Positions 1 to 64,000 of a stretch of 64,000 nt of DNA are shown here, piece after piece; the stretch's first letter is position 1; the number at the start of each line of letters is the position of its first letter. The notes below the pieces were generated by a model. That model did not search any database, had not been told where the DNA came from, and saw nothing but the letters and a program-made list of their open reading frames with translations. The DNA is taken from assembly GCA_947503035.1 (NCBI GenBank), contig CANNCD010000001.1:1116001-1180000 (forward strand), given 5' to 3'. Origin of the DNA: an uncultured Halocynthiibacter sp. Its GTDB lineage: Bacteria > Pseudomonadota > Alphaproteobacteria > Rhodobacterales > Rhodobacteraceae. Both the position numbers and the translations under genes were made by a program.

Positions 1-6
1 TTCCCG

Positions 7-453
7 CTAAGTCAAGACGCCCCCGCGGCGCATCCCCCGTGCATACAAAAGCAAAAGCGCGCTGACCACGAAAATCGCCAGCGAAAACACCCCTGCCCCG
101 ACGCCCGAAATGTCGATCATATTCGGCGAACTCAGGACAAAGTTATGAAGCGCGGTCACCACCATCGCAACGAATGACACGGAAAACGCGAAAACGGCCA
201 ACCGGCGGCGCATCAACAGCAACACCGATCCCAAAACCGCCGTCCAGATCGCAGTCGCCCAGCTGGCCACGACCCACGACGGGAATGACGTGAAGTATTC
301 GAGCTGCTCTGGCGTGAACATTTCCAGATAGGACGCGTTTTTGGTCTGCGTCATAACATAATCAAACGCCCCCATCGCATTCCAAAGCAGGCTGATCCCG
401 CCGATGGCCCAAAGATGCCAAGGCGTGTGAATGCGTGTGAACCGAATTGACAT
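7..453 (-). CDS. Conserved small integral membrane protein, function unknown
   Basis: A 148-residue protein with about four hydrophobic segments (roughly residues 12-28, 62-80, 86-108 and 118-138), so probably a four-helix inner-membrane protein. Short basic stretches (RRR near 82-84, RGMRR near 139-143) would mark cytoplasmic sides. I recognise no catalytic motif. It is divergent from the Sir2 gene, with about 60 bp between the starts. Its function cannot be read from the sequence. Confidence 0.7.
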   Translation of the reverse strand: MSIRFTRIHTPWHLWAIGGISLLWNAMGAFDYVMTQTKNASYLEMFTPEQLEYFTSFPSWVVASWATAIWTAVLGSVLLLMRRRLAVFAFSVSFVAMVVTALHNFVLSSPNMIDISGVGAGVFSLAIFVVSALLLLYARGMRRGGVLT

Positions 454-516
454 GGCGCGCTCCTGTTTTACGATGACCTTACCCCAAGGTCATCAAAAGT
501 CAAAATAAGGTCCCAG

Positions 517-1194
517 ATGAAGATTGTTGTTCTTACTGGCGCGGGTATTTCCGCCGAAAGCGGTATCGAAACATTTCGCGCCGAGACGGGTCTTTGGGCC
601 AACCATCGTGTCGAAGACGTCGCCACCCCCGAAGGGTTCGCCAAGGACCCCGATTTGGTGCATGCGTTCTACAACGGACGCCGTGGGCAATTGGCCGATG
701 TGCAACCGAACGCGGCGCACAAGGCCTTGGCATTGCTTGAAAAACACGTGGATCTTCTGGTGGTGACGCAGAACGTGGATGACCTGCATGAACGGGCCGG
801 ACAACGCAATCTGATCCATATGCATGGAGAACTGCGCGGCGCGCTCTGCCATGGCTGTGGGCACCGTTGGGCCGCACCTGACACCATGAACACAACCGAC
901 GCCTGTCCCGCCTGTGCGGCGGCCAAAACCCGCCCAGATATCGTGTGGTTCGGGGAAATGCCCTATCAGATGGATCGGATTTTCGACGCAATCACAGCGG
1001 CCGATCTGTTCGTATCGATCGGCACATCCGGCAATGTCTATCCCGCCGCCGGTTTCGCCGCCGAGGCCCAGCGCGCCGGTGTCGACACGCTTGAACTTAA
1101 TCTTGAGCCATCAAACACCCCGACCGATTTCGCCGATGCCCGTTATGGGCCCGCGACCGAAATCGTTCCGGACTGGGTGGCGACATTCACCTAG
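517..1194 (+). CDS. cobB: NAD-dependent protein deacylase, Sir2 family
   Basis: Removes acyl groups from protein lysines using NAD+, giving nicotinamide and O-acyl-ADP-ribose; cytoplasmic. Seen: the GAGIS NAD-binding motif at residues 8-12, QNVDDLH at 85-91, catalytic His in HMHGE near 103, and a complete zinc-binding set C111, C114, C130, C133. The 225-residue length fits short bacterial class III sirtuins. The stop overlaps the convergent copper-chaperone stop by 4 bp. Whether it prefers acetyl or succinyl groups cannot be told with confidence. Confidence 0.93.
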   Translation: MKIVVLTGAGISAESGIETFRAETGLWANHRVEDVATPEGFAKDPDLVHAFYNGRRGQLADVQPNAAHKALALLEKHVDLLVVTQNVDDLHERAGQRNLIHMHGELRGALCHGCGHRWAAPDTMNTTDACPACAAAKTRPDIVWFGEMPYQMDRIFDAITAADLFVSIGTSGNVYPAAGFAAEAQRAGVDTLELNLEPSNTPTDFADARYGPATEIVPDWVATFT

Positions 1195-1682
1195 TGGTGA
1201 TGGGCGTGATCGTCGGCCTTGCCGTGATCCATGTCACCGTGATCGGCCTCGGGCTTGCGCTCTAGGTCAACGGGGATTTCAACGGTAACATCGCCCGCGT
1301 TTTCAAACGTCAACGTCACGGACAGAACCTTACCGTCGGTGAACGGCTCGGTCAGGCCCATGAACATCACGTGATCGCCACCGCGCGCCAATGCAATCGT
1401 CGCACCTGCGTCAATGACGAAACCCTCTTCAACCTGCATCATCTTCATGACGCCGTCGCCCATGTCCTTGTGGGTGTGCAATTCAACACGCGCCGCAACA
1501 TCGGACGCCACAGACACCAAACGATCCGCAGTTTCACCGGTGTTGGTGATCTCCAAAAACGCCGCCCCTGCCTTGGCCGTCGGGGTGGATGCGCGCGCAT
1601 AGGCGTCATCGACAACGATATCCGCCGCCAATGGGGACGCCGCGATCATCGCAGCAGAAAAGATAAACGATTTAAAAGACAT
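1191..1682 (-). CDS. Periplasmic copper chaperone, PCu(A)C family
   Basis: PCu(A)C proteins carry Cu(I) in the periplasm, usually for cytochrome oxidase assembly. Seen: a signal peptide with likely cleavage after residues 18-20 (SPLAA), the PCu(A)C beta-barrel core (YARAS near 28 and HVMFMGL near 104-110) with Met/His copper ligands, and a C-terminal tail very rich in His and Asp (DHGDMDHGK, then DDHAHHH) that probably adds metal binding. No SCO or oxidase gene lies beside it. The 163-residue length is normal. Confidence 0.9.
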   Translation of the reverse strand: MSFKSFIFSAAMIAASPLAADIVVDDAYARASTPTAKAGAAFLEITNTGETADRLVSVASDVAARVELHTHKDMGDGVMKMMQVEEGFVIDAGATIALARGGDHVMFMGLTEPFTDGKVLSVTLTFENAGDVTVEIPVDLERKPEADHGDMDHGKADDHAHHH

Positions 1683-1783
1683 AAGCCTAACCTTACCGAT
1701 AAGAACAATCGCCGAAGAAATACCCCAGCGGTTCAGTCAGATATAAGGCCACCCCAGCGAAACTACAACCGAGACAAAAAGAA

Positions 1784-1811
1784 GCGGCCCCGTCATTTCT
1801 GACGAGGCCGT
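1784..1811 (-). terminator. Rho-independent terminator after rpmB
   Basis: Read on the minus strand, a 12-bp stem with one mismatch (arms at 1800-1811 and 1784-1795) encloses a GAAA loop and is followed by TTCTTTTTG. It lies about 24 bp after the rpmB stop. Confidence 0.8.
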
Positions 1812-1834
1812 TCCAAATACGCTATCGAAAAAGC

Positions 1835-2122
1835 TTAAGCTGCTGCTTGTGCTTTTTTGATGTCTTTCTTGAGCTTCAGAGCCGCATCAGACAATTCGTT
1901 GTCCTTTGCTTTGGCTAGGAATGCGTCAAGACCGCCACGGTGGTCTACGGAACGTAGAGCAGCAGCAGAGATTTTGAATTTGAACGTACGGCCCAGTGTT
2001 TCGGACTGTAGGCTAACGTCGTTCAAGTTTGGTAGAAAACGACGACGTGTTCGGTTTTTAGCATGGCTGACGTTGTTGCCAGTCATTGGGCCTTTGCCCG
2101 TAAATTCGCAGCGACGCGACAT
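1835..2122 (-). CDS. rpmB: 50S ribosomal protein L28
   Basis: Structural protein of the large ribosomal subunit. The N-terminus ([21 protein letters not shown]) and the basic [11 protein letters not shown] stretch are typical of L28. At 95 residues it has the longer alphaproteobacterial form with a lysine/alanine-rich C-terminal helix. It stands alone with its own terminator. Confidence 0.97.
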
Positions 2123-2256
2123 GTTGATATCCCTTATCTAGTGGCGCATCCCCAAGCGGTCTTGGATTTTTGCCGATAACATACGGGCGCAACATTGGCC
2201 GTGCCCTGAATTCTGTTCCGGTCATTTACGGGCTTTGGTGGGGGACGTCAAGCGAT

Positions 2257-3264
2257 TCATCCCAGTGATTTGAGCAACTTCAACAGCTCTTTGGCCGCAG
2301 CACTGGGGGATGCGCCCCCGTTTGCGACTTTGGCCCCAAGATCATCCATTTTCTCGCGAATCGTCGGGGACGCGGTGAGTTGCGCCAAAAGCCCCTGTCG
2401 GACCTCTTCTTCGAACCAATGACGCGCCTGTGATGCACGACGTTTGTCCCAGTGGCCGTTTTCACGACGCCACGCGACCAATTCCTGCATGTCGCCCCAC
2501 GCGTTTTCGATCCCATCATGTTCAAGCGCAGACACAGTCGTCGCCTTCGGGAACCCCTCGGGGTCATAGACCCGTTTGCGCAACAATCGAAGCGCACCGG
2601 CGTAATCCGCACAGGTCCGCATCGCCACAGGTTTCAAATCCCCATCGGCCTTATTGACCAAAATCATATCGGCGATCTCCATGATGCCACGTTTCACGCC
2701 CTGCAATTCATCGCCGCCCGCAGGGGCCATCAGCAACAGGAACAGGTCGCTCATTTCCGCAACCACGGTTTCCGATTGCCCGACGCCAACCGTTTCGATC
2801 AACACGATGTCAAACCCCGCCGCCTCGCATAATGCCACCGCATCACGGGTCCGGCGCGCCACCCCGCCCAGCTCTGTTTGGCTTGGCGATGGGCGGATGA
2901 ATGCGTTTTTATCGCGGGATAACAATTCCATACGGGTTTTATCGCCCAAGATCGATCCGCCCGACCGCGCCGAGCTCGGGTCCACGGCCAAAACCGCAAC
3001 CTTGAGCCCCTGCCCCGTCAACATCGTCCCGAACGCCTCGATAAAGGTGGATTTCCCCACCCCCGGTGTCCCCGAAAGCCCGATGCGCACCGCCTGCCGG
3101 TCTGCGCCCTTGATCATATCCAGTAACGCGATGGCCTGCGCGCGGTGATCTTCGCGTCCGCTTTCGACCATTGTGATTGCCCTTGCCAGTGCGCGGCGTT
3201 CGCCCGCAATGATCCGTTGTGCTAGATCCTCTACCACTTGTGTCATTCCTATTCGTGTTTTCAC
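2257..3264 (-). CDS. meaB: Methylmalonyl-CoA mutase-associated GTPase MeaB
   Basis: G-protein chaperone that protects and reloads B12-dependent methylmalonyl-CoA mutase. Seen: P-loop GTPGVGKST at residues 65-73, the following DPSSARSGGSILGDKTRM region, a IETVGVGQSE switch and NKAD base-recognition motif near 200-206. The full length (335) is slightly long: the first start is GTG at 3264, with an ATG at 3246 giving 329 residues; GAGAG before the GTG favours the longer form weakly. Methylmalonyl-CoA epimerase is also in this window (about 16.0-16.4 kb), consistent with a working propionyl-CoA pathway. Confidence 0.93.
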   Translation of the reverse strand: MKTRIGMTQVVEDLAQRIIAGERRALARAITMVESGREDHRAQAIALLDMIKGADRQAVRIGLSGTPGVGKSTFIEAFGTMLTGQGLKVAVLAVDPSSARSGGSILGDKTRMELLSRDKNAFIRPSPSQTELGGVARRTRDAVALCEAAGFDIVLIETVGVGQSETVVAEMSDLFLLLMAPAGGDELQGVKRGIMEIADMILVNKADGDLKPVAMRTCADYAGALRLLRKRVYDPEGFPKATTVSALEHDGIENAWGDMQELVAWRRENGHWDKRRASQARHWFEEEVRQGLLAQLTASPTIREKMDDLGAKVANGGASPSAAAKELLKLLKSLG

Positions 3265-3349
3265 TAGCTCTCGGGTCCATACCTAACATCCCATGCGATT
3301 TTCGCAAACCACCACTGGCACGCGCGACGATAACGCGCGATAAAGCCGC

Positions 3350-5794
3350 ATGAGACCGAACCTTCCTATTAACGAGGCGCTTCCTGCGCTTTTGACTGCC
3401 CTTCGTGACACGGGCCGCGCGGTGCTTCAGGCGCCCCCTGGGGCCGGTAAGACCACCGTCGTGCCGCTTGCAATTATGGACGCGGGGCTGTGCGATGGGA
3501 AAATCCTTATGTTGGAACCCCGTCGTTTGGCCGCCCGCGCCGCCGCCGAACGGATGGCCGACACATTGGGCGAAAAGGTGGGCGACACCGTGGGCTATCG
3601 GATTCGCGGCGAATCCAAGGTGTCAAAATCCACCAAGATCGAAGTCGTCACCGAAGGCATCCTGACCCGCATGTTGCAATCCGACCCGTCGCTTGATGGC
3701 ATCGACGCGGTGATCTTTGACGAATTTCACGAACGCAGCCTGAACGCCGACCTCGGCCTTGCCCTTGCGTGGGAGGTGCGCGGCGCATTGCGCGATGACC
3801 TTATGATCGTGGTCATGTCCGCCACATTGGACGCCGCCCCCGTGGCCGCGATGTTGGACGACGCGCCGGTGATCACCTCCGAGGGCCGCGCCTTTCCGGT
3901 GGAAACCCGTTGGCTGGACCGCCCCGTCGCCAAAACCACGCGGCTCGAGGACGCGACCGTCGCCCTTATCAAACAGGCCCTGTCCGAAACCACCGGCGGG
4001 GTTCTTGTGTTCCTCCCCGGCGAAGGCGAAATTCGCCGCACCGCTGGGAAACTCTCGGGCCTGCCCAATGATTGCCACGTCCATACATTGTTCGGCGCCA
4101 TGGATTTCAAGGCCCAACGCGCCGCGATCCAACCCGCCACGGCGGGCCGCAAGATCGTGCTGGCCACATCCATCGCCGAAACATCGCTGACCATCCAAGA
4201 CGTTCGTGTTGTCATTGATGCGGGCCGGTCGCGTCGCGCGCGGTTTGATCCGGCGTCGGGCATGTCGCGTCTGGTCACCGAACGCGTCACCAAGGCCGAG
4301 GCCGAACAGCGTCGTGGCCGCGCCGGACGTGTCGCAACCGGCACCTGTTACCGCCTGTGGACCAAAGGCGAAGACGGCGGCATGTTGCCCTTTCCCCCCG
4401 CCGAGATCGAGGCGACGGACCTGTCGGGCTTTGCGCTTGAGCTGGCCCTTTGGGGCACAGGGGACGCGGGTGACCTTGCGCTTTTGACGCAACCAAACAT
4501 CGGGGCATTGGCCGAGGCGCAGGCGTTGTTGAAAACCCTCGGCGCACTTGATGACAACCTTCGGATTACCGATCACGGGCGACGGATTTCAGCGCAACCG
4601 CTTCATCCACGACTTGCACATATGCTACTTTTGGCGGGGAAACCCGCCGCACCCATTGCGGCCCTTTTGGCGGATCGCGATCCGCTGCGCGGCGCGCCAT
4701 GCGACATTACCTATCGGCTTGAGGTAATTGAGAACACAAGACAGTTTACCGACCGTCGCCCCTATCAAGTTCATCGCCCGACCTTGGAGCGGATCAAATC
4801 CGACGCCAAACGTCTTGCCTCACGGGTTTCACATTCCGAACATTTGTCCGTGTCCGAGATGATCGCCACCGCATACCCTGACCGCATCGGTCTTCGTCGC
4901 AAGGGCGATGCGCCCCGTTGGGTCCTGTCGGGTGGCAAAGGCGCGGTGATGAACGATGACGACACGCTGGTCGGCGCGCGCCTGCTGGTGGCGACCGACC
5001 TTGACGGGAACCTGCGCGATGCCCGCATCCGTCAGGCGATCCAAATAAGCGAAAGTGAAATTCGCGCCCGTTTCGGGGATCAGATTTCGTGGCAAGATAC
5101 ATGTGTTTGGGATCCCCGTGACCGTCGCGTTGTGTCACGCCGTCAGGAACAGTTCGGCGCGATCACCCTTGCGGATCAAATCTGGCGCGATGTGCCAAGC
5201 GACGCCATTGCCATGGCCGCGCTCGACGGTTTTCGTGACCTTGGCCTGCCCGTTTCGCCCGCCACGCATCGGTTCATGGCGCGTGTCGAATTATTGCGCG
5301 CTGGGGGCTATGACATGCCCGAGATGACTCAAGACGCGCTATTGGAACGCGCCGAAGACTGGCTTTTGCCGCATATCGGCAAGGTCAAAACCGAGGCCCA
5401 GATCAAAGGGTTCGATATCCTTGAACCGCTGCGCAACAGCCTCACTTGGGATCAGATGAGCACGCTTGACCGGCTTGCGCCCGCGCATTTCATCACCCCG
5501 ATGGGCAACAAAGCCCCGATTGATTACAGCGGCGAGACGCCCGAAATCCAAGTGAGACTGCAGGAAATGTTTGGGGTGACAGAACATCCGATGGTCGGGC
5601 GCACGCCGCTTCGGATTACGTTATTGTCACCCGCACGCCGTCCGGTGCAGGTGACCCTTGATTTGCCGGGGTTCTGGAACAATTCCTATGCGGATGTGCA
5701 AAAGGACATGCGCAGCCAATACCCCAAACACCCGTGGCCGGATGACCCCGCCGGTGCGACGCCGACGTTGCGGGCCAAACCGCGCAAGCGTTAA
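3350..5794 (+). CDS. hrpB: ATP-dependent helicase HrpB (DEAH-box)
   Basis: DEAH/RHA-type helicase of the HrpB family; the exact cellular role of HrpB is poorly known. Seen: P-loop APPGAGKTT at 28-36, DEFHER at 124-129 (DEFH in place of DEAH, usual for HrpB), SAT motif in VVMSATLD near 157-164, and QRRGRAGR (motif VI) near 322-329, followed by the HrpB-specific C-terminal half. The length of 814 residues is full. It is divergent from meaB and convergent with argF, 9 bp from its stop. Confidence 0.95.
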   Translation: MRPNLPINEALPALLTALRDTGRAVLQAPPGAGKTTVVPLAIMDAGLCDGKILMLEPRRLAARAAAERMADTLGEKVGDTVGYRIRGESKVSKSTKIEVVTEGILTRMLQSDPSLDGIDAVIFDEFHERSLNADLGLALAWEVRGALRDDLMIVVMSATLDAAPVAAMLDDAPVITSEGRAFPVETRWLDRPVAKTTRLEDATVALIKQALSETTGGVLVFLPGEGEIRRTAGKLSGLPNDCHVHTLFGAMDFKAQRAAIQPATAGRKIVLATSIAETSLTIQDVRVVIDAGRSRRARFDPASGMSRLVTERVTKAEAEQRRGRAGRVATGTCYRLWTKGEDGGMLPFPPAEIEATDLSGFALELALWGTGDAGDLALLTQPNIGALAEAQALLKTLGALDDNLRITDHGRRISAQPLHPRLAHMLLLAGKPAAPIAALLADRDPLRGAPCDITYRLEVIENTRQFTDRRPYQVHRPTLERIKSDAKRLASRVSHSEHLSVSEMIATAYPDRIGLRRKGDAPRWVLSGGKGAVMNDDDTLVGARLLVATDLDGNLRDARIRQAIQISESEIRARFGDQISWQDTCVWDPRDRRVVSRRQEQFGAITLADQIWRDVPSDAIAMAALDGFRDLGLPVSPATHRFMARVELLRAGGYDMPEMTQDALLERAEDWLLPHIGKVKTEAQIKGFDILEPLRNSLTWDQMSTLDRLAPAHFITPMGNKAPIDYSGETPEIQVRLQEMFGVTEHPMVGRTPLRITLLSPARRPVQVTLDLPGFWNNSYADVQKDMRSQYPKHPWPDDPAGATPTLRAKPRKR

Positions 5795-5803
5795 ACGCGC
5801 GAC

Positions 5804-6733
5804 TTAAACGCCAAGACACCAGCGCATCACGGCCTTTTGCGCGTGCAGACGGTTTTCCGCCTCGTCGAAAATCACCGATTGCGGGCCATCCATGACGGAA
5901 TTGGTCACCTCTTCTTCGCGGTGCGCAGGCAGGCAATGCATGAACAATGCGTCGTCATTGCCCTTGGACATCAACGCGTCATTGACCTGATACGGATGCA
6001 GCAGATTGTGGCGACGTTGGCGCGCGGATTGCGCATCATGCATGGACACCCACGTATCGGCGACGACCAGATCGGCACCGACGACGGCCTTGTCGGCGTC
6101 ACGTTCGATTTCGATCTTCACGCCCTTGGCGCGGGCCTCTTCGACGAAACCCATTTCAGGGTCCAATGCCTCGGGGCCAGTGAATGTCAGGTCAAACCCG
6201 AACTGGCCCGCCGCATGGATAAACGACGCCGCAACGTTGTTGCCGTCACCGGCCCAGACGACCTTTTTGCCTTTAATCGGGCCGTTGTGTTCTTCAAACG
6301 TCAGGATATCGGCCATGATCTGGCACGGGTGCGTGCGATTGGTCAGACCGTTGATCACAGGAACGGTGGCGTATTCCGCCATCTCAAGCAACGTCGCCTC
6401 TTCGAAGGTACGGATCATGATCAGATCAACATAGCGCGACAAAACGCGGGCGGTGTCGGCGATGCTTTCGCCATGGCCCAGTTGCATGTCATTGCCGGAT
6501 AGGACCATCGACTGCCCGCCCATTTGGCGCACACCAACGTCAAAGGACACGCGGGTCCGTGTGGATGGTTTTTCAAAAATCAACGCAACCATATGGCCAT
6601 CAAGCGGCTTGTCCGCATCGGGCATCCCCTTCAGAAGGCCCTTGCGCGCGGATTTCATCGCCGCGGCGTTGTCGATCATCCCGCGCAGGTCGGCGGCGTC
6701 TGTCGTGTGGATATCAAGAAAGTGGTTCATCAT
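5804..6733 (-). CDS. argF: Ornithine carbamoyltransferase
   Basis: Joins carbamoyl phosphate and ornithine to make citrulline in arginine synthesis; cytoplasmic trimer. Seen: the carbamoyl-phosphate motif STRTR at 57-61, a HPCQ motif near 135, and HCLPAHRE near 266-273 carrying the catalytic Cys. The length (309) is typical. Two ATG codons in a row are possible starts; GGAG lies 4-7 bases upstream. It follows argD by 15 bp, so the pair reads as an argD-argF operon. Carbamoyl phosphate would come from CarAB, whose large subunit is at 22.5 kb. Confidence 0.97.
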
Positions 6734-6748
6734 CTGTCTCCGGCGACC

Positions 6749-7930
6749 TTAGGCGGTCTTGTTTTTGACCTCAGTCGCGGTTTTGTCCAACAGATCAACC
6801 GCAGTCGCGATGTCCTCGTCAGAGATATTCAGTGCAGGTAAGAACCGCACAACATTGTCGCCCGCAGGAATGGTGATCAGGCCATTTTCATAACCCACAT
6901 TCACCACATCCATATTGGCGACCTTACATTTAACCCCGAGCATCATGCCCGATCCGCGCACCTCGTCGAAGATGTCGGAATGGGTGGCAACGAGGCCCTC
7001 AAGCTTTTGACGAAGCGCACCGGATTTGCGGGACACCTCGGCCAAGAATTCAGGTGTCGCGACGATATCCATCACGGCGTTGCCGACGGCACAGGCCAGC
7101 GGGTTGCCGCCATAGGTGGACCCGTGCGTGCCCGCGACCATACCGCTTGCGGCGTCTTCGGTGGCCAGAACGGCGCCCAGTGGGAAACCGCCACCGATGC
7201 CCTTGGCGGACATCATGATATCGGGTTCGATGCCGGCCCATTCGTGGGCGAACAATTTACCGGTCCGACCCATGCCGCACTGGACCTCGTCCAAGATCAA
7301 CAGGGTGCCGGTTTCATCACAGAGATCACGCAGCCCTTTGAGGCAGGCATCAGACAAGGGGCGAATGCCGCCTTCGCCCTGCACGGGTTCGACCAAAATC
7401 GCAGCGGTGTTTTCGTTCACGGCGGCGGTCAACGCGTCGTGATCCCCAAACGGAAGATGCACAAAACCGGGCAACAAGGGGCCAAAGCCACCGACCATCT
7501 TTTCGCCACCGGTCGCGGCGATCCCCGCCGAGGACCGACCGTGGAAGGACCCATTAAAGGTGATGATATCGGTGCGCTCGGGCGCGCCCTTATCGTGCCA
7601 GTATTTGCGCGCCATTTTCACGGCCAACTCACAGCTCTCGGTGCCGGAATTCGTGAAAAACACAGTGTCGGCGAATGACGCATCCACCAGCTTATCGGCA
7701 AGCGCCTGTTGCTGGGGAATGGTATAGAGGTTGGACACGTGCCACAGCGCATTCGCCTGTGTGGTCAGGGCATCCACCAACGCTGGGTTCGCATGACCCA
7801 ACACGTTCACGGCAATGCCCGCCCCCATGTCCAGAAAACGTCGACCGTCGGCCTCGATCAACCAGCTGCCTTCGCCTTTGACGAAGTTCAGATTTGCACG
7901 GTTATACGTCGGAAGAACGGACGAGATCAT
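6749..7930 (-). CDS. argD: Acetylornithine aminotransferase
   Basis: PLP-dependent class III aminotransferase converting N-acetylglutamate semialdehyde to N-acetylornithine; the family often also serves succinyldiaminopimelate. Seen: NSGTE near 94-98, GSFHGR at 127-132, LDEVQCGMGRTG near 213-224, and the PLP-binding lysine K243 in SAKGIGGGFPLGA. I chose the ATG at 7930 (393 residues) because GAGGAAA lies just upstream and MISSVLPTYNR is the usual family start; an upstream extension to 7984 is open but unlikely. First gene of argD-argF. Confidence 0.95.
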   Translation of the reverse strand: MISSVLPTYNRANLNFVKGEGSWLIEADGRRFLDMGAGIAVNVLGHANPALVDALTTQANALWHVSNLYTIPQQQALADKLVDASFADTVFFTNSGTESCELAVKMARKYWHDKGAPERTDIITFNGSFHGRSSAGIAATGGEKMVGGFGPLLPGFVHLPFGDHDALTAAVNENTAAILVEPVQGEGGIRPLSDACLKGLRDLCDETGTLLILDEVQCGMGRTGKLFAHEWAGIEPDIMMSAKGIGGGFPLGAVLATEDAASGMVAGTHGSTYGGNPLACAVGNAVMDIVATPEFLAEVSRKSGALRQKLEGLVATHSDIFDEVRGSGMMLGVKCKVANMDVVNVGYENGLITIPAGDNVVRFLPALNISDEDIATAVDLLDKTATEVKNKTA

Positions 7931-8117
7931 AGGTATTTCCTCATAAAGAAGCCATTTGGTGCCGCATAGGCAATCGCATGTCAATGTTTTGAAAGGGGGT
8001 GCACATCATTTGTGCAGGATCAATGGACGACGGGCCACACAGGCCCGAAAAACGCAATTAGCGTCGGCGTCGAATACGTCGTGTTATGGTGGCGTTATTG
8101 ATCATGGGGGCGGTCTA

Positions 8118-8133
8118 GGCCAGCGCGCTGGCC
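8118..8133. repeat. Perfect 16-bp palindrome downstream of the ABC permease
   Basis: GGCCAGCG/CGCTGGCC is a perfect dyad about 20 bp beyond the permease stop, in the 222-bp gap after the argD start. On the minus strand it has no T-run, so it is a weak terminator candidate or a protein-binding site. The rest of the gap shows no gene. Confidence 0.5.
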
Positions 8134-8152
8134 AAGTCCACTGTTTTTTGCG

Positions 8153-8956
8153 CTAGGGTTTCAAACGATAGCCGGTTTTGAACATCCGCCATGCGGCAAA
8201 AACGATTGCGGCGAACACGGCAGTACATACCGCCAGACCGACCCAAACGTTCGCGTCCGATGCGCCGATCACGCCATAGCGCGCCCCGTCGATCAAATAA
8301 AACATAGGGTTAAACCGTGTAACCACCTGCATCGCGGGCGGCAGAATTTCGATGGAATAAAACGTCCCCGACAGGAACGACAACGGCGTGATAACGAAAT
8401 TTGTGATGGCGGCCATGTGGTCAAATTTATTCGCGAAAATCCCCGCGATGATGCCCAAACCACCCAAAATACCGCCTCCAAGCGTCACAAACACCAAAAG
8501 CCAGCCGATATGCGCCGGCACAATGCCAAGCACAAGGATCATCGCCAGCGTGATCGCCGAGGCCACGAAAACCCCACGTGTCACCGCACCCGCAAGGTAC
8601 CCAACGACCATTTCGGTTGCGGACAAGGGCGGCATGAGCGTGTCGACGATATTGCCCTGCACCTTAGAGATCACCAAGGACGACGACGTGTTGGCGAATG
8701 CGTTCTGCATCACCGTCATCATCAAAATCCCGGGTGCGAGGAACGCCACAAACGGCATCCCGTTCACGTCGCCCCGCATCGGCCCAATCGCAAGGTTAAA
8801 GATCAGCAAAAACAACCCCGCCGTCACCAATGGCGCAAGCAAGGTCTGGGTCCACACCGCGACAAAGCGGCGGATCTCGCGGTGGGCCAATGTGTACATG
8901 CCCAACCAATTTACGCGGCCAAACCGTCGCGTCCCTATCTGTTCTACCTGTGCCAT
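8153..8956 (-). CDS. ABC-2 type transporter permease
   Basis: Six-helix membrane subunit of an ABC-2 exporter, the class that exports polysaccharides, lipids or drugs. Seen: a basic amphipathic N-terminus (GMYTLAHREIRRF), then hydrophobic segments, with the family-typical NPMFYLIDGARYG near the C-terminus. I chose ATG 8956 (267 residues) because AAGGGG precedes it by about 6 bases and the N-terminus then matches the family; a longer frame runs to 9064. No ATPase subunit adjoins it, so the substrate is unknown and the partner must be encoded elsewhere. Confidence 0.88.
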   Translation of the reverse strand: MAQVEQIGTRRFGRVNWLGMYTLAHREIRRFVAVWTQTLLAPLVTAGLFLLIFNLAIGPMRGDVNGMPFVAFLAPGILMMTVMQNAFANTSSSLVISKVQGNIVDTLMPPLSATEMVVGYLAGAVTRGVFVASAITLAMILVLGIVPAHIGWLLVFVTLGGGILGGLGIIAGIFANKFDHMAAITNFVITPLSFLSGTFYSIEILPPAMQVVTRFNPMFYLIDGARYGVIGASDANVWVGLAVCTAVFAAIVFAAWRMFKTGYRLKP

Positions 8957-9101
8957 CTTTGCCCCTTCGCCGAAAAGAATCACTGCGGCCTTGTATCCCG
9001 CCGATTGGTGTTTAAAATAGGGGAGCTTTAGAATTCTCCAAGGCGATTGTGACATGTTGGGCAAATTACCGATTCACAATGTCTTTACGTAAGGAAATAT
9101 G

Positions 9102-9680
9102 ATGTCCTGGACCGATGAACGCGTCGAAGTTCTTAAAAAGATGTGGGGCGAAGGCCAATCCGCAAGCCAGATCGCCAAAGAATTGGGTGGCGTGACCCGC
9201 AATGCCGTGATCGGCAAGGTACACCGTTTGGGTCTGTCCAACCGTGCCGCCCGTGCAGAAGCCGCGCCCAAGGAAAAACCCGCAGCAGCCAAGCCCGCCG
9301 CCGCGCCCAAGCCCAAGCCCGCAGCAGCGCCAAAGCCAGCCGCGCAACCCGCCGCAGCAGCCGCCGCAGCCCCTGCGCCAAAACCGAACCTTCCCATTCG
9401 CAAGGCCATCGTGCCCGCAGGCCAACCCCTGCCGCCGCAGCCATCCGCGAATGAAATCAGCCCAGAGGCCCTTGCAAAGGTCTCCGAGGTTGAGAAGAAG
9501 TCGAAAAAGATCAGCCTGATGGAATTGACCGAACGCACCTGTAAATGGCCCGTCGGTGACCCCTCCACAGATGACTTTTGGTTCTGTGGTCTGCCGTCGC
9601 AAACCGGCAAACCCTACTGCGAAGCCCACGTCGGCGTCGCCTTCCAACCCATGTCATCGCGCCGCGATCGCAAACGGTAG
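9102..9680 (+). CDS. gcrA: Cell-cycle regulator GcrA
   Basis: GcrA binds sigma70-RNA polymerase and activates promoters with methylated GANTC sites in alphaproteobacteria. Seen: the canonical N-terminus MSWTDERVEVLKKMW, a HTH (residues 20-45, ASQIAKELGGVTRNAVIGKVHRLG), then a long Ala/Pro/Lys linker (about residues 50-95), and the C-terminal polymerase-binding zinc-like domain (CKWPVGDP ... FCG ... YCEAH). Of two adjacent ATGs I chose the second; AAGGA is 6 bases upstream and the family starts MSWT. The linker is nearly all A, P and K. Confidence 0.95.
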   Translation: MSWTDERVEVLKKMWGEGQSASQIAKELGGVTRNAVIGKVHRLGLSNRAARAEAAPKEKPAAAKPAAAPKPKPAAAPKPAAQPAAAAAAAPAPKPNLPIRKAIVPAGQPLPPQPSANEISPEALAKVSEVEKKSKKISLMELTERTCKWPVGDPSTDDFWFCGLPSQTGKPYCEAHVGVAFQPMSSRRDRKR

Positions 9681-9702
9681 AACCACCAAACAACATCAGA
9701 AC

Positions 9703-9726
9703 ATGGCCACCAACTACGGTGGCCAT
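9703..9726. repeat. Inverted repeat after gcrA
   Basis: ATGGCCACC-AACTAC-GGTGGCCAT is a perfect 9-bp stem with a 6-base loop, 22 bp after the gcrA stop. No T-run follows, so it may be a stem that protects the mRNA end or a weak terminator. Confidence 0.6.
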
Positions 9727-9794
9727 ACAGACTCAAAGTTAGCCGCCGCAAGGCGCTGTATTTGCCCTATTTCTTTCCTTTGAGATTTAATTTC

Positions 9795-10448
9795 ATGTCA
9801 ACAACAAGTGGTTTAATTGGAACAATCTGCGCCTGCGCGACTGCAATAGCAGCGGTTGCTGGTTTTGGGTACTATTTGGGGCGAGATACAGCGGAATCTG
9901 AAGTTTCGCAGCTTGAGCGCGAATTGGAGATGTTCAAGTCAGCACAGGATGTAAAGAATGCGCTGGAATACCTAGATGACCTAAGTGTCTATAATGATAA
10001 TCTGTTCCGGTTTAAGGAATACGAAGAAAAAATGGCGACTCGTGACGCCGAAATCGCAAAACTCTCAAGTGATGTTGAACTGTTACATACGAGACTCGCC
10101 GATTCAGAGCTCCAGATTAAAGATGCATCTTCAGCCCTATTGATCGGCAGACAAACTATAGGCGAGTTGACGGACGCTCTCGAGGAAAAGCACGAATTGA
10201 ACGATACTATTACCCTAAAAGAGGGGCAATCTCACAGGTTTTCTGCCAGCGCCATTGTAGTTGGGGTGCAGAGTATTTATAGCAGCCGAGCAGTAATCAC
10301 CTTACAAAACGAGATGGAGTTCATCAATGTAGGTCAAGGTTTTACCATACAGAAAGAAGATACACGCTGCACAGTAACCCTACGGAAAATCAACGAGAAT
10401 CAGGAAGCTACCTTCGATCTGATTTGTAGGTTGCGCAAATCTAGTTAG
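9795..10448 (+). CDS. Unknown membrane-anchored coiled-coil protein
   Basis: I do not recognise this 217-residue protein. It has one N-terminal membrane helix (about residues 5-27, ending GYYLG), then a long acidic coiled coil (about 30-130, runs of E/L/K heptads), and a C-terminal beta-rich domain (about 140-215) with two cysteines (TRCTV and DLICRL). It probably faces the periplasm. The codons are clearly AT-richer than its neighbours (ata, cta, gta, aga), and hairpins lie on both sides (9703-9726 and 10472-10497), so recent acquisition is possible. The ATG at 9795 is chosen as it begins the membrane helix; 9762 is the alternative. Confidence 0.7.
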   Translation: MSTTSGLIGTICACATAIAAVAGFGYYLGRDTAESEVSQLERELEMFKSAQDVKNALEYLDDLSVYNDNLFRFKEYEEKMATRDAEIAKLSSDVELLHTRLADSELQIKDASSALLIGRQTIGELTDALEEKHELNDTITLKEGQSHRFSASAIVVGVQSIYSSRAVITLQNEMEFINVGQGFTIQKEDTRCTVTLRKINENQEATFDLICRLRKSS

Positions 10449-10471
10449 AGTTGGGTTTTCATTTGACCATG

Positions 10472-10497
10472 TTGTTGGAAACGTGAACTTCCAACAA
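10472..10497. repeat. Inverted repeat between the coiled-coil gene and rimO
   Basis: TTGTTGGAA-ACGTGAAC-TTCCAACAA, a perfect 9-bp stem with an 8-base loop, 23 bp after the stop of the upstream gene. There is no T-run. It could end that transcript or be an operator for rimO. Confidence 0.6.
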
Positions 10498-10553
10498 GCT
10501 CCAGAAATAAACTAGGGCCTTCCCCGCAACCTGCTTTCGCGCTAAACGAAGGC

Positions 10554-11939
10554 ATGAGCCAGAACCCACCCAGCCTACGCCCCGACCTCGCCCCCAAAGC
10601 CATCATCACCGACCCCGTTCGTTCGGGTCAGCCAAAGATCGGCATGGTGTCATTGGGCTGCCCCAAGGCCTTGGTCGACAGTGAACGCATCCTGACGCGC
10701 CTTCGCGCCGAGGGCTATGCGATTTCGCCTGATTATTCTGGTGCGGATGCGGTGATCGTCAACACCTGTGGTTTTCTGGACTCTGCCAAAGCCGAGAGCC
10801 TTGATGCCATCGGCGAGGCCCTGACCGAGAACGGCAAGGTCGTCGTGACCGGCTGTCTTGGCGCAGAAGAGGATTACATTCGCGGCACCCACCCCAAGGT
10901 TCTGGCCGTCACGGGTCCGCATCAATACGAACAGGTTCTGGACGCGATCCACAAGGCCGTGCCGCCGTCCCCCGATCCCTTTATCGATCTGCTGCCTGCG
11001 ACGGGCGTCTCCCTAACCCCGCGCCATTACAGTTACCTCAAGATTTCCGAGGGCTGTAACCACAAATGTAAATTCTGCATCATCCCCGATATGCGCGGCA
11101 AACTGGCGTCGCGCCCCGCGCATGCGATCCTGCGCGAGGCCGAGAAATTGGTCGATGCCGGCGTCAAGGAATTGCTGGTGATTTCGCAGGATACGTCCGC
11201 ATATGGCCTTGATCGCAAATACGACATGAACCCGTGGAAGGACCGCGAAGTCCGCAGCCACATCACCGATCTCGCCCGCGAATTGGGCCAGTTCGACGCA
11301 TGGGTGCGCATGCATTATGTCTACCCCTACCCCCATGTGCGCGACATGATCCCGCTGATGGCGGACGGCTTGATCCTGCCGTATCTGGACATCCCGTTCC
11401 AACATTCGCACCCCGATGTTCTGAAACGCATGGCCCGCCCCGCGCATACCGCCAAAACCCTGACCGAGATCGCCGCATGGCGCGCTATCTGCCCCGATAT
11501 CACCCTGCGTTCGACGTTCATCGTCGGCTATCCCGGTGAAACCGAAGAAGAATTCCAGCACCTGTTGGATTGGATGGACGAGGCGCAATTGGATCGCGTT
11601 GGCTGTTTCCAATACGAAAACGTCGACGGTGCGCGGTCAAACGCATTGCCGAACCACGTGCCGGACGAGGTCAAACAGGACCGCTGGAACCGGTTCATGG
11701 AGAAATCACAGGCGATCTCCGAGGCGAAATTGGCCGCCAAGGTCGGCACGCTTCAGGACGTGATCATCGACGACATCGATGAAGACGGCATCGCCACCTG
11801 CCGCACCAAAGCCGATGCCCCCGAGATCGACGGGAACTTGTTTATTGACGAGAACACCGAAGGTTTGAAGGTCGGCGAGATCGTGACAGTCGAGGTGGAT
11901 GAGGCGAGTGAATATGATTTGTGGGGACGTTTGGTTTGA
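10554..11939 (+). CDS. rimO: Ribosomal protein S12 methylthiotransferase
   Basis: Radical-SAM enzyme adding a methylthio group to a conserved aspartate of ribosomal protein S12. Seen: N-terminal UPF0004 domain with its three cluster cysteines ([23 protein letters not shown]), radical-SAM CNHKCKFC (C-x3-C-x2-C) near residue 166, and a C-terminal TRAM domain ending in YDLWGRLV, the RimO-type ending. [10 protein letters not shown] and the ending separate it from MiaB. Length 461 is normal. Confidence 0.96.
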
Positions 11940-12535
11940 GCGAGATACGAATAGCTCCAGCATCAAAAAGCCAGCTTGATGACATCCTTGCCATCACCCG
12001 CATCACGCAAACCGAGCACAACCAACGCCAGCCTCATCGATTTCAATCAAAGACGAGCGCTGCAGAAAAAATGATCCGTTCATCGTTCAAACGATTGGGA
12101 AAATCGCTCACTCTGCTCTGCGCGACGGAGAATGACAAAGTGGTTGGCTATGTCTGTTGCTGGCTTATCCCTGCAGCTACGCGTGATGATATGCCATATT
12201 CGCGGGCGTATGTGATCGACATATCCATTTCGCCCGAGCACCGTGGGAAATCCATTGGCACTCAGCTCCTGACCCACGCAGAGTGGACCATGCGTGATGC
12301 TGGGGCTTCCTTCCTTATTGGGAATATCTGGGAAGGAAATGATGCCTCTAAGGCGCTTTTCCAATCACAGGGTTTTGGCGTCGAGATGCGCGAAATGGGC
12401 AAACAAATTGCCCCGTTTCCAGAAACACCCCCTTCGGCGCCCGTTCCCAACGCGATGTCCTACCCAAAACAGCTTGGGATAGCGATCGCAGTTGTCTTCG
12501 CAGCTGCGCTCTTGATGCAGATTTTCGTCTATTAG
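11936..12535 (+). CDS. GNAT acetyltransferase with a C-terminal membrane anchor
   Basis: Probable acyl-CoA N-acyltransferase of about 199 residues: [15 protein letters not shown] is the acetyl-CoA binding motif A. Unusually, the last 21 residues ([19 protein letters not shown] preceded by PKQL) form a membrane helix at the very C-terminus, giving a tail anchor with the enzyme facing the cytoplasm. The start is unsettled: TTG at 11936 overlaps the rimO stop by 4 bases (TTGA) after GGGGAC, while GTG at 11921 lies inside rimO. Codons are AT-richer than rimO. Its substrate is unknown; RimI-like acetylation of a ribosomal protein is only a guess from location. Confidence 0.75.
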
Positions 12536-12601
12536 ACTGGCCAAGACGCTGCGACAACGAGAGACGTTTACAGCCGCGTTTGTGGGCGGTACGTTCCCCG
12601 C

Positions 12602-12967
12602 ATGACCAAGGTTTTGTATAACGCTGAGTGCCCCGTGTGTTCCTTTGAGATCAACCATTATGCCGCCTATGCGCGCAAGAATGGGTTGGCGATTACCTTT
12701 GATGATCTGAACTGTCCCGAGCGCGCCGCGTGGGGTTTGGACGAGGACACCGCCGCCCGTCGGATGTATGTGGAGCACGAGGGCGAGATTATCTCGGGCG
12801 TGCCTGCGTTTATCGTCTTGTGGCGTCAGATGCCGCGGTATCGCGCGGTGGCTTGGATCGTGGATAAACCGATCTTGCGCCCGCTGGCCTGTGCGATTTA
12901 CGACTATGTTTTGGCGCCGACGATCTATGCGTGGCACAAACGGCGGAAGCGCCGCGCGGGTCTATAG
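12602..12967 (+). CDS. DCC-family thiol-disulfide oxidoreductase-like protein (DUF393)
   Basis: A 121-residue protein that begins with the DCC-type pattern YNAECPVCSFEI, placing a CxxC at C10-C13 in a thioredoxin-like fold. The family is presumed redox-active, but a cellular role is not established. It ends convergent with the IMPACT-family gene, overlapping by 6 bp. Confidence 0.85.
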   Translation: MTKVLYNAECPVCSFEINHYAAYARKNGLAITFDDLNCPERAAWGLDEDTAARRMYVEHEGEIISGVPAFIVLWRQMPRYRAVAWIVDKPILRPLACAIYDYVLAPTIYAWHKRRKRRAGL

Positions 12968-13318
12968 GGGCGCGTGATCAAGGTAGTGGCGCACCGCGTC
13001 CTGCACACGGCGGAACCGGTCGCCGCCCAGATGTTTCCCGCCGTACCAGCGCGTCACCACGATGATATGACCGGTCAGGTCCTCGCGCTCTAGCATCCGC
13101 AGAATCACGATGCCCGCGCCGCTCTCGCCGTCGTCGTTTTTGATCGGCGTGCCATCGGGCAGGATCACGGCCCATGTGTTATGGGTCGCCTTGGCGTATT
13201 TCTTGGTGCGGCAGAGGGTCTTGATGAACGCAACCGCGTCGGATTTCGACGACACGGGGCCGCCAGACACCGCGTATTTTGATCCGCGATCCGTTAGAAA
13301 CCCGTCATATTGGTTCAC
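12962..13318 (-). CDS. IMPACT/YigZ family protein (UPF0029)
   Basis: A 118-residue IMPACT-domain protein carrying the signature VVTRWYGGKHLGGDRFRR near residues 86-103. It is shorter than E. coli YigZ (about 204) because it lacks the C-terminal domain. YigZ-type proteins are linked to translation under stress by homology only. Its ATG overlaps the M48 stop by 4 bp, so the two are probably co-translated. Confidence 0.85.
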   Translation of the reverse strand: MNQYDGFLTDRGSKYAVSGGPVSSKSDAVAFIKTLCRTKKYAKATHNTWAVILPDGTPIKNDDGESGAGIVILRMLEREDLTGHIIVVTRWYGGKHLGGDRFRRVQDAVRHYLDHAPL

Positions 13319-14019
13319 AGATTGGCCGCCGTGCGTTGCACCGTCGCCAGACGGTCGCCATTCGCGGGGTGTGAGCCAAGGAACCGATCACCGGGATCAG
13401 GAATACGTTGGAAGAACTGCGCCCCCCGCACAGGGTCATAGCCCGCGCGCGCCGCGATAACCGTGCCAAGGCTATCGGCCTCAAGCTCATGATCCTTGGA
13501 GAAACTACGCAAACCGACAGTCGCGCCGAGCTGTACGCCCAAATCGATGCCATCGCTTCCGGCCCCTAGCGCCGCGGCAAATATACCCCCAAGGAATGCG
13601 CCGGCTTGGGCGGTGCTTTGGCCCTGTGGGATATGACCGTGGATATGGTGCGCGGCCTCATGACCGAGGATAAAGGCGATCTCGTCCTCGTTGAGGACGT
13701 CATCCAACAAGGCCACTGTGAAGGTCAGGATTGGGCGACCGGTTGGTGACAGGGATTGATAGGCATTCGAGGGTTCATTCGGGTCCAAATCCAGCACAAT
13801 GTCGAAATCACAGTTGGACGACGGCGCGCGTTGACGACACAGGGCCTCGGCAACGGGTTCGACGCGGGCCTTTGCGCGGCGGAACGACCCTTCGGCGTTG
13901 CCAAGGGGCGTGAATTGATGCGATGGCGTTTGCGCGTCATTGGTCGGTGGAACCGTGGTCGTCACACAGGCCGACAGGCCAACCATCATTGTGATACTGA
14001 TTACTGTTGCTCTAAACAT
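13315..14019 (-). CDS. M48-family zinc metalloprotease, lipoprotein
   Basis: Outer-membrane or periplasmic zinc protease. Seen: a signal peptide with lipobox LSAC (Cys18), the zinc motif HEAAH at 120-124 in GHEAAHHIHGH, and the third-ligand glutamate in HELEAD near 181. The domain resembles BepA/LoiP-type M48 proteases, which act in envelope quality control; there is no TPR domain, so LoiP is the nearer comparison. Upstream partner of the IMPACT gene. Confidence 0.88.
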   Translation of the reverse strand: MFRATVISITMMVGLSACVTTTVPPTNDAQTPSHQFTPLGNAEGSFRRAKARVEPVAEALCRQRAPSSNCDFDIVLDLDPNEPSNAYQSLSPTGRPILTFTVALLDDVLNEDEIAFILGHEAAHHIHGHIPQGQSTAQAGAFLGGIFAAALGAGSDGIDLGVQLGATVGLRSFSKDHELEADSLGTVIAARAGYDPVRGAQFFQRIPDPGDRFLGSHPANGDRLATVQRTAANL

Positions 14020-14094
14020 GTCATCTCCCTCGGCTTGGACCTGTTATATCGCAAACCTATTGGCAGCCAAGCCATTCTCGCATAGCATCAACGC

Positions 14095-14331
14095 ATGTTT
14101 ACCATTGAACACGAATTCGACGCCACGGTTGTAACCCTTGTCGATGAGGGCGAACCACATCTCAAAGAGGACGTGATCATTCACGCCTTTGAGGATTGCA
14201 TCACTGTCACGCAGTTTGATGCCCGCACAGATAGCGACAACACCATCACCCTGTCCTTGCGCCAGCTGCATGAACTTGGGGTGGCGCTGGACCTGCCCGA
14301 AGGTGTCTATAAGTTCAAATCAAAGGACTAG
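14095..14331 (+). CDS. Small conserved protein, function unknown
   Basis: A 78-residue acidic, soluble protein with a beta-strand-rich pattern and the ending PEGVYKFKSKD. There are no cysteines beyond C58-C59 region, no membrane segment and no motif I can name. It is divergent from the M48 lipoprotein gene, sharing a 75-bp promoter region. Confidence 0.6.
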   Translation: MFTIEHEFDATVVTLVDEGEPHLKEDVIIHAFEDCITVTQFDARTDSDNTITLSLRQLHELGVALDLPEGVYKFKSKD

Positions 14332-14466
14332 GTCGGCCCGTTGCCCCCTGCGTTCCTGTCCGATGTCGCGCAGGGTATCGGCAGGCATGATCGGTGAAAC
14401 TTATTGACGAAACGGGTTGAAATTTTGCCCGTTCGCGCCGACATAGGGCATGTAAACGGAGATAAC

Positions 14467-15045
14467 ATGCCCGACCTAAATCAAGCCGCCCTCGACTTTC
14501 TTTTGAACCGCCGTTCCCGTCCGGCCAAGACATTGGTTGCCCCCGCGCCCGACCGCACCGCGCTGGAACCGATTTTGACCGCAGGGGCCCGCACACCGGA
14601 CCATGGGAAACTGGAACCATGGCGGTTTATCGTGTTGGAAAAATCCGCCCTGCCCCGTCTGGGTGATTTGGCCGAGGCCCGCGCCCGTGCGTTGGGTCGC
14701 AGTGACGCCGATATCCAAAAGGCCCGTGGCCAGTTCGATTACGGCCAGTTGATCGTGGCGGTGATTGCATCCCCAGTCCGAAGCGAAAAGGTCCCCGAGA
14801 TCGAGCAGACCTATTCCGCAGGTGCCGTCTGTCTGGCCGTGTTGAACGCCGCACTGGCCGCCGGTTGGGGCGCAAATTGGCTGTCCGGTTGGATTTCCCA
14901 TGACCGTGAATTCATGACCAAGGGTCTGTCCCTCGCCTCACATGAATCCGTTGCCGGTTTCATCCATATCGCCACCGAAGGCCCCGTGCCCCCAGAACGC
15001 CCCCGTCCCGATTTGGCGACGAAAACCGAATGGGTCACGTCGTGA
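14467..15045 (+). CDS. Nitroreductase family protein (YdjA-like)
   Basis: FMN-dependent NAD(P)H oxidoreductase of the small-nitroreductase class. Seen: the RRSRPAKTL FMN-phosphate motif near residues 14-22, TPDHGKLEPWRFIV near 43-56, and GWGANWLSGW near 137-146. I chose ATG 14467 (192 residues) since GGAGA sits 5-9 bases upstream; an extension to a TTG at 14404 is unlikely. Overlaps the start of the next gene, suggesting co-translation. Substrate unknown. Confidence 0.88.
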   Translation: MPDLNQAALDFLLNRRSRPAKTLVAPAPDRTALEPILTAGARTPDHGKLEPWRFIVLEKSALPRLGDLAEARARALGRSDADIQKARGQFDYGQLIVAVIASPVRSEKVPEIEQTYSAGAVCLAVLNAALAAGWGANWLSGWISHDREFMTKGLSLASHESVAGFIHIATEGPVPPERPRPDLATKTEWVTS

Positions 15046-15725
15046 TTTTCGGCGATTTCTTTAAGGCCGTCGGCCAGATCGGTGACCCAGTGTTTCGGTC
15101 GGTGTTCCTTAAGGGGATCTCGCTCACGCTCGGGCTTTTCCTACTGATATTCACCATCTTCGCGACGGTGATCGGCTGGTTCGTACCCGATACAATCAAC
15201 CTGATTTGGGTCGGGAATGTCACATGGATCGACAACGCCCTGTCGTGGGCCGCGATCCCGTTGATGATCCTGTTTTCGGTGTTTTTGATGGTGCCGGTGG
15301 CGTCGGCCTTTACCGGTATTTTTCTGGACGAGGTCGCAGAGGCCGTCGAGACGAAACACTATCCCCGCTTGCCCAAGGCCCCGCCAACCCCGCTTGCCGA
15401 AACCCTTCGCGACACGGCACAGTTCCTTGGCGTTATGATCGGTTTGAACCTGCTGGCGCTGTTGACCTATGTGATCTTTGCGCCGCTTGCGCCGTTCATC
15501 TTTTGGGCTTTGAACGGGGCGCTGTTGGGACGGGAATATTTTCAGATGGCCGCCATGCGTCGCATTGGCCGCACCGCTGCCCATGAGATGCGCAAAAAAC
15601 ACCGCGGCACCGTTTGGATCGCGGGCATCCTTATGGCGATGCCCCTGTCGATCCCTATCGTGAACCTGTTTGTTCCGATCCTAGGCGCGGCAACCTTTAC
15701 CCACCTGTTCCAACGTCTGCGCTAG
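15030..15725 (+). CDS. EI24/CysZ-like integral membrane protein
   Basis: A 231-residue protein with four to five membrane helices (near 27-50, 65-95, 140-165 and 195-225) and the EI24-type core YFQMAAMRRIGR. CysZ, the characterised relative, is a sulfate transporter; this protein need not share that role. ATG 15030 overlaps the nitroreductase by 16 bp; a GTG at 15042 would make a tidy GTGA overlap. Neither has a clear ribosome-binding site. Confidence 0.8.
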   Translation: MGHVVIFGDFFKAVGQIGDPVFRSVFLKGISLTLGLFLLIFTIFATVIGWFVPDTINLIWVGNVTWIDNALSWAAIPLMILFSVFLMVPVASAFTGIFLDEVAEAVETKHYPRLPKAPPTPLAETLRDTAQFLGVMIGLNLLALLTYVIFAPLAPFIFWALNGALLGREYFQMAAMRRIGRTAAHEMRKKHRGTVWIAGILMAMPLSIPIVNLFVPILGAATFTHLFQRLR

Positions 15726-16009
15726 TTCGCGGTCTCGGTCAGGGGCGGCATCACATTCAACATATCAATGTCGCGCACGGAAATCTTGCCGCTCCAGATG
15801 GTGCCCGCAATCAGAACCCAAAGAACGGCCGCGATGCCGGTTGTCCACCACGCCCGTTTCTTGAATTTAAATTCCGCTGGCGCCCCCGCAGGGGTGCCAG
15901 GCACGACCTCACCTGCCTCGCTTTGGCTGGGCTGCCGAAACGGCAACACAATGAACAGGGTCATAAACCAGATGACCGCGAATAAAACGATGGCAGATAT
16001 GATCGACAT
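15722..16009 (-). CDS. DUF1467 family membrane protein
   Basis: A 95-residue protein with two membrane helices (about 2-22 and 54-72) and the family pattern AIVLFAVIWFMTLFIVLPF followed by a KKRAWWTT stretch. DUF1467 is common in alphaproteobacteria next to mce, as here: its ATG directly abuts the mce stop. Function unknown. Confidence 0.88.
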   Translation of the reverse strand: MSIISAIVLFAVIWFMTLFIVLPFRQPSQSEAGEVVPGTPAGAPAEFKFKKRAWWTTGIAAVLWVLIAGTIWSGKISVRDIDMLNVMPPLTETAN

Positions 16010-16408
16010 TTAGACTTGTTCCAATTCAATGAGCGTGCCGTTGAAATCCTTGGGATGAAGGAACAGCACCGGTTTGTTGTGGGCTCCGATTTTGATGTCA
16101 CCCAGAACCCGCGCGCCTTCGGCCACCAGATGATCACGGGCCACTGTGATATCTTCGACCTCATAGCAGATATGGTGGATGCCACCAGCAGGATTTTTGG
16201 CCAAGAACCCGTTGATCGGGCTGTCATCACCCAAGGGGTACAAAAGTTCGATCTTGGTGTTGGGCAGTTCGATAAAGATCACGGTCACCCCGTGGTCGGG
16301 TTCGTCCTGTGCGGGGCCCACATTTGCGCCAAGCGTATTTCGGTATTGCGCCGCCGCCGCGTCCAAATCGGGCACAGCGATCGCGACGTGATTAAGTCGT
16401 CCAATCAT
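16010..16408 (-). CDS. mce: Methylmalonyl-CoA epimerase
   Basis: Interconverts (S)- and (R)-methylmalonyl-CoA in propionate breakdown. Vicinal-oxygen-chelate fold; seen: LNHVAIAVPDLD at the start (first metal His), GGIHHICYEVEDI near 72-84 (second His), and the C-terminal NGTLIELEQ with the metal Glu. The ATG at 16408 (132 residues) is chosen, with GGAGGAGAG about 5 bases upstream. It pairs with meaB in the same pathway and is followed at once by the DUF1467 gene. Confidence 0.94.
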   Translation of the reverse strand: MIGRLNHVAIAVPDLDAAAAQYRNTLGANVGPAQDEPDHGVTVIFIELPNTKIELLYPLGDDSPINGFLAKNPAGGIHHICYEVEDITVARDHLVAEGARVLGDIKIGAHNKPVLFLHPKDFNGTLIELEQV

Positions 16409-16555
16409 ACTTCTCTCCTCCAAGCTCTCCCCTGCTTTATGCCGCGCTGCGGCGGTTCAAACAAGACGCCACAATGCCGCGTTAACTGCCCGTTAGGCAA
16501 AACTTGGTCTACTGCGAGTCGTCCGTTGCGACACGGGCAGGAAAGGAAACGACCG

Positions 16556-17272
16556 ATGGATGATCTTGACGCATTTTTTCTAAAACCTAAACCCACCGCA
16601 AACCGGCCCTTGTTGGGGGTGACTGTTCTCTTGGTTGAGGATAGCCGATTTTCATCGGAGGCGGTTCGACTGCTCTGTATGAAATCGGGGGCGCGCCTGC
16701 GACGGGCCGACTGTATTGCCTCGGCACGCAAACATCTTCGGATGTATCGTCCGTCGGTTTTGATCGTGGATCTGGGGTTGCCAGACGGGAATGGTCGCGA
16801 TTTTATCGCCGAAATTGCCCAGTCAAACCAACGTGTTGAAACCATCCTTTGCATAAGCGCGGATTCCAATGGGGCCGCCATTGCCGCCGATGCCGGCGCC
16901 GACGGCTTTATCGCGAAACCCATCACATCGCTTGCTGCGTTCCAACAAGAGGTGCTGTCTCATATGCCCGAGGCCAGCCGCCCAACCGGCGTGCGCAAGA
17001 CCGACACGACCCCGCTTGCCCCCGATATGATCGCATTCTTTGATGACCTCAACCACGCCCGCGACATCCTCAGCGATAAGGAAACCGAGCTCGAACTCGA
17101 CTATATCTTCCAATTTGTCGAGAGCGTTGCCAGCGCCGCCTCGGATGCGGCTCTTGTGTCGATGGCGCATAAACTGGCAACGGCCAATGCCAAGGGGACA
17201 TTGCAACAGGACGAACTGGACCGATTCCGCGCCTTGATCCAAGTGCGATCAGAACAACGCCAAGCGATCTAA
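16556..17272 (+). CDS. Response regulator with a C-terminal HPt-like helical region
   Basis: A 238-residue protein. Receiver domain at about 22-138: acidic pair E28-D29, phospho-acceptor D72 in VDLGLPDGNG, S101 and conserved K121 in IAKPI. After a linker, residues 155-230 are helical with H205 in AHKLATANAKG, which resembles the histidine of an HPt module. No DNA-binding domain is seen, so it probably signals by protein contact. AAAGGA lies upstream of ATG 16556. No histidine kinase adjoins it. Confidence 0.83.
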   Translation: MDDLDAFFLKPKPTANRPLLGVTVLLVEDSRFSSEAVRLLCMKSGARLRRADCIASARKHLRMYRPSVLIVDLGLPDGNGRDFIAEIAQSNQRVETILCISADSNGAAIAADAGADGFIAKPITSLAAFQQEVLSHMPEASRPTGVRKTDTTPLAPDMIAFFDDLNHARDILSDKETELELDYIFQFVESVASAASDAALVSMAHKLATANAKGTLQQDELDRFRALIQVRSEQRQAI

Positions 17273-17958
17273 ATCGATGGGTCGCTCGCCGCACGCACCA
17301 AGGCGGTCAGGTTGCCAAGGCGTTCGCGCTGGGTTCCGTCTGCGTCGAAGTTAGACGGGGCAAGCCAACCCGAAAATGCCGCGGACAAGGCCGGCCATTC
17401 GGCGTCAATTGCGGCGAAATAGGCCGTGTCGCGGTTCCGCCCCTTTGTGACCTGATGCTGGCGGAAAATGCCCTCATAACTAAACCCGAACCGCTGGGCG
17501 GCACGCCGCGAAGGTAAGTTGGCAGAATCGCATTTCCATTCCACACGACGATACCCCGCCTCAAACGCATGTTTCATCAACAGATACACCGCCTCGGTCG
17601 CGCCAGTCGTCTGTTGAAGCACCTTTGAAAAGGCCACATGGCCAATTTCGACCGTCCCGTGATCCGACCGAATATTGAGATAGCTGAGGACGCCAACAAA
17701 TCGTCCTGTATCCTGACACTGAACCGCGAAAAATTCGGTCCCATCCATGTCAATCGCTTCGCGCATCCAGCGGTGATACCCCGCCTCGGATGAAAACGGC
17801 CCATAGGGCAGAAACCCCCACATGGCATCATCAACCGCATTGGCCCGAAACAAATCCGACGCTTGACGTGCAACATCGATGGGGGCCAAACGCACGGTGC
17901 GCCCAACCAATTCCGTGGCGATCAACGGCGTAACACCGCGCCAATCCCGAAGCTCCAT
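17269..17958 (-). CDS. GNAT acetyltransferase, RimJ/RimL-like
   Basis: A 229-residue member of the RimL-type acetyltransferase family. Seen: RTVRLAPID near 19-27, GVLSYLNIR near 88-96, HVAFSKVLQQTTGATEAVYLL acetyl-CoA binding region, and NLPSRRAAQRFGFSYEG (the family's N-x-SRR-xxRxGF motif). The target is unknown. It ends convergent with the response regulator, overlapping 4 bp. Confidence 0.85.
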   Translation of the reverse strand: MELRDWRGVTPLIATELVGRTVRLAPIDVARQASDLFRANAVDDAMWGFLPYGPFSSEAGYHRWMREAIDMDGTEFFAVQCQDTGRFVGVLSYLNIRSDHGTVEIGHVAFSKVLQQTTGATEAVYLLMKHAFEAGYRRVEWKCDSANLPSRRAAQRFGFSYEGIFRQHQVTKGRNRDTAYFAAIDAEWPALSAAFSGWLAPSNFDADGTQRERLGNLTALVRAASDPSI

Positions 17959-18043
17959 ATTACACGCCTTTCATAGACAGGTTCATCATCCGCCAACCAT
18001 GATGCGCCGGATCATCGTGTTAGCCAAGCCCCTATGTGCAAAC

Positions 18044-18077
18044 AAAAAAGGGCCGCCCGTGATTCCACGCGCGGCCC
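18044..18077 (-). terminator. Rho-independent terminator after aspS
   Basis: On the minus strand a GC-rich stem (GGGCCGC pairing with GCGGCCC) is followed by TTTTTTG. It lies about 23 bp beyond the aspS stop. Confidence 0.85.
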
Positions 18078-18099
18078 CAAAATTCGAATGTGCCGGACC

Positions 18100-19875
18100 C
18101 TAGTCCTGTTCGATCACACGCAGTGACAATTCACGCATCTGTTCGTTCATCGGCAGGTTCGGAGCCCCCATCATAAGGTCCTCTGCACGCTGGTTCATCG
18201 GGAACATGATCACTTCGCGGATGTTCGCCTCATCGGCCAACAACATCACGATGCGGTCGATACCGGCCGCGCAACCACCGTGGGGCGGAGCGCCGTATTG
18301 GAACGCGTTAACCATGCCGCCGAACCGTTTTTCGACTTCGTCTTTGCCGTAACCCGCAATTTCGAACGCCTTGAACATGATCTCTGGCTTGTGGTTCCGG
18401 ATGGCGCCGGACACCAATTCGTACCCGTTACACGCAAGGTCATACTGGTATCCAAGCACTTCAAGCGGGTTGCCTTCGAGCGCCTCCATACCGCCTTGTG
18501 GCATCGAGAACGGGTTGTGTTCGAAATCGATTTTACCGGTCTCTTCGTCCTGTTCGTAGATTGGGAAATCCACAACCCATGCGAAAGCAAAACGGTTCTG
18601 ATCGGTCAGACCCAGTTCTTCGCCGATCACGTTACGGGCACGGCCAGCAACGGATTCGAACGCCTTGGGTTTACCACCAAGGAAGAACGCAGCATCACCA
18701 AGACCAAGGCCAAGCTGTTGACGGATCGCTTCGGTGCGCTCTGGGCCAATGTTTTTCGCCAATGGACCAGCGGCTTCAAGACCTTCGCCCTGATCGCGCC
18801 AGAAGATATAGCCCATGCCAGGCAAACCTTCTTGTTGGGCGAATTTGTTCATGCGGTCACAGAATTTGCGCGAACCACCTTTTGGCGCTGGGATCGCGCG
18901 AATTTCGGTGCCTTCGTTTTCAAGCAATTTCGCGAAGATCGCGAAACCAGAGTCCTTGAAGTGCTCAGACACGATCTGCATTTTGATCGGGTTGCGAAGG
19001 TCAGGTTTGTCGGAACCGTACCAAAGAGCCGCGTCTTTATAGGAAATTTGTTCCCATGTTTCGTCGACTTTCTTGCCGCCGCCGAATTCTTCGAACACGC
19101 CTTGGATCACAGGTTGGATCGTGTCGAACACGTCCTGTTGGGTCACAAAGGACATCTCCATGTCGAGCTGATAGAAGTCAGTCGGAGAGCGGTCAGCGCG
19201 TGGGTCTTCGTCGCGGAAACATGGCGCGATCTGGAAGTATTTGTCGTAGCCAGAGACCATGATCAACTGTTTGAACTGCTGTGGGGCCTGTGGAAGCGCG
19301 TAGAATTTACCAGGGTGCAGACGGGATGGCACAAGGAAATCGCGCGCGCCTTCTGGGGAGGACGCCGTGATGATTGGCGTTTGGAATTCGTTGAAGCCCT
19401 TGTCCCACATGCGTTTGCGCATGCTTGATACAACGTTGGAACGCATGATCATGTTGCGCTGAAGCTTTTCGCGGCGCAGGTCAAGGTAACGGTATTTCAG
19501 ACGGGTTTCTTCTGGATACTCTTGGTCGCCAAACACAGGAAGCGGAAGCTCTTCTGATTTGCCAAGGATTTCGATGTCGCGAATGAACACTTCGACTTCG
19601 CCGGTTGGGATCTTGTCGTTCACAAGGCTCTCGTCGCGGGCCTTAACCTCACCATCGATGCGGATACACCACTCGGAACGCACCTTTTCGATCTCGGCGA
19701 AAACGGGGCTATCTGGGTCGGCCATGACCTGTGTCACACCAAAGTGGTCACGAAGATCGATAAACAGCAGACCGCCGTGATCGCGTACGCGGTGGACCCA
19801 GCCGGACAGGCGGACGGTTTCACCAACGTTGGTTTTATTCAGAGCGGCACAAGTGTGGCTGCGATAGGCGTGCAT
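18100..19875 (-). CDS. aspS: Aspartate--tRNA ligase
   Basis: Class IIb aminoacyl-tRNA synthetase charging tRNA(Asp). Seen: N-terminal OB anticodon-binding domain ([20 protein letters not shown] near 25-44), the bacterial GAD insertion domain, motif 2 ([10 protein letters not shown] near 222-231) and motif 3 (GIDRIVMLL near 540-548). Length 591 is typical. A single gene with its own terminator. Many alphaproteobacterial forms also charge tRNA(Asn); that cannot be settled here. Confidence 0.97.
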
Positions 19876-19949
19876 GGACGTATCCCTTGGCGTAAAAATC
19901 GTTTGCCTGTGAAAACCGTGTTATCGGGGCAAAGTCAAGGGATGGACGC

Positions 19950-20591
19950 CTAAAACGGGCGCACAACATTGCCGGAATAGAAATAAACCCCCATGCCCAG
20001 CGCAAATAGCACGATACCAGCCACCGAATGGAGGATCACCGCGAGCGGGAAGCTTTGTTTTTCGACATAGGCCCACGCGAAAATGAGACCGCCAAAGAAG
20101 GTCATGATCATCACAATCGGCGACCAATACATTAGGTGTCCTAGCGAGAACACCGCCGCGTTGAGGACAATCGCCGCCTTTTGCCCGAGGGGCGCAAGGA
20201 TCATTTCGTAACGGCGAAAGAACAGCGGGCGGAACACGATTTCCTGCGGCAGGGCCGACAGGATCGGGTAGAACGTCGCGATGATCAAAAGCAGCAGAGG
20301 ATTGCGTTTGATGATCCCGAACATTTGGTCCGGTGCGGTGGTCAACATGATCACGGTGGCGGTCACACCCGTCGCCGCGACGGTGATTGCGATGGGCCGC
20401 CACGTGACATTGGACCAGCCCGAAATCAGGCTGCGCCACTGGAAATCGGGCGTCAGGTGCAACATCACCATGCCAATCAGCATGATAACAAAGAGCATGG
20501 GAAACAGGTTTGTCGGGTCCATGAACACCGCAATCGCAACTGGTGCGACCACGAAAAACAGGAGGAACTCGACCCAACGGAGCAACATCAT
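19950..20591 (-). CDS. CPBP-type intramembrane protease-like protein
   Basis: A 213-residue protein with about seven hydrophobic segments, resembling the CPBP (Abi, Rce1-like) family. Motif 2 is present as FSLGH and a C-terminal HSVAG supplies a further His. Motif 1 reads QEIVFR: the first of the two usual glutamates is Gln, which may alter or abolish activity. Its start overlaps the pabC stop by 4 bp, making it the third gene of pabB-pabC-CPBP. Confidence 0.78.
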   Translation of the reverse strand: MMLLRWVEFLLFFVVAPVAIAVFMDPTNLFPMLFVIMLIGMVMLHLTPDFQWRSLISGWSNVTWRPIAITVAATGVTATVIMLTTAPDQMFGIIKRNPLLLLIIATFYPILSALPQEIVFRPLFFRRYEMILAPLGQKAAIVLNAAVFSLGHLMYWSPIVMIMTFFGGLIFAWAYVEKQSFPLAVILHSVAGIVLFALGMGVYFYSGNVVRPF

Positions 20592-21217
20592 GCGAGCACG
20601 GCCTTGATCAATCCGCGGAGGGAATTTCCGACGAAAATCGCATCGGCGGCGCGCAGGTCATCGAGGGTCAGTTTCCCGACCTTGGCCCGTTTCGCGCAGA
20701 TCAGGGTTTGTCGCAAAATCCCCGGAAGGACACCAGATGACAGCGCGGGCGTAATGAGAACCCCGTCGATTTCGGCAAAGACGTTGGTGATCGTGCCCTC
20801 GCATATCTCGTTGCGTTCATTGAGGAATATCATTTCATCAATGCCATCTGCAAGAGCGGCACGACTGGTGTCGTACAGCTGACGTTGGCTTGTTTTGACA
20901 CGAAGCCAGGGGTCATTTGACGACAGGCGCGTGTCGGACACCGCGAGGGTCCATGTGCGGTCAACGGGGGTGATCGGCGTATGGGTCAGGGTAAATCCAT
21001 CGGCGTCTACCGCCAGCCGACAGCGCAGCAATTGGTCACCGTTGATCTGGTCCAGAGCCGTTCGAATGGCGCCTTCGTCGAAGGTATAGCCAAAATCGGC
21101 GCAAGTGCGCGCGCCACGGGTCAGGTGTGCCTCGAGGTGGCGAAAGCCTTCGGACGGGTGATAGCCGAAGGTTTCGATAACCGTCAGGGTTTGGGTGAAA
21201 GGAACCGTGCTTTCCAT
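20588..21217 (-). CDS. pabC: Class IV aminotransferase, probable aminodeoxychorismate lyase
   Basis: PLP-dependent enzyme expected to release pyruvate from aminodeoxychorismate, giving p-aminobenzoate for folate. Seen: PLP lysine in RVKTSQRQLYD near residue 98, and NEICEGTITNVFAEIDG near 128-144 with the cofactor-binding Glu. At 209 residues it is shorter than E. coli PabC (269), as in this lineage. Overlaps pabB by 34 bp. The specific role rests on the pabB neighbour; other fold-IV aminotransferases look similar. Confidence 0.85.
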   Translation of the reverse strand: MESTVPFTQTLTVIETFGYHPSEGFRHLEAHLTRGARTCADFGYTFDEGAIRTALDQINGDQLLRCRLAVDADGFTLTHTPITPVDRTWTLAVSDTRLSSNDPWLRVKTSQRQLYDTSRAALADGIDEMIFLNERNEICEGTITNVFAEIDGVLITPALSSGVLPGILRQTLICAKRAKVGKLTLDDLRAADAIFVGNSLRGLIKAVLA

Positions 21218-22302
21218 AGGGCCTCCTCGTATTCGGATGTGGCCGTGCTATCGTATACGACGCCGCCGCCGACGTTCAGACGCACATCGCCGGTGTCGGA
21301 CACCATCAAGGTGCGGATCGCCACGTTGAAGGACGCGCGTCCGTCGGGCGCGAACCAGCCCATCGTTCCGCAGTATATATCGCGGGGTGCGGGTTCGAGA
21401 TCGCGGATGATCTCCATTGCGCGCAATTTCGGCGCACCGGTGATCGAGCCGCAAGGAAACAGCGCCGTCAGGATTTCCGGCAGCCCCACATCGGATTGCA
21501 AACGCGCGCGCACGTGGCTGACCATTTGGTGGACGGTGGCATAGGTTTCGACAGAGAACAGAGCGGGCACCTTGACCGTACCGACCTGTGAAATCCGCGA
21601 CAGGTCGTTGCGCAGCAGATCCACGATCATCAGGTTCTCGGCGCGGTTCTTTTCGTCTTGGGCCAGCCATGCATTGTTGGCGTTGTCTTCTTTTTCGGTG
21701 GCACCGCGGGGCATGGTCCCCTTCATCGGGCGGGTTTCGATATACCCATCCGCGTCGATATTAAAGAACAGCTCGGGCGAGCGGGACACAATCACCGTAC
21801 CATCGCCAAAATCGGCGAATGCCCCGTGGCTGACCGGTTGGCGCGCAGCCAAGGTCGCGAATGTTTCCGCCCCCGTGCCCGAGGTCCGCGCCGTGATCGG
21901 AAAGGTCAGGTTCGCCTGATAGATGTCCCCTGCCCCGATGTAATCATGCACCGTGTCAAAGGCGCGCGCATAGGTGGCCGCGTCCCATGTAGGGGTGACG
22001 TCGGATATATCTGCCGCGCCCGTAAACCTATCGTCCACAACGGGCCCATCGAACACCCCGAATTGCAACAAGGGCACCGTGCGGTTTTCCGGCATCCGGT
22101 CCAACAGTTTCGGCATGACAACATAGCCGAGCTCATAGCTGGCCATGCCCGCGACCCATTTACCGTCGGCCGTGGCCGCGCGAATGGCGTCAAACGCGGC
22201 GGGCACGTCATCGGGGGTCTGGGCCGTGATGACGGATGACGGGGCCGAAAACCCCACCGGTTGCCCATCTGGACCCTGATCAAAATAGAGACGTGTAGTC
22301 AC
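21184..22302 (-). CDS. pabB: Aminodeoxychorismate synthase component I
   Basis: Converts chorismate and ammonia to 4-amino-4-deoxychorismate in folate synthesis. Seen: GDIYQANLTFP near 139-149, SRSPELFF near 174-181, TRPMKGTMPRG near 190-200, and GSITGAPKLRAMEII near 288-302, all of the chorismate-binding family. At 372 residues it is the short form. The glutamine-amidotransferase partner (pabA) is not in this window. First gene of the minus-strand operon with pabC and the CPBP gene; divergent from carB. Confidence 0.93.
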   Translation of the reverse strand: MTTRLYFDQGPDGQPVGFSAPSSVITAQTPDDVPAAFDAIRAATADGKWVAGMASYELGYVVMPKLLDRMPENRTVPLLQFGVFDGPVVDDRFTGAADISDVTPTWDAATYARAFDTVHDYIGAGDIYQANLTFPITARTSGTGAETFATLAARQPVSHGAFADFGDGTVIVSRSPELFFNIDADGYIETRPMKGTMPRGATEKEDNANNAWLAQDEKNRAENLMIVDLLRNDLSRISQVGTVKVPALFSVETYATVHQMVSHVRARLQSDVGLPEILTALFPCGSITGAPKLRAMEIIRDLEPAPRDIYCGTMGWFAPDGRASFNVAIRTLMVSDTGDVRLNVGGGVVYDSTATSEYEEALWKARFLSPKP

Positions 22303-22458
22303 CTGTTTCCCCGACTCAGTACAAAGATTCTATTGCTCAGATAAGACGTGATCGGGACCACGAACACCCCATTGATGCAAATTACCCGAATTCCCCCGTT
22401 ACAAACCCATATTTTTCGTAATAAAAGGGCGCTGTGTCGACTTGTGGTCATTTCAGGG

Positions 22459-22486
22459 TTGAACCTTATCCGACTCTGTCTATAAC
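22459..22486 (+). promoter_or_regulatory. Probable sigma70 promoter of carB
   Basis: TTGAAC, a 16-bp spacer and TATAAC, with the -10 box 43 bp before the chosen carB start. Both boxes are close to consensus (TTGACA, TATAAT). Seen only as sequence; no start site is known. Confidence 0.65.
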
Positions 22487-22529
22487 CCACGACAATTTGC
22501 CAAAACTCGCGCCTCAGGGGACTGCCACC

Positions 22530-25500
22530 ATGCCAAAAAGAACCGATATCAAATCCATCATGATTATTGGCGCGGGGCCAATCGTAATTGGTCAGGCCTG
22601 CGAATTTGATTATTCCGGCGCACAGGCGTGTAAGGCGCTGCGCGAAGAAGGCTACCGCGTTATCTTGGTGAACTCGAACCCAGCAACGATTATGACCGAC
22701 CCCGAATTGGCGGACGCGACATATATCGAGCCGATCACACCGGAAATGGTTGCCAAGATTATCGAAAAAGAACGCCCCGATGCGTTGCTTCCGACCATGG
22801 GTGGTCAGACCGGTTTGAACACGTCGCTTGCCCTTGAAGAAATGGGTGTGCTCGACAAGTTCAACGTTGAGATGATCGGCGCGAAACGCGAAGCCATTGA
22901 GATGGCCGAGGATCGTCACCTGTTCCGCGAAGCGATGGACCGTCTTGGCCTTGAAAACCCACGGGCCGCGATCATCACCGCGCCGAAATTCGAAGACGGC
23001 AAGGCCGATCTGAACGAAGGTGTGCGTCTGGCGCTTGAGGAACTGGAAAACATCGGTCTTCCGGCGATTATCCGTCCGGCCTTTACATTGGGCGGCACCG
23101 GCGGTGGTGTGGCATACAACCGCGAAGACTACGAACACTTCTGTCGCACGGGTATGGATGCGTCCCCTGTGAACCAGATCTTGGTCGACGAATCCCTTCT
23201 GGGCTGGAAAGAATACGAGATGGAAGTTGTGCGCGACACAGCCGACAACGCCATCATCGTTTGTTCCATCGAAAACATCGACCCGATGGGTGTTCACACC
23301 GGTGACTCCATCACTGTGGCCCCTGCCCTGACATTGTCAGACAAAGAATACCAAATGATGCGCACCGCATCGATCGAGGTTCTGCGCGAAATCGGCGTTG
23401 AAACCGGTGGCTCTAACGTACAGTGGGCCGTGAACCCGAAAGACGGCCGCATGGTTGTCATCGAGATGAACCCACGTGTGTCCCGTTCTTCCGCGCTTGC
23501 CTCCAAGGCGACCGGTTTCCCAATCGCGAAAATCGCGGCGAAATTGGCCGTTGGTTTCACATTGGACGAATTGGACAACGACATCACCGGCGTTACACCG
23601 GCATCGTTCGAACCAACCATCGACTATGTCGTCACCAAGATCCCGCGCTTTGCCTTTGAAAAATTCCCAGGCTCTGAACCATACCTCACCACTGCGATGA
23701 AATCCGTGGGCGAAGTCATGGCCATCGGCCGCACCATCCACGAGTCCTTGCAAAAGGCCCTGACTGCGATGGAGAACGACCTAACTGGTTTCGACGAGGT
23801 CGAGATCGAAGGCGCGCCCGAGAAATCCGCCGTGGTGAAGGCCATCGGCAAACAGACACCTGACCGTATGCGCACCATCGCACAGGCGATGCGTCACGGT
23901 CTGACCAATGATGAAATCCAAGCGGTTACCGCATTTGACCCATGGTTCCTTGCCCGTATCCGCGAAATCGTGGATGCCGAGGAAGAGGTCCGTAAAAACG
24001 GTCTTCCGATGGACGAAAAAGGTCTTCGCGCCCTTAAGATGCTTGGTTTCACCGATGCACGTCTTGCGACCCTAACGGGGCGCGAAGAAGACAACATCCG
24101 CCGCGCACGCCACAACCTTGGTGTGACGGCTGTGTTCAAACGCATCGACACCTGTGCCGCCGAATTTGAGGCGCAGACCCCATATATGTATTCCACCTAC
24201 GAAGCCGATGCGATGGGTGACGTCGAATGTGAAGCCCGCCCAAGCGACAAGAAGAAAGTCGTTATTCTGGGTGGTGGCCCCAACCGTATTGGTCAGGGTA
24301 TCGAATTTGACTACTGCTGTTGTCACGCCTGTTATTCGTTGACCGATCAGGGCTATGAAACGATCATGATCAACTGTAACCCTGAAACGGTTTCAACCGA
24401 TTATGACACGTCCGACCGTCTGTATTTCGAACCCTTGACGTTCGAACACGTGATGGAAATCCTGCGTGTGGAATTGGAAAACGGTACGCTTCACGGTGTG
24501 ATCGTTCAGTTCGGTGGCCAGACGCCATTGAAATTGGCGAACGCGCTTGAGGCCGAAGGCATTCCGATCCTTGGGACTTCCCCAGACGCGATTGATTTGG
24601 CCGAAGACCGCGAACGTTTCCAAGCGCTTGTGAACAAGCTTGAACTGAAACAGCCAAACAACGGCATTGCCTCCACCGACGCCGAAGCCATGCGCATCGC
24701 AGCCGACATCGGTTTCCCATTGGTGATCCGTCCGTCCTATGTTTTGGGTGGCCGCGCGATGGAAATCGTACGCGACATGGCACAGCTTGAACGTTACATC
24801 ACTTCTGCGGTTGTGGTGTCTGGCGACAGCCCCGTTCTTCTCGACAGCTACCTTGCCGGTGCGGTTGAATTGGACGTGGATGCGATCTCGGATGGCACAG
24901 ACGTGCACATCGCGGGCATCATGCAGCACATCGAAGAAGCCGGCGTTCACTCTGGTGACAGCGCCTGTTCGCTTCCTCCGTATTCCTTGTCCGATGACGT
25001 GATCGAACGCATCAAGGCACAGGCGCGCGCGCTTGCTTTGGAATTGAACGTGGTTGGTCTGATGAACGTTCAGTTCGCGATCAAAGACGACGAGATCTTC
25101 CTTATTGAGGTGAACCCACGTGCGTCCCGCACCGTACCGTTTGTTGCCAAGGCGGTGAATTCACCAATCGCATCCATCGCGGCACGCGTGATGGCGGGCG
25201 AGAAACTCAACACCTTTGATCTGGTTGATCCAAACATCGACCGTTTCGCCGTAAAAGAAGCGGTTCTACCGTTTGCGCGTTTCCCGGGCGTCGACACGAT
25301 CCTCGGCCCAGAGATGCGTTCAACCGGCGAAGTCATGGGCTCTGACAAGGACTTCCACCGTGCCTTCCTTAAGGCGCAGATGGGTGCGGGCGTTGAATTG
25401 CCAACCTCCGGCAAGGTGTTCATTTCGATCAAAGACGCGGATAAAACCGCCGACATGGTCGAGGCGGCATCAACATTGTCCGGTCTTGGCTTTGAAATCG

Positions 25501-25805
25501 TCGCAACCGGCGGCACGGCCACATGGCTTGGTGATGCGGGCGTTGACTGCACCACAGTGAACAAAGTGTACGAAGGTCGCCCGAACATCGTCGACATGTT
25601 GAAGAACGAAGAGATCGATCTTCTGTTCAACACAACAGAGGGTGCGCAGGCCGTCGAAGACAGCCGCGAGATGCGCTCGGTCGCGCTTTATGGCAAGATC
25701 CCATACTTTACCACTGCCGCCGCAAGCCACGCCACCGCGCTGGCCATCAAGGCCGCAAGTGGCGATGAGCTTGAAGTCGTAAGCCTTCAAGACCTCGCGA
25801 AGTAA
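22530..25805 (+). CDS. carB: Carbamoyl-phosphate synthase large chain
   Basis: Makes carbamoyl phosphate for arginine and pyrimidines, using ammonia delivered by CarA. Two homologous ATP-grasp halves: first half with [19 protein letters not shown] near 11-29, second half opening with [21 protein letters not shown], and a C-terminal MGS-like allosteric domain with [13 protein letters not shown] 22530 is chosen because [10 protein letters not shown] is the usual start; the frame is open upstream to 22434 but that part covers the likely promoter. 1,091 residues, full length. carA is not adjacent. Confidence 0.97.
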
Positions 25806-25811
25806 GATATC

Positions 25812-25842
25812 AAAGGCGACCCTGTCATGGGGTCGCCTTTTT
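25812..25842 (+). terminator. Rho-independent terminator after carB
   Basis: AAAGGCGACCC and GGGTCGCCTTT form an 11-bp stem with a 7-base loop, followed by TT; it starts 7 bp after the carB stop. Confidence 0.9.
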
Positions 25843-25925
25843 CATGACCATGCGTCACGGGGAACGGTCCCCACTGCCATTATCGCCTGAAATCGCATAT
25901 CAATGTCCCATATCAGGAGACACAT

Positions 25926-27062
25926 ATGCATAGCGTAGCGATCACAGGCTCAGGGGTGTTTACCCCGAAAAACATCATCACAAACGACGAATTGGTGGCG
26001 ACGTTCAACGCCTATGTGGACCAGTTCAACGCCGACAATGCCGCCGCGATTGACGCGGGCACGGTCAACGCACTTGCGCATTCGTCATCTGATTTCATCA
26101 CCAAGGCATCCGGTATCGAAAACCGGTTCGTGATGAACAAGGACGGCGTTCTGGACCCCGCAATCATGCACCCCACCCTGCGCCAACGAAGCGACGATGA
26201 GCCGGGGATCATGGCCGAGATGGCCGTTGACGCCTGCACACAGGCCCTTCTACAGGCGGGACGCACCGGTGCCGACGTGGACGCGGTTATCGTCGCCGCA
26301 TCGAACCACGAACGCGCCTATCCTGCCGTTGCGGTTGAGGTCCAAGATCTGTTGGGGATCAACGGGTTCGGCTTTGACATGAACGTCGCCTGTTCATCCG
26401 CCACCTTTGGCATTCAGGCCGCCACAGACATGATCCGTACCGGCACGGCGCGCGCGATCCTTGTGGTGAATCCCGAAATCTGTTCCGCGCATCTGGAATG
26501 GCGCGATCGTGATTGTCACTTCATCTTTGGCGATGTGGCGACGGCGGTTTTGCTTGAACGGGCCGAGGACGCCACAGGCGACCATTTCGTCGTGAAATCC
26601 ACCCGTTGCGCGTCGCAGTTTTCCAACAATATCCGCAACAACGACGGCTTTCTGCGCCGCACCCGCCCCGATGGTATGAACGACCGCCGCGATATGCAGT
26701 TCATGCAAAACGGCCGCAAGGTCTTCAAAGAGGTCCTGCCGATGGTCAGCCAGCACATGGCCGATCATCTGGATGACAATGACATCGAGGCGACGGGTCT
26801 CAAACGTATGTGGTTGCATCAGGCGAATAAGACCATGAACGATTTCATCGGCAAAAAGGTTCTGGGTCGCACCCCGACCCCAACGGAACAGCCGAATATC
26901 CTTCAGGATTACGCAAACACGTCATCCGCAGGGTCGATCATCACATTTTCGCAGAATTCCGCCGACTTGGACCACGGTGATCTTGGGATCATCTGTTCCT
27001 TTGGCGCAGGATATTCGGTAGGGTCGGTTATCGTTCAACGCGTCCGCGCAAACAAAGAGTAA
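25926..27062 (+). CDS. Beta-ketoacyl-ACP synthase III family protein (PA3286-like)
   Basis: Thiolase-fold condensing enzyme. The whole protein resembles Pseudomonas aeruginosa PA3286 (as I remember it), a KASIII that draws acyl-CoA from beta-oxidation into fatty-acid synthesis. Catalytic residues: Cys156 in NVACSSATFG, His in WLHQANK near 299 and Asn in YANTSSAGS near 331. It is longer (378) than housekeeping FabH (about 320), with an extra N-terminal stretch (FNADNAAAIDAG). AGGAG precedes the ATG. The acyl donor here is not shown by sequence. Confidence 0.88.
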   Translation: MHSVAITGSGVFTPKNIITNDELVATFNAYVDQFNADNAAAIDAGTVNALAHSSSDFITKASGIENRFVMNKDGVLDPAIMHPTLRQRSDDEPGIMAEMAVDACTQALLQAGRTGADVDAVIVAASNHERAYPAVAVEVQDLLGINGFGFDMNVACSSATFGIQAATDMIRTGTARAILVVNPEICSAHLEWRDRDCHFIFGDVATAVLLERAEDATGDHFVVKSTRCASQFSNNIRNNDGFLRRTRPDGMNDRRDMQFMQNGRKVFKEVLPMVSQHMADHLDDNDIEATGLKRMWLHQANKTMNDFIGKKVLGRTPTPTEQPNILQDYANTSSAGSIITFSQNSADLDHGDLGIICSFGAGYSVGSVIVQRVRANKE

Positions 27063-27067
27063 CCCGT

Positions 27068-27145
27068 ATGTACCGTATTTGTATCGCTTGCACCCTTCTT
27101 GCCACCCTGTCTGGGTGCGGGGTGCCGCTTGTGCCGTTTATCTAA
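27068..27145 (+). CDS. 25-residue predicted lipoprotein
   Basis: A tiny open frame starting 3 bp after the ketoacyl-synthase stop. It has a hydrophobic signal sequence (MYRICIACTLLATLSGC) with a clean lipobox LSGC at residues 14-17, leaving a nine-residue mature lipopeptide CGVPLVPFI. Such a pattern is unlikely by chance, but no clear ribosome-binding site is seen; it could be translated by coupling to the upstream gene. Function unknown. Confidence 0.6.
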   Translation: MYRICIACTLLATLSGCGVPLVPFI

Positions 27146-27163
27146 CGGCACAAGGCTCTTATC

Positions 27164-27619
27164 TTAGACTGACTCTTCTTCGAGGTGTAGCTTCATGTCC
27201 AAAAGGACCTGCTGCACCGCGAGGGTTTCGGCCAAAAGACGTTTGGCTTCGTTGGCGGTGATGATACCGTCTTCGATGGATTGGTTATATTCACCCATCA
27301 ACATCGCGAACCGCTGTGACAGGGCCACCACGTCGGAGTTCACCCCACCAGGAGGCGAGTTGCGCTTGCCGCCATCATAGGACAGGGTGATGCCGCGTTG
27401 CTCGGCCAAAGCCGTCGTGACATGGGGATAGCGCGCCGCCTCTTCGAGGGCGGCAACCGCATCAATCGGCATGAACCGATCTGCATGTTCATCCGCCGTA
27501 GAGTAGTACCGTCCAAGGGTGGCCTTTGATTTACCGGTAAGCTTGCAAGCAGCTTCGATCCCAACGTCTTTTACCAACGCCTCGGTGTGTTTTTTCAAAT
27601 ACGTGTTAACGTTTGACAT
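27164..27619 (-). CDS. Small HTH protein, phage-CII-like
   Basis: A 151-residue protein with an N-terminal helix-turn-helix (about residues 16-38, GIEAACKLTGKSKATLGRYYS) followed by a conserved-looking region and a C-terminal coiled helix (about 98-150). The layout recalls phage regulatory CII-type proteins but no phage genes surround it. It is divergent from tdk across a region with five copies of a C-rich motif, which makes it a candidate autoregulator. I cannot name its family with certainty. Confidence 0.7.
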   Translation of the reverse strand: MSNVNTYLKKHTEALVKDVGIEAACKLTGKSKATLGRYYSTADEHADRFMPIDAVAALEEAARYPHVTTALAEQRGITLSYDGGKRNSPPGGVNSDVVALSQRFAMLMGEYNQSIEDGIITANEAKRLLAETLAVQQVLLDMKLHLEEESV

Positions 27620-28025
27620 CCGTTACCTCTTAACTTCTGGCTGGTCCCCCCAAAACGTCAGCCACCGACGGGGAAACACAGTCTGCTTTTCCCATTACGA
27701 AACTTAGGCCGTCTTGTCATTCTAAAAATGGCTCCAGAGTGGTTGGAGCGTTAACGAGTGACCGGTGTTCCCCAAAATATCGGTCGGTTTTGGGGGGAAA
27801 TGGTTAACGGAGAACAGGCAGCTTACAATTTAGTCAGCCCGCAGTTTTTTAGGTCATAGTTATACGCGTCCTTCGCATCCCCAAGCGCAAGCTGTCGAAG
27901 GATGAATATGACGCAAAACGTGACCCGCCAACCGATGTTGCACAGACGAAGGTTTCCCCCCAAACACCTCTTCCCCCCACGATCTTCTCCTTGATCTAGC
28001 GATGAAATTTGTCGATAGATGGCCT
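27620..28025. other. Intergenic regulatory region with five TTCCCC(CC)AAAA-like motifs
   Basis: Between the HTH gene and tdk lie about 400 bp without an assured gene. Copies on the plus strand: 27645-27655 (TCCCCCCAAAA), 27768-27777 (TTCCCCAAAA), 27954-27964 (TTCCCCCCAAA) and 27971-27979 (TTCCCCCCA). One inverted copy is at 27788-27799 (TTTTGGGGGGAA). The second and the inverted copy form a dyad with a 10-bp centre, flanked by GTTAAC at 27750-27755 and 27803-27808. A 30-codon frame at 27902-27994 is doubtful. Confidence 0.6.
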
Positions 28026-28613
28026 ATGGCTAAACTCTATTTTCACTACTCCACCATGAACGCAGGCAAGTCGACGATCCTTCTTCAGGCGTCGCATAAT
28101 TATCGTGAACGCGGTATGAATACATACCTATTGGTGGCCCGTTTGGACGACCGCGCAGGTCAGGGGCGTATCGCGTCGCGGATTGGCATAGGCGAGGATG
28201 CCGACACTTTCGCCGAATCCGATAATTTGTTCGATAAAATAAAGAGTTACGCCGAAAAAACGGCCATCGCATGTGTCTTTCTTGACGAGGCGCAGTTCCT
28301 GACCAAGGACCAAGTTTGGCAGCTCGCTCGGGTCGTTGACGACCTTGGATTACCGGTGATGTGCTATGGGCTTCGGGTAGATTTTCGTGGTGAATTGTTC
28401 CCCGGATCTGCGGCCCTGTTGGCGCTTGCCGATGAAATGCGCGAGGCGCGCACCATCTGTCACTGCGGGAAAAAGGCGACCATGGTTGTGCGCCAAGACG
28501 CCGACGGCAATGCTCTGAAAGATGGGGAACAAATTCAGATCGGCGGCAACGAAACCTATGTGTCCCTATGCCGCCGTCATTGGCGCGATGCCATGGGGGA
28601 TGAGGCCCCCTAG
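28026..28613 (+). CDS. tdk: Thymidine kinase (type II)
   Basis: Phosphorylates thymidine with ATP in pyrimidine salvage. Seen: P-loop in STMNAGKST near residues 9-17, FLDEAQF near 84-90 (catalytic Glu), and zinc cysteines in CHCGKKA plus CRRH near the C-terminus. The ATG at 28026 (195 residues) gives the family N-terminus MAKLYFHYSTMN; the frame is open to 28002. Ends convergent with the dehydrogenase, overlapping 4 bp. Confidence 0.95.
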   Translation: MAKLYFHYSTMNAGKSTILLQASHNYRERGMNTYLLVARLDDRAGQGRIASRIGIGEDADTFAESDNLFDKIKSYAEKTAIACVFLDEAQFLTKDQVWQLARVVDDLGLPVMCYGLRVDFRGELFPGSAALLALADEMREARTICHCGKKATMVVRQDADGNALKDGEQIQIGGNETYVSLCRRHWRDAMGDEAP

Positions 28614-29560
28614 GTGACTGGATTCGCCGGTTTTTCACCCGACAAAACGGCGATGATATTGTCCAAAGCCATCATGCCCATGGCCCCTCGGACCTCTAAT
28701 GCGGCGGTTCCAAGATGTGGTAACAGGGCAACGTTCTCAAGTGCCACTAATTTCGCCGGAACCAAAGGTTCCTTTGCGTAAACGTCCAATCCTGCCCCCG
28801 CAATTGTCCCCGATTCTAGGGCAGAAATCAGCGCATCTTCGTCGACAATGTCGCCCCGTGCGATGTTAACGAAATGGGCGGTGGATTTCATGGCCGCAAA
28901 GACGTCGGAGTCGATCAGATTGGTGTTGTCGCCGCCACCTGGCACCGCCGTGACGACAAAATCAGCGGCTGCCACCACGTCGTGCAGGTCCAGAACTTCG
29001 CGCGCAGGAACATCCACGGGCTTGCCCTTGGTGCGGTTATAAAACACGACCTCCATGCCAAACCCGAAATGACACCGTTTGGCGATGGCCTGCCCAATGC
29101 GCCCCATGCCGATGATCGCGACGGTTTTGCCAGTTACATGGGTCCCAAGCATCTGGGTCGGTTGCCAACCATGCCAGTCCCCCGCCCGCAGGACACGTTC
29201 ACCCTCGCCGGCGCGGCGGGCCGTCATCAACAGCAATGTCAGGGCGATATCCGCCGTGGCGTCGGTCACGGTATCGGGGGTGTTGGTCACCGTGATACCC
29301 GCCTTTTGCGCCGCGTCGACGTCGATGTGGTTATACCCCACCCCAAAATTCGCGATGATCTGCGTGCGTGGCGCGTCAATAAATGTATCGGCGGTAAATT
29401 TGTCGCCAAGCGTCGGTAGAATGGCGTCGTATTCGGCCAATGCCGCGCGGATTTCATCCGGTTGCATCGGCACAAGGCCTTCGCGAAGCGTGACGTCAAA
29501 ATGGGTGCGTGCGCGGTCCAAAACCGCCTTGGGCAAAGCCCGCGTAATCAGAATTTTCAT
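28610..29560 (-). CDS. D-isomer-specific 2-hydroxyacid dehydrogenase (glyoxylate reductase-like)
   Basis: NAD(P)H-dependent reductase of 2-oxoacids, probably glyoxylate or hydroxypyruvate. Seen: Rossmann motif GMGRIGQAIAKR near 150-161, catalytic Arg in VNIARGDIVDE near 234, Glu in YAKEP near 264 and His in LLPHLGTA near 283. The FYNRT stretch after the Rossmann motif (Arg following beta-2) suggests NADPH preference. 316 residues, normal. Confidence 0.9.
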   Translation of the reverse strand: MKILITRALPKAVLDRARTHFDVTLREGLVPMQPDEIRAALAEYDAILPTLGDKFTADTFIDAPRTQIIANFGVGYNHIDVDAAQKAGITVTNTPDTVTDATADIALTLLLMTARRAGEGERVLRAGDWHGWQPTQMLGTHVTGKTVAIIGMGRIGQAIAKRCHFGFGMEVVFYNRTKGKPVDVPAREVLDLHDVVAAADFVVTAVPGGGDNTNLIDSDVFAAMKSTAHFVNIARGDIVDEDALISALESGTIAGAGLDVYAKEPLVPAKLVALENVALLPHLGTAALEVRGAMGMMALDNIIAVLSGEKPANPVT

Positions 29561-29611
29561 GGGATATGGTTCGCAAGTCCGCCCATGCCTGTCAAGCGGT
29601 TGGAGCGCCCC

Positions 29612-29953
29612 CTAGTAGATGCGACCACCGATCGGCACATCGATATCCGGCGTGACCAAAACCACGTCACCGTCGCCATCGGGCAGACCAACGACCAGAA
29701 CTTCGCTCATGAATTTGCCAATTTGGCGCGGTGGGAAGTTCACGACGGCGACGACTTCTTTGCCGATCAATTTCTCGGGCGAATAGTGCACGGTGATCTG
29801 GGCCGAGGATTTCTTAATGCCAAGGTCATCGCCAAAATCAATCCAAAGCTTAAACGCAGGGTTGCGGGCCTCGGGAAAGGTTTCGGCGCGAGTGATGCGG
29901 CCGACGCGCATGTCGACCTGCATAAAATCCTTCATGGAAATTTGGTCGGTCAT
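29612..29953 (-). CDS. csaA: tRNA-binding domain protein, CsaA type
   Basis: A 113-residue EMAP/Trbp111-like OB-fold protein: MRVGRITRAETFPEARNPAF near 15-34, and VVNFPPRQIGKFMSEVLVVG near 69-88. CsaA is described as a secretion-related chaperone and tRNA-binding homodimer. Its ATG overlaps the proC stop by 4 bp. Confidence 0.9.
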   Translation of the reverse strand: MTDQISMKDFMQVDMRVGRITRAETFPEARNPAFKLWIDFGDDLGIKKSSAQITVHYSPEKLIGKEVVAVVNFPPRQIGKFMSEVLVVGLPDGDGDVVLVTPDIDVPIGGRIY

Positions 29954-30762
29954 TGCGCAAGCTCCCTGCTCCGGTCGGCGGCGGCGGTGATGGCGCGTTT
30001 GAGAAGCGCGGGAAAGCCGTCCTCTTCGTTCATCAACACCTCAAGCGCGGCGGCGGTGGTGCCCCCCGGGCTTGTCACATTGACGCGAAGCTGGCTTGGG
30101 TCTTCGTCCGCGATCTCGGCGAAATGGCCGGCACCGCCGACGGTTGCCTTGGCCAAGGCCATCGCCATGGGTTCCGGAAGCCCCTGCGCGACACCGGCGG
30201 CTGCGAGGGTTTCGATGAGGTGGAACACATAGGCCGGACCAGAGCCTGATACGGCGGTGACGGCGTCCATCTGACCTTCGTTTTCGAGGTGAACCACCTG
30301 ACCGACAGCAGAAAGCAACGTGTCCGCCAGTTCGATTTGCGGCGCGGTTGCGTGCGCGTTGCCAATCAAAGCGGTGATCCCGCGGGAAACGGCGGCGGGC
30401 GTGTTCGGCATGGCGCGGATAATAGGAGTTTCGGCGCCGAGCACAGATTCGTAGTAGGCAATCGGCGTGCCAGCAGCGACCGAAAGGAACACCGTATCGC
30501 CATTGCCCATCGCCGCAAGCGTCGGCAGGGCATCTGCCATCATCTGGGGTTTCACAGCCACAAGGATAATCGCGGGCGACGCAGGAAGATCGACATTCAG
30601 GTTCAAACCGTCCAGCCCCTTGAGCCAATCGGACGGGAACGGGTCATTCACCCAAACAGATGACGCCGGAAGGCCCTGATCCAACCAGCCCTGCAACATA
30701 GCCGAGCCCATCTTGCCACAGCCAAGCAAAACCAAACCACGGGTTTTCACATCATTCATCAT
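29950..30762 (-). CDS. proC: Pyrroline-5-carboxylate reductase
   Basis: Last step of proline synthesis, reducing 1-pyrroline-5-carboxylate with NAD(P)H. Seen: LLGCGKMGSAMLQGW near 12-26 (dinucleotide binding), AVKPQMM near 69-75, AMPNTPAAV near 113-121, and the active-site signature AVSGSGPAYVF near 156-166. Middle gene of ybjN-proC-csaA; the 270-residue length is typical. Confidence 0.96.
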   Translation of the reverse strand: MMNDVKTRGLVLLGCGKMGSAMLQGWLDQGLPASSVWVNDPFPSDWLKGLDGLNLNVDLPASPAIILVAVKPQMMADALPTLAAMGNGDTVFLSVAAGTPIAYYESVLGAETPIIRAMPNTPAAVSRGITALIGNAHATAPQIELADTLLSAVGQVVHLENEGQMDAVTAVSGSGPAYVFHLIETLAAAGVAQGLPEPMAMALAKATVGGAGHFAEIADEDPSQLRVNVTSPGGTTAAALEVLMNEEDGFPALLKRAITAAADRSRELAQ

Positions 30763-30807
30763 TGGGTCGTCCTTATTCTTGGTGCGCGCGGGGCACCGGT
30801 CGTATTC

Positions 30808-31314
30808 CTAGGCGCGGCCATAGGCCTGGGTCATTGCCATTTGAACGGCATCCTCGGGCGATTTACCGCCCCAGCCCACCAATTGAAAGGCGGGATAAAA
30901 CCGTTCGGCGGCATCAACGGCGGCGGAAATAATAGTGCTGATTTGTTGTGGGGCGGGCCCCTGCTGGGCACCGGCCAGAACCAAGCCATAGCGGTACACC
31001 ATCAGCCGTTGATCCGCCCAATAGGTGAAGGATCCGGACCAGCACAGATCATTCGTGCGGTTCAACAGGTCATACAACGCAGGAAGGGTCTCGGCGGGCG
31101 GCTCCATCTCAAAGGTGCAGATCAGCCGGAGAGTTTGGTCGATGTCAGACCACGCAAGCGTGATGGAATAGGTGCGCCACTGACCCTCGACGGCCATGGC
31201 GATTTGATCATCGGCGATGCGGTCAAATTCCCAGTCTTGGGACGATGCTATGGATTCTACGATATCAATGGGGTGGTGATCATCGGTTTCGAAAAACTGT
31301 TCTGACAATGACAT
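30808..31314 (-). CDS. YbjN-domain protein
   Basis: A 168-residue soluble acidic protein of the YbjN/T3SS-chaperone-like fold (FEMEPPAETLPALYDLLNRTNDLCWSGSF resembles the family core). YbjN relatives affect motility and stress in enterics, but a molecular activity is not known. ATG 31314 is chosen over 31326: GAGG lies 7 bases before 31314 and nothing before 31326. It is upstream of proC by 45 bp, probably one transcript. Confidence 0.83.
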   Translation of the reverse strand: MSLSEQFFETDDHHPIDIVESIASSQDWEFDRIADDQIAMAVEGQWRTYSITLAWSDIDQTLRLICTFEMEPPAETLPALYDLLNRTNDLCWSGSFTYWADQRLMVYRYGLVLAGAQQGPAPQQISTIISAAVDAAERFYPAFQLVGWGGKSPEDAVQMAMTQAYGRA

Positions 31315-31326
31315 GGCCGACCTCAT

Positions 31327-31541
31327 TTAACTATATCTAGGGTAATACCCACTACAAACGGTGTTGAAACACTAAAACGACGGTACCGCATGCGTACCAA
31401 TACCATATATGGTGTGTCATGAATAACCTACTGTAAAGGATAATCTAGCCCGCCCCACCCAATAAGTTGTGGATAATCGTTAAGGTCTCACTAGATTTTG
31501 AAAATATCTGTGGATGAATTGACATAAATGTGATGCGCACG
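31327..31541. other. AT-rich intergenic region with DnaA-box-like sites and palindromes
   Basis: No gene. It holds TGTGGATAA at 31468-31476 (an exact DnaA box on the minus strand, TTATCCACA) and TGTGGATGA at 31509-31517 (one mismatch), plus the perfect 12-bp palindrome ACCATATATGGT near 31403 and a near-palindrome around GGTACCGCATGCG. It is clearly more AT-rich than the surroundings. Confidence 0.55.
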
Positions 31542-31566
31542 AAAAAAGGCGACCCAAGGCCGCCTT
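31542..31566 (-). terminator. Terminator after ubiK
   Basis: On the minus strand AAGGCG and CGCCTT pair across a 9-10-base loop, followed by TTTTTTC (runs into 31542). It is about 25 bp beyond the ubiK stop. Confidence 0.75.
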
Positions 31567-31591
31567 CTAGGTCGTCTATATGTGGGGCGTG

Positions 31592-31837
31592 CTACTTGGC
31601 CGCGTCCTCAAGCGCTTTGATCCGTGCCTCGAGCGCGATGTTTTCCTCGCGCGCGGCGACGGCCATGGCCTGAACCACGTCGAATTCTTCGCGGGTCACA
31701 AAATCACGATCCGCAAGCCAGCGGTCCAGAAACCCCTTCATCGCGGTTTCGGCCTCGCCTTTGGCGCCTTGGGCCACGCCCATAGCGTTGGTCATAAGAT
31801 GGGAAATGTCTTCGAACATTTTATTTCGGGTTTGCAT
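31592..31837 (-). CDS. ubiK: Ubiquinone biosynthesis accessory factor UbiK-like (BMFP/YqiC)
   Basis: An 81-residue protein with a membrane-interacting amphipathic N-terminal helix (NKMFEDISHLMTNAMGVAQG) and a C-terminal coiled coil ending in EENIALEARIKALED, the BMFP pattern. UbiK helps the Ubi complex in ubiquinone synthesis in enterics. ATG 31837 is chosen because AGGAGG lies 5 bases upstream; a longer open frame to 32002 is spurious and would run into lgt. Confidence 0.85.
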   Translation of the reverse strand: MQTRNKMFEDISHLMTNAMGVAQGAKGEAETAMKGFLDRWLADRDFVTREEFDVVQAMAVAAREENIALEARIKALEDAAK

Positions 31838-31931
31838 CTGACCCTCCTGCATTATGGTCCCTATGTATATGGGGGCTTTGGGCGGAAATCTCAAGGTTGA
31901 CTTCGACCCAATCTTAGAGGCAATCAGACGC

Positions 31932-32813
31932 ATGCAATTTATGATCCCGTTTCCGAACATCTCGCCCGATATTTTCTCTATTGATATTGGCGGATTTACC
32001 ATCGCGCCGAAATGGTACGCGATGGCCTATATCGTTGGTCTGATCGCGGGGTGGAAGATCATCGCGGGCATGAACAAACGCCCGCATCTGTGGCGCGACG
32101 GCACCGCCCCAATGACGCCCGAAAACGTCGAAGAGCTGCTCACGTGGATCATCGCGGGGGTGATCATCGGCGGGCGGCTTGGCTTTGTGCTGTTTTATCA
32201 ACCGGCCTATTATCTCGCGAACCCGCTTGAGATTTTGCAGGTCTGGAATGGCGGCATGGCGTTTCATGGCGGCTTTGCGGGGGTTGTGGTCGCGGCGATT
32301 TTGTTTGCCCGTAAATACAACGTTCCGCTGGGATCACTTGCCGATTGTTTGGCGGTGGTTGTGCCCATCGGATTGTTCCTTGGACGGGTGGCGAATTTCA
32401 TCAACGGCGAACTTTGGGGCCGCGCGACGGCCGCGCCGTGGGGCGTGGTGTTCCCCGGCCCCGCGGCACAGGATTGCGCGGGCGTCATCGGCACCTGCGC
32501 CCGTCACCCGAGCCAGTTGTACGAGGCCGGTCTCGAAGGTCTGCTGCTCGGTGCACTCCTTATGTTCCTTGCGTTCACGCGCGGCTGGCTTCAAACACCG
32601 TGGCGATTGACCGGTGTGTTTCTGATCGGCTATGGCGCGTCGCGGATGTTTGTCGAACTGTTCCGTCAGGCCGACGCCCAGTTCATCACGCTTGATAACC
32701 CTATGGGATACGTCATCGGATCGGGGGCCTTTGGCCTTTCGATGGGACAGGTTCTGTCCATCCCGATGGTGGTCTTTGGCATCATCGCCCTGTGGCAGGC
32801 ACGTCGCACATGA
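31932..32813 (+). CDS. lgt: Prolipoprotein diacylglyceryl transferase
   Basis: Integral membrane enzyme moving diacylglycerol onto the lipobox cysteine of prolipoproteins. Seen: FPNISPDIFSID at the start, AGVIIGGRLGFVLFYQ near 75-90, the HGGF motif in GGMAFHGGFAG near 107-117, and the Lgt signature GRVANFINGELWGR near 150-163. ATG 31932 follows GAGG by 11 bases; ATG 31941 (MIPFPN) is also plausible. First gene of the lgt-methyltransferase-pgeF run, each overlapping the next by 4 bp. Confidence 0.95.
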   Translation: MQFMIPFPNISPDIFSIDIGGFTIAPKWYAMAYIVGLIAGWKIIAGMNKRPHLWRDGTAPMTPENVEELLTWIIAGVIIGGRLGFVLFYQPAYYLANPLEILQVWNGGMAFHGGFAGVVVAAILFARKYNVPLGSLADCLAVVVPIGLFLGRVANFINGELWGRATAAPWGVVFPGPAAQDCAGVIGTCARHPSQLYEAGLEGLLLGALLMFLAFTRGWLQTPWRLTGVFLIGYGASRMFVELFRQADAQFITLDNPMGYVIGSGAFGLSMGQVLSIPMVVFGIIALWQARRT

Positions 32814-33877
32814 CACCGCTGACCGAGATACTGATCGAACGGATCGGCCAGACCGGCCCAATCACCGTGGCCGATTATATGGCGGAATGTTTGCTCCATC
32901 CCGAGCACGGCTATTACACCACCCGCACGCCGTTTGGTCGCGACGGCGATTTCACCACCGCCCCCGAGATCAGCCAGATGTTTGGCGAAATGATCGGACT
33001 GGCCCTTGCCCAAGCATGGATGGATCAGGGCGCACCGACCCCGTTCGTCTTGGCCGAGCTTGGACCGGGACGCGGGACGTTGATGGCGGATATCCTGCGT
33101 GCAACCGCACGGGTTCCGAATTTTCACGCGGGCGCCACGGTGCATTTGGTCGAGGCATCCGAGGCCCTGCGCGCCCAACAGGCCAAGGCGATAACGAGCC
33201 ACAGGCCCGTCTGGCACGACGATGTGGACGCCCTGCCCGACGACATGCCGATCTTTGTCGTTGCGAACGAATTTTTCGACGCCCTGCCCATTCGTCAATT
33301 CATTCGCGACGGGCGCGGTTGGCGCGAACGCCGTGTTGGGGTGCAGGACGGCGCGCTGACCTTTGGGGCGGGCGACGCCACGCCGCTTAAGGCATTGGCG
33401 GAACGGTTGTTGGATACGGGCGACGGCGACATGGTGGAACTGCGCCCTGCGCAGCCTGCGATTGTCAGCGCGCTGGCAACGCGCATCAATACCAACGGCG
33501 GCGGCGCGATCATTATTGATTATGGCGACTGGCAATCCAAGGGCGACACATTGCAGGCCCTGCGCGCCCACGAATTCTGCGCGCCCCTTGACCACGCCGG
33601 TCACGCCGACCTGACCGCCCACGTCGATTTCGCCGATATCGCCGCCCATGCTGGCACCGCCAAGGTCAGCCACATGACGCCGCAGGGGATTTTCCTTGAA
33701 CGGCTGGGCATCACCGCGCGCGCGCAGGCGCTTGCCAAATCGATGACGGGCGAGGCGCTCAACCAACATATCGCGGCACATCGGCGCTTGACCCACCCCG
33801 ATGAGATGGGGACACTGTTCAAGGCCATCGCAATCACGCCCGCCAACACCCCAATGATCGCAGGATTCGAAACATGA
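32810..33877 (+). CDS. SAM-dependent methyltransferase, MidA/NDUFAF7 family
   Basis: Class I methyltransferase; the mitochondrial relative NDUFAF7 methylates an arginine of complex I. Seen: YYTTRTPFGRDGDFTTAPEISQMFGE near 42-67, the SAM motif LAELGPGRGTLMADIL near 83-98, and VANEFFDALPIRQF near 143-156. The bacterial target is not established. ATGA overlap with lgt fixes the start (355 residues). Confidence 0.9.
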   Translation: MTPLTEILIERIGQTGPITVADYMAECLLHPEHGYYTTRTPFGRDGDFTTAPEISQMFGEMIGLALAQAWMDQGAPTPFVLAELGPGRGTLMADILRATARVPNFHAGATVHLVEASEALRAQQAKAITSHRPVWHDDVDALPDDMPIFVVANEFFDALPIRQFIRDGRGWRERRVGVQDGALTFGAGDATPLKALAERLLDTGDGDMVELRPAQPAIVSALATRINTNGGGAIIIDYGDWQSKGDTLQALRAHEFCAPLDHAGHADLTAHVDFADIAAHAGTAKVSHMTPQGIFLERLGITARAQALAKSMTGEALNQHIAAHRRLTHPDEMGTLFKAIAITPANTPMIAGFET

Positions 33878-34623
33878 CCCTAGAAATCCTTACCTCGGAT
33901 GCGCTTCTTCCTGCGCAGCACGGGTTCTTTACCCGCAAGGGCGGCGCGTCCTCAGGCATATTTCATGGGCTGAATTGCGGCGTTGGGTCATCCGATCAAC
34001 GGGAAATCGTCGACATCAATCGCGCCCGCGTCGCCGAGGCGATGGACACCGCCTCGCTTGCATCGGTCCACCAGATCCATTCCGCCGACGTGATCACCGC
34101 CACCGAAACCACCGAAGCGGGCCAAAAGGCAGACGCCATGGTCACCGCGACCAAGGGCGTGGCCCTGACCATTTTGACCGCCGATTGCCAGCCGGTTCTG
34201 TTCCATGATGCCGAGGCCGGAGTGATCGGCGCGGCCCATGCGGGTTGGAAAGGCGCCATCGGTGGCGTTTTGGAAAACACCGTCGCCGCGATGGAAACGC
34301 TTGGCGCGACACGTGCGAATATCAATGCGGTCGTCGGCCCCTGTATCAGCCAAGACGCCTATGAGGTTGGTCCTGAATTCGTTGAACAATTCCTGACCTT
34401 TGATCCCGAATACCGTCGGTTCTTTGCCGATGGCAAGGACGGACGGATGCAGTTTGACCTGCCGTCCTTTGGTGTGGCATGCCTGCGCGCGGCTGGTGTT
34501 GGCAATGCGTCATGGACTGGTCACTGCACATATTCGGACGAGTCGCGGTTTTATTCCTATCGCCGCGCGACCCACCGCCAAGAGGCCGACTATGGCCGGC
34601 TGATTTCGTCAATCTGCCTTTAA
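33874..34623 (+). CDS. pgeF: Peptidoglycan editing factor PgeF (laccase-domain)
   Basis: Cytoplasmic enzyme of the YfiH family, shown in E. coli to keep the wrong amino acid out of muropeptides; formerly called polyphenol oxidase. Seen: HQIHSADVI near 65-73 (His), TADCQPVLF near 104-112 (Cys) and AAHAGWKG near 121-128 (His), the zinc set. 249 residues. Starts in an ATGA overlap with the methyltransferase. Confidence 0.92.
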   Translation: MTLEILTSDALLPAQHGFFTRKGGASSGIFHGLNCGVGSSDQREIVDINRARVAEAMDTASLASVHQIHSADVITATETTEAGQKADAMVTATKGVALTILTADCQPVLFHDAEAGVIGAAHAGWKGAIGGVLENTVAAMETLGATRANINAVVGPCISQDAYEVGPEFVEQFLTFDPEYRRFFADGKDGRMQFDLPSFGVACLRAAGVGNASWTGHCTYSDESRFYSYRRATHRQEADYGRLISSICL

Positions 34624-34811
34624 TCGCCCCAATTGCGCCCCATTTGGCAACAAAGCCAGCGCGCCCCCCTTATTTTATGTGATCCCACCGTTCACGCGCA
34701 GATCACAAATCCCACAGATTCATACCATTGTTGCCACGTCTTTGCCCCATTCCACCGTCACATTAGGTCAAACGCCGAAAACCGGCAGACCAACTATGAC
34801 GGAGCAGACCA

Positions 34812-34976
34812 ATGGCAACACGGACAAAAACAAACCGCTTTCTTAAAGGTATGATCGAAGAAGCGGCCACGTTGGATACCCCAATGCCATGGGCCCGTGG
34901 TGCACGTCGTCAGGCGATGATCGCCCGCCGCAACCAAACCACTGCTCCGAAGAAAGAACTGGCGCGCGCATCCTAA
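34812..34976 (+). CDS. 54-residue basic protein, unknown
   Basis: A short frame (MATRTKTNRFLKGMIEEA at the start, ending KKELARAS) with a good ribosome-binding site (GGAG, 7 bases upstream). It is strongly basic, has no membrane segment, and carries PMPWARGARRQAMIARR in the middle. The codon choice looks like a real gene. A hairpin follows at 35009-35027. Function unknown. Confidence 0.72.
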   Translation: MATRTKTNRFLKGMIEEAATLDTPMPWARGARRQAMIARRNQTTAPKKELARAS

Positions 34977-35008
34977 CCGGTGCCACGCCCCTGATTTGTT
35001 ACGAGTGC

Positions 35009-35092
35009 GCACCGGTGCCGCCGGTGCAATTTACCAGTCCGAGATCGAGTGCCTCCGTATTTCAGGAGGCGTTCGTCTTACAATTTTAAGAC
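35009..35092. repeat. Three consecutive inverted repeats before the Hint gene
   Basis: Perfect stems at 35009-35027 (GCACCGG-TGCCG-CCGGTGC), 35051-35070 (GCCTCC-GTATTTCA-GGAGGC) and 35075-35092 (GTCTTA-CAATTT-TAAGAC). The first may terminate the 54-residue gene. The second hides an AGGAGG. Together they make a structured leader for the Hint gene, whose chosen ATG is 52 bp further on. Confidence 0.6.
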
Positions 35093-35144
35093 CCAGTTTA
35101 TTCCCTCCACGCCTGATCCGTCGGGCAAACAAAAGTTGAACACA

Positions 35145-35912
35145 ATGGAACAAAGGACCAGCCATCGCGCGTTCGCTCTGCGCAACAGCCACGCCAGCCT
35201 CCCCGCCACGGTTCCTGCTGCGGCGGATTCTCTGCGTCCAAAGCCGCATTTAACGCGCCGCTATGAGACACAGTACATCAAGCAGAATGGAGACATTGGG
35301 TTTATGACGCGTGTGGCCCCTGCCCAACCGGTTTACGAATCCACCTGTGCCGCCATTGCACGTGGCACTTTGATCGACACGGAATATGGCCCCATGGCCA
35401 TCGAAGACCTCTCGCCCGGTATTCACGTCAAAACCGAAACTAACGGAATGCAGGAATTGCTGTGGCGCGGTCAGACGCTTCTTATTCATGGGGTGCCGAA
35501 CCAATCGCCCGAGATGGGCACGACCATCCGCGTTTCAAGCGACCGTTTCGGGTTTGACCGTCCGTCGCGCCCGTTGATGTTGGGCCCCAAGGCGCGCGTT
35601 GTGATGAACAACCACGAAGGCGGGCTTGGCCTGCAAGGGATTCGTGAATTGATTGATGGGGAAAACGTGGTGTCGATTCAGCCGCCGACCCCAATCGAGG
35701 TGTTCCACATCGCCTTTGCGAAACAAGAGGTCGTCGCCGCGTCCGGTGTTCTAATCGAGAGCTATCACCCTGGTCGAAAACTCGACAAGATGATCTCGCG
35801 CGAGGCATTGGCCACGTTAATGGGGCTGTTCCCGCACATGACGTCGATTGATGAGTTCGGCCCACAGATTTACCCACGCCTTGATCGACGTGAGCACATG
35901 AACGCGGTGTAA
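35145..35912 (+). CDS. Hint (hedgehog/intein) domain protein
   Basis: A 255-residue protein with a Hint fold: STCAAIARGTLIDTEYGPMAIEDLSPG near 85-111 is the start of the module (Cys is the self-splicing nucleophile position), followed by VKTETNGMQELLWRG and later GVLIESYHPGRKL. No second, hydrolase or calcium-binding domain is seen. Hint-only proteins are common and uncharacterised in Rhodobacterales. No ribosome-binding site fits ATG 35145 well; a GTG at 35049 would add 32 residues. Confidence 0.82.
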   Translation: MEQRTSHRAFALRNSHASLPATVPAAADSLRPKPHLTRRYETQYIKQNGDIGFMTRVAPAQPVYESTCAAIARGTLIDTEYGPMAIEDLSPGIHVKTETNGMQELLWRGQTLLIHGVPNQSPEMGTTIRVSSDRFGFDRPSRPLMLGPKARVVMNNHEGGLGLQGIRELIDGENVVSIQPPTPIEVFHIAFAKQEVVAASGVLIESYHPGRKLDKMISREALATLMGLFPHMTSIDEFGPQIYPRLDRREHMNAV

Positions 35913-35918
35913 TTCGGA

Positions 35919-36419
35919 TTACGGCAGCTGGGCGATGCGGTCTTCGAGAATATCGAAGGGCACGCCCGGTTCGTCCTTGGCGCCGCGAATAACAAGGGAT
36001 GTCTTGACGCTTGCCACGTTGTTGGATGTCAACAATTCGCCGGTCAAAAACGATTGGAATGTGGACAGATCAGGTGCGACGCATTTCAGGATAAAATCCA
36101 CTTCGCCGTTCAACATGTGACATTCCCGAACCAAGGGCCAGTCATCGCAAAGGGCCTCAAAGGCGCTGAGGTCATTTTCGGCCTGCGAGACAAGCCCGAC
36201 CATCGCGAAAACCTGTACCTCAAAGCCAAGCGCGCGCGAATCGACCTCGGCGTGATAGCCGCGGATGAAACCGCTTTCTTCGAGGGTGCGCACACGGCGC
36301 AGACAGGGTGGCGCAGAAATCCCAACGCGTTTGGCCAATTCAACGTTTGTCATGCGTCCGTCGGCCTGCAATTCCGCCAGAATTTTACGGTCAATCGGGT
36401 CGAGTTTTGAAATGGCCAT
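35919..36419 (-). CDS. Lrp/AsnC family transcriptional regulator
   Basis: DNA-binding HTH in the first 60 residues (DRKILAELQADGRMTNVELAKRVGIS, then PPCLRRVRTLEESGFIRGY), followed by a RAM ligand-binding domain (about 70-150). 166 residues fits Lrp. It is divergent from trxB, with about 200 bp between, so it may act on that promoter as well as its own. The effector amino acid is unknown. Confidence 0.93.
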   Translation of the reverse strand: MAISKLDPIDRKILAELQADGRMTNVELAKRVGISAPPCLRRVRTLEESGFIRGYHAEVDSRALGFEVQVFAMVGLVSQAENDLSAFEALCDDWPLVRECHMLNGEVDFILKCVAPDLSTFQSFLTGELLTSNNVASVKTSLVIRGAKDEPGVPFDILEDRIAQLP

Positions 36420-36621
36420 TGGATACCTGCACTGTTCTTTTGCGTGACCTTACCTGACCCCCACATTCCGCGCAATAATATTTCAACAATTGCCACCAAA
36501 ACGGAACAGGGCCATCAAATTCGCCTATTCCACGGGCAGACGTTTTTTTGATGCCCCAAGGGTTTTGTTGAAAGCCGCAACGCACTATATCCAAGGAAAC
36601 AGTATTTTCGAGGGGACCATC

Positions 36622-37563
36622 ATGTCCGAGACACGTCACACCAAAGTTCTGATCATCGGCTCCGGCCCTGCTGGCTATACCGCTGGCGTTTACGCAAGTC
36701 GCGCGATGCTTTCGCCGATCTTGGTGCAGGGCATGGAACCGGGTGGCCAATTGACCACCACGACCGAAGTCGAAAACTGGCCAGGTCACAGCGAAATTCA
36801 GGGGCCTGATTTGATGGTCAACATGGAGACGCACGCGCGTGACATGGGCACCGAAATCATCAGCGATCTGATCACGTCTTTGGACATGTCCAAACGCCCC
36901 TTCACCGCCCAATCCGACAGCGGCACGGTTTACACCGCCGACGCTGTGATTTTGGCGACAGGTGCGCGTGCAAAATGGCTGGGTCTTGAGAGCGAAGAAA
37001 AGTTCAAAGGCTTTGGGGTTTCTGCCTGTGCGACCTGTGACGGTTTCTTTTACCGCAACGAGGAAATCGTGGTCATCGGCGGCGGCAACACCGCCGTAGA
37101 AGAAGCGCTCTTCCTGACCAACTTTGCGTCCAAGGTCACATTGATCCACCGTCGTGATGAATTGCGCGCGGAAAAGATCCTGATCGACCGTTTGGAAAAG
37201 AACTCAAAGATCGAGCCATTGTGGTTCAATGAATTGGTAGAGGTCGTCGGCGATGAAAACCCATTGGGCGTAACAGGCGTGAAAACCAAGAACACCCAAA
37301 CCGGCGAAATCACCGAGATCCCATGTAAAGGTGTCTTCGTTGCCATCGGCCACGCGCCGGCCAACGAATTGGTGAAAGACACGCTTGAAACCCACATGGG
37401 TGGTTATGTTGTGACGAAACCGGATTCAACCGAGACATCCGTTCCGGGTATCTTTGCGGCGGGCGATTTGACCGACCACAAATACCGTCAGGCGGTGACA
37501 TCCGCGGGCATGGGCTGTATGGCCGCGCTTGAGGCGGAACGGTTCCTCGCGGGCGAGGAATAA
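36622..37563 (+). CDS. trxB: Thioredoxin-disulfide reductase
   Basis: NADPH-dependent FAD enzyme that reduces thioredoxin. Seen: FAD motif [15 protein letters not shown] near 10-24, redox-active CATC at about 135-138 in [16 protein letters not shown] motif [10 protein letters not shown] near 153-162 and the FAD-binding [10 protein letters not shown] near 275-284. GAGGGG precedes ATG 36622. 313 residues. Followed after 3 bp by the RES-domain gene. Confidence 0.97.
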
Positions 37564-37566
37564 GTC

Positions 37567-38073
37567 ATGAGCGCGCACCTTATGTCCATCGACGGGGTGT
37601 TCTGGCGCATGATGTTTACAGATTGGGCGGATGCCGTTTTGGCGCCCGCCCGTAGCCCCGAAGGGCGATCCCATTACAACGGGCAACCGGCGCTTTATCT
37701 GTCGGCCACGCCCGAGGGCTGTGTCGTGGCGTCGAAACGGTATATGTCGGCGGACGACCCCGAGCGGGCGATTTACCCCATACATGTTGTCTCGGACCGG
37801 ATCATCGATCTGCGTGATCCCGTCGCCACCGCATACCATGATATTGACGTGACACACCGTGCCGCCGAATGGCAATCGATCCGCGCGAAGGGGCTGCGCT
37901 CCCCGACATGGGATATCAGCGACCGCGTGCGTGATCTTGGATTTCACGGGATGCTCTATGCGTCGCGCAGTGATCCCAGCAAAACCCACCTGACTCTGTT
38001 TAACTGGAATACCGACACGGGTGCCAAAACCACCGCCAGCGGCCCTGACCAGCCGTGGTCCCCACCCGCATAA
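37567..38073 (+). CDS. RES-domain protein (NAD+-degrading toxin family)
   Basis: A 168-residue protein with the RES pattern: VFWRMMFTDWADAVLAP near the start, and EGRSHYNGQPALYLS near 33-47, where the family's conserved Arg, Tyr and Gly/N residues fall. RES toxins, as in MbcT and related systems, break down NAD+ and pair with a Xre/DUF2384 antitoxin. No such gene is next to it: upstream is trxB (3 bp away), downstream a 188-bp gap. It may be a non-toxic or orphan member. Confidence 0.75.
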   Translation: MSAHLMSIDGVFWRMMFTDWADAVLAPARSPEGRSHYNGQPALYLSATPEGCVVASKRYMSADDPERAIYPIHVVSDRIIDLRDPVATAYHDIDVTHRAAEWQSIRAKGLRSPTWDISDRVRDLGFHGMLYASRSDPSKTHLTLFNWNTDTGAKTTASGPDQPWSPPA

Positions 38074-38147
38074 CGTGTTTGCCGCACGCGGCTTCGCGCA
38101 ACGGCCCCCGTAATTCGTGGATAACCGCACATAAAAGCCCCCAAACA

Positions 38148-38167
38148 CCGTTGCATCGGTGCAACGG
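38148..38167. repeat. Inverted repeat downstream of the RES gene
   Basis: CCGTTGCA-TCGG-TGCAACGG, a perfect 8-bp stem with a 4-base loop, then GGACAATTTT. It may end the trxB-RES transcript; the T-run is distant, so an operator is also possible. Confidence 0.55.
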
Positions 38168-38225
38168 GGACAATTTTCGCGATTTCCCCCCATTTTTGTC
38201 TTTGTTTGGACATCATTCCGTGCGA

Positions 38226-38245
38226 TGTGTTCACGCATGAACACA
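38226..38245. promoter_or_regulatory. Perfect palindrome (candidate operator) before the MarR-Sat-CysC frame
   Basis: TGTGTTCA-CGCA-TGAACACA is a perfect 8-bp dyad 16 bp before the ATG at 38262. Symmetry, size and place fit the binding site of a dimeric winged-helix regulator such as the one encoded by the following frame. A C-rich TTTCCCCCCATTTTT lies just upstream at 38183-38197. Confidence 0.6.
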
Positions 38246-38261
38246 CTTTGAGTCGCCAAAC

Positions 38262-40337
38262 ATGTCCACCCACGCTGAAAAAACAAAATTGGATGAGGAA
38301 GATCAACTCTTCCGCCTCTTACGTCACTGCGATGTGGCGTCGGATGCATCCCAGCGTGCGATTGCGACGGCGATTGGTGTTTCATTGGGGCGATCCAATT
38401 CGTTGCTTCGCTCCGCGTCTGATGCGGGCCTGATCACCATTCGTGAACGGTCCGGACCGGATAAACGCCAACGCTTCGCCTATTCGCTTACCCATAAGGG
38501 TGCGGCGGAAAAAGCGCGGCTCACTGACCGATTTCTTGCGCGCAAGCTTGCAGAATACAATTCTTTGCACGCGGAACTAACTGGCACCAGCAGCAGCTTG
38601 GTTCCGCTAAAACACAGGACGAATATCATGGAAAATAACCTTTCCCCGATCCCCGAACTCTTTGTCTCTGCCGACAGCGCGCAGAAACTCAAAATGGAGG
38701 CGGCTGATCTTGTATCTTGGGATCTGACCCCACGCCAAATCTGCGACCTCGAACTTCTTATGAACGGTGGCTTCAACCCACTTAAGGGTTTCTTGGGCCA
38801 AGAAGATTACGACAGTGTCGTTGAAAACATGCGCTTGGCGGACGGCTCTCTTTGGCCAATGCCGATCACACTTGATGTGGACGCAGAATTCGCTGGCAAA
38901 CTAGAAGCCGGCCAAGACATCGCCCTTCGTGACCAAGAAGGCGTGATCCTTGCGACCATGACCGTCACTGACAACTTTAAGCCAAACAAAGCCGTAGAAG
39001 CCGAAAAAGTATTCGGTGCCGACGACGAAGCACACCCTGCTGTGAACTACCTTCACAACACTGCTGGTGAATTCTATCTTGGTGGTCCAGTAACCGGTAT
39101 CCAACAGCCGGTTCACTATGACTTCCGCAACCGTCGCAACACACCAAACGAGCTTCGCGCCTATTTCCGCAAAATGGGCTGGCGCAAAGTTGTTGCGTTC
39201 CAAACACGCAACCCACTTCACCGTGCGCACCAGGAACTTACATTCCGCGCCGCACGCGAAGCACAGGCCAACCTTTTGATCCACCCAGTTGTGGGCATGG
39301 GCAAACCAGGCGACATCGACCACTTTACACGTGTACGTTGCTATGAGGCGGTTCTTGATCAGTACCCAGCTTCTACAACATCCATGTCCCTATTGAACCT
39401 TGCCATGCGTATGGCTGGTCCACGCGAAGCTGTTTGGCACGGTCTGATCCGCGCGAACCACGGCTGTACACACTTCATCGTTGGTCGCGACCACGCTGGC
39501 CCCGGTTCCAACAGCCAAGGCGAAGATTTCTACGGTCCATACGACGCGCAGGAATTGTTCCGCGAGCACGAAAAAGAAATCGGCATCGAAATGGTCGACT
39601 TTAAGCACATGGTTTGGGTTGCTGAACGTGCGCAATACGAAGCCATCGACGAGATCGAAGACAAAGATGACGTGACCATCCTGAACATCTCTGGCACCGA
39701 GCTTCGTCGCCGTCTGCAAGAGGGCCTCGAGATCCCAGAATGGTTCTCTTTCCCAACTGTTGTGGAAGAACTTCGTCGCACCAAGCCACCACGCGCGAAA
39801 CAAGGTTTCACCGTGTTCTTCACTGGCTTCTCCGGTTCCGGCAAATCCACCATCGCGAACGCGCTTATGGTGAAGTTGATGGAAATGGGCGGCCGTCCAA
39901 CGACCCTTCTGGATGGTGACATCGTTCGTAAGAACCTGTCCTCCGAGCTTGGCTTCTCTAAGGAACACCGCGACCTGAACATCCGTCGCATCGGTTACGT
40001 TGCATCCGAGATCACCAAAAACGGTGGTATCGCGATCTGTGCGCCAATCGCGCCATACGCAACAACACGCCGCGCGGTTCGTGAAGACATCGAACAATAC
40101 GGTGCCTTCATCGAGGTGCACGTTGCGACCTCCATCGAGGAATGTGAACGCCGCGACCGTAAGGGCCTTTATAAGCTCGCACGCGAAGGCAAAATCAAAG
40201 AGTTCACAGGCATCTCTGACCCATATGACGTACCAGTGAACGCTGAAATCGTTGTGGAAACAGAGAACGTGGACGTGGACAACTGTGCGCACCAAGTTCT
40301 GTTGAAACTCGACAGCATGGGTCTGATCAAAGCCTAA
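38262..40337 (+). CDS. MarR-type HTH domain in frame with bifunctional ATP sulfurylase/APS kinase
   Basis: One uninterrupted frame of 691 codons. Residues 1-110 form a winged-helix domain resembling MarR-type EPS-associated regulators (SQRAIATAIGVSLGRSNSLL recognition region, then LTDRFLARKLAEYNSLHAEL). From Met123 (38628) comes a full sulfate adenylyltransferase (QTRNPLHRAH near 314) and APS kinase (P-loop GFSGSGKST at 522-530), making PAPS from sulfate. AGGA lies 8 bases before 38628, so translation may start there too, giving the usual 569-residue enzyme. Thus either a three-domain fusion or two products. The enzyme part has strongly biased codons, as in highly expressed genes; the HTH part does not. 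Confidence 0.85.
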   Translation: MSTHAEKTKLDEEDQLFRLLRHCDVASDASQRAIATAIGVSLGRSNSLLRSASDAGLITIRERSGPDKRQRFAYSLTHKGAAEKARLTDRFLARKLAEYNSLHAELTGTSSSLVPLKHRTNIMENNLSPIPELFVSADSAQKLKMEAADLVSWDLTPRQICDLELLMNGGFNPLKGFLGQEDYDSVVENMRLADGSLWPMPITLDVDAEFAGKLEAGQDIALRDQEGVILATMTVTDNFKPNKAVEAEKVFGADDEAHPAVNYLHNTAGEFYLGGPVTGIQQPVHYDFRNRRNTPNELRAYFRKMGWRKVVAFQTRNPLHRAHQELTFRAAREAQANLLIHPVVGMGKPGDIDHFTRVRCYEAVLDQYPASTTSMSLLNLAMRMAGPREAVWHGLIRANHGCTHFIVGRDHAGPGSNSQGEDFYGPYDAQELFREHEKEIGIEMVDFKHMVWVAERAQYEAIDEIEDKDDVTILNISGTELRRRLQEGLEIPEWFSFPTVVEELRRTKPPRAKQGFTVFFTGFSGSGKSTIANALMVKLMEMGGRPTTLLDGDIVRKNLSSELGFSKEHRDLNIRRIGYVASEITKNGGIAICAPIAPYATTRRAVREDIEQYGAFIEVHVATSIEECERRDRKGLYKLAREGKIKEFTGISDPYDVPVNAEIVVETENVDVDNCAHQVLLKLDSMGLIKA

Positions 40338-40360
40338 GCTTTGACGCCATAGACAAACGA

Positions 40361-40390
40361 AAGGCCCCGCCAGAAATGGTGGGGCCTTTT
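40361..40390 (+). terminator. Rho-independent terminator of the sat-cysC gene
   Basis: AAGGCCCCGCC pairs with GGTGGGGCCTT across an AGAAAT loop, then TTTTGCG. It lies 23 bp beyond the stop. Confidence 0.92.
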
Positions 40391-40413
40391 GCGTTTAACC
40401 GACCCTCAAAAAC

Positions 40414-40445
40414 AAAGGGCCACGCAAATTCCTGCGCGGCCCTTT
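40414..40445 (-). terminator. Rho-independent terminator of the minus-strand lipoprotein gene
   Basis: Read on the minus strand, AAAGGGCC-(GCGCA...TGCGT)-GGCCCTTT is followed by GTTTTTG. It serves the gene ending at 40468. Confidence 0.85.
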
Positions 40446-40467
40446 GGCGTAAACATGTCGGGGTCAG

Positions 40468-40788
40468 TTATTTCCCGCAGTAATCTGCGGCAATCGTCAA
40501 AACCCGTTTGTCTTGGAAATAGATCGCTTGGCCGTTCTGCTGCATCCCAGTAAGGGCGTTGGACACACGGCGCGACGTTGTGATGTTGTTCTTGATGAAC
40601 ACGGCCTCCCAATCGGCGGCTTGAAGAACGCAATCGCTGCGCACACGGCCAAGTTCAAGCGCCAACTCGGGGAACCCCGTCGTCGCGGCGGTTTTCGTAT
40701 CTGAATACTGGCCATCAACACCCGCGACACAGCCCGCAATGCCAAAGAAAGCAAGCCCAATGGCAGCAAATTTAAAACTGATCATCAC
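40468..40788 (-). CDS. Predicted small lipoprotein, unknown
   Basis: A 106-residue protein with a signal sequence and lipobox IAGC (Cys20). The mature part has two further cysteines (DCVLQ near 53 and DYCGK at the end) that could form a disulfide, and no motif I recognise. There are two ATG codons at the start. It has its own terminator. Confidence 0.72.
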   Translation of the reverse strand: MMISFKFAAIGLAFFGIAGCVAGVDGQYSDTKTAATTGFPELALELGRVRSDCVLQAADWEAVFIKNNITTSRRVSNALTGMQQNGQAIYFQDKRVLTIAADYCGK

Positions 40789-40849
40789 AATACTCCATTA
40801 CATCAAAACTATAGCCTGCCACGATAGGGGCAAGACCGCGCTGCGCAAC

Positions 40850-40873
40850 AAAAAGGCGCCCGATGGGGCGCCT
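40850..40873 (-). terminator. Rho-independent terminator of hsp20-DUF1150
   Basis: On the minus strand AGGCGCC and GGCGCCT pair around a short loop, followed by TTTTTG. It lies 9 bp after the DUF1150 stop. Confidence 0.88.
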
Positions 40874-40881
40874 GAATTAAC

Positions 40882-41121
40882 CTAGTGTACATTCACCGGT
40901 GATAGATCCCGTTCAAGGGCCATGGAAAAGGCCATGGCGCGGTCATGGGCAAATCCCAGACGTTCTCCGTCAGGGTCGTGGACGGCAAAGACATAATCCG
41001 CCTCGGGGATCTCGGCCTTTACGTCATCCGGTAGGTCGGCGAAATAGACAGGACGGACATAGACGACGCGGTCGTTGATCATATTGTCAAATGCGCGCAC
41101 GTTGTGTGTTCCGTATGTCAT
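40882..41121 (-). CDS. DUF1150 family protein
   Basis: A 79-residue acidic protein with the family pattern VYVRPVYFADLPDDV, VFAVHDPDGERLGFAHDRAMAFSMA. In alphaproteobacteria it is typically found just behind an Hsp20 gene, as here (10 bp). GAGG precedes ATG 41121; the longer open frame to 41319 overlaps hsp20 and is spurious. Its role is unknown, but shared control suggests a stress function. Confidence 0.88.
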   Translation of the reverse strand: MTYGTHNVRAFDNMINDRVVYVRPVYFADLPDDVKAEIPEADYVFAVHDPDGERLGFAHDRAMAFSMALERDLSPVNVH

Positions 41122-41131
41122 GTCTTGGCCT

Positions 41132-41545
41132 CTAGGTCTTGTTGATCTCGATCCTTGTGACCACGGCGTCTGGGACGGTGCGGGACAGGTCGATGTGAAG
41201 TAACCCATTTTCCATCGTTGCGGCGCCCACCTCAACCCCATCGGCCATGACAAAACTCTTTTGGAACTGCCTTGACGCGATTCCTCTGTGGATAAAGACC
41301 GAGTTATCCACATCGTCACGTTGACGCCCCCGAATGACCAGCTGATTGTCCTCTACAGTGACCTCAATATCGCCTTCTGCGAACCCTGCAACGGCAAGGG
41401 TGATTCTATAGGAATTCTCGGATGTCTGTTCGATGTTATAGGGCGGATATCCGTCTTGGCCGGATTTCGCGGTGCGCTCAACAAGGCGCTCAAGCTGATC
41501 AAATCCCAACAGATAGGGATGCGTGCTTAGGGTTAGTTTCGTCAT
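41132..41545 (-). CDS. Small heat-shock protein, Hsp20/alpha-crystallin family
   Basis: ATP-independent holdase that keeps unfolding proteins soluble. Seen: N-terminal FDQLERLVER, alpha-crystallin domain about 35-120 (YNIEQTSENSYRITLAVAGF, then IHRGIASRQFQKSF), and the C-terminal I-x-I-type tail IEINKT. It matches the IbpA class. ATG 41545 (137 residues) follows GAGGA. An RpoH-like promoter precedes it. Confidence 0.93.
   Translation of the reverse strand: MTKLTLSTHPYLLGFDQLERLVERTAKSGQDGYPPYNIEQTSENSYRITLAVAGFAEGDIEVTVEDNQLVIRGRQRDDVDNSVFIHRGIASRQFQKSFVMADGVEVGAATMENGLLHIDLSRTVPDAVVTRIEINKT
41287..41312. other. Inverted pair of exact DnaA-box sequences inside hsp20
   Basis: TGTGGATAA-AGACCGAG-TTATCCACA, two exact 9-mer boxes in opposite orientation with an 8-bp spacer, within codons for VDNSVFIHR. 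The protein constraint may explain it; listed because exact DnaA boxes are rare. Confidence 0.45.
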
Positions 41546-41606
41546 AAAAGGCGTCCTCAGAGATAAGCGACGGGAAAACGGCCCCAATTGGCGACCGTTA
41601 TCTAAA

Positions 41607-41635
41607 ATATGGTGCGAATAATTGCCCGTTGCAAG
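41607..41635 (-). promoter_or_regulatory. RpoH (sigma32)-like heat-shock promoter of hsp20-DUF1150
   Basis: On the minus strand CTTGCAA (41635-41629), a 14-bp spacer and CACCATAT (41614-41607). The sigma32 consensus is CTTGAAA, 11-16 bp, CCCCATNT, so both boxes differ by one base. The -10 box is 62 bp from the hsp20 start. Confidence 0.72.
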
Positions 41636-41705
41636 GGGACGGTGCTAGGCGTTTTAGACAAATCAGGTTATCCTAGGCCCAAGACGACCAACAAAAGGCC
41701 CCTCC

Positions 41706-41924
41706 ATGGAAAATCCCGGTGAAATGACCCAAGATGACGTGCTTCGGGTCGAGCTTGCGGTGTTAAAGCGCGAGCACAGCGATCTTGATGCGGCAATCGC
41801 CGCCCTTCACGACAGCGGAACACCGGATTCCTTTACCTTGCAGCGGCTGAAGAAACAAAAGCTGCGCCTTAAGGATAAAATCGCCCAAATTGAGGACCGT
41901 CTGACTCCTGATATCATTGCGTAA
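41706..41924 (+). CDS. YdcH family protein (DUF465)
   Basis: A 72-residue helical hairpin protein: VELAVLKREHSDLDAAIAALHD then LQRLKKQKLRLKDKIAQIED, the DUF465 pattern. Probably a small coiled-coil protein; function unknown. It is 53 bp upstream of purE. Confidence 0.88.
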   Translation: MENPGEMTQDDVLRVELAVLKREHSDLDAAIAALHDSGTPDSFTLQRLKKQKLRLKDKIAQIEDRLTPDIIA

Positions 41925-41977
41925 GCCCCTATATTCGCTATAGTGCGCGCTTCGAGAATAGCATCAGGAAATAGACT

Positions 41978-42466
41978 ATGTCGGACGTAAAAGTAGGGAT
42001 CATCATGGGCAGCCAATCGGATTGGCCAACCATGAAATTGGGCGCAGAGATTTTGGACGAGCTGGGCGTTGCCTATGAAACCAAGATCGTGTCTGCGCAT
42101 CGCACCCCTGACCGTCTGTGGGAATACGGCAAAACCGCCGCGGATCGTGGTTTGCAAGTAATCATCGCCGGTGCCGGTGGTGCGGCGCATTTGCCCGGTA
42201 TGATGGCGTCGAAAACACGCGTCCCCGTTGTCGGTGTTCCGATCCAAACCCGCGCCCTTTCTGGCGTCGATAGCCTTTACTCCATCGTTCAAATGCCCCG
42301 TGGTTTCCCCGTGGCGACCATGGCGATTGGCGCGGCTGGTGGTTCAAACGCGGGCCTTATGGCGGCGGCGATTGTGGCCAACGGCGACCCAGCATTGGCC
42401 GAACGTTTGGACGCATGGCGCGCGGCGCTTGCGGCTTCTATTCCTGAGGAACCAGTTGATGACTAA
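41978..42466 (+). CDS. purE: N5-carboxyaminoimidazole ribonucleotide mutase
   Basis: Class I PurE, moving the carboxyl group in purine synthesis after PurK. Seen: [12 protein letters not shown] near 8-19, [13 protein letters not shown] near 41-53, [12 protein letters not shown] near 66-77, and the active-site loop for the substrate phosphate. 162 residues. Overlaps purK by 8 bp. Confidence 0.97.
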
Positions 42467-43535
42467 TCCCCTTCCTGCGAACGCGACCATTGGTATTTTG
42501 GGCGGCGGCCAGTTGGGCCGGATGTTGTCCGTTGCGGCGTCACGATTGGGTCTGAAAACCCACATCTTTGAACCATCCGCAAACCCACCCGCCGCAGATG
42601 TGGCGCACACCGTGACCACCGCCCCTTACGAGGACGAGGCCGCCCTGACCGCCTTTGCCAATTCGGTTGATGTAATTACCTATGAATTCGAGAACATCCC
42701 GACATCTGCGTTGGATATTCTTGAGTCGATCAAACCGGTACATCCGAACCGTCGCGCGCTTGCGACATCACAGGACCGGATCACCGAAAAGGAATTCCTG
42801 TCCGGTCTTGGCCTGACGGTTGCGCCTTTTGCCGCCGTCGATACGCTCGATGACCTGCGTGCCGCGGTTGATAAAATCGGCCTGCCCGCGATCCTGAAAA
42901 CCCGCCGGTTCGGCTATGATGGCAAGGGCCAAGCCCGCATCATGACCCCCGACGACGTTGAGCCCGCATTTGAGGCCGTCGCCGGTGCGCCATCTGTTCT
43001 GGAAGGTTTCGTTGATTTCAGCCACGAGGTGTCCATCATCGGTGCGCGTGGCGTGGCGGGTGACATTTCCTGCTATGACCCCGGTGAGAACGTCCACAAG
43101 GACGGTATCCTTGATACGACGACCGTTCCGGCGAACCTACGTCCAGCGCAGCGCACCGACGCGGTTCTTCTGGCGGCGAACATCCTGAATTCGCTCGATT
43201 ATGTCGGGGTGATGGGTGTGGAATTGTTCGTGACCAAGGACGGTCTCATCGTCAACGAAATCGCCCCACGGGTGCATAATTCCGGTCACTGGACGCAAAA
43301 CGGCTGTGCCGTGGATCAGTTCGAACAGCACATCCGCGCGGTTGCGGGTTATGCGCTTGGCGATGGGAAACGCCATTCCGACGTGATCATGGAAAACCTG
43401 ATCGGTGACGATGTCGAACGCATCCCTGCCCTTGCCAAGGACGGCTCGGTGGCGATCCACATGTACGGCAAGGCCGACGTAAAAAAGGGCCGCAAGATGG
43501 GTCACGTGAACCGGATCACTGGTCCGGCGAAGTAA
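42459..43535 (+). CDS. purK: 5-(carboxyamino)imidazole ribonucleotide synthase
   Basis: ATP-grasp enzyme that carboxylates aminoimidazole ribonucleotide using bicarbonate and ATP. Seen: [11 protein letters not shown] near 12-22, [12 protein letters not shown] near 147-158, and [14 protein letters not shown] near 264-277. ATG 42459 (358 residues) follows GAGGA; the open frame extends back to 42228 inside purE but that is a shadow. Operon purE-purK; the end overlaps the convergent lipase gene by 20 bp. Confidence 0.97.
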
Positions 43536-44253
43536 CCTCGTCCAATACCTTTTCGGCGGTGTCGAGATAGGTCAAATCATGGTCAAACGCACCGGTCCGC
43601 AAAAAGGCCAGCGTTTGACCCACCACAATCGGATTGTTCATCATAAACGTGTGGGTCACCGGCAAAACGATGTGATCCGCGGCCCCATCCAAGCGGGTCG
43701 ATTCCACCGACACTTTGCCGTCATCCGACCCTTCGATCAGCGCCGAATAAAGCGGATTCAACGACCGGTTCCCCGCGATCACGCCAACCGGATAGTCGGG
43801 GTCCGGCAAATGGTCGGGCAACCCGTCGGTCGACAATGCCATCCCCGCGGGCCCGTTGATCCATTCAAACGGCGGAAGCGGCGCAAAGGTATCCACGATT
43901 TCGGACCCATGATTGGGCGGCCCCATCATCACCACACGGCCCAGTTCCATATCACGTTCAAACGCCAAATATCCGCGCACCAATATCCCACCAAGCGAAT
44001 GGGTCACGAAATGCACCGGCCCCTCGGGGCAATAGGCCACGGTTTCCGGAAGGGTTTCGTGGACCAATTCGCGGATGCTGCTGCTTGTGGAATTATATCC
44101 TGCATTTACAACGTCGTATCCCTCGGAGCGCAGGGCCTCTTGCATGACCCAGAGGGAACTGGGACCACGGGCAAGCCCATGTAAAAGAACAACACAATCC
44201 GCCAAGGCGGTGGTCGGAAGCGCGACCAACAAAGGAATAAGAAACCGTTTCAT
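43516..44253 (-). CDS. Secreted alpha/beta-hydrolase (lipase/esterase-like)
   Basis: A 245-residue protein with a Sec signal peptide (cleavage near 18-19, ALA-D), an oxyanion motif [13 protein letters not shown] near 21-33 and the nucleophile elbow THSLGG near 85-90. PNHGSE, and a C-terminal HTFMM (probable catalytic His), follow. It resembles class I-type triacylglycerol lipases or acetyltransferases in fold but the substrate is unknown. Only two cysteines are present. Confidence 0.83.
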
Positions 44254-44299
44254 GCCCCAAACCTAGGCACAGTTTCGCGCGATTGTAAGGGGCATTGAC

Positions 44300-44800
44300 G
44301 TGACGTTCGCATTCGGCCAGTTTCGGCCCATGACTTGTCCCCCTCCTCGCTTTGCGGCCCGCGCGATTATCGTCCACGAAGACCGGCTTTTGCTGGTGAA
44401 TGCCTATCGTGATCCCGAACACAATTTGATGTGCGCCCCCGGTGGCGGGGTCGAGGGCGGCGCGTCGCTTCGGGCCAATCTTCAACGGGAATTGATGGAG
44501 GAATGCGGGCTGACCATTTCGGTCGGCGCGCCCTGTTTGATCAACGAATTCACCGACAGCAACGTGTCGGCAACCTTTCACCAGATCGAGGTGTTCTTTC
44601 GGTGCGAGATCGTCGAGGGCACCGTCAACGATGACTGGGTCGATGTGGACGGGGTCGTTGACACCCGCCGCTGGGTCAGCCGCGCGGAATTCGACAGGTT
44701 GAATGTGCTCCCGCCGTCCCTTGGCAAGGTGGCATGGGGCGACACGCCCGAGGTGCCGTTTGACACCAACCTGCCCGCTATGCCTGTCGTAGGGAAATAA
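44300..44800 (+). CDS. NUDIX hydrolase
   Basis: A 166-residue nucleoside-diphosphate-linked hydrolase. The Nudix box reads GGGVEGGASLRANLQRELM then EECGL: the catalytic REL-x-EE part is intact, but the first conserved glutamate of G-x5-E is Ala. The GTG at 44300 is chosen because AAGGGG lies 8 bases upstream; ATG 44330 is the alternative. The substrate cannot be told. Divergent from the lipase gene. Confidence 0.85.
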   Translation: MTFAFGQFRPMTCPPPRFAARAIIVHEDRLLLVNAYRDPEHNLMCAPGGGVEGGASLRANLQRELMEECGLTISVGAPCLINEFTDSNVSATFHQIEVFFRCEIVEGTVNDDWVDVDGVVDTRRWVSRAEFDRLNVLPPSLGKVAWGDTPEVPFDTNLPAMPVVGK

Positions 44801-45605
44801 GCACCCCACCAAGGACAAGCGCCGTCGCGACGGCAAACCGAAGCGTCAGCCCCTCGGACAGGAACACCGCCCCGCCCGCCGCCGCGATGATCGGCACGGT
44901 CAATTGCGACACCGCCGCCCGAGACGCACCAAGCGCCGGTATCACTGCATACCAAAGCGCATAGCCAAGACCCGAGGTCAGCGCACCCGATACCACCGCC
45001 AGCGCAATGCCGGTTGGGGTGATCACGGATGAGCCCGCCAGCAGAAACGCCAACAGACACAAGGGCGTCGCCAAAACAAAGTTCGCCGCCGTTTCCGCCA
45101 GCGGGTCTTTGACCCCACGCCCCAGAAGCGAATAGATGCCCCATCCAACCGCCGCGATGGCCATCAAAACCGCACCAGCCGCGCTTGGGGCATCGCCAGA
45201 CGGCCACAAAAGATAGGCCAAACCGCCAAAGGCCAAACCCGCGCCAATCCAACGTGTCACGGGGATGGTGTCACGGGTGATCACGGCGCCCGCGAACATC
45301 GTCACCTGTACCCCACCAAACAGGATCAACGCCCCCGCGCCTGTCGCAAGTGACACATATGCAAAGGAAAATCCGACCAGATAGGCGACCAATGACAGCA
45401 CCGGCCAAACGCGCCCGCCGCGCAGCATGTCAAAGTCACGCTTGGACGCGAGAACGAGGATCGACAACATCACCGCCCCGCTGATCACTCGGATCACCGC
45501 AAAACTGGCTGGGTCAATCGCCCCTTCGGCAAGGGCCAGACGATTAAGGACGGAATTCGCCGCAAAGGCGATCATGGCAACGGTGGTAAGGGCAAATAAT
45601 TTCAT
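44778..45605 (-). CDS. DMT-superfamily transporter (EamA)
   Basis: A 275-residue protein with about ten membrane helices in two EamA repeats (residues 1-130 and 135-275). The second repeat ends RFAVATALVLGGVLISLR. Such transporters export amino acids or other metabolites; the substrate is unknown. The stop overlaps the convergent NUDIX gene by 23 bp. Confidence 0.88.
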   Translation of the reverse strand: MKLFALTTVAMIAFAANSVLNRLALAEGAIDPASFAVIRVISGAVMLSILVLASKRDFDMLRGGRVWPVLSLVAYLVGFSFAYVSLATGAGALILFGGVQVTMFAGAVITRDTIPVTRWIGAGLAFGGLAYLLWPSGDAPSAAGAVLMAIAAVGWGIYSLLGRGVKDPLAETAANFVLATPLCLLAFLLAGSSVITPTGIALAVVSGALTSGLGYALWYAVIPALGASRAAVSQLTVPIIAAAGGAVFLSEGLTLRFAVATALVLGGVLISLRQA

Positions 45606-45707
45606 GCCCTACCGAGACCCGAAACGACCGGATATCGCAAGACAAATAACCACATCTCGGACGAGGTGACACAAACGTGAAAACCCGATATCGGCGTTTA
45701 CTCTGGC

Positions 45708-46190
45708 CTAGGCCTCGGCTGGGGCCAACTCAGGCAGGCGCAGCTCGGCGCTTATGCGGCCGCTCTCCGGCGCGATGGGATACATGGTGATGTCGCCCAT
45801 GGGCACCGAGGTGGTCAGGTTCTCGGCCGCGAGCGCGGAAAACCCGAAGGACGTGAAATAGTCAAGATCCCCGATTGCGACGACGGCTTTGGCGCCTGCG
45901 CGCTGTGCCTCTTGGAGGGCCAGATACATGGATTCTTTGCCAAATCCCTGACCCTGACGGGCGGTGCGCACGGTTGGGCGATGAACCTGCCAGAACCCTT
46001 CTGGGGATGCCAGATGCACGAATGCCAGATGCGAACGAATGCCCTGCTCACCCTCGGTGATCAGCTCAAGCGCGATTTCCCCACGGGCACGACGTTCCGC
46101 CAAAAGCAGCGCTGGCCCTGCGTCATCGGCTACTGTGTTGAGCAAAATCGAAATAGCGAGATGATCGTCGGGTGTGGCAATGCGCATCAT
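45708..46190 (-). CDS. GNAT acetyltransferase (YhbS-like)
   Basis: A 160-residue N-acetyltransferase with the motif A pattern VHRPTVRTARQGQGFGKESMYLALQEA near 67-93, and GDLDYFTSFGFSAL, typical of YhbS-type proteins. AGGA lies 9 bases before ATG 46190; the open frame reaches 46331 but has no start signal. Substrate unknown. Confidence 0.85.
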   Translation of the reverse strand: MMRIATPDDHLAISILLNTVADDAGPALLLAERRARGEIALELITEGEQGIRSHLAFVHLASPEGFWQVHRPTVRTARQGQGFGKESMYLALQEAQRAGAKAVVAIGDLDYFTSFGFSALAAENLTTSVPMGDITMYPIAPESGRISAELRLPELAPAEA

Positions 46191-46329
46191 GGTTTTGGTC
46201 CTGAACTGGTTAACCTTGTCGTAAGGTTTTGACGGACCAGAGGCAACCCAAGAGCGCATGGCCTCGGGCTCTGATTTCAATACAGGCTGATAAAAAGGCC
46301 GTTTCGCGCCATTCGCCCAAAAGAATATC

Positions 46330-46362
46330 AAAAAAGGGGCGCAGCCAACGCCACGCCCCTTT
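46330..46362 (-). terminator. Rho-independent terminator after groEL
   Basis: On the minus strand AAAGGGGCG pairs with CGCCCCTTT, followed by TTTTTG. It lies 29 bp beyond the groEL stop. Confidence 0.9.
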
Positions 46363-46390
46363 CAAATTCAACAACCGGTTGGTTGGCAGA

Positions 46391-48052
<1,662 letters not shown>

Positions 48053-48073
48053 TTAGAAAAAGATGGACGTCGC

Positions 48074-48361
48074 TTAGCCGATAAGGCCGAGGATATCGCT
48101 TTCTTTCATGATAAGAAGCTCTTCACCGTCTACGGTGACTTCTGTGCCGGACCATTTGCCGAACAGAACTTTGTCGCCTGCTTTTACGGACATTGGGATC
48201 AATTCACCGCTGTCTTTGCGCGCGCCTTCACCAACGGCAACAACTTCTGCCTCTGCTGGTTTTTCTTTTGCGCTTTCAGGGATATAAAGACCGCCTGCGG
48301 TTTTTTCTTCGCTTTCAACGCGACGTACAAGTACGCGGTCATGCAATGGTGTAAATGCCAT
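48074..48361 (-). CDS. groS: Co-chaperonin GroES (10 kDa)
   Basis: Heptameric lid of GroEL. Seen: [24 protein letters not shown] near 5-28 with the mobile loop, and [14 protein letters not shown] near 62-75. 95 residues. AGGAG is about 8 bases before the ATG. The promoter and CIRCE element lie upstream. Confidence 0.98.
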
Positions 48362-48396
48362 CTCAGAACTCCTGGGTTCGAGGTTATAAAACTGGT

Positions 48397-48425
48397 GTTG
48401 TCACTCAAGCCAGTCGAGTGACAAC
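48397..48425. promoter_or_regulatory. CIRCE-like inverted repeat (HrcA operator) of groESL
   Basis: GTTGTCACTC-N9-GAGTGACAAC, a perfect 10-bp dyad with a 9-bp spacer. The CIRCE consensus is TTAGCACTC-N9-GAGTGCTAA, so the inner CACTC/GAGTG is kept while the outer AGC/GCT is changed to GTC/GAC. It begins where transcription from the upstream promoter should start, the usual place for HrcA repression. The other 300 bp to the desaturase start hold no further gene that I can support. Confidence 0.88.
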
Positions 48426-48431
48426 GATGGG

Positions 48432-48460
48432 AAGTTAGGTACCCGCGTCCACCGTGTCAA
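48432..48460 (-). promoter_or_regulatory. Sigma70 promoter of groESL
   Basis: On the minus strand TTGACA (48460-48455), a 17-bp spacer and TAACTT (48437-48432). The -35 box is exact. The predicted start, about 48425, is the first base of the CIRCE-like repeat. Confidence 0.8.
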
Positions 48461-48728
48461 CACCCCCATTTGCGAAAAATCACGCCTATTTTATCAGTAT
48501 ATTCATGAATAGCGTTTGTTTATGTTCACAAAGCCCCCGCGCTTCTCTATACGTTCGCGCTAGGATATTGGCCCGTTTGGTCAAATCATGCGGATCAAGG
48601 GGGATCAACGTGGTTTGCCTGGCGGGTTCACCATCGCCACTCACACTTTCATGCGGTCACGCATGGGCCCATATTCCTGGCGCTTCGCACCCCGCGCGGC
48701 GCGCCAAACCGACAGAGATTTGCGCACA

Positions 48729-49787
48729 ATGAATGCACATTCCCAGCCGACGACGGCACAACCGGCTCCGGCCTCACCGCCTTTGACCGAAACCCGCCGT
48801 TGGGTGCCAATCTTGGCAAAATACCGCGATCCAAGCACAAGCCGAAGCTTTGTCGAGCTGGCCATTACATTGGTGCCGTTCTTGGCGATCTGGGCGCTGG
48901 CATGGTGGACGATTTCGTTCAGCCCTGTTTTGGCCGCCGCGATTGCCGCCTTTAACGGTGCCTTCTTGGTGCGCCTGTTCATCATTCAGCACGACTGTGG
49001 CCACGGTTCATTTTTCAGCAACCGCGCCCTCAGCGACTGGATCGGGCGGGCCTTGGGCGTGTTGACCCTGACCCCCTATGACGTTTGGCGCCGCAGCCAC
49101 GCGATCCACCATTCTGCGGCGGGCAATTTGGACGAACGTGGCATCGGCGACGTCTATACAATGACAATCGACGAATACCGCGCCGCTGGCCGCTTTGCGC
49201 GCCTGAAATACCGTATTTACCGTCACCCTGTGATCATGTTCGGCATTGCGCCGACGGTTCTGTTCATGCTGCAAAACCGCCTTCCGTTTGGCTTTATGAA
49301 ATCCGGTTGGCAATTCTGGGTCAGCTCAATGGGTACCAATGTCGGCATCGCTGCCGTTTTGGGTCTTGTGATCTATTTCGGAGGCATCATGCCGGTTCTG
49401 TTGGTGTTTTTCCCAACGATCCTGATTGCCGCCACCATCGGCGTTTGGCTGTTCTATGTTCAGCACCAATTCGAAGAGACCCATTGGGACGTCGAAGAAG
49501 ACTGGCAATTGCACCACGCGGCCCTTCACGGCAGTTCCTTCTATGATCTTCCGCCTGTGCTCCGCTGGTTCTCGGGCAATATCGGCGTGCACCACGTGCA
49601 TCACCTGTACAGCCGCATCCCGTTTTATCGCCTAATGGAGGTCCTAAAGGATCACCCCGTTTTGGCTACATCCCAGCGCCTTACACTTCGCGAAAGCCTT
49701 GGATGCGTTAAACTTCAGCTGTGGGATGCCAAGCAACGCCGCCTCATGTCATTTGCCAAGGCGCGTGAACTTTACGGCACGCTATAG
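48729..49787 (+). CDS. Membrane fatty-acid desaturase
   Basis: Di-iron membrane enzyme that introduces double bonds into fatty acyl chains. Seen: three His boxes, HDCGH near 89-93, HAIHH near 125-129 and HHVHH near 285-289, and four hydrophobic segments. The 352-residue length fits acyl-lipid or acyl-CoA desaturases. ATG 48729 is chosen because MNAHSQPTT starts the natural soluble tail; the frame is open to 48588. No clear ribosome-binding site. Confidence 0.9.
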   Translation: MNAHSQPTTAQPAPASPPLTETRRWVPILAKYRDPSTSRSFVELAITLVPFLAIWALAWWTISFSPVLAAAIAAFNGAFLVRLFIIQHDCGHGSFFSNRALSDWIGRALGVLTLTPYDVWRRSHAIHHSAAGNLDERGIGDVYTMTIDEYRAAGRFARLKYRIYRHPVIMFGIAPTVLFMLQNRLPFGFMKSGWQFWVSSMGTNVGIAAVLGLVIYFGGIMPVLLVFFPTILIAATIGVWLFYVQHQFEETHWDVEEDWQLHHAALHGSSFYDLPPVLRWFSGNIGVHHVHHLYSRIPFYRLMEVLKDHPVLATSQRLTLRESLGCVKLQLWDAKQRRLMSFAKARELYGTL

Positions 49788-50432
49788 CGCCGCGCGCCCC
49801 TTGGGGGTGATCATATAGATGCCTTTTTCGACCCGCTCGAACCAGCCATAGTGATCATCCGCCATAATCCGCGTCGCCTTGGGCACATCCACAGATTTCG
49901 CAACAACGGCCCCCTTTGTGGGGCCGTTTTCGTTCAGGTACATCGCAACCTTGATCGCATCCTGCCGATAGGCGGTGACCAAGCCTACCCGCGTTTGCCC
50001 GCCGGTATTCGGATCCCCCACCCGCCGCTGAAATTCGCGAAGCAACCGCCCCTTGCGTTTGGCGTTCTTGACGGGACGATAGGGCGCAGGGTCGCAATGA
50101 ACCTCGACAAACCCATCGCGCAAACGCACCGTCATCAACCCAATCCCCAAACGACGACACAGTTTGATGTTATCCGGCAGGGTTTTCGCAAAGGGTTTCG
50201 TCGCGGCGCGGGGCACACAGATATAGACGTCATCGGTGATGGCCTGACGCGCGACGGCCTGATGAAACAACGTCAACGATATCGCGGTTTTCAATTCCAC
50301 GATCACCGGATCATCATCACCGCGCATCGCCATCACATCGACCGCGCCAATCTCGCCCTTCACCTCGTACCCCTGCCCCTCGAGGTAGGATTTCACGGGT
50401 AAATATAGGTCGGTTTCTTTGGGCTTGGTCAT
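49782..50432 (-). CDS. DUF2161 family protein, PD-(D/E)XK nuclease-like
   Basis: A 216-residue protein. The N-terminal part has the PD-(D/E)XK pattern: GEIGAVDVMAM near 27-37, then DPVIVELKTA near 42-51 (D, E-x-K). This is a nuclease-type fold, though no substrate is known. A basic stretch (KNAKRKGRLLREFQRR) could bind nucleic acid, and the C-terminal YLNENGPTKGAVVAKS looks winged-helix-like. ATG 50432 is preferred over a longer membrane-like extension to 50501. Confidence 0.8.
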   Translation of the reverse strand: MTKPKETDLYLPVKSYLEGQGYEVKGEIGAVDVMAMRGDDDPVIVELKTAISLTLFHQAVARQAITDDVYICVPRAATKPFAKTLPDNIKLCRRLGIGLMTVRLRDGFVEVHCDPAPYRPVKNAKRKGRLLREFQRRVGDPNTGGQTRVGLVTAYRQDAIKVAMYLNENGPTKGAVVAKSVDVPKATRIMADDHYGWFERVEKGIYMITPKGRAAL

Positions 50433-50520
50433 GAATGCACGGTATGTCGCCGCCAAAGTGGTGACAAGCAAAACCATCCCGCATATAAGGGCGCCAAACA
50501 CATAATAACGGACATATCAC

Positions 50521-51441
50521 ATGACAATCCAAGTATTCGGCCACAAATCCCCCGACACTGATTCCACAGGCTGCCCAATCATCTGGGCATGGTACCTCAA
50601 TGAGGTAAAAGGCACCCCAGCCGCGCCAAAGCTTTTGGGTGAGCCAAACACAGAAGCCGCGTTTGTGATCAAACGTTGGGGCTTTGATCAGCCAGAAATC
50701 ATCGCAGACGTAGAAGACGGCGCGCCAGTTGTGATCGTTGACACCAACAACCCTGCTGAATTGCCTGCGAACATCAACAACGCCGACATCCAAGCAATCA
50801 TCGACCACCACAAATTGGTTGGCGGCTTGGAAACCAAAGGCCCAATCGATATCACCATCCGCCCACTTGCCTGTGCGGCGACTGTGATCTTTGACCTTAT
50901 GGGTGACGACGCGGCAAAAATGCCAGACGCGATCAAAGGCATCATGTTGTCCTGTATCCTGTCCGACACTTTGGAATTCCGCAGCCCAACAACAACTGAC
51001 CACGACCGTCAGTTGGCGGAAAAATTGGCGGCTGATCTGGGCATCAACATCACGGAATACGCCTCCGAAATGTTCGCGGCCAAGTCCGACGTTTCTGCAT
51101 TCTCTGATGCCGAACTGATCCGCATGGACTCCAAAGAATTCGCCGTATCCGACGTGAAATTCCGCGTGTCTGTTCTTGAAACAACCGCACCTGCGATCGT
51201 TCTTGACCGCAAAGCGAGCCTGTTGAATTCCATGGTAGACGTTGCCAAAGAAGACGGCGTTGACCACGTTCTTTTGTTCGTTGTGGACATTCTGGCCGAA
51301 GAAGCGACCCTTCTTGTGCAGAACGACACTGTGAAATCCGTGGCCGAGAAATCATTCGGTGCGACCGTCACCGGCGACGCAGTTGTTCTTCCGGGCATCA
51401 TGAGCCGCAAAAAACAGATCATTCCAAACCTAGCGGTTTAA
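50521..51441 (+). CDS. ppaC: Manganese-dependent inorganic pyrophosphatase (class II)
   Basis: DHH-family enzyme splitting pyrophosphate. Seen: FGHKSPDTDSTG near 4-15 (metal His and Asp), VDTNNPAEL near 74-82 and the DHH motif in AIIDHHKLVGG near 95-105, then RKKQII at the C-terminus. 306 residues, typical. Strong codon bias, as in highly expressed genes. Confidence 0.96.
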   Translation: MTIQVFGHKSPDTDSTGCPIIWAWYLNEVKGTPAAPKLLGEPNTEAAFVIKRWGFDQPEIIADVEDGAPVVIVDTNNPAELPANINNADIQAIIDHHKLVGGLETKGPIDITIRPLACAATVIFDLMGDDAAKMPDAIKGIMLSCILSDTLEFRSPTTTDHDRQLAEKLAADLGINITEYASEMFAAKSDVSAFSDAELIRMDSKEFAVSDVKFRVSVLETTAPAIVLDRKASLLNSMVDVAKEDGVDHVLLFVVDILAEEATLLVQNDTVKSVAEKSFGATVTGDAVVLPGIMSRKKQIIPNLAV

Positions 51442-51448
51442 TCGATCA

Positions 51449-51469
51449 GGGGGCGCATCATGCGCCCCC
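51449..51469. repeat. Hairpin after ppaC
   Basis: GGGGGCGCA-TCA-TGCGCCCCC, a perfect 9-bp stem with a 3-base loop, 8 bp after the ppaC stop and 20 bp before the HAD gene. It has no T-run; it may stabilise the ppaC mRNA end or attenuate read-through. Confidence 0.65.
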
Positions 51470-51489
51470 AACTATTTAAGGGGTGCCCC

Positions 51490-52371
51490 ATGTCACAAAT
51501 CATTGAAAACCTTGCCGATATCTCAAGCGACTACGATGCGCTTTTCGTTGATCTTTGGGGCTGTGTTCATAACGGTATCACCCATTACCCCGACGCGGTT
51601 GCCGCCCTTCAGGCCTATCGCAAAACCGGCGGCAAGGTCGTTCTTGTCACCAACTCCCCCCGTCCCCACGGCGAAGTCGAACGCCAAATCACAAACGATT
51701 TCGGCGTGCCCCGTGACGCATGGGACGCCATTGCCACATCCGGCGACAGCGGCCGCGCCGCGATGTTTCAAGGGGCCGTTGGGCGCAACGTGTTCATCAT
51801 GGGCACCAGCGAAGACAACCAAGAGGCCTTCCTCGCGCCGATGGCGATTTTGGATAACCCCGAGCCGATCACATCCGTACCCTTGGCCGAGGCCGATGGC
51901 ATCGTATGCCTTGGACCGTTTGACCGTCATGCCGATCCCGAGGTGAACCGCGCCGATTTCCTTTTTGCGCGCGAAAAGGGCATGAAACTGCTCTGTGCGA
52001 ACCCCGATATCATCGTTGACGTGGGCCATTCCCGCGAATGGTGTGCCGGTGCGCTGGCGGCGATGTACACCGAAATGGGCGGCGAGAGCCTCTATTTCGG
52101 GAAACCGCACCCGCCGATCTATGACCTTGCGCGCCGCCGTCTGTTTGCCCTTGGCGTCGATGTTCCGGACCACCGTATTCTTGCGATTGGCGACGGCATT
52201 GGCACCGACGTGCGTGGCGGCCAAGGCGAAAACATCGATTGCCTGTTCATCACCGGCGGTCTTGCTGCGCGCGATACCAAGACAGTGGCCCAACCCGATG
52301 CGGATGCGCTGACGGCTTATTTGGCCAAGGAAATGCAGTCGCCGCTGTTCTCAATTGGATTCCTTCGGTAA
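51490..52371 (+). CDS. HAD-superfamily hydrolase, class IIA (TIGR01459-type)
   Basis: A 293-residue NagD-like phosphatase. Seen: DALFVDLWGCVHNG near 16-29 (Asp nucleophile D21, with the second acid replaced by a W-G-C-V pattern typical of this subgroup), VTNSPRP near 53-59, KPHPPIYDLA near 204-213, and IGDGIGTDVRGG near 235-246. Substrate unknown. AAGGGG precedes ATG 51490. Confidence 0.88.
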   Translation: MSQIIENLADISSDYDALFVDLWGCVHNGITHYPDAVAALQAYRKTGGKVVLVTNSPRPHGEVERQITNDFGVPRDAWDAIATSGDSGRAAMFQGAVGRNVFIMGTSEDNQEAFLAPMAILDNPEPITSVPLAEADGIVCLGPFDRHADPEVNRADFLFAREKGMKLLCANPDIIVDVGHSREWCAGALAAMYTEMGGESLYFGKPHPPIYDLARRRLFALGVDVPDHRILAIGDGIGTDVRGGQGENIDCLFITGGLAARDTKTVAQPDADALTAYLAKEMQSPLFSIGFLR

Positions 52372-52398
52372 CTAAAATATCAATATTATCCGCCGATT

Positions 52399-52440
52399 GT
52401 AATTAAATTACTTTACGGACTTACATTCCTCACCTATGCT
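52399..52440 (+). promoter_or_regulatory. Possible promoter with palindrome before the MaoC gene
   Basis: A 13-base perfect palindrome GTAATT-A-AATTAC (52399-52411) touches a TTTACG -35-like box (52412-52417), a 17-bp spacer and a TATGCT -10-like box (52435-52440). The AT-rich dyad could be an operator. Neither box is strong. Confidence 0.4.
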
Positions 52441-52465
52441 GCAGTGCAACATGGGGGAGGAAACA

Positions 52466-52909
52466 ATGTTGGACAATCAACCGCGCGGCACGATTTGTAT
52501 CGAAGATCTCGAAATCGGGATGACCCGTCATATCCAGAAACAGATCACAGATCGGGATATCGAACTCTTTGCTGAGGTGTCGACAGATCGTAATCCCGTG
52601 CACCTTGATGACGACTATGCCAAGGACACCATTTTTAGCGGCCGCATCGCCCATGGGATGCTGACGGCGGGTTTGATTTCGGCGGTGATCGGCGAACAAC
52701 TTCCGGGGCACGGCACGATCTATATGGGCCAGACGTTGAAATTCATGGCCCCCGTTCGCCCAGGCGACACGGTTCTGGCCGAAGTGGCCGTGGCCGACAT
52801 CGATTTTGCCAAACGACGCGTTCAATTGACCTGTCAATGTAGCGTGCGCGACGTTGTCGTTCTGAAGGGCGAAGCCACCGTTTTGGCCCCCTCCAAGAAA
52901 TTTGACTAG
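52466..52909 (+). CDS. MaoC-like (R)-specific enoyl-CoA hydratase
   Basis: Hot-dog-fold hydratase with the hydratase-2 pattern FAEVSTDRNPVHLDDDYAKDTIFSGRIAHGML near 36-67, where Asp and His are catalytic. PhaJ-type enzymes with this motif give (R)-3-hydroxyacyl-CoA for polyhydroxyalkanoate; that role here is only inferred. GGGGAGG is 5 bases before ATG 52466 (147 residues). Confidence 0.9.
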   Translation: MLDNQPRGTICIEDLEIGMTRHIQKQITDRDIELFAEVSTDRNPVHLDDDYAKDTIFSGRIAHGMLTAGLISAVIGEQLPGHGTIYMGQTLKFMAPVRPGDTVLAEVAVADIDFAKRRVQLTCQCSVRDVVVLKGEATVLAPSKKFD

Positions 52910-52950
52910 CCAGCCTTGCGCGGGGCGTCTGCGCGGGCTATCTCCGATCT

Positions 52951-53907
52951 ATGAAAACGTTACGCGACTACCAGTTTATCTCTGACGCTGACCGTGGAGC
53001 CGCTGTGGCTATCGGTAATTTTGATGGCGTGCATTTGGGCCACCAAGCCGTGATTGATATCGCGCGCGACCACGCAAAACGGCTGAATGCGCCGCTGGGT
53101 GTGATGACGTTTGATCCGCATCCGCGGGCCTATTTCGCGCCCGACGCCCCCGATTTCCGATTGATGAGTGCCGAAGCCAAGGCCACCCGTCTTGAGAAAC
53201 TCGGCGTTGAATGTCTGTATCAACTCAACTTTAACGCGGCTCTTTGCGCCCTCACCGCCGAAGAATTCGCGCGGGACGTTATTGCCGAGGGGCTTGGCCT
53301 GAAACACGTTGTGGTTGGCGCGGATTTCCGGTTCGGCAAAGGGCGGCTTGGGACGGCGACCGACCTTGTGGCGTTCGGCAAAACCTATGGCTTTGGAGTT
53401 ACAATCGCGGAACTGGTTGCCGAAACGGATGTCGAGATTTCCTCGACCCAGATTCGCACTGCCCTGTCCGAAGGGCGCCCCCGCGACGCCGCACGTATGT
53501 TGGGTCACTGGCACCGGATCGAAGGCGAAGTGATCGGCGGCGACCAACGGGGCCGCGAGATGGGCTTCCCAACCGCAAACATGCCCATTCAGGGGCTTCA
53601 GCCACCGAAATTTGGCGTCTATGCCGTATTGATCAACGTTCTGACCGGCCCGCACAAGGGCGCCTATAAGGGGGCCGCGTCCATCGGCACCCGCCCCACA
53701 TTCGGCGAAAACATCCCGAACCTCGAGACCTTCATCTTTGACTTTAAGGGCGACCTTTATGGCGCGACGCTTTCGGTTGGGTTGGTGGAATATCTCCGTC
53801 CCGAGCTGAAATTCGAAAGTGAAAACTGGATGGACGAATTGATCGCGGCGATGAATGACGACTGCGACAAGGCCCGCGATATTCTTAAAGACATTCCCAA
53901 TGTCTGA
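52951..53907 (+). CDS. ribF: Bifunctional riboflavin kinase/FAD synthetase
   Basis: Makes FMN from riboflavin and then FAD. Seen: nucleotidyl-transferase motif AIGNFDGVHLGHQAVI near 20-35, ISSTQIRTALSEGRP near 163-177, and the kinase domain RGREMGFPTANM near 200-211 with YKGAASIGTRPTFG near 232-245. 318 residues. Its stop overlaps the next gene by 8 bp. Confidence 0.96.
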   Translation: MKTLRDYQFISDADRGAAVAIGNFDGVHLGHQAVIDIARDHAKRLNAPLGVMTFDPHPRAYFAPDAPDFRLMSAEAKATRLEKLGVECLYQLNFNAALCALTAEEFARDVIAEGLGLKHVVVGADFRFGKGRLGTATDLVAFGKTYGFGVTIAELVAETDVEISSTQIRTALSEGRPRDAARMLGHWHRIEGEVIGGDQRGREMGFPTANMPIQGLQPPKFGVYAVLINVLTGPHKGAYKGAASIGTRPTFGENIPNLETFIFDFKGDLYGATLSVGLVEYLRPELKFESENWMDELIAAMNDDCDKARDILKDIPNV

Positions 53908-54364
53908 TCCGATTGACCGCGGCGGGCTTCGCAAAGAATTCTGGAAAAGGCCCCTCACCTCCTTGAACCAAAAGGAATGGGAAGCGCTTTGTGATGGCTG
54001 CGGGAAATGCTGCCTGAACAAGCTTGAGGACGAGGACACCGGTCAGGTGGCGTTTACGCGTGTGGCCTGTCGGTTGCTGGACGATAGCACGTGCCGCTGT
54101 GCGCAATACGATATCCGCAAACAGTTCGTTCCCGAATGTGTGGTTCTGACCCCCGACAACATCAGCGACATCGCCTATTGGATGCCGTCGACCTGTGCCT
54201 ATCGTCTGTTGTACGAGGGCAAGCCGCTTCATGATTGGCACCCGTTGATCACCGGCACCGCGCAATCTGTGCACGACGCCGGCGAATCTGTTCAGGGCTG
54301 GACCGTGCCCGAATTCGAAGTGCCCGTCGAAGAATGGGAAGAGCACATCATCGAGGACCTATAG
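53900..54364 (+). CDS. YcgN-like cysteine-cluster protein
   Basis: A 154-residue member of the YcgN/YkgJ-type family with the CDGCGKCC cluster near residues 31-38 and further cysteines at CRCAQYD and CVVLTP. The cysteines probably bind zinc or an iron-sulfur centre. The function is unknown. ATG 53900 lies in the ribF stop region, giving likely coupled translation. Confidence 0.87.
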   Translation: MSDPIDRGGLRKEFWKRPLTSLNQKEWEALCDGCGKCCLNKLEDEDTGQVAFTRVACRLLDDSTCRCAQYDIRKQFVPECVVLTPDNISDIAYWMPSTCAYRLLYEGKPLHDWHPLITGTAQSVHDAGESVQGWTVPEFEVPVEEWEEHIIEDL

Positions 54365-54952
54365 GCCCGCGAGATAGGCGTCCAAATCTGCGATTCGATC
54401 TTGGCCCCAGAACCGTTCCCCGTTCACGATGTAAAACGGCGCGCCAAAGACGCCCGCCGCCGCCGCACGGTCGGTGTTGTTTGTGTATTCTTCTGCTGCT
54501 TCCCACTGGCCCGATGTAGCAAGGTCCGCATCAAAGCCCGCCGCGACAAGACACTCGCGGATCACATCTTCTTCTGCGATGTTCTTTTCTTCGGCCCAGA
54601 CGGCACGTGTAAAGGCATGCACAAGCGCACCCAGATCACCGCCGCCCGCCTTGGCCGCCGCGATCAACGCATAGGATGACGGCGCCATGTTGGTTGGGAA
54701 AAACGCCGGTTTGACGTTCATGTCATAGCCAAGTTTGTCCGCCCAGCGACGCATTTCGATCAAGCGGTATTCCTGACGCGACACGTGACGGTCTTTGGGC
54801 AGCTGCCCACCGGTTGCGCCAAACAGTTTGGGCAGATCAACGGGGATATAGTTGATCTCGGCCCCATGCTTGGCCGCGACCTCCTCAAGCCGTGTCCCAG
54901 CGAGGTAGGTATAGGGAGAAATTGTCGCGAAATAATAGTCGATCTTGGTCAT
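54359..54952 (-). CDS. 2-hydroxychromene-2-carboxylate isomerase-like DsbA-family protein
   Basis: A 197-residue thioredoxin-fold protein of the HCCA isomerase family. YYFATISPYTYLAG near 5-18 carries the catalytic Ser position (ISPY), and GVFGAPFYIVNGERFWGQDRI near 168-188 is the family's glutathione-binding ending. No CxxC. It may be a glutathione-dependent isomerase or transferase of aromatic breakdown; no such pathway is near. ATG 54952 is chosen by family start. Confidence 0.85.
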   Translation of the reverse strand: MTKIDYYFATISPYTYLAGTRLEEVAAKHGAEINYIPVDLPKLFGATGGQLPKDRHVSRQEYRLIEMRRWADKLGYDMNVKPAFFPTNMAPSSYALIAAAKAGGGDLGALVHAFTRAVWAEEKNIAEEDVIRECLVAAGFDADLATSGQWEAAEEYTNNTDRAAAAGVFGAPFYIVNGERFWGQDRIADLDAYLAGL

Positions 54953-55059
54953 GTTAGCGCCCACATTAGTTAGAAATTCTTTCAAAGACTCTATCAGAAT
55001 GTTAAGCGGTGTCATGTCACGATTCTGTAACGTGGCCACATTCTCGGGGACCTCACGCC

Positions 55060-56070
55060 ATGCCATCTCTTACCGAACCTAAACTGATTTCGGGTAACGC
55101 CAACCGCCCACTTGCCGAAGCTGTCGCACGCCGCATGTCTATGCACCGTGGTCGTGACATCGGCCTTGTTGACGCCCGCGTCGAACGTTTCAACGACAGC
55201 GAAATCTTTGTAGAGGTTTTCGAAAACGTCCGCGGCGAAGATATGTTCATCATTCAGCCGACGTCGAACCCTGCCAATGACAACTTGATGGAGCTTCTGG
55301 TCATCGCAGATGCGCTTCGTCGTTCGTCTGCTGCGCGTATCACGGCCGTGATGCCCTACTTTGGGTATGCCCGTCAGGATCGCCGCACCAAGGCCCGCAC
55401 GCCGATCACCGCGAAATTGGTTGCGAACATGATTGCCGAGGCCGGTATCGAACGCATCCTGACCATGGACCTTCATGCGACACAGATCCAAGGTTTCTTT
55501 GATATCCCAGTGGATAACCTTTATGCGGCGCCAGTGTTTGCGCTCGATATTAAGGCGAACTTTAAGGACAACATCGACGACGTGATGGTGATTTCTCCAG
55601 ACGTTGGTGGTGTGGCCCGCGCCCGTGAATTGGCGAAACGCATCGGTGCGCCGCTTGCGATCGTTGATAAGCGTCGTGAAAAGGCCGGCGAAGTCGCAGA
55701 GATGACCGTGATTGGTGACGTGACCGATAAGGTTTGTATCATCGTGGACGATATCTGTGACACGGCTGGTACCCTGTGTAAGGCCGCCGAAGTGTTGATC
55801 GAGAATGGCGCCAAAGAGGTCCACTCTTACATTACCCACGGTGTTCTGTCTGGTCCTGCTGTGGAACGCGTGACAAATTCTGTGATGAAGTCCTTGGTGA
55901 TCACCGATTCCATCGAAGCGACCGCACCAGTGAAGGCATGCCCGAACATCCGCATCGTGCCAACCGCACCGATGTTCGCACAGGCGATCAGCAACACATG
56001 GGCAGGTACGTCCGTATCATCATTGTTCGACGACAAGACCCTCAGCCCGATCTACGAAGGTCTCTACTAA
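55060..56070 (+). CDS. prs: Ribose-phosphate pyrophosphokinase
   Basis: Makes PRPP from ribose 5-phosphate and ATP, feeding purine, pyrimidine, histidine and NAD synthesis. Seen: [23 protein letters not shown] near 43-65, [21 protein letters not shown] near 103-123, and the PRPP loop [11 protein letters not shown] near 230-240. ATG 55060 gives 336 residues, slightly longer than the usual 315. Confidence 0.96.
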
Positions 56071-56078
56071 AATCTAGC

Positions 56079-56104
56079 GCTGGGGCCTTAGTAAAGGTCC
56101 CAGC
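56079..56104. terminator. Hairpin between prs and the lectin gene
   Basis: GCTGGG-GCCTT-AGT-AAAGG-T-CCCAGC pairs imperfectly. It covers the end of the lectin gene and lies 8 bp after the prs stop, so it may serve both convergent transcripts. There is no good T-run. Confidence 0.5.
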
Positions 56105-56438
56105 CCTCTTCGTCGTGGGCCTCGCCATATGCGGTCCAGTCGGCACGTACACGCGCCACACGCGTATCCCCCCACGTTTGGAACACAATGGTGAACCCCT
56201 CGGCGGTAATGTCGGCGGCGGCGATGTCCACACGTTGGTTGGTGGCCCCATCGATATCCCACATGGACATGGTGACGTTGACCACGGGCGGATTGGCATA
56301 TGCTTCTGAGAACTCGACATAGCGGCGCAGAATGCGTTCGCCGTCACCAGTCCACATTTCACCATCGTCCAAAAAGTCCGAAAACAGGACGAGGGATCCG
56401 CTATCAATCCCGAACAGATGGCTTCTTAATTTTCTCAT
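56088..56438 (-). CDS. H-type lectin-domain protein
   Basis: A 116-residue protein whose second half matches the H-type lectin domain: PPVVNVTMSMWDIDGATNQRVD near 50-71 and GFTIVFQTWGDTRVARVRADW near 81-101. In animals this domain binds N-acetylgalactosamine; bacterial copies are uncharacterised. There is no signal peptide, so how it would meet a sugar is unclear. Confidence 0.8.
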   Translation of the reverse strand: MRKLRSHLFGIDSGSLVLFSDFLDDGEMWTGDGERILRRYVEFSEAYANPPVVNVTMSMWDIDGATNQRVDIAAADITAEGFTIVFQTWGDTRVARVRADWTAYGEAHDEEGWDLY

Positions 56439-56503
56439 AGTCTTCTGACCTATTCACAAACCTAGCACATACAATAAATTAGATTCTGGTAAATATCACG
56501 ATA

Positions 56504-56533
56504 AAGGCCCCGCAGGAAAACCTACGGGGCCTT
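56504..56533 (-). terminator. Rho-independent terminator of the atp operon
   Basis: On the minus strand AAGGCCCCG-TAGG-TTTT-CCTG-CGGGGCCTT gives a long stem with a small loop, followed by TAT. It lies 23 bp beyond the atpC stop. Confidence 0.9.
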
Positions 56534-56555
56534 AGAATTTTTCAATCTGTGACCC

Positions 56556-56969
56556 TTAGGCCGCCTTTAGGTCGATCCCAAGACGTTCCGCCATCACCGC
56601 AATGTCGGAAACCTGCTGCGTTAGGGCAGTTAGGTTTTCAACAGTCGCGTTGTCGCGGGCTTCGACAGCAGACGAGATGAACTCGTTCAGAATGTCGCTT
56701 GTCACCTCGGAAACCGGAAGAGCGCGCTCTGCAAGAACAGATGTGCCTTCTGCGGAAATCTCGGCGAAACCACCGGTTACAACATATTCTGTGTCACCTT
56801 CGGTGCCTTTGACAGACAAAACGCCAGGGCGCAGTGTCAGGATCAATGGCGCGTGGCCTGGCATCGCTGTCAGGTCGCCTTCGGCGCCAGGAATTTGGAC
56901 TTCTGTTGCCTGAACAGACGCGAGGCGGCGCTCAGGGGCAACAAGGTCAAATTGCATAGTTCCAGCCAT
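56556..56969 (-). CDS. atpC: ATP synthase F1 subunit epsilon
   Basis: Rotor subunit of F1. Seen: [29 protein letters not shown] near 5-33 and the C-terminal helical part, 137 residues. ATG 56969 has AGGAGG a few bases upstream; the frame is open to 56993. Last gene of atpHAGDC. Confidence 0.94.
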
Positions 56970-57026
56970 ATTGGCCTCCTTTTCAGCAATCAAGGGGCGA
57001 CAACGCCGCCCCTATCAAGCAACCAA

Positions 57027-59347
<2,321 letters not shown>

Positions 59348-59377
59348 GTATCCAATCCTACCCCTTATCCAAGTTCA

Positions 59378-60913
59378 TTAAGCGAAATCTGCTGCGAATG
59401 CATCCAGAGCTGCGGCGATGGTGTCTTTGATTTGACCTTTGATCTTAGGATCTTTTTCAGTCAATTCAGCCAGAAGATCAGCGTGCTTGCCACGGAGGTG
59501 AGCAAGAAGACCAGCTTCGTAACGGGACACGTCTTTTACGTCGACTTTGTCGAGGTAACCCTGTGTACCCGCAAAGATCACACATACGATCTCGGCGTTT
59601 GTCATTGGCGCGTACTGTGGCTGTTTCATCAGCTCAGTCAAACGTGCACCACGGTTAAGAAGTTGTTGCGTTGCCGCATCAAGATCGGAACCAAACTGAG
59701 CAAACGCAGCCATCTCACGGTACTGAGCAAGCTCAAGTTTAACCGGACCAGCAACAGATTTCATCGCGTTTGTTTGTGCGGACGAACCAACACGAGAAAC
59801 GGATAGACCTGTGTTCACAGCAGGACGGATACCTTGGTAGAACAATTCAGTTTCCAAGAAGATCTGACCGTCGGTGATGGAAATCACGTTTGTCGGAATA
59901 AACGCAGACACGTCACCGCCCTGAGTTTCAATGATAGGCAGAGCCGTCAAAGAACCAGAACCGTTGTCTTCGTTTAGCTTACAAGAGCGCTCGAGCAACC
60001 GGGAGTGAAGATAGAAAACGTCACCTGGGTAAGCTTCGCGTCCTGGTGGGCGGCGAAGTAGTAGGGACATCTGACGGTAGGACACAGCTTGCTTCGACAG
60101 ATCATCATAGATGATAAGAGCGTGCTTGCCTGCGTCACGGAAGTATTCCGCCATGGACGTCGCAGCATATGGAGCCAAGAACTGCATAGGAGCAGGATCA
60201 GACGCCGTCGCAGCAACAACGATGGAATATTCAATCGCGCCAGTTTCTTCTAGCTTTTTAACAAGCTGAGCAACTGTGGAGCGTTTTTGACCAACAGCAA
60301 CGTAAACGCAGAACATTTTCTCGTTTTCGTTGTCAGTCGCGTCGTTGTAGGATTTTTGGTTCAGGATGGCGTCAAGCGCGATCGCTGTTTTACCAGTCTG
60401 ACGGTCACCAATCACCAATTCGCGCTGGCCACGGCCAACTGGGATCATAGCGTCCACAGATTTCAGACCAGTCGCCATTGGCTCGTGAACTGATTTACGT
60501 GGAATAATGCCTGGTGCCTTAACGTCAGCAACAGAAGAGCTGGACGCGTTCAATGGGCCTTTGCCATCGATTGGGTTACCAAGGCCGTCAACAACACGAC
60601 CCAGAAGTTCTGGACCTGTTGGAACGGACACGATGGAGTTGGTGCGCTTAACAGTGTCACCTTCTTTAATGTCACGGTCAGAACCAAAGATAACAACACC
60701 AACGTTGTCAGCCTCAAGGTTCAAGGCCATGCCTTTAATACCACCGGGGAATTCGACCATTTCACCGGCCTGTACGTTGTCTAGACCGTGTACACGTGCG
60801 ATGCCGTCACCGACGGAAAGCACGCGACCGACTTCGGCAACTTCTGCATCTTGACCAAAGTTCTTGATCTGATCTTTAAGGATCGCAGAAATTTCTGCAG
60901 CTTGGATACCCAT
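59378..60913 (-). CDS. atpA: ATP synthase F1 subunit alpha
   Basis: Nucleotide-binding non-catalytic F1 subunit. Seen: GDRQTGKTA near 168-176, and [17 protein letters not shown] near 363-379. 511 residues. Its stop lies close to atpG and its ATG overlaps the last base of the atpH stop. Confidence 0.98.
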
Positions 60914-61473
60914 TATCCGACCTCTTTCATTGCGTTCTGGAGGTTTGAGAGTTTCGAGGCAACCGACGTATCGATCATCTTGGAACCCACTTTAACAATA
61001 AGACCGCCGATGATTGACTCATCCACGGTCGCGTTGATCTTCACATCCTTGCCAAAGGTCGCCTTAAGCGTCTTTGCCAATTTGTCAGATTGTGTTTTCG
61101 TAAGCGCCTTAGCAGCGATTACATCGGCGGTAAGTTCACCGTTCTCTTCTGCGATCATGTCACGCAGCGCAGCAAAGAGCTGAGGCAACGCGAACAGACG
61201 ACGGTTTTGCGCCATAAGCGCAAGTGAGTTCGTCACGATCGGGGAAATTTTCATTTTCTTGGCAACAGCAGCGATAGCGGCGGCTTGCTCTTCACGGCTA
61301 TAAACCGGTGAAGTTGTCAGATCAGCAAGATCTGCGCTGTCGTTCAATGCTGTTTCAAGAGCATCAATATCGGCGCTCAACGCCGGCACTGATTTACCTT
61401 CTTTGGCCAAATCAAAAATGGCCGTGGCATAGCGTTTTGCAATGCCTGAGGAGATTGAAGCTGGTTCGGACAC
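60913..61473 (-). CDS. atpH: ATP synthase F1 subunit delta
   Basis: Stator subunit joining F1 to the b subunits. Start chosen at GTG 61473, giving [24 protein letters not shown], the usual start in this group, with GGAAGG 6-8 bases upstream; an open frame runs back to 61701 without a start signal. 186 residues. First gene of atpHAGDC; the F0 genes are elsewhere, as usual in alphaproteobacteria. The 283 bp upstream contain the dyad TTGAAA-CATTA-TTTCAA at 61681-61697. Confidence 0.93.
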
Positions 61474-61756
61474 GTCCACCCTTCCGCTTGTCTTTGCCCA
61501 AAACGCGAGGACCGCGCACATAGGCATCTTCACCGGCGCATACAACCGCATGCGCAATAATCGTCCGTGGTCTAGCAGAGAGCGTCCGGTCTCGCAACCA
61601 TCTTGACCGATATAAAACTGTGCATTTCCTTCATAAAAACGAACAGAAATAAGGGGTGCGACAGAATGGCATAGGATTCGTTGAAACATTATTTCAAACA
61701 AGCCCCATTTCTGCCGATTCTCTCGTTTTAAGGGGGCCGCTTGGGTTTTGGCGTCT

Positions 61757-62503
61757 CTAAACGGGGGTTGCTTCGGGCTTGGCCAAACCTTCCAAAAGCT
61801 TCAACGGACGACGCACCATGTCCGGCAATCCGGGCCGGGTTGGGGCGTGGACTTGCTTGGTCACTTCGACGATGAACACACCGCCCACCATATACGGGGA
61901 CATCCGGCGCCCCACCCGTTCGCAAATCGGCGAGAATTTTCGCCACACCCGTTTATGGGATGGCGGCGCATACAATGCAGCCGCATGACGTTCAGGGGTA
62001 AAGCCGTTGCGCTTGAGCTGGGTCTCAAGCTGGAGCAGTGAATATGGCCGGCCATAGCCGAACGGCGTCAGATCGCTTCGGGCCCAGAGCCCCGCCCGAT
62101 TGGGCACAACGAAAATCGCACGGCCACCGGGGCCCAGAACGCGCCAAATCTCGGCCAAGAGCGCCGCCTGATCGTCGCTTGTTTCAATCCCATGCATTAC
62201 AACAAGACGATCCACCACACCCGTATCAAGCGGCAGATGGGTTTCGTCACACAGAACCGATACATTGTGCATCCCTGCGGGCCACGGCATCACGCCCTGT
62301 TGTGCCGGCATCAACCCGATACAACGCCGCGCCTCGGCCAGATAGGGCCGCATCAAAGGCACAGCAAAGCCAAAACCGGCAACCGTTTGACCCTTGGCCT
62401 CGGGCCAGAATTCCACGATTTGATCGCGCACCGCACGCTGGGCCGTCCGCCCAAGGGCGCTTCTATAGTAGAAATTTTTTAAATCTTGTACATCAAGATG
62501 CAT
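61757..62503 (-). CDS. Class I SAM-dependent methyltransferase
   Basis: A 248-residue methyltransferase. The fold is seen from [13 protein letters not shown] near 43-55 (a variant of the GxGxG loop), [18 protein letters not shown] near 92-109 and [18 protein letters not shown] near 126-143. The target is unknown. Divergent from gloB; such a methyltransferase next to gloB is common in this group. ATG 62503 (MHLDVQDL) is chosen over an open extension. Confidence 0.87.
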
Positions 62504-62564
62504 TGCGCAAAGCCCCAGTATCGGCAAACCTAGGCCCAACATACAAAAGTTAGGTCAAAACACC

Positions 62565-63332
62565 ATGCCCTTTGAAATCGTTACGCTCGCCTGCTTGGAA
62601 GATAATTTTAACAACATCCTCCACGACCCAGAGACCGGCGACACGATTGCGATTGATGCGCCAGAGGATCCCGCCCTTTTGCGCGCAATCACCGAACGGG
62701 GGTGGACCCTGACTGCGATTTGGCTGACGCATTATCATTGGGACCACATTGACGGCGTCCCGATGTTGCTGGCCGCCTTTCCCAATGCCCGCGTAATTGG
62801 CCCTGCTGCAGACCAGGCCTGCCTCCCACCACTTGACCAAGGTGTGATGCCCCGTGATCATCTCTCCTTTGCGGGCGAAGAAGTGGTGGTTATGGACGCC
62901 TCAGGGCACACTGAGGTGCACATCGCGTTCTATTTCCCACAGTCCAATGTCCTGTTTAGCGCGGACAGCCTGATGACCCTAAGCTGTGGACGCGTCTCTG
63001 GAACAATCGACCAGATGAAGGCGACATTCGACCGGTTCGCCGCCCTGCCCGACCACACACGCGTCTATTCCGGCCACGAATATAGCGCGGTCAACAGCGC
63101 CTTTGCCATGACGATTGAGCCTGAAAACACGGCGCTTTTGGACCGCGTCGAACGGTTGCGCCTTCGACGCGAAGCGGGTGAACCCACCGTTCCCAACACA
63201 ATCGGCGAAGAAAAAGCCACCAATCCGTTCTTCCGCACCCATATCGATGCGGTCAAATCCGCCGCCAATGCCCCCACCGACGCCGCCATTGATGTTTTCA
63301 CCAGCATTCGCACCCTTAGGAACAATTTTTAG
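62565..63332 (+). CDS. gloB: Hydroxyacylglutathione hydrolase (glyoxalase II)
   Basis: Splits S-lactoylglutathione in methylglyoxal detoxification. Metallo-beta-lactamase fold: THYHWDHIDG near 56-65 (metal ligands), DASGHTEVHIAFY near 109-121, SADSLM near 132-137 and YSGHEYSAVNSAFA near 166-179, with the glyoxalase-II C-terminal domain. 255 residues. Confidence 0.95.
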   Translation: MPFEIVTLACLEDNFNNILHDPETGDTIAIDAPEDPALLRAITERGWTLTAIWLTHYHWDHIDGVPMLLAAFPNARVIGPAADQACLPPLDQGVMPRDHLSFAGEEVVVMDASGHTEVHIAFYFPQSNVLFSADSLMTLSCGRVSGTIDQMKATFDRFAALPDHTRVYSGHEYSAVNSAFAMTIEPENTALLDRVERLRLRREAGEPTVPNTIGEEKATNPFFRTHIDAVKSAANAPTDAAIDVFTSIRTLRNNF

Positions 63333-63548
63333 CGCCTTCACGGCGATGTGCACTGGAAATTCGAAAAAACTATGCCATCTTTTAAATATGGACCGGCTTA
63401 TTAGCGGATAAGTAACCTCTGACGGTAAAAACTACTGATATGAGGCGATTTTTCCAAATTGTCCTTGAACAATACGAAAATAAGCCGAATTCTATATTCA
63501 TGAGGGGCCGCACCTCCGCACCCCCAAATACCACGAAAGGAAAGTGGA

Positions 63549-64000
63549 ATGCCGTCATTTTCCAACTCGCTCGAAGCAGCCATCCACAATGCGCTTGCTC
63601 TGGCCAATACACGTAAGCACGAGCTTGCGACACTTGAACACCTATTGCTCGCTCTCATTGATGAGCCCGACGCCTCGCGCGTTATGCAGGCCTGTAGCGT
63701 TGATCTGGACGATCTGCGTCTCACGCTTGAAGGGTTTATCGACGAAGAGCTCACGACACTTGCCACCGATATTGAAGGGTCCGAAGCCGTTCCCACCGCT
63801 GCGTTCCAGCGTGTGATCCAACGCGCCGCGATCCATGTTCAATCATCTGGCCGCACCGAAGTGACCGGCGCGAACGTCCTTGTGGCGATCTTTGCCGAAC
63901 GTGAATCCAACGCCGCCTATTTCCTTCAGGAACAGGATATGACCCGCTATGACGCGGTGAATTTCATTGCGCACGGCGTGGCCAAAGACCCAGAATTTGG
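63549..64000 (+). CDS. clpA: ATP-dependent Clp protease ATP-binding subunit ClpA (5' part)
   Basis: Unfoldase that feeds ClpP; the gene runs off the window end. Only the N-domain (double Clp repeat) is seen: MPSFSNSLEAAIHNALALANTRKHELATLEHLLLALIDE and RVIQRAAIHVQSSG, with no ATPase domain yet. AAAGGA lies just upstream of the ATG. The 216-bp gap upstream of it (63333-63548) shows no gene. Confidence 0.94.
   Translation, partial: MPSFSNSLEAAIHNALALANTRKHELATLEHLLLALIDEPDASRVMQACSVDLDDLRLTLEGFIDEELTTLATDIEGSEAVPTAAFQRVIQRAAIHVQSSGRTEVTGANVLVAIFAERESNAAYFLQEQDMTRYDAVNFIAHGVAKDPEF

Follow-up and report, generated by a model that had tools for sequence, protein, structure and literature searches.

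Results and discussion

A winged-helix domain in frame with a PAPS synthase

The window analyzed here, a 64,000-nucleotide stretch of DNA from an uncultured Halocynthiibacter sp., carries on its forward strand an open reading frame of 691 codons (38262 to 40337) with no inner stop. The reading frame itself, profile matches and fused relatives all indicate a 691-residue long product composed of a winged helix, an ATP sulfurylase and an APS kinase. Residues 121 to 690 match the profile for bifunctional sulfate adenylyltransferase/adenylylsulfate kinase (NF004040) at 1034.3 bits, above the cut-off of 669 and with both domains complete, and the Pfam models PF14306, PF01747 and PF01583 (PUA-like, ATP sulfurylase and APS kinase domains) are matched nearly full length. 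The motifs QTRNPLHRAH, GRDHAG and GFSGSGKST, which we take to be enzyme motifs of ATP sulfurylase/APS kinase, were seen by eye in the 691-residue translation. The nearest solved sequences, 1i2d (682.5 bits) and 1m8p (679.8 bits), presumably fungal ATP sulfurylase chains from Penicillium, align over residues 140 to 689, leaving the head outside the match. In fungal ATP sulfurylase the C-terminal domain serves as a site for allosteric control by PAPS; unlike 1i2d and 1m8p, the fusion enzyme has APS kinase motifs that look intact by eye.

Among ten neighboring proteins scanned against NCBIfam, we recognized Lrp-like, thioredoxin reductase (trxB), PgeF, PurE and GroEL proteins, and three had no match; within these ten, the fusion gene is not located in an exopolysaccharide (EPS) gene cluster of the kind expected for the EPS-associated MarR family TIGR04176. 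Just 3' of the gene, an inverted repeat followed by T (40360 to 40389) was noted by eye. It is a likely terminator, absent from the output of a generic promoter/terminator scan.

The DNA-binding head is a MarR/TIGR04176-like winged-helix domain with a long C-terminal helix (residues 1 to 108; 38262 to 38585, forward strand), delimited by profile, model and dN/dS. Residues 12 to 107 align with positions 2 to 97 of the 105-position TIGR04176 (MarR_EPS) profile, at scores that stay below the curated cut-off of 88 bits (77.3 with the whole protein and 81.9 with only the head); two other fused heads likewise fall below it, at 83.7 and 86.2 bits. AlphaFold, given 33 sequences, modeled the full-length protein poorly (mean pLDDT 51.6), and that model was set aside. 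Modeled on its own, the head comes out as a winged helix ending in a long helix, with a mean pLDDT of 85.0, in keeping with the winged helix-turn-helix fold that defines TIGR04176. With this model, MarR proteins rank first in Foldseek (E 9.1e-5), and PadR and Sso10a proteins lead in VIA-align (Z 13). A sequence search of the PDB with the head by itself gave nothing at E up to 1. The fused heads group together in a tree of 77 short rows, as a single clade of 60 rows with support of 100/95.

Over 24 independent pairs, dN/dS was 0.15 for the head (residues 9 to 108), 0.32 for the short linker and 0.10 for the enzyme. Purifying selection of this strength indicates that the head is very probably translated and maintained. 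The linker (residues 109 to 122; 38586 to 38627, forward strand), recognized from the model, dN/dS and alignments of the joint, has low model confidence and contains an internal ribosome site. The original prediction, made from the sequence alone, had described a complete winged helix continuous with a complete bifunctional enzyme, and this is borne out by the TIGR04176-like and NF004040 matches within 691 codons free of stops.

The fusion is conserved in Rhodobacteraceae

We searched the 122-residue head against genome_contigs and kept the best 80 of 236 encoded relatives. At all 80 loci head and enzyme share one frame, uninterrupted by a stop; at one (L039), the frame ends inside the enzyme at the contig end. 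The names on 79 of the 80 are, we presume, those of Rhodobacterales-type organisms; strains of Leisingera, Shimia and Sulfitobacter are among those with the fusion. The other, L060 (JAHVJD010000004.1), is titled Nocardioides marinus; it is a typical Rhodobacteraceae fused locus and probably mislabeled.

Within a sample of 395 genomes of the home family, which overlaps partly with the genome_contigs loci (some contigs are identical), 94 genomes including that of the window have a head of the type fused to this enzyme, 53 to 75% identical to the window head (E 8.5e-33 or better) and each in frame with the enzyme, the frame being cut by a contig end in two of them (G028 and G336). The next heads listed are 34 to 50% identical and lie in frames of 111 to 225 residues. 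Among the matches listed, many family genomes have the enzyme without this head. The 20 highest-scoring unfused enzyme genes from the family search all lack any head, and trxB is nearby in 15 of them, as in the window. A class-level search of 387 sampled genomes gave, among the matches listed, three rows in frames of at least 690 residues, all from the home family.

Judged from these alignments, the fusion is real and conserved. The original prediction had proposed looking in relatives for a stop between the parts, and had reasoned that the fusion would be only apparent if relatives always kept the two proteins separate and proteomics showed only the 569-residue form. No fused locus examined has such a stop, and relatives are far from always separate, with 94 of 395 family genomes fused and other members without any head. 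We also rejected a chance or annotation artefact, given the 80 of 80 and 94 of 94 loci in frame and the dN/dS of the head, as well as separate, overlapping genes for regulator and enzyme, given that a stop between the parts occurs in no fused locus examined.

One family genome (G262, L180:2098-4203) has a second MarR-enzyme fusion of divergent sequence. Its linker is longer, GTTCA-N4-TGAAC occurs twice in tandem, and GAGAGGA precedes an internal ATG. The tree of 77 short rows could not tell whether this fusion arose independently, and no other genome of the same draw closely matched its head.

An internal start conserved at the joint

Within the linker, the internal Shine-Dalgarno sequence AGGA (38616-38619, forward strand) precedes an in-frame ATG at 38628 by 8 bases, as originally noted, and is conserved in relatives. 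From this conserved start position the frame would give a short product of 569 residues (38628 to 40337, forward strand). It would be the bifunctional ATP sulfurylase/APS kinase with no DNA-binding head, and its N-terminus resembles that of unfused orthologues. We examined 132 loci (L003-L111, L196-L217 and the window), all of which could be matched; comparing 300 bases around the joint leaves 123 distinct ones. Of these, 122 have AGGA 8 nucleotides 5' of the start position, counting as positive, at a shifted place, one locus whose AGG/start pair is one codon further upstream (L205); the exception has AGGT (L198). The start codon is ATG, GTG or TTG in 122 of 123, the exception having ATA (L073). 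The pattern expected of an internal-initiation proteoform, a conserved in-frame Shine-Dalgarno sequence plus start codon, is found in 122 of the 123 distinct loci.

In the window and the 80 loci, the codon of Met123 is ATG in 67, GTG in 11, TTG in 2 and ATA in 1; valine at this position is always GTG (11 of 11) and leucine always TTG (2 of 2). Arg119 is encoded by AGG in 81 of 81 sequences, a codon that is rare elsewhere in the same genes (33 of 4,118 arginine codons in 80 genes, leaving out L039). A single-codon test placed the strongest bias among the positions tested at position 119 (z 24.3 versus 15.5 for the next, position 121); when synonymous constraint was scanned in windows of 7 codons, the joint did not stand out. 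Twenty loci drawn from the bottom of the fused ranking vary in the residues at the joint, yet retain AGG and the start.

That AGG(A/T) and a start codon are retained while the surrounding residues change argues strongly for internal initiation; two products are very probably made from the one frame. The 691- and 569-residue forms originally suggested for this frame are strongly supported by the pairing of AGG(A/T) with a start in 122 of 123 distinct loci.

A shared RNA structure was also considered as the reason for the conserved AGGA and rejected, since a strong upstream stem is found only in the window. There, a hairpin just 5' of the AGGA (38571 to 38607) has a z-score of -3.49; a similar stem in L003 reaches -1.24, and the other four of the six sequences folded lack it, so it is not a shared element.

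A palindrome over the promoter-like region

Across 81 aligned upstream regions, a -35-like box is conserved (CTTTGT at 38200 to 38205, forward strand; family consensus CTTTGC). A conserved -10-like box, TGCGAT (38221 to 38226, forward strand; family consensus TGCRAT), its role presumed from conservation and position, touches the left edge of a conserved palindrome, the putative operator TGTGTTCA-CGCA-TGAACACA (38226 to 38245, no strand assigned), with its core GTTCA-N4-TGAAC at 38229-38242. Between the operator and the first start codon lies a further box conserved in the aligned regions, CTTTGAGTCG (38246 to 38255, forward strand), which may serve the long form as a weak ribosome site. A generic sigma-70 scan called no promoter at the -35- and -10-like boxes (38200-38226).

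The palindrome, TGTGTTCA-N4-TGAACACA, is complete in the window (16 of 16 positions) and matches at least 13 of 16 positions in all 80 fused loci, overlapping the promoter-like region. A further 52 loci, partly duplicates and including the divergent fusion, score at least 12; the sole exception, L110, is cut off by its contig end 46 bases from the match. It is missing at all 20 unfused enzyme genes examined, where the best score is 10 of 16. Searching whole genomes for the exact form TGTTCA-N4-TGAACA gave 23 sites among 48 fused genomes, of which 18 lie immediately before the fusion; 27 of these genomes lack an exact 16-base copy altogether. Among 48 unfused genomes there are 8 such sites, none at the enzyme gene. 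Four loci (L044, L073, L076 and L082) show an additional or variant palindrome upstream, with GTTCT in the left half.

The home genome contains six exact core sites, five inside long frames and one at the fusion gene, which is the sole exact site judged intergenic, a call made from mechanical frames with antisense ones ignored. At one mismatch to the 16-base pattern there are 11 sites, 10 of which overlap a frame of at least 80 codons, and none of the 11 precedes a recognized EPS or sulfur gene. The operator at the fusion gene itself also overlaps an antisense frame of at least 80 codons, so overlap alone proves little. Allowing up to two mismatches gave 158 sites versus 31 in the control; 19 of those listed (L118-L136) were read in context, and no second convincing site was seen among the sites listed. 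A one-mismatch palindrome at 14096-14111 of the window, overlapped by no frame of 80 codons, lies upstream of a minus-strand frame of 234 residues that looks like a lipoprotein. We rejected a wide regulon, the exact core sites being inside long frames in five of six cases and at the fusion gene in the sixth.

Stand-alone relatives carry the same palindrome

From the 395-genome search we chose 16 stand-alone head genes and scanned the 400 bases before each match. The core was found with at most one mismatch in 9 of 16, five of them exact, versus 0.12 expected from shuffles; the remaining seven have no site within one mismatch in those 400 bases. Ten plasmid-borne stand-alone genes (L224-L233), fetched from 20 hits, all have it at this threshold (seven exact, versus 0.09 expected), starting 82 to 104 bases before the gene, with a single match elsewhere in 39,124 bases. 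All ten are annotated as EPS-associated MarR proteins, and all have sugar-nucleotide or polysaccharide genes within 2 kb. The palindrome thus accompanies the head family in both fused and stand-alone members, and this association is the strongest evidence so far for its binding by the head; by the same comparison, GTTCA-N4-TGAAC is a probable operator for TIGR04176 EPS regulators.

In another family genome (G376, L178:6997-9375), an EPS-type MarR gene with an upstream palindrome is followed, about 260 bases on, by a second, unfused copy of the enzyme. The surrounding EPS cluster includes polysaccharide export, YjbH, NusG-like and sugar-nucleotide genes. Together with the divergent fusion of G262, this cluster suggests that such heads were recruited from EPS clusters.

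The home genome encodes three PF13469 sulfotransferases (loci L220 and L222, on contig C10), two of them adjoining a glycosyltransferase-like frame, the latter recognized by eye, and it is plausible that PAPS from the fusion enzyme feeds them. It also encodes two PF01507 proteins, one with and one without cysteine pairs by eye. We take such pairs to be an APS reductase motif, and the difference suggests that PAPS may serve both cysteine synthesis and sulfation.

One gene, probably two proteins

These observations suggest a simple arrangement. Initiation at the first start would produce a 691-residue autoregulator in which a complete PAPS synthase carries a MarR-type head at its N-terminus; the head would bind the palindrome on its own gene's promoter and repress that gene, and the internal ribosome site would supply a plain 569-residue PAPS synthase. 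We consider it probable that one gene encodes these two proteins, an autorepressor-enzyme and a free enzyme. We infer that cells make both proteins and that the head recognizes the palindrome; we expect repression to follow, since the palindrome overlaps the -10-like box.

With no stop between the parts, the head would only be made attached to the enzyme, which makes feedback on transcription possible. Transcription could then respond to how much enzyme is present, to its ligand state or to the proportions of long and short subunits in shared oligomers, as in trigger enzymes. Modulation of the head by the enzyme part is an attractive and more speculative idea. The fullest version, a homeostat in which the regulator exists only as the head of the enzyme, and the long/short ratio and ligand state (for example, PAPS) set operator occupancy, we put forward tentatively, as a possibility with the odds somewhat against it.

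Other readings concern which products are made. Perhaps only the 691-residue fusion is produced, and the AGGA and start inside it are left over from the ribosome site of an ancestral enzyme gene. The joint does resemble a head that lost its stop before an enzyme gene with a retained leader, the divergent fusion also has AGGA shortly 5' of an ATG, and the windowed constraint scan shows no peak at the joint. A relic should decay, however, and AGG(A/T) with a start persists in 122 of 123 distinct loci while neighboring codons and residues vary, making this explanation improbable. The converse, that only the 569-residue enzyme matters and the upstream frame is rarely translated, so that the fusion is only apparent, could appeal to the first start, which by eye has at best a weak GAG-type leader, the AGGA being stronger. 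We regard it as very improbable, given a head under purifying selection (dN/dS 0.15) that forms a clade of 60 rows, comes with an operator and is uninterrupted in every fused locus examined.

The remaining readings accept the long form and differ over what its head does. It might mainly control EPS genes, coupling PAPS supply to EPS sulfation, much as originally proposed. The ten plasmid stand-alone relatives all have sugar-nucleotide or polysaccharide genes close by (within 2 kb), the EPS cluster of G376 pairs an EPS-type MarR gene with a second copy of the enzyme, and home-genome sulfotransferases adjoin a glycosyltransferase-like frame. Against this, the only exact core site judged intergenic in the home genome is that of the enzyme gene, and none of the 11 one-mismatch sites precedes a recognized EPS or sulfur gene; an EPS role for the fused form is thus unlikely. 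Of the overall interpretation first offered, the conserved fusion and its two probable products are supported, and EPS control by the fused form is not supported: the conserved site is at the gene's own promoter, with no second convincing site among those listed. Finally, some MarR proteins activate, and the head could activate its promoter, for instance when sulfate activation is limiting. This we find rather doubtful, as the palindrome overlaps the -10-like box and likely transcription start of the presumed promoter, favoring repression.

Relation to known systems

The fused head resembles TIGR04176 regulators in aligning with their profile, and stand-alone members share the upstream GTTCA-N4-TGAAC core; unlike them, it scores below the cut-off, is joined to an enzyme, forms its own clade and has its site at a sulfate-activation gene. 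With NF004040/PRK05537 enzymes the fusion has in common a near full-length match and the proximity of trxB (15 of 20 unfused loci and the window), to which it adds a 122-residue DNA-binding head, its own putative operator and an internal start. PutA, BirA and NadR are trigger enzymes, in which a metabolic enzyme has a DNA-binding domain that regulates transcription. If our inference holds, the autorepressor-enzyme would work in the same way, with the domain and a conserved promoter site found here, presumably without relation by descent. It differs from them in placing a MarR-type head on a PAPS synthase and in having a conserved internal start that would release a head-less enzyme.

N-terminal proteoforms made from in-frame starts of one gene include the long and short forms of CheA and ClpB and IF2 alpha/beta (PMC11005335). 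The predicted 691- and 569-residue pair is similar in deriving two proteins from in-frame starts of one gene, and unlike those pairs in that the part removed would be a transcription regulator aimed at its own promoter. No publication found describes a MarR-PAPS synthase fusion in its title or abstract opening. A transposon insertion in Ruegeria pomeroyi maps to the ATP sulfurylase gene SPO0900 (PMC7426152), and a TIGR04176-type EPS-associated MarR name appears as an incidental expression result (PMC10599003).

Conclusions

In a group of mostly marine bacteria, an early start in this fused gene appears to add to a PAPS synthase a DNA-binding head that probably switches off its own gene. Rhodobacteraceae are abundant in the sea, and to our knowledge the control of sulfate activation in them is poorly described; the fusion offers a concrete, testable regulator of this step with a probable operator. 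It also points to two starts as an evolved feature of the gene, one that would escape annotation limited to a single protein per frame, and its GTTCA-N4-TGAAC core provides a probable operator for TIGR04176 EPS regulators. If the tethering matters, this would be a compact case of an enzyme regulating its own gene, and should the homeostat prove true, a PAPS synthase would read its own product or abundance and report directly to DNA.
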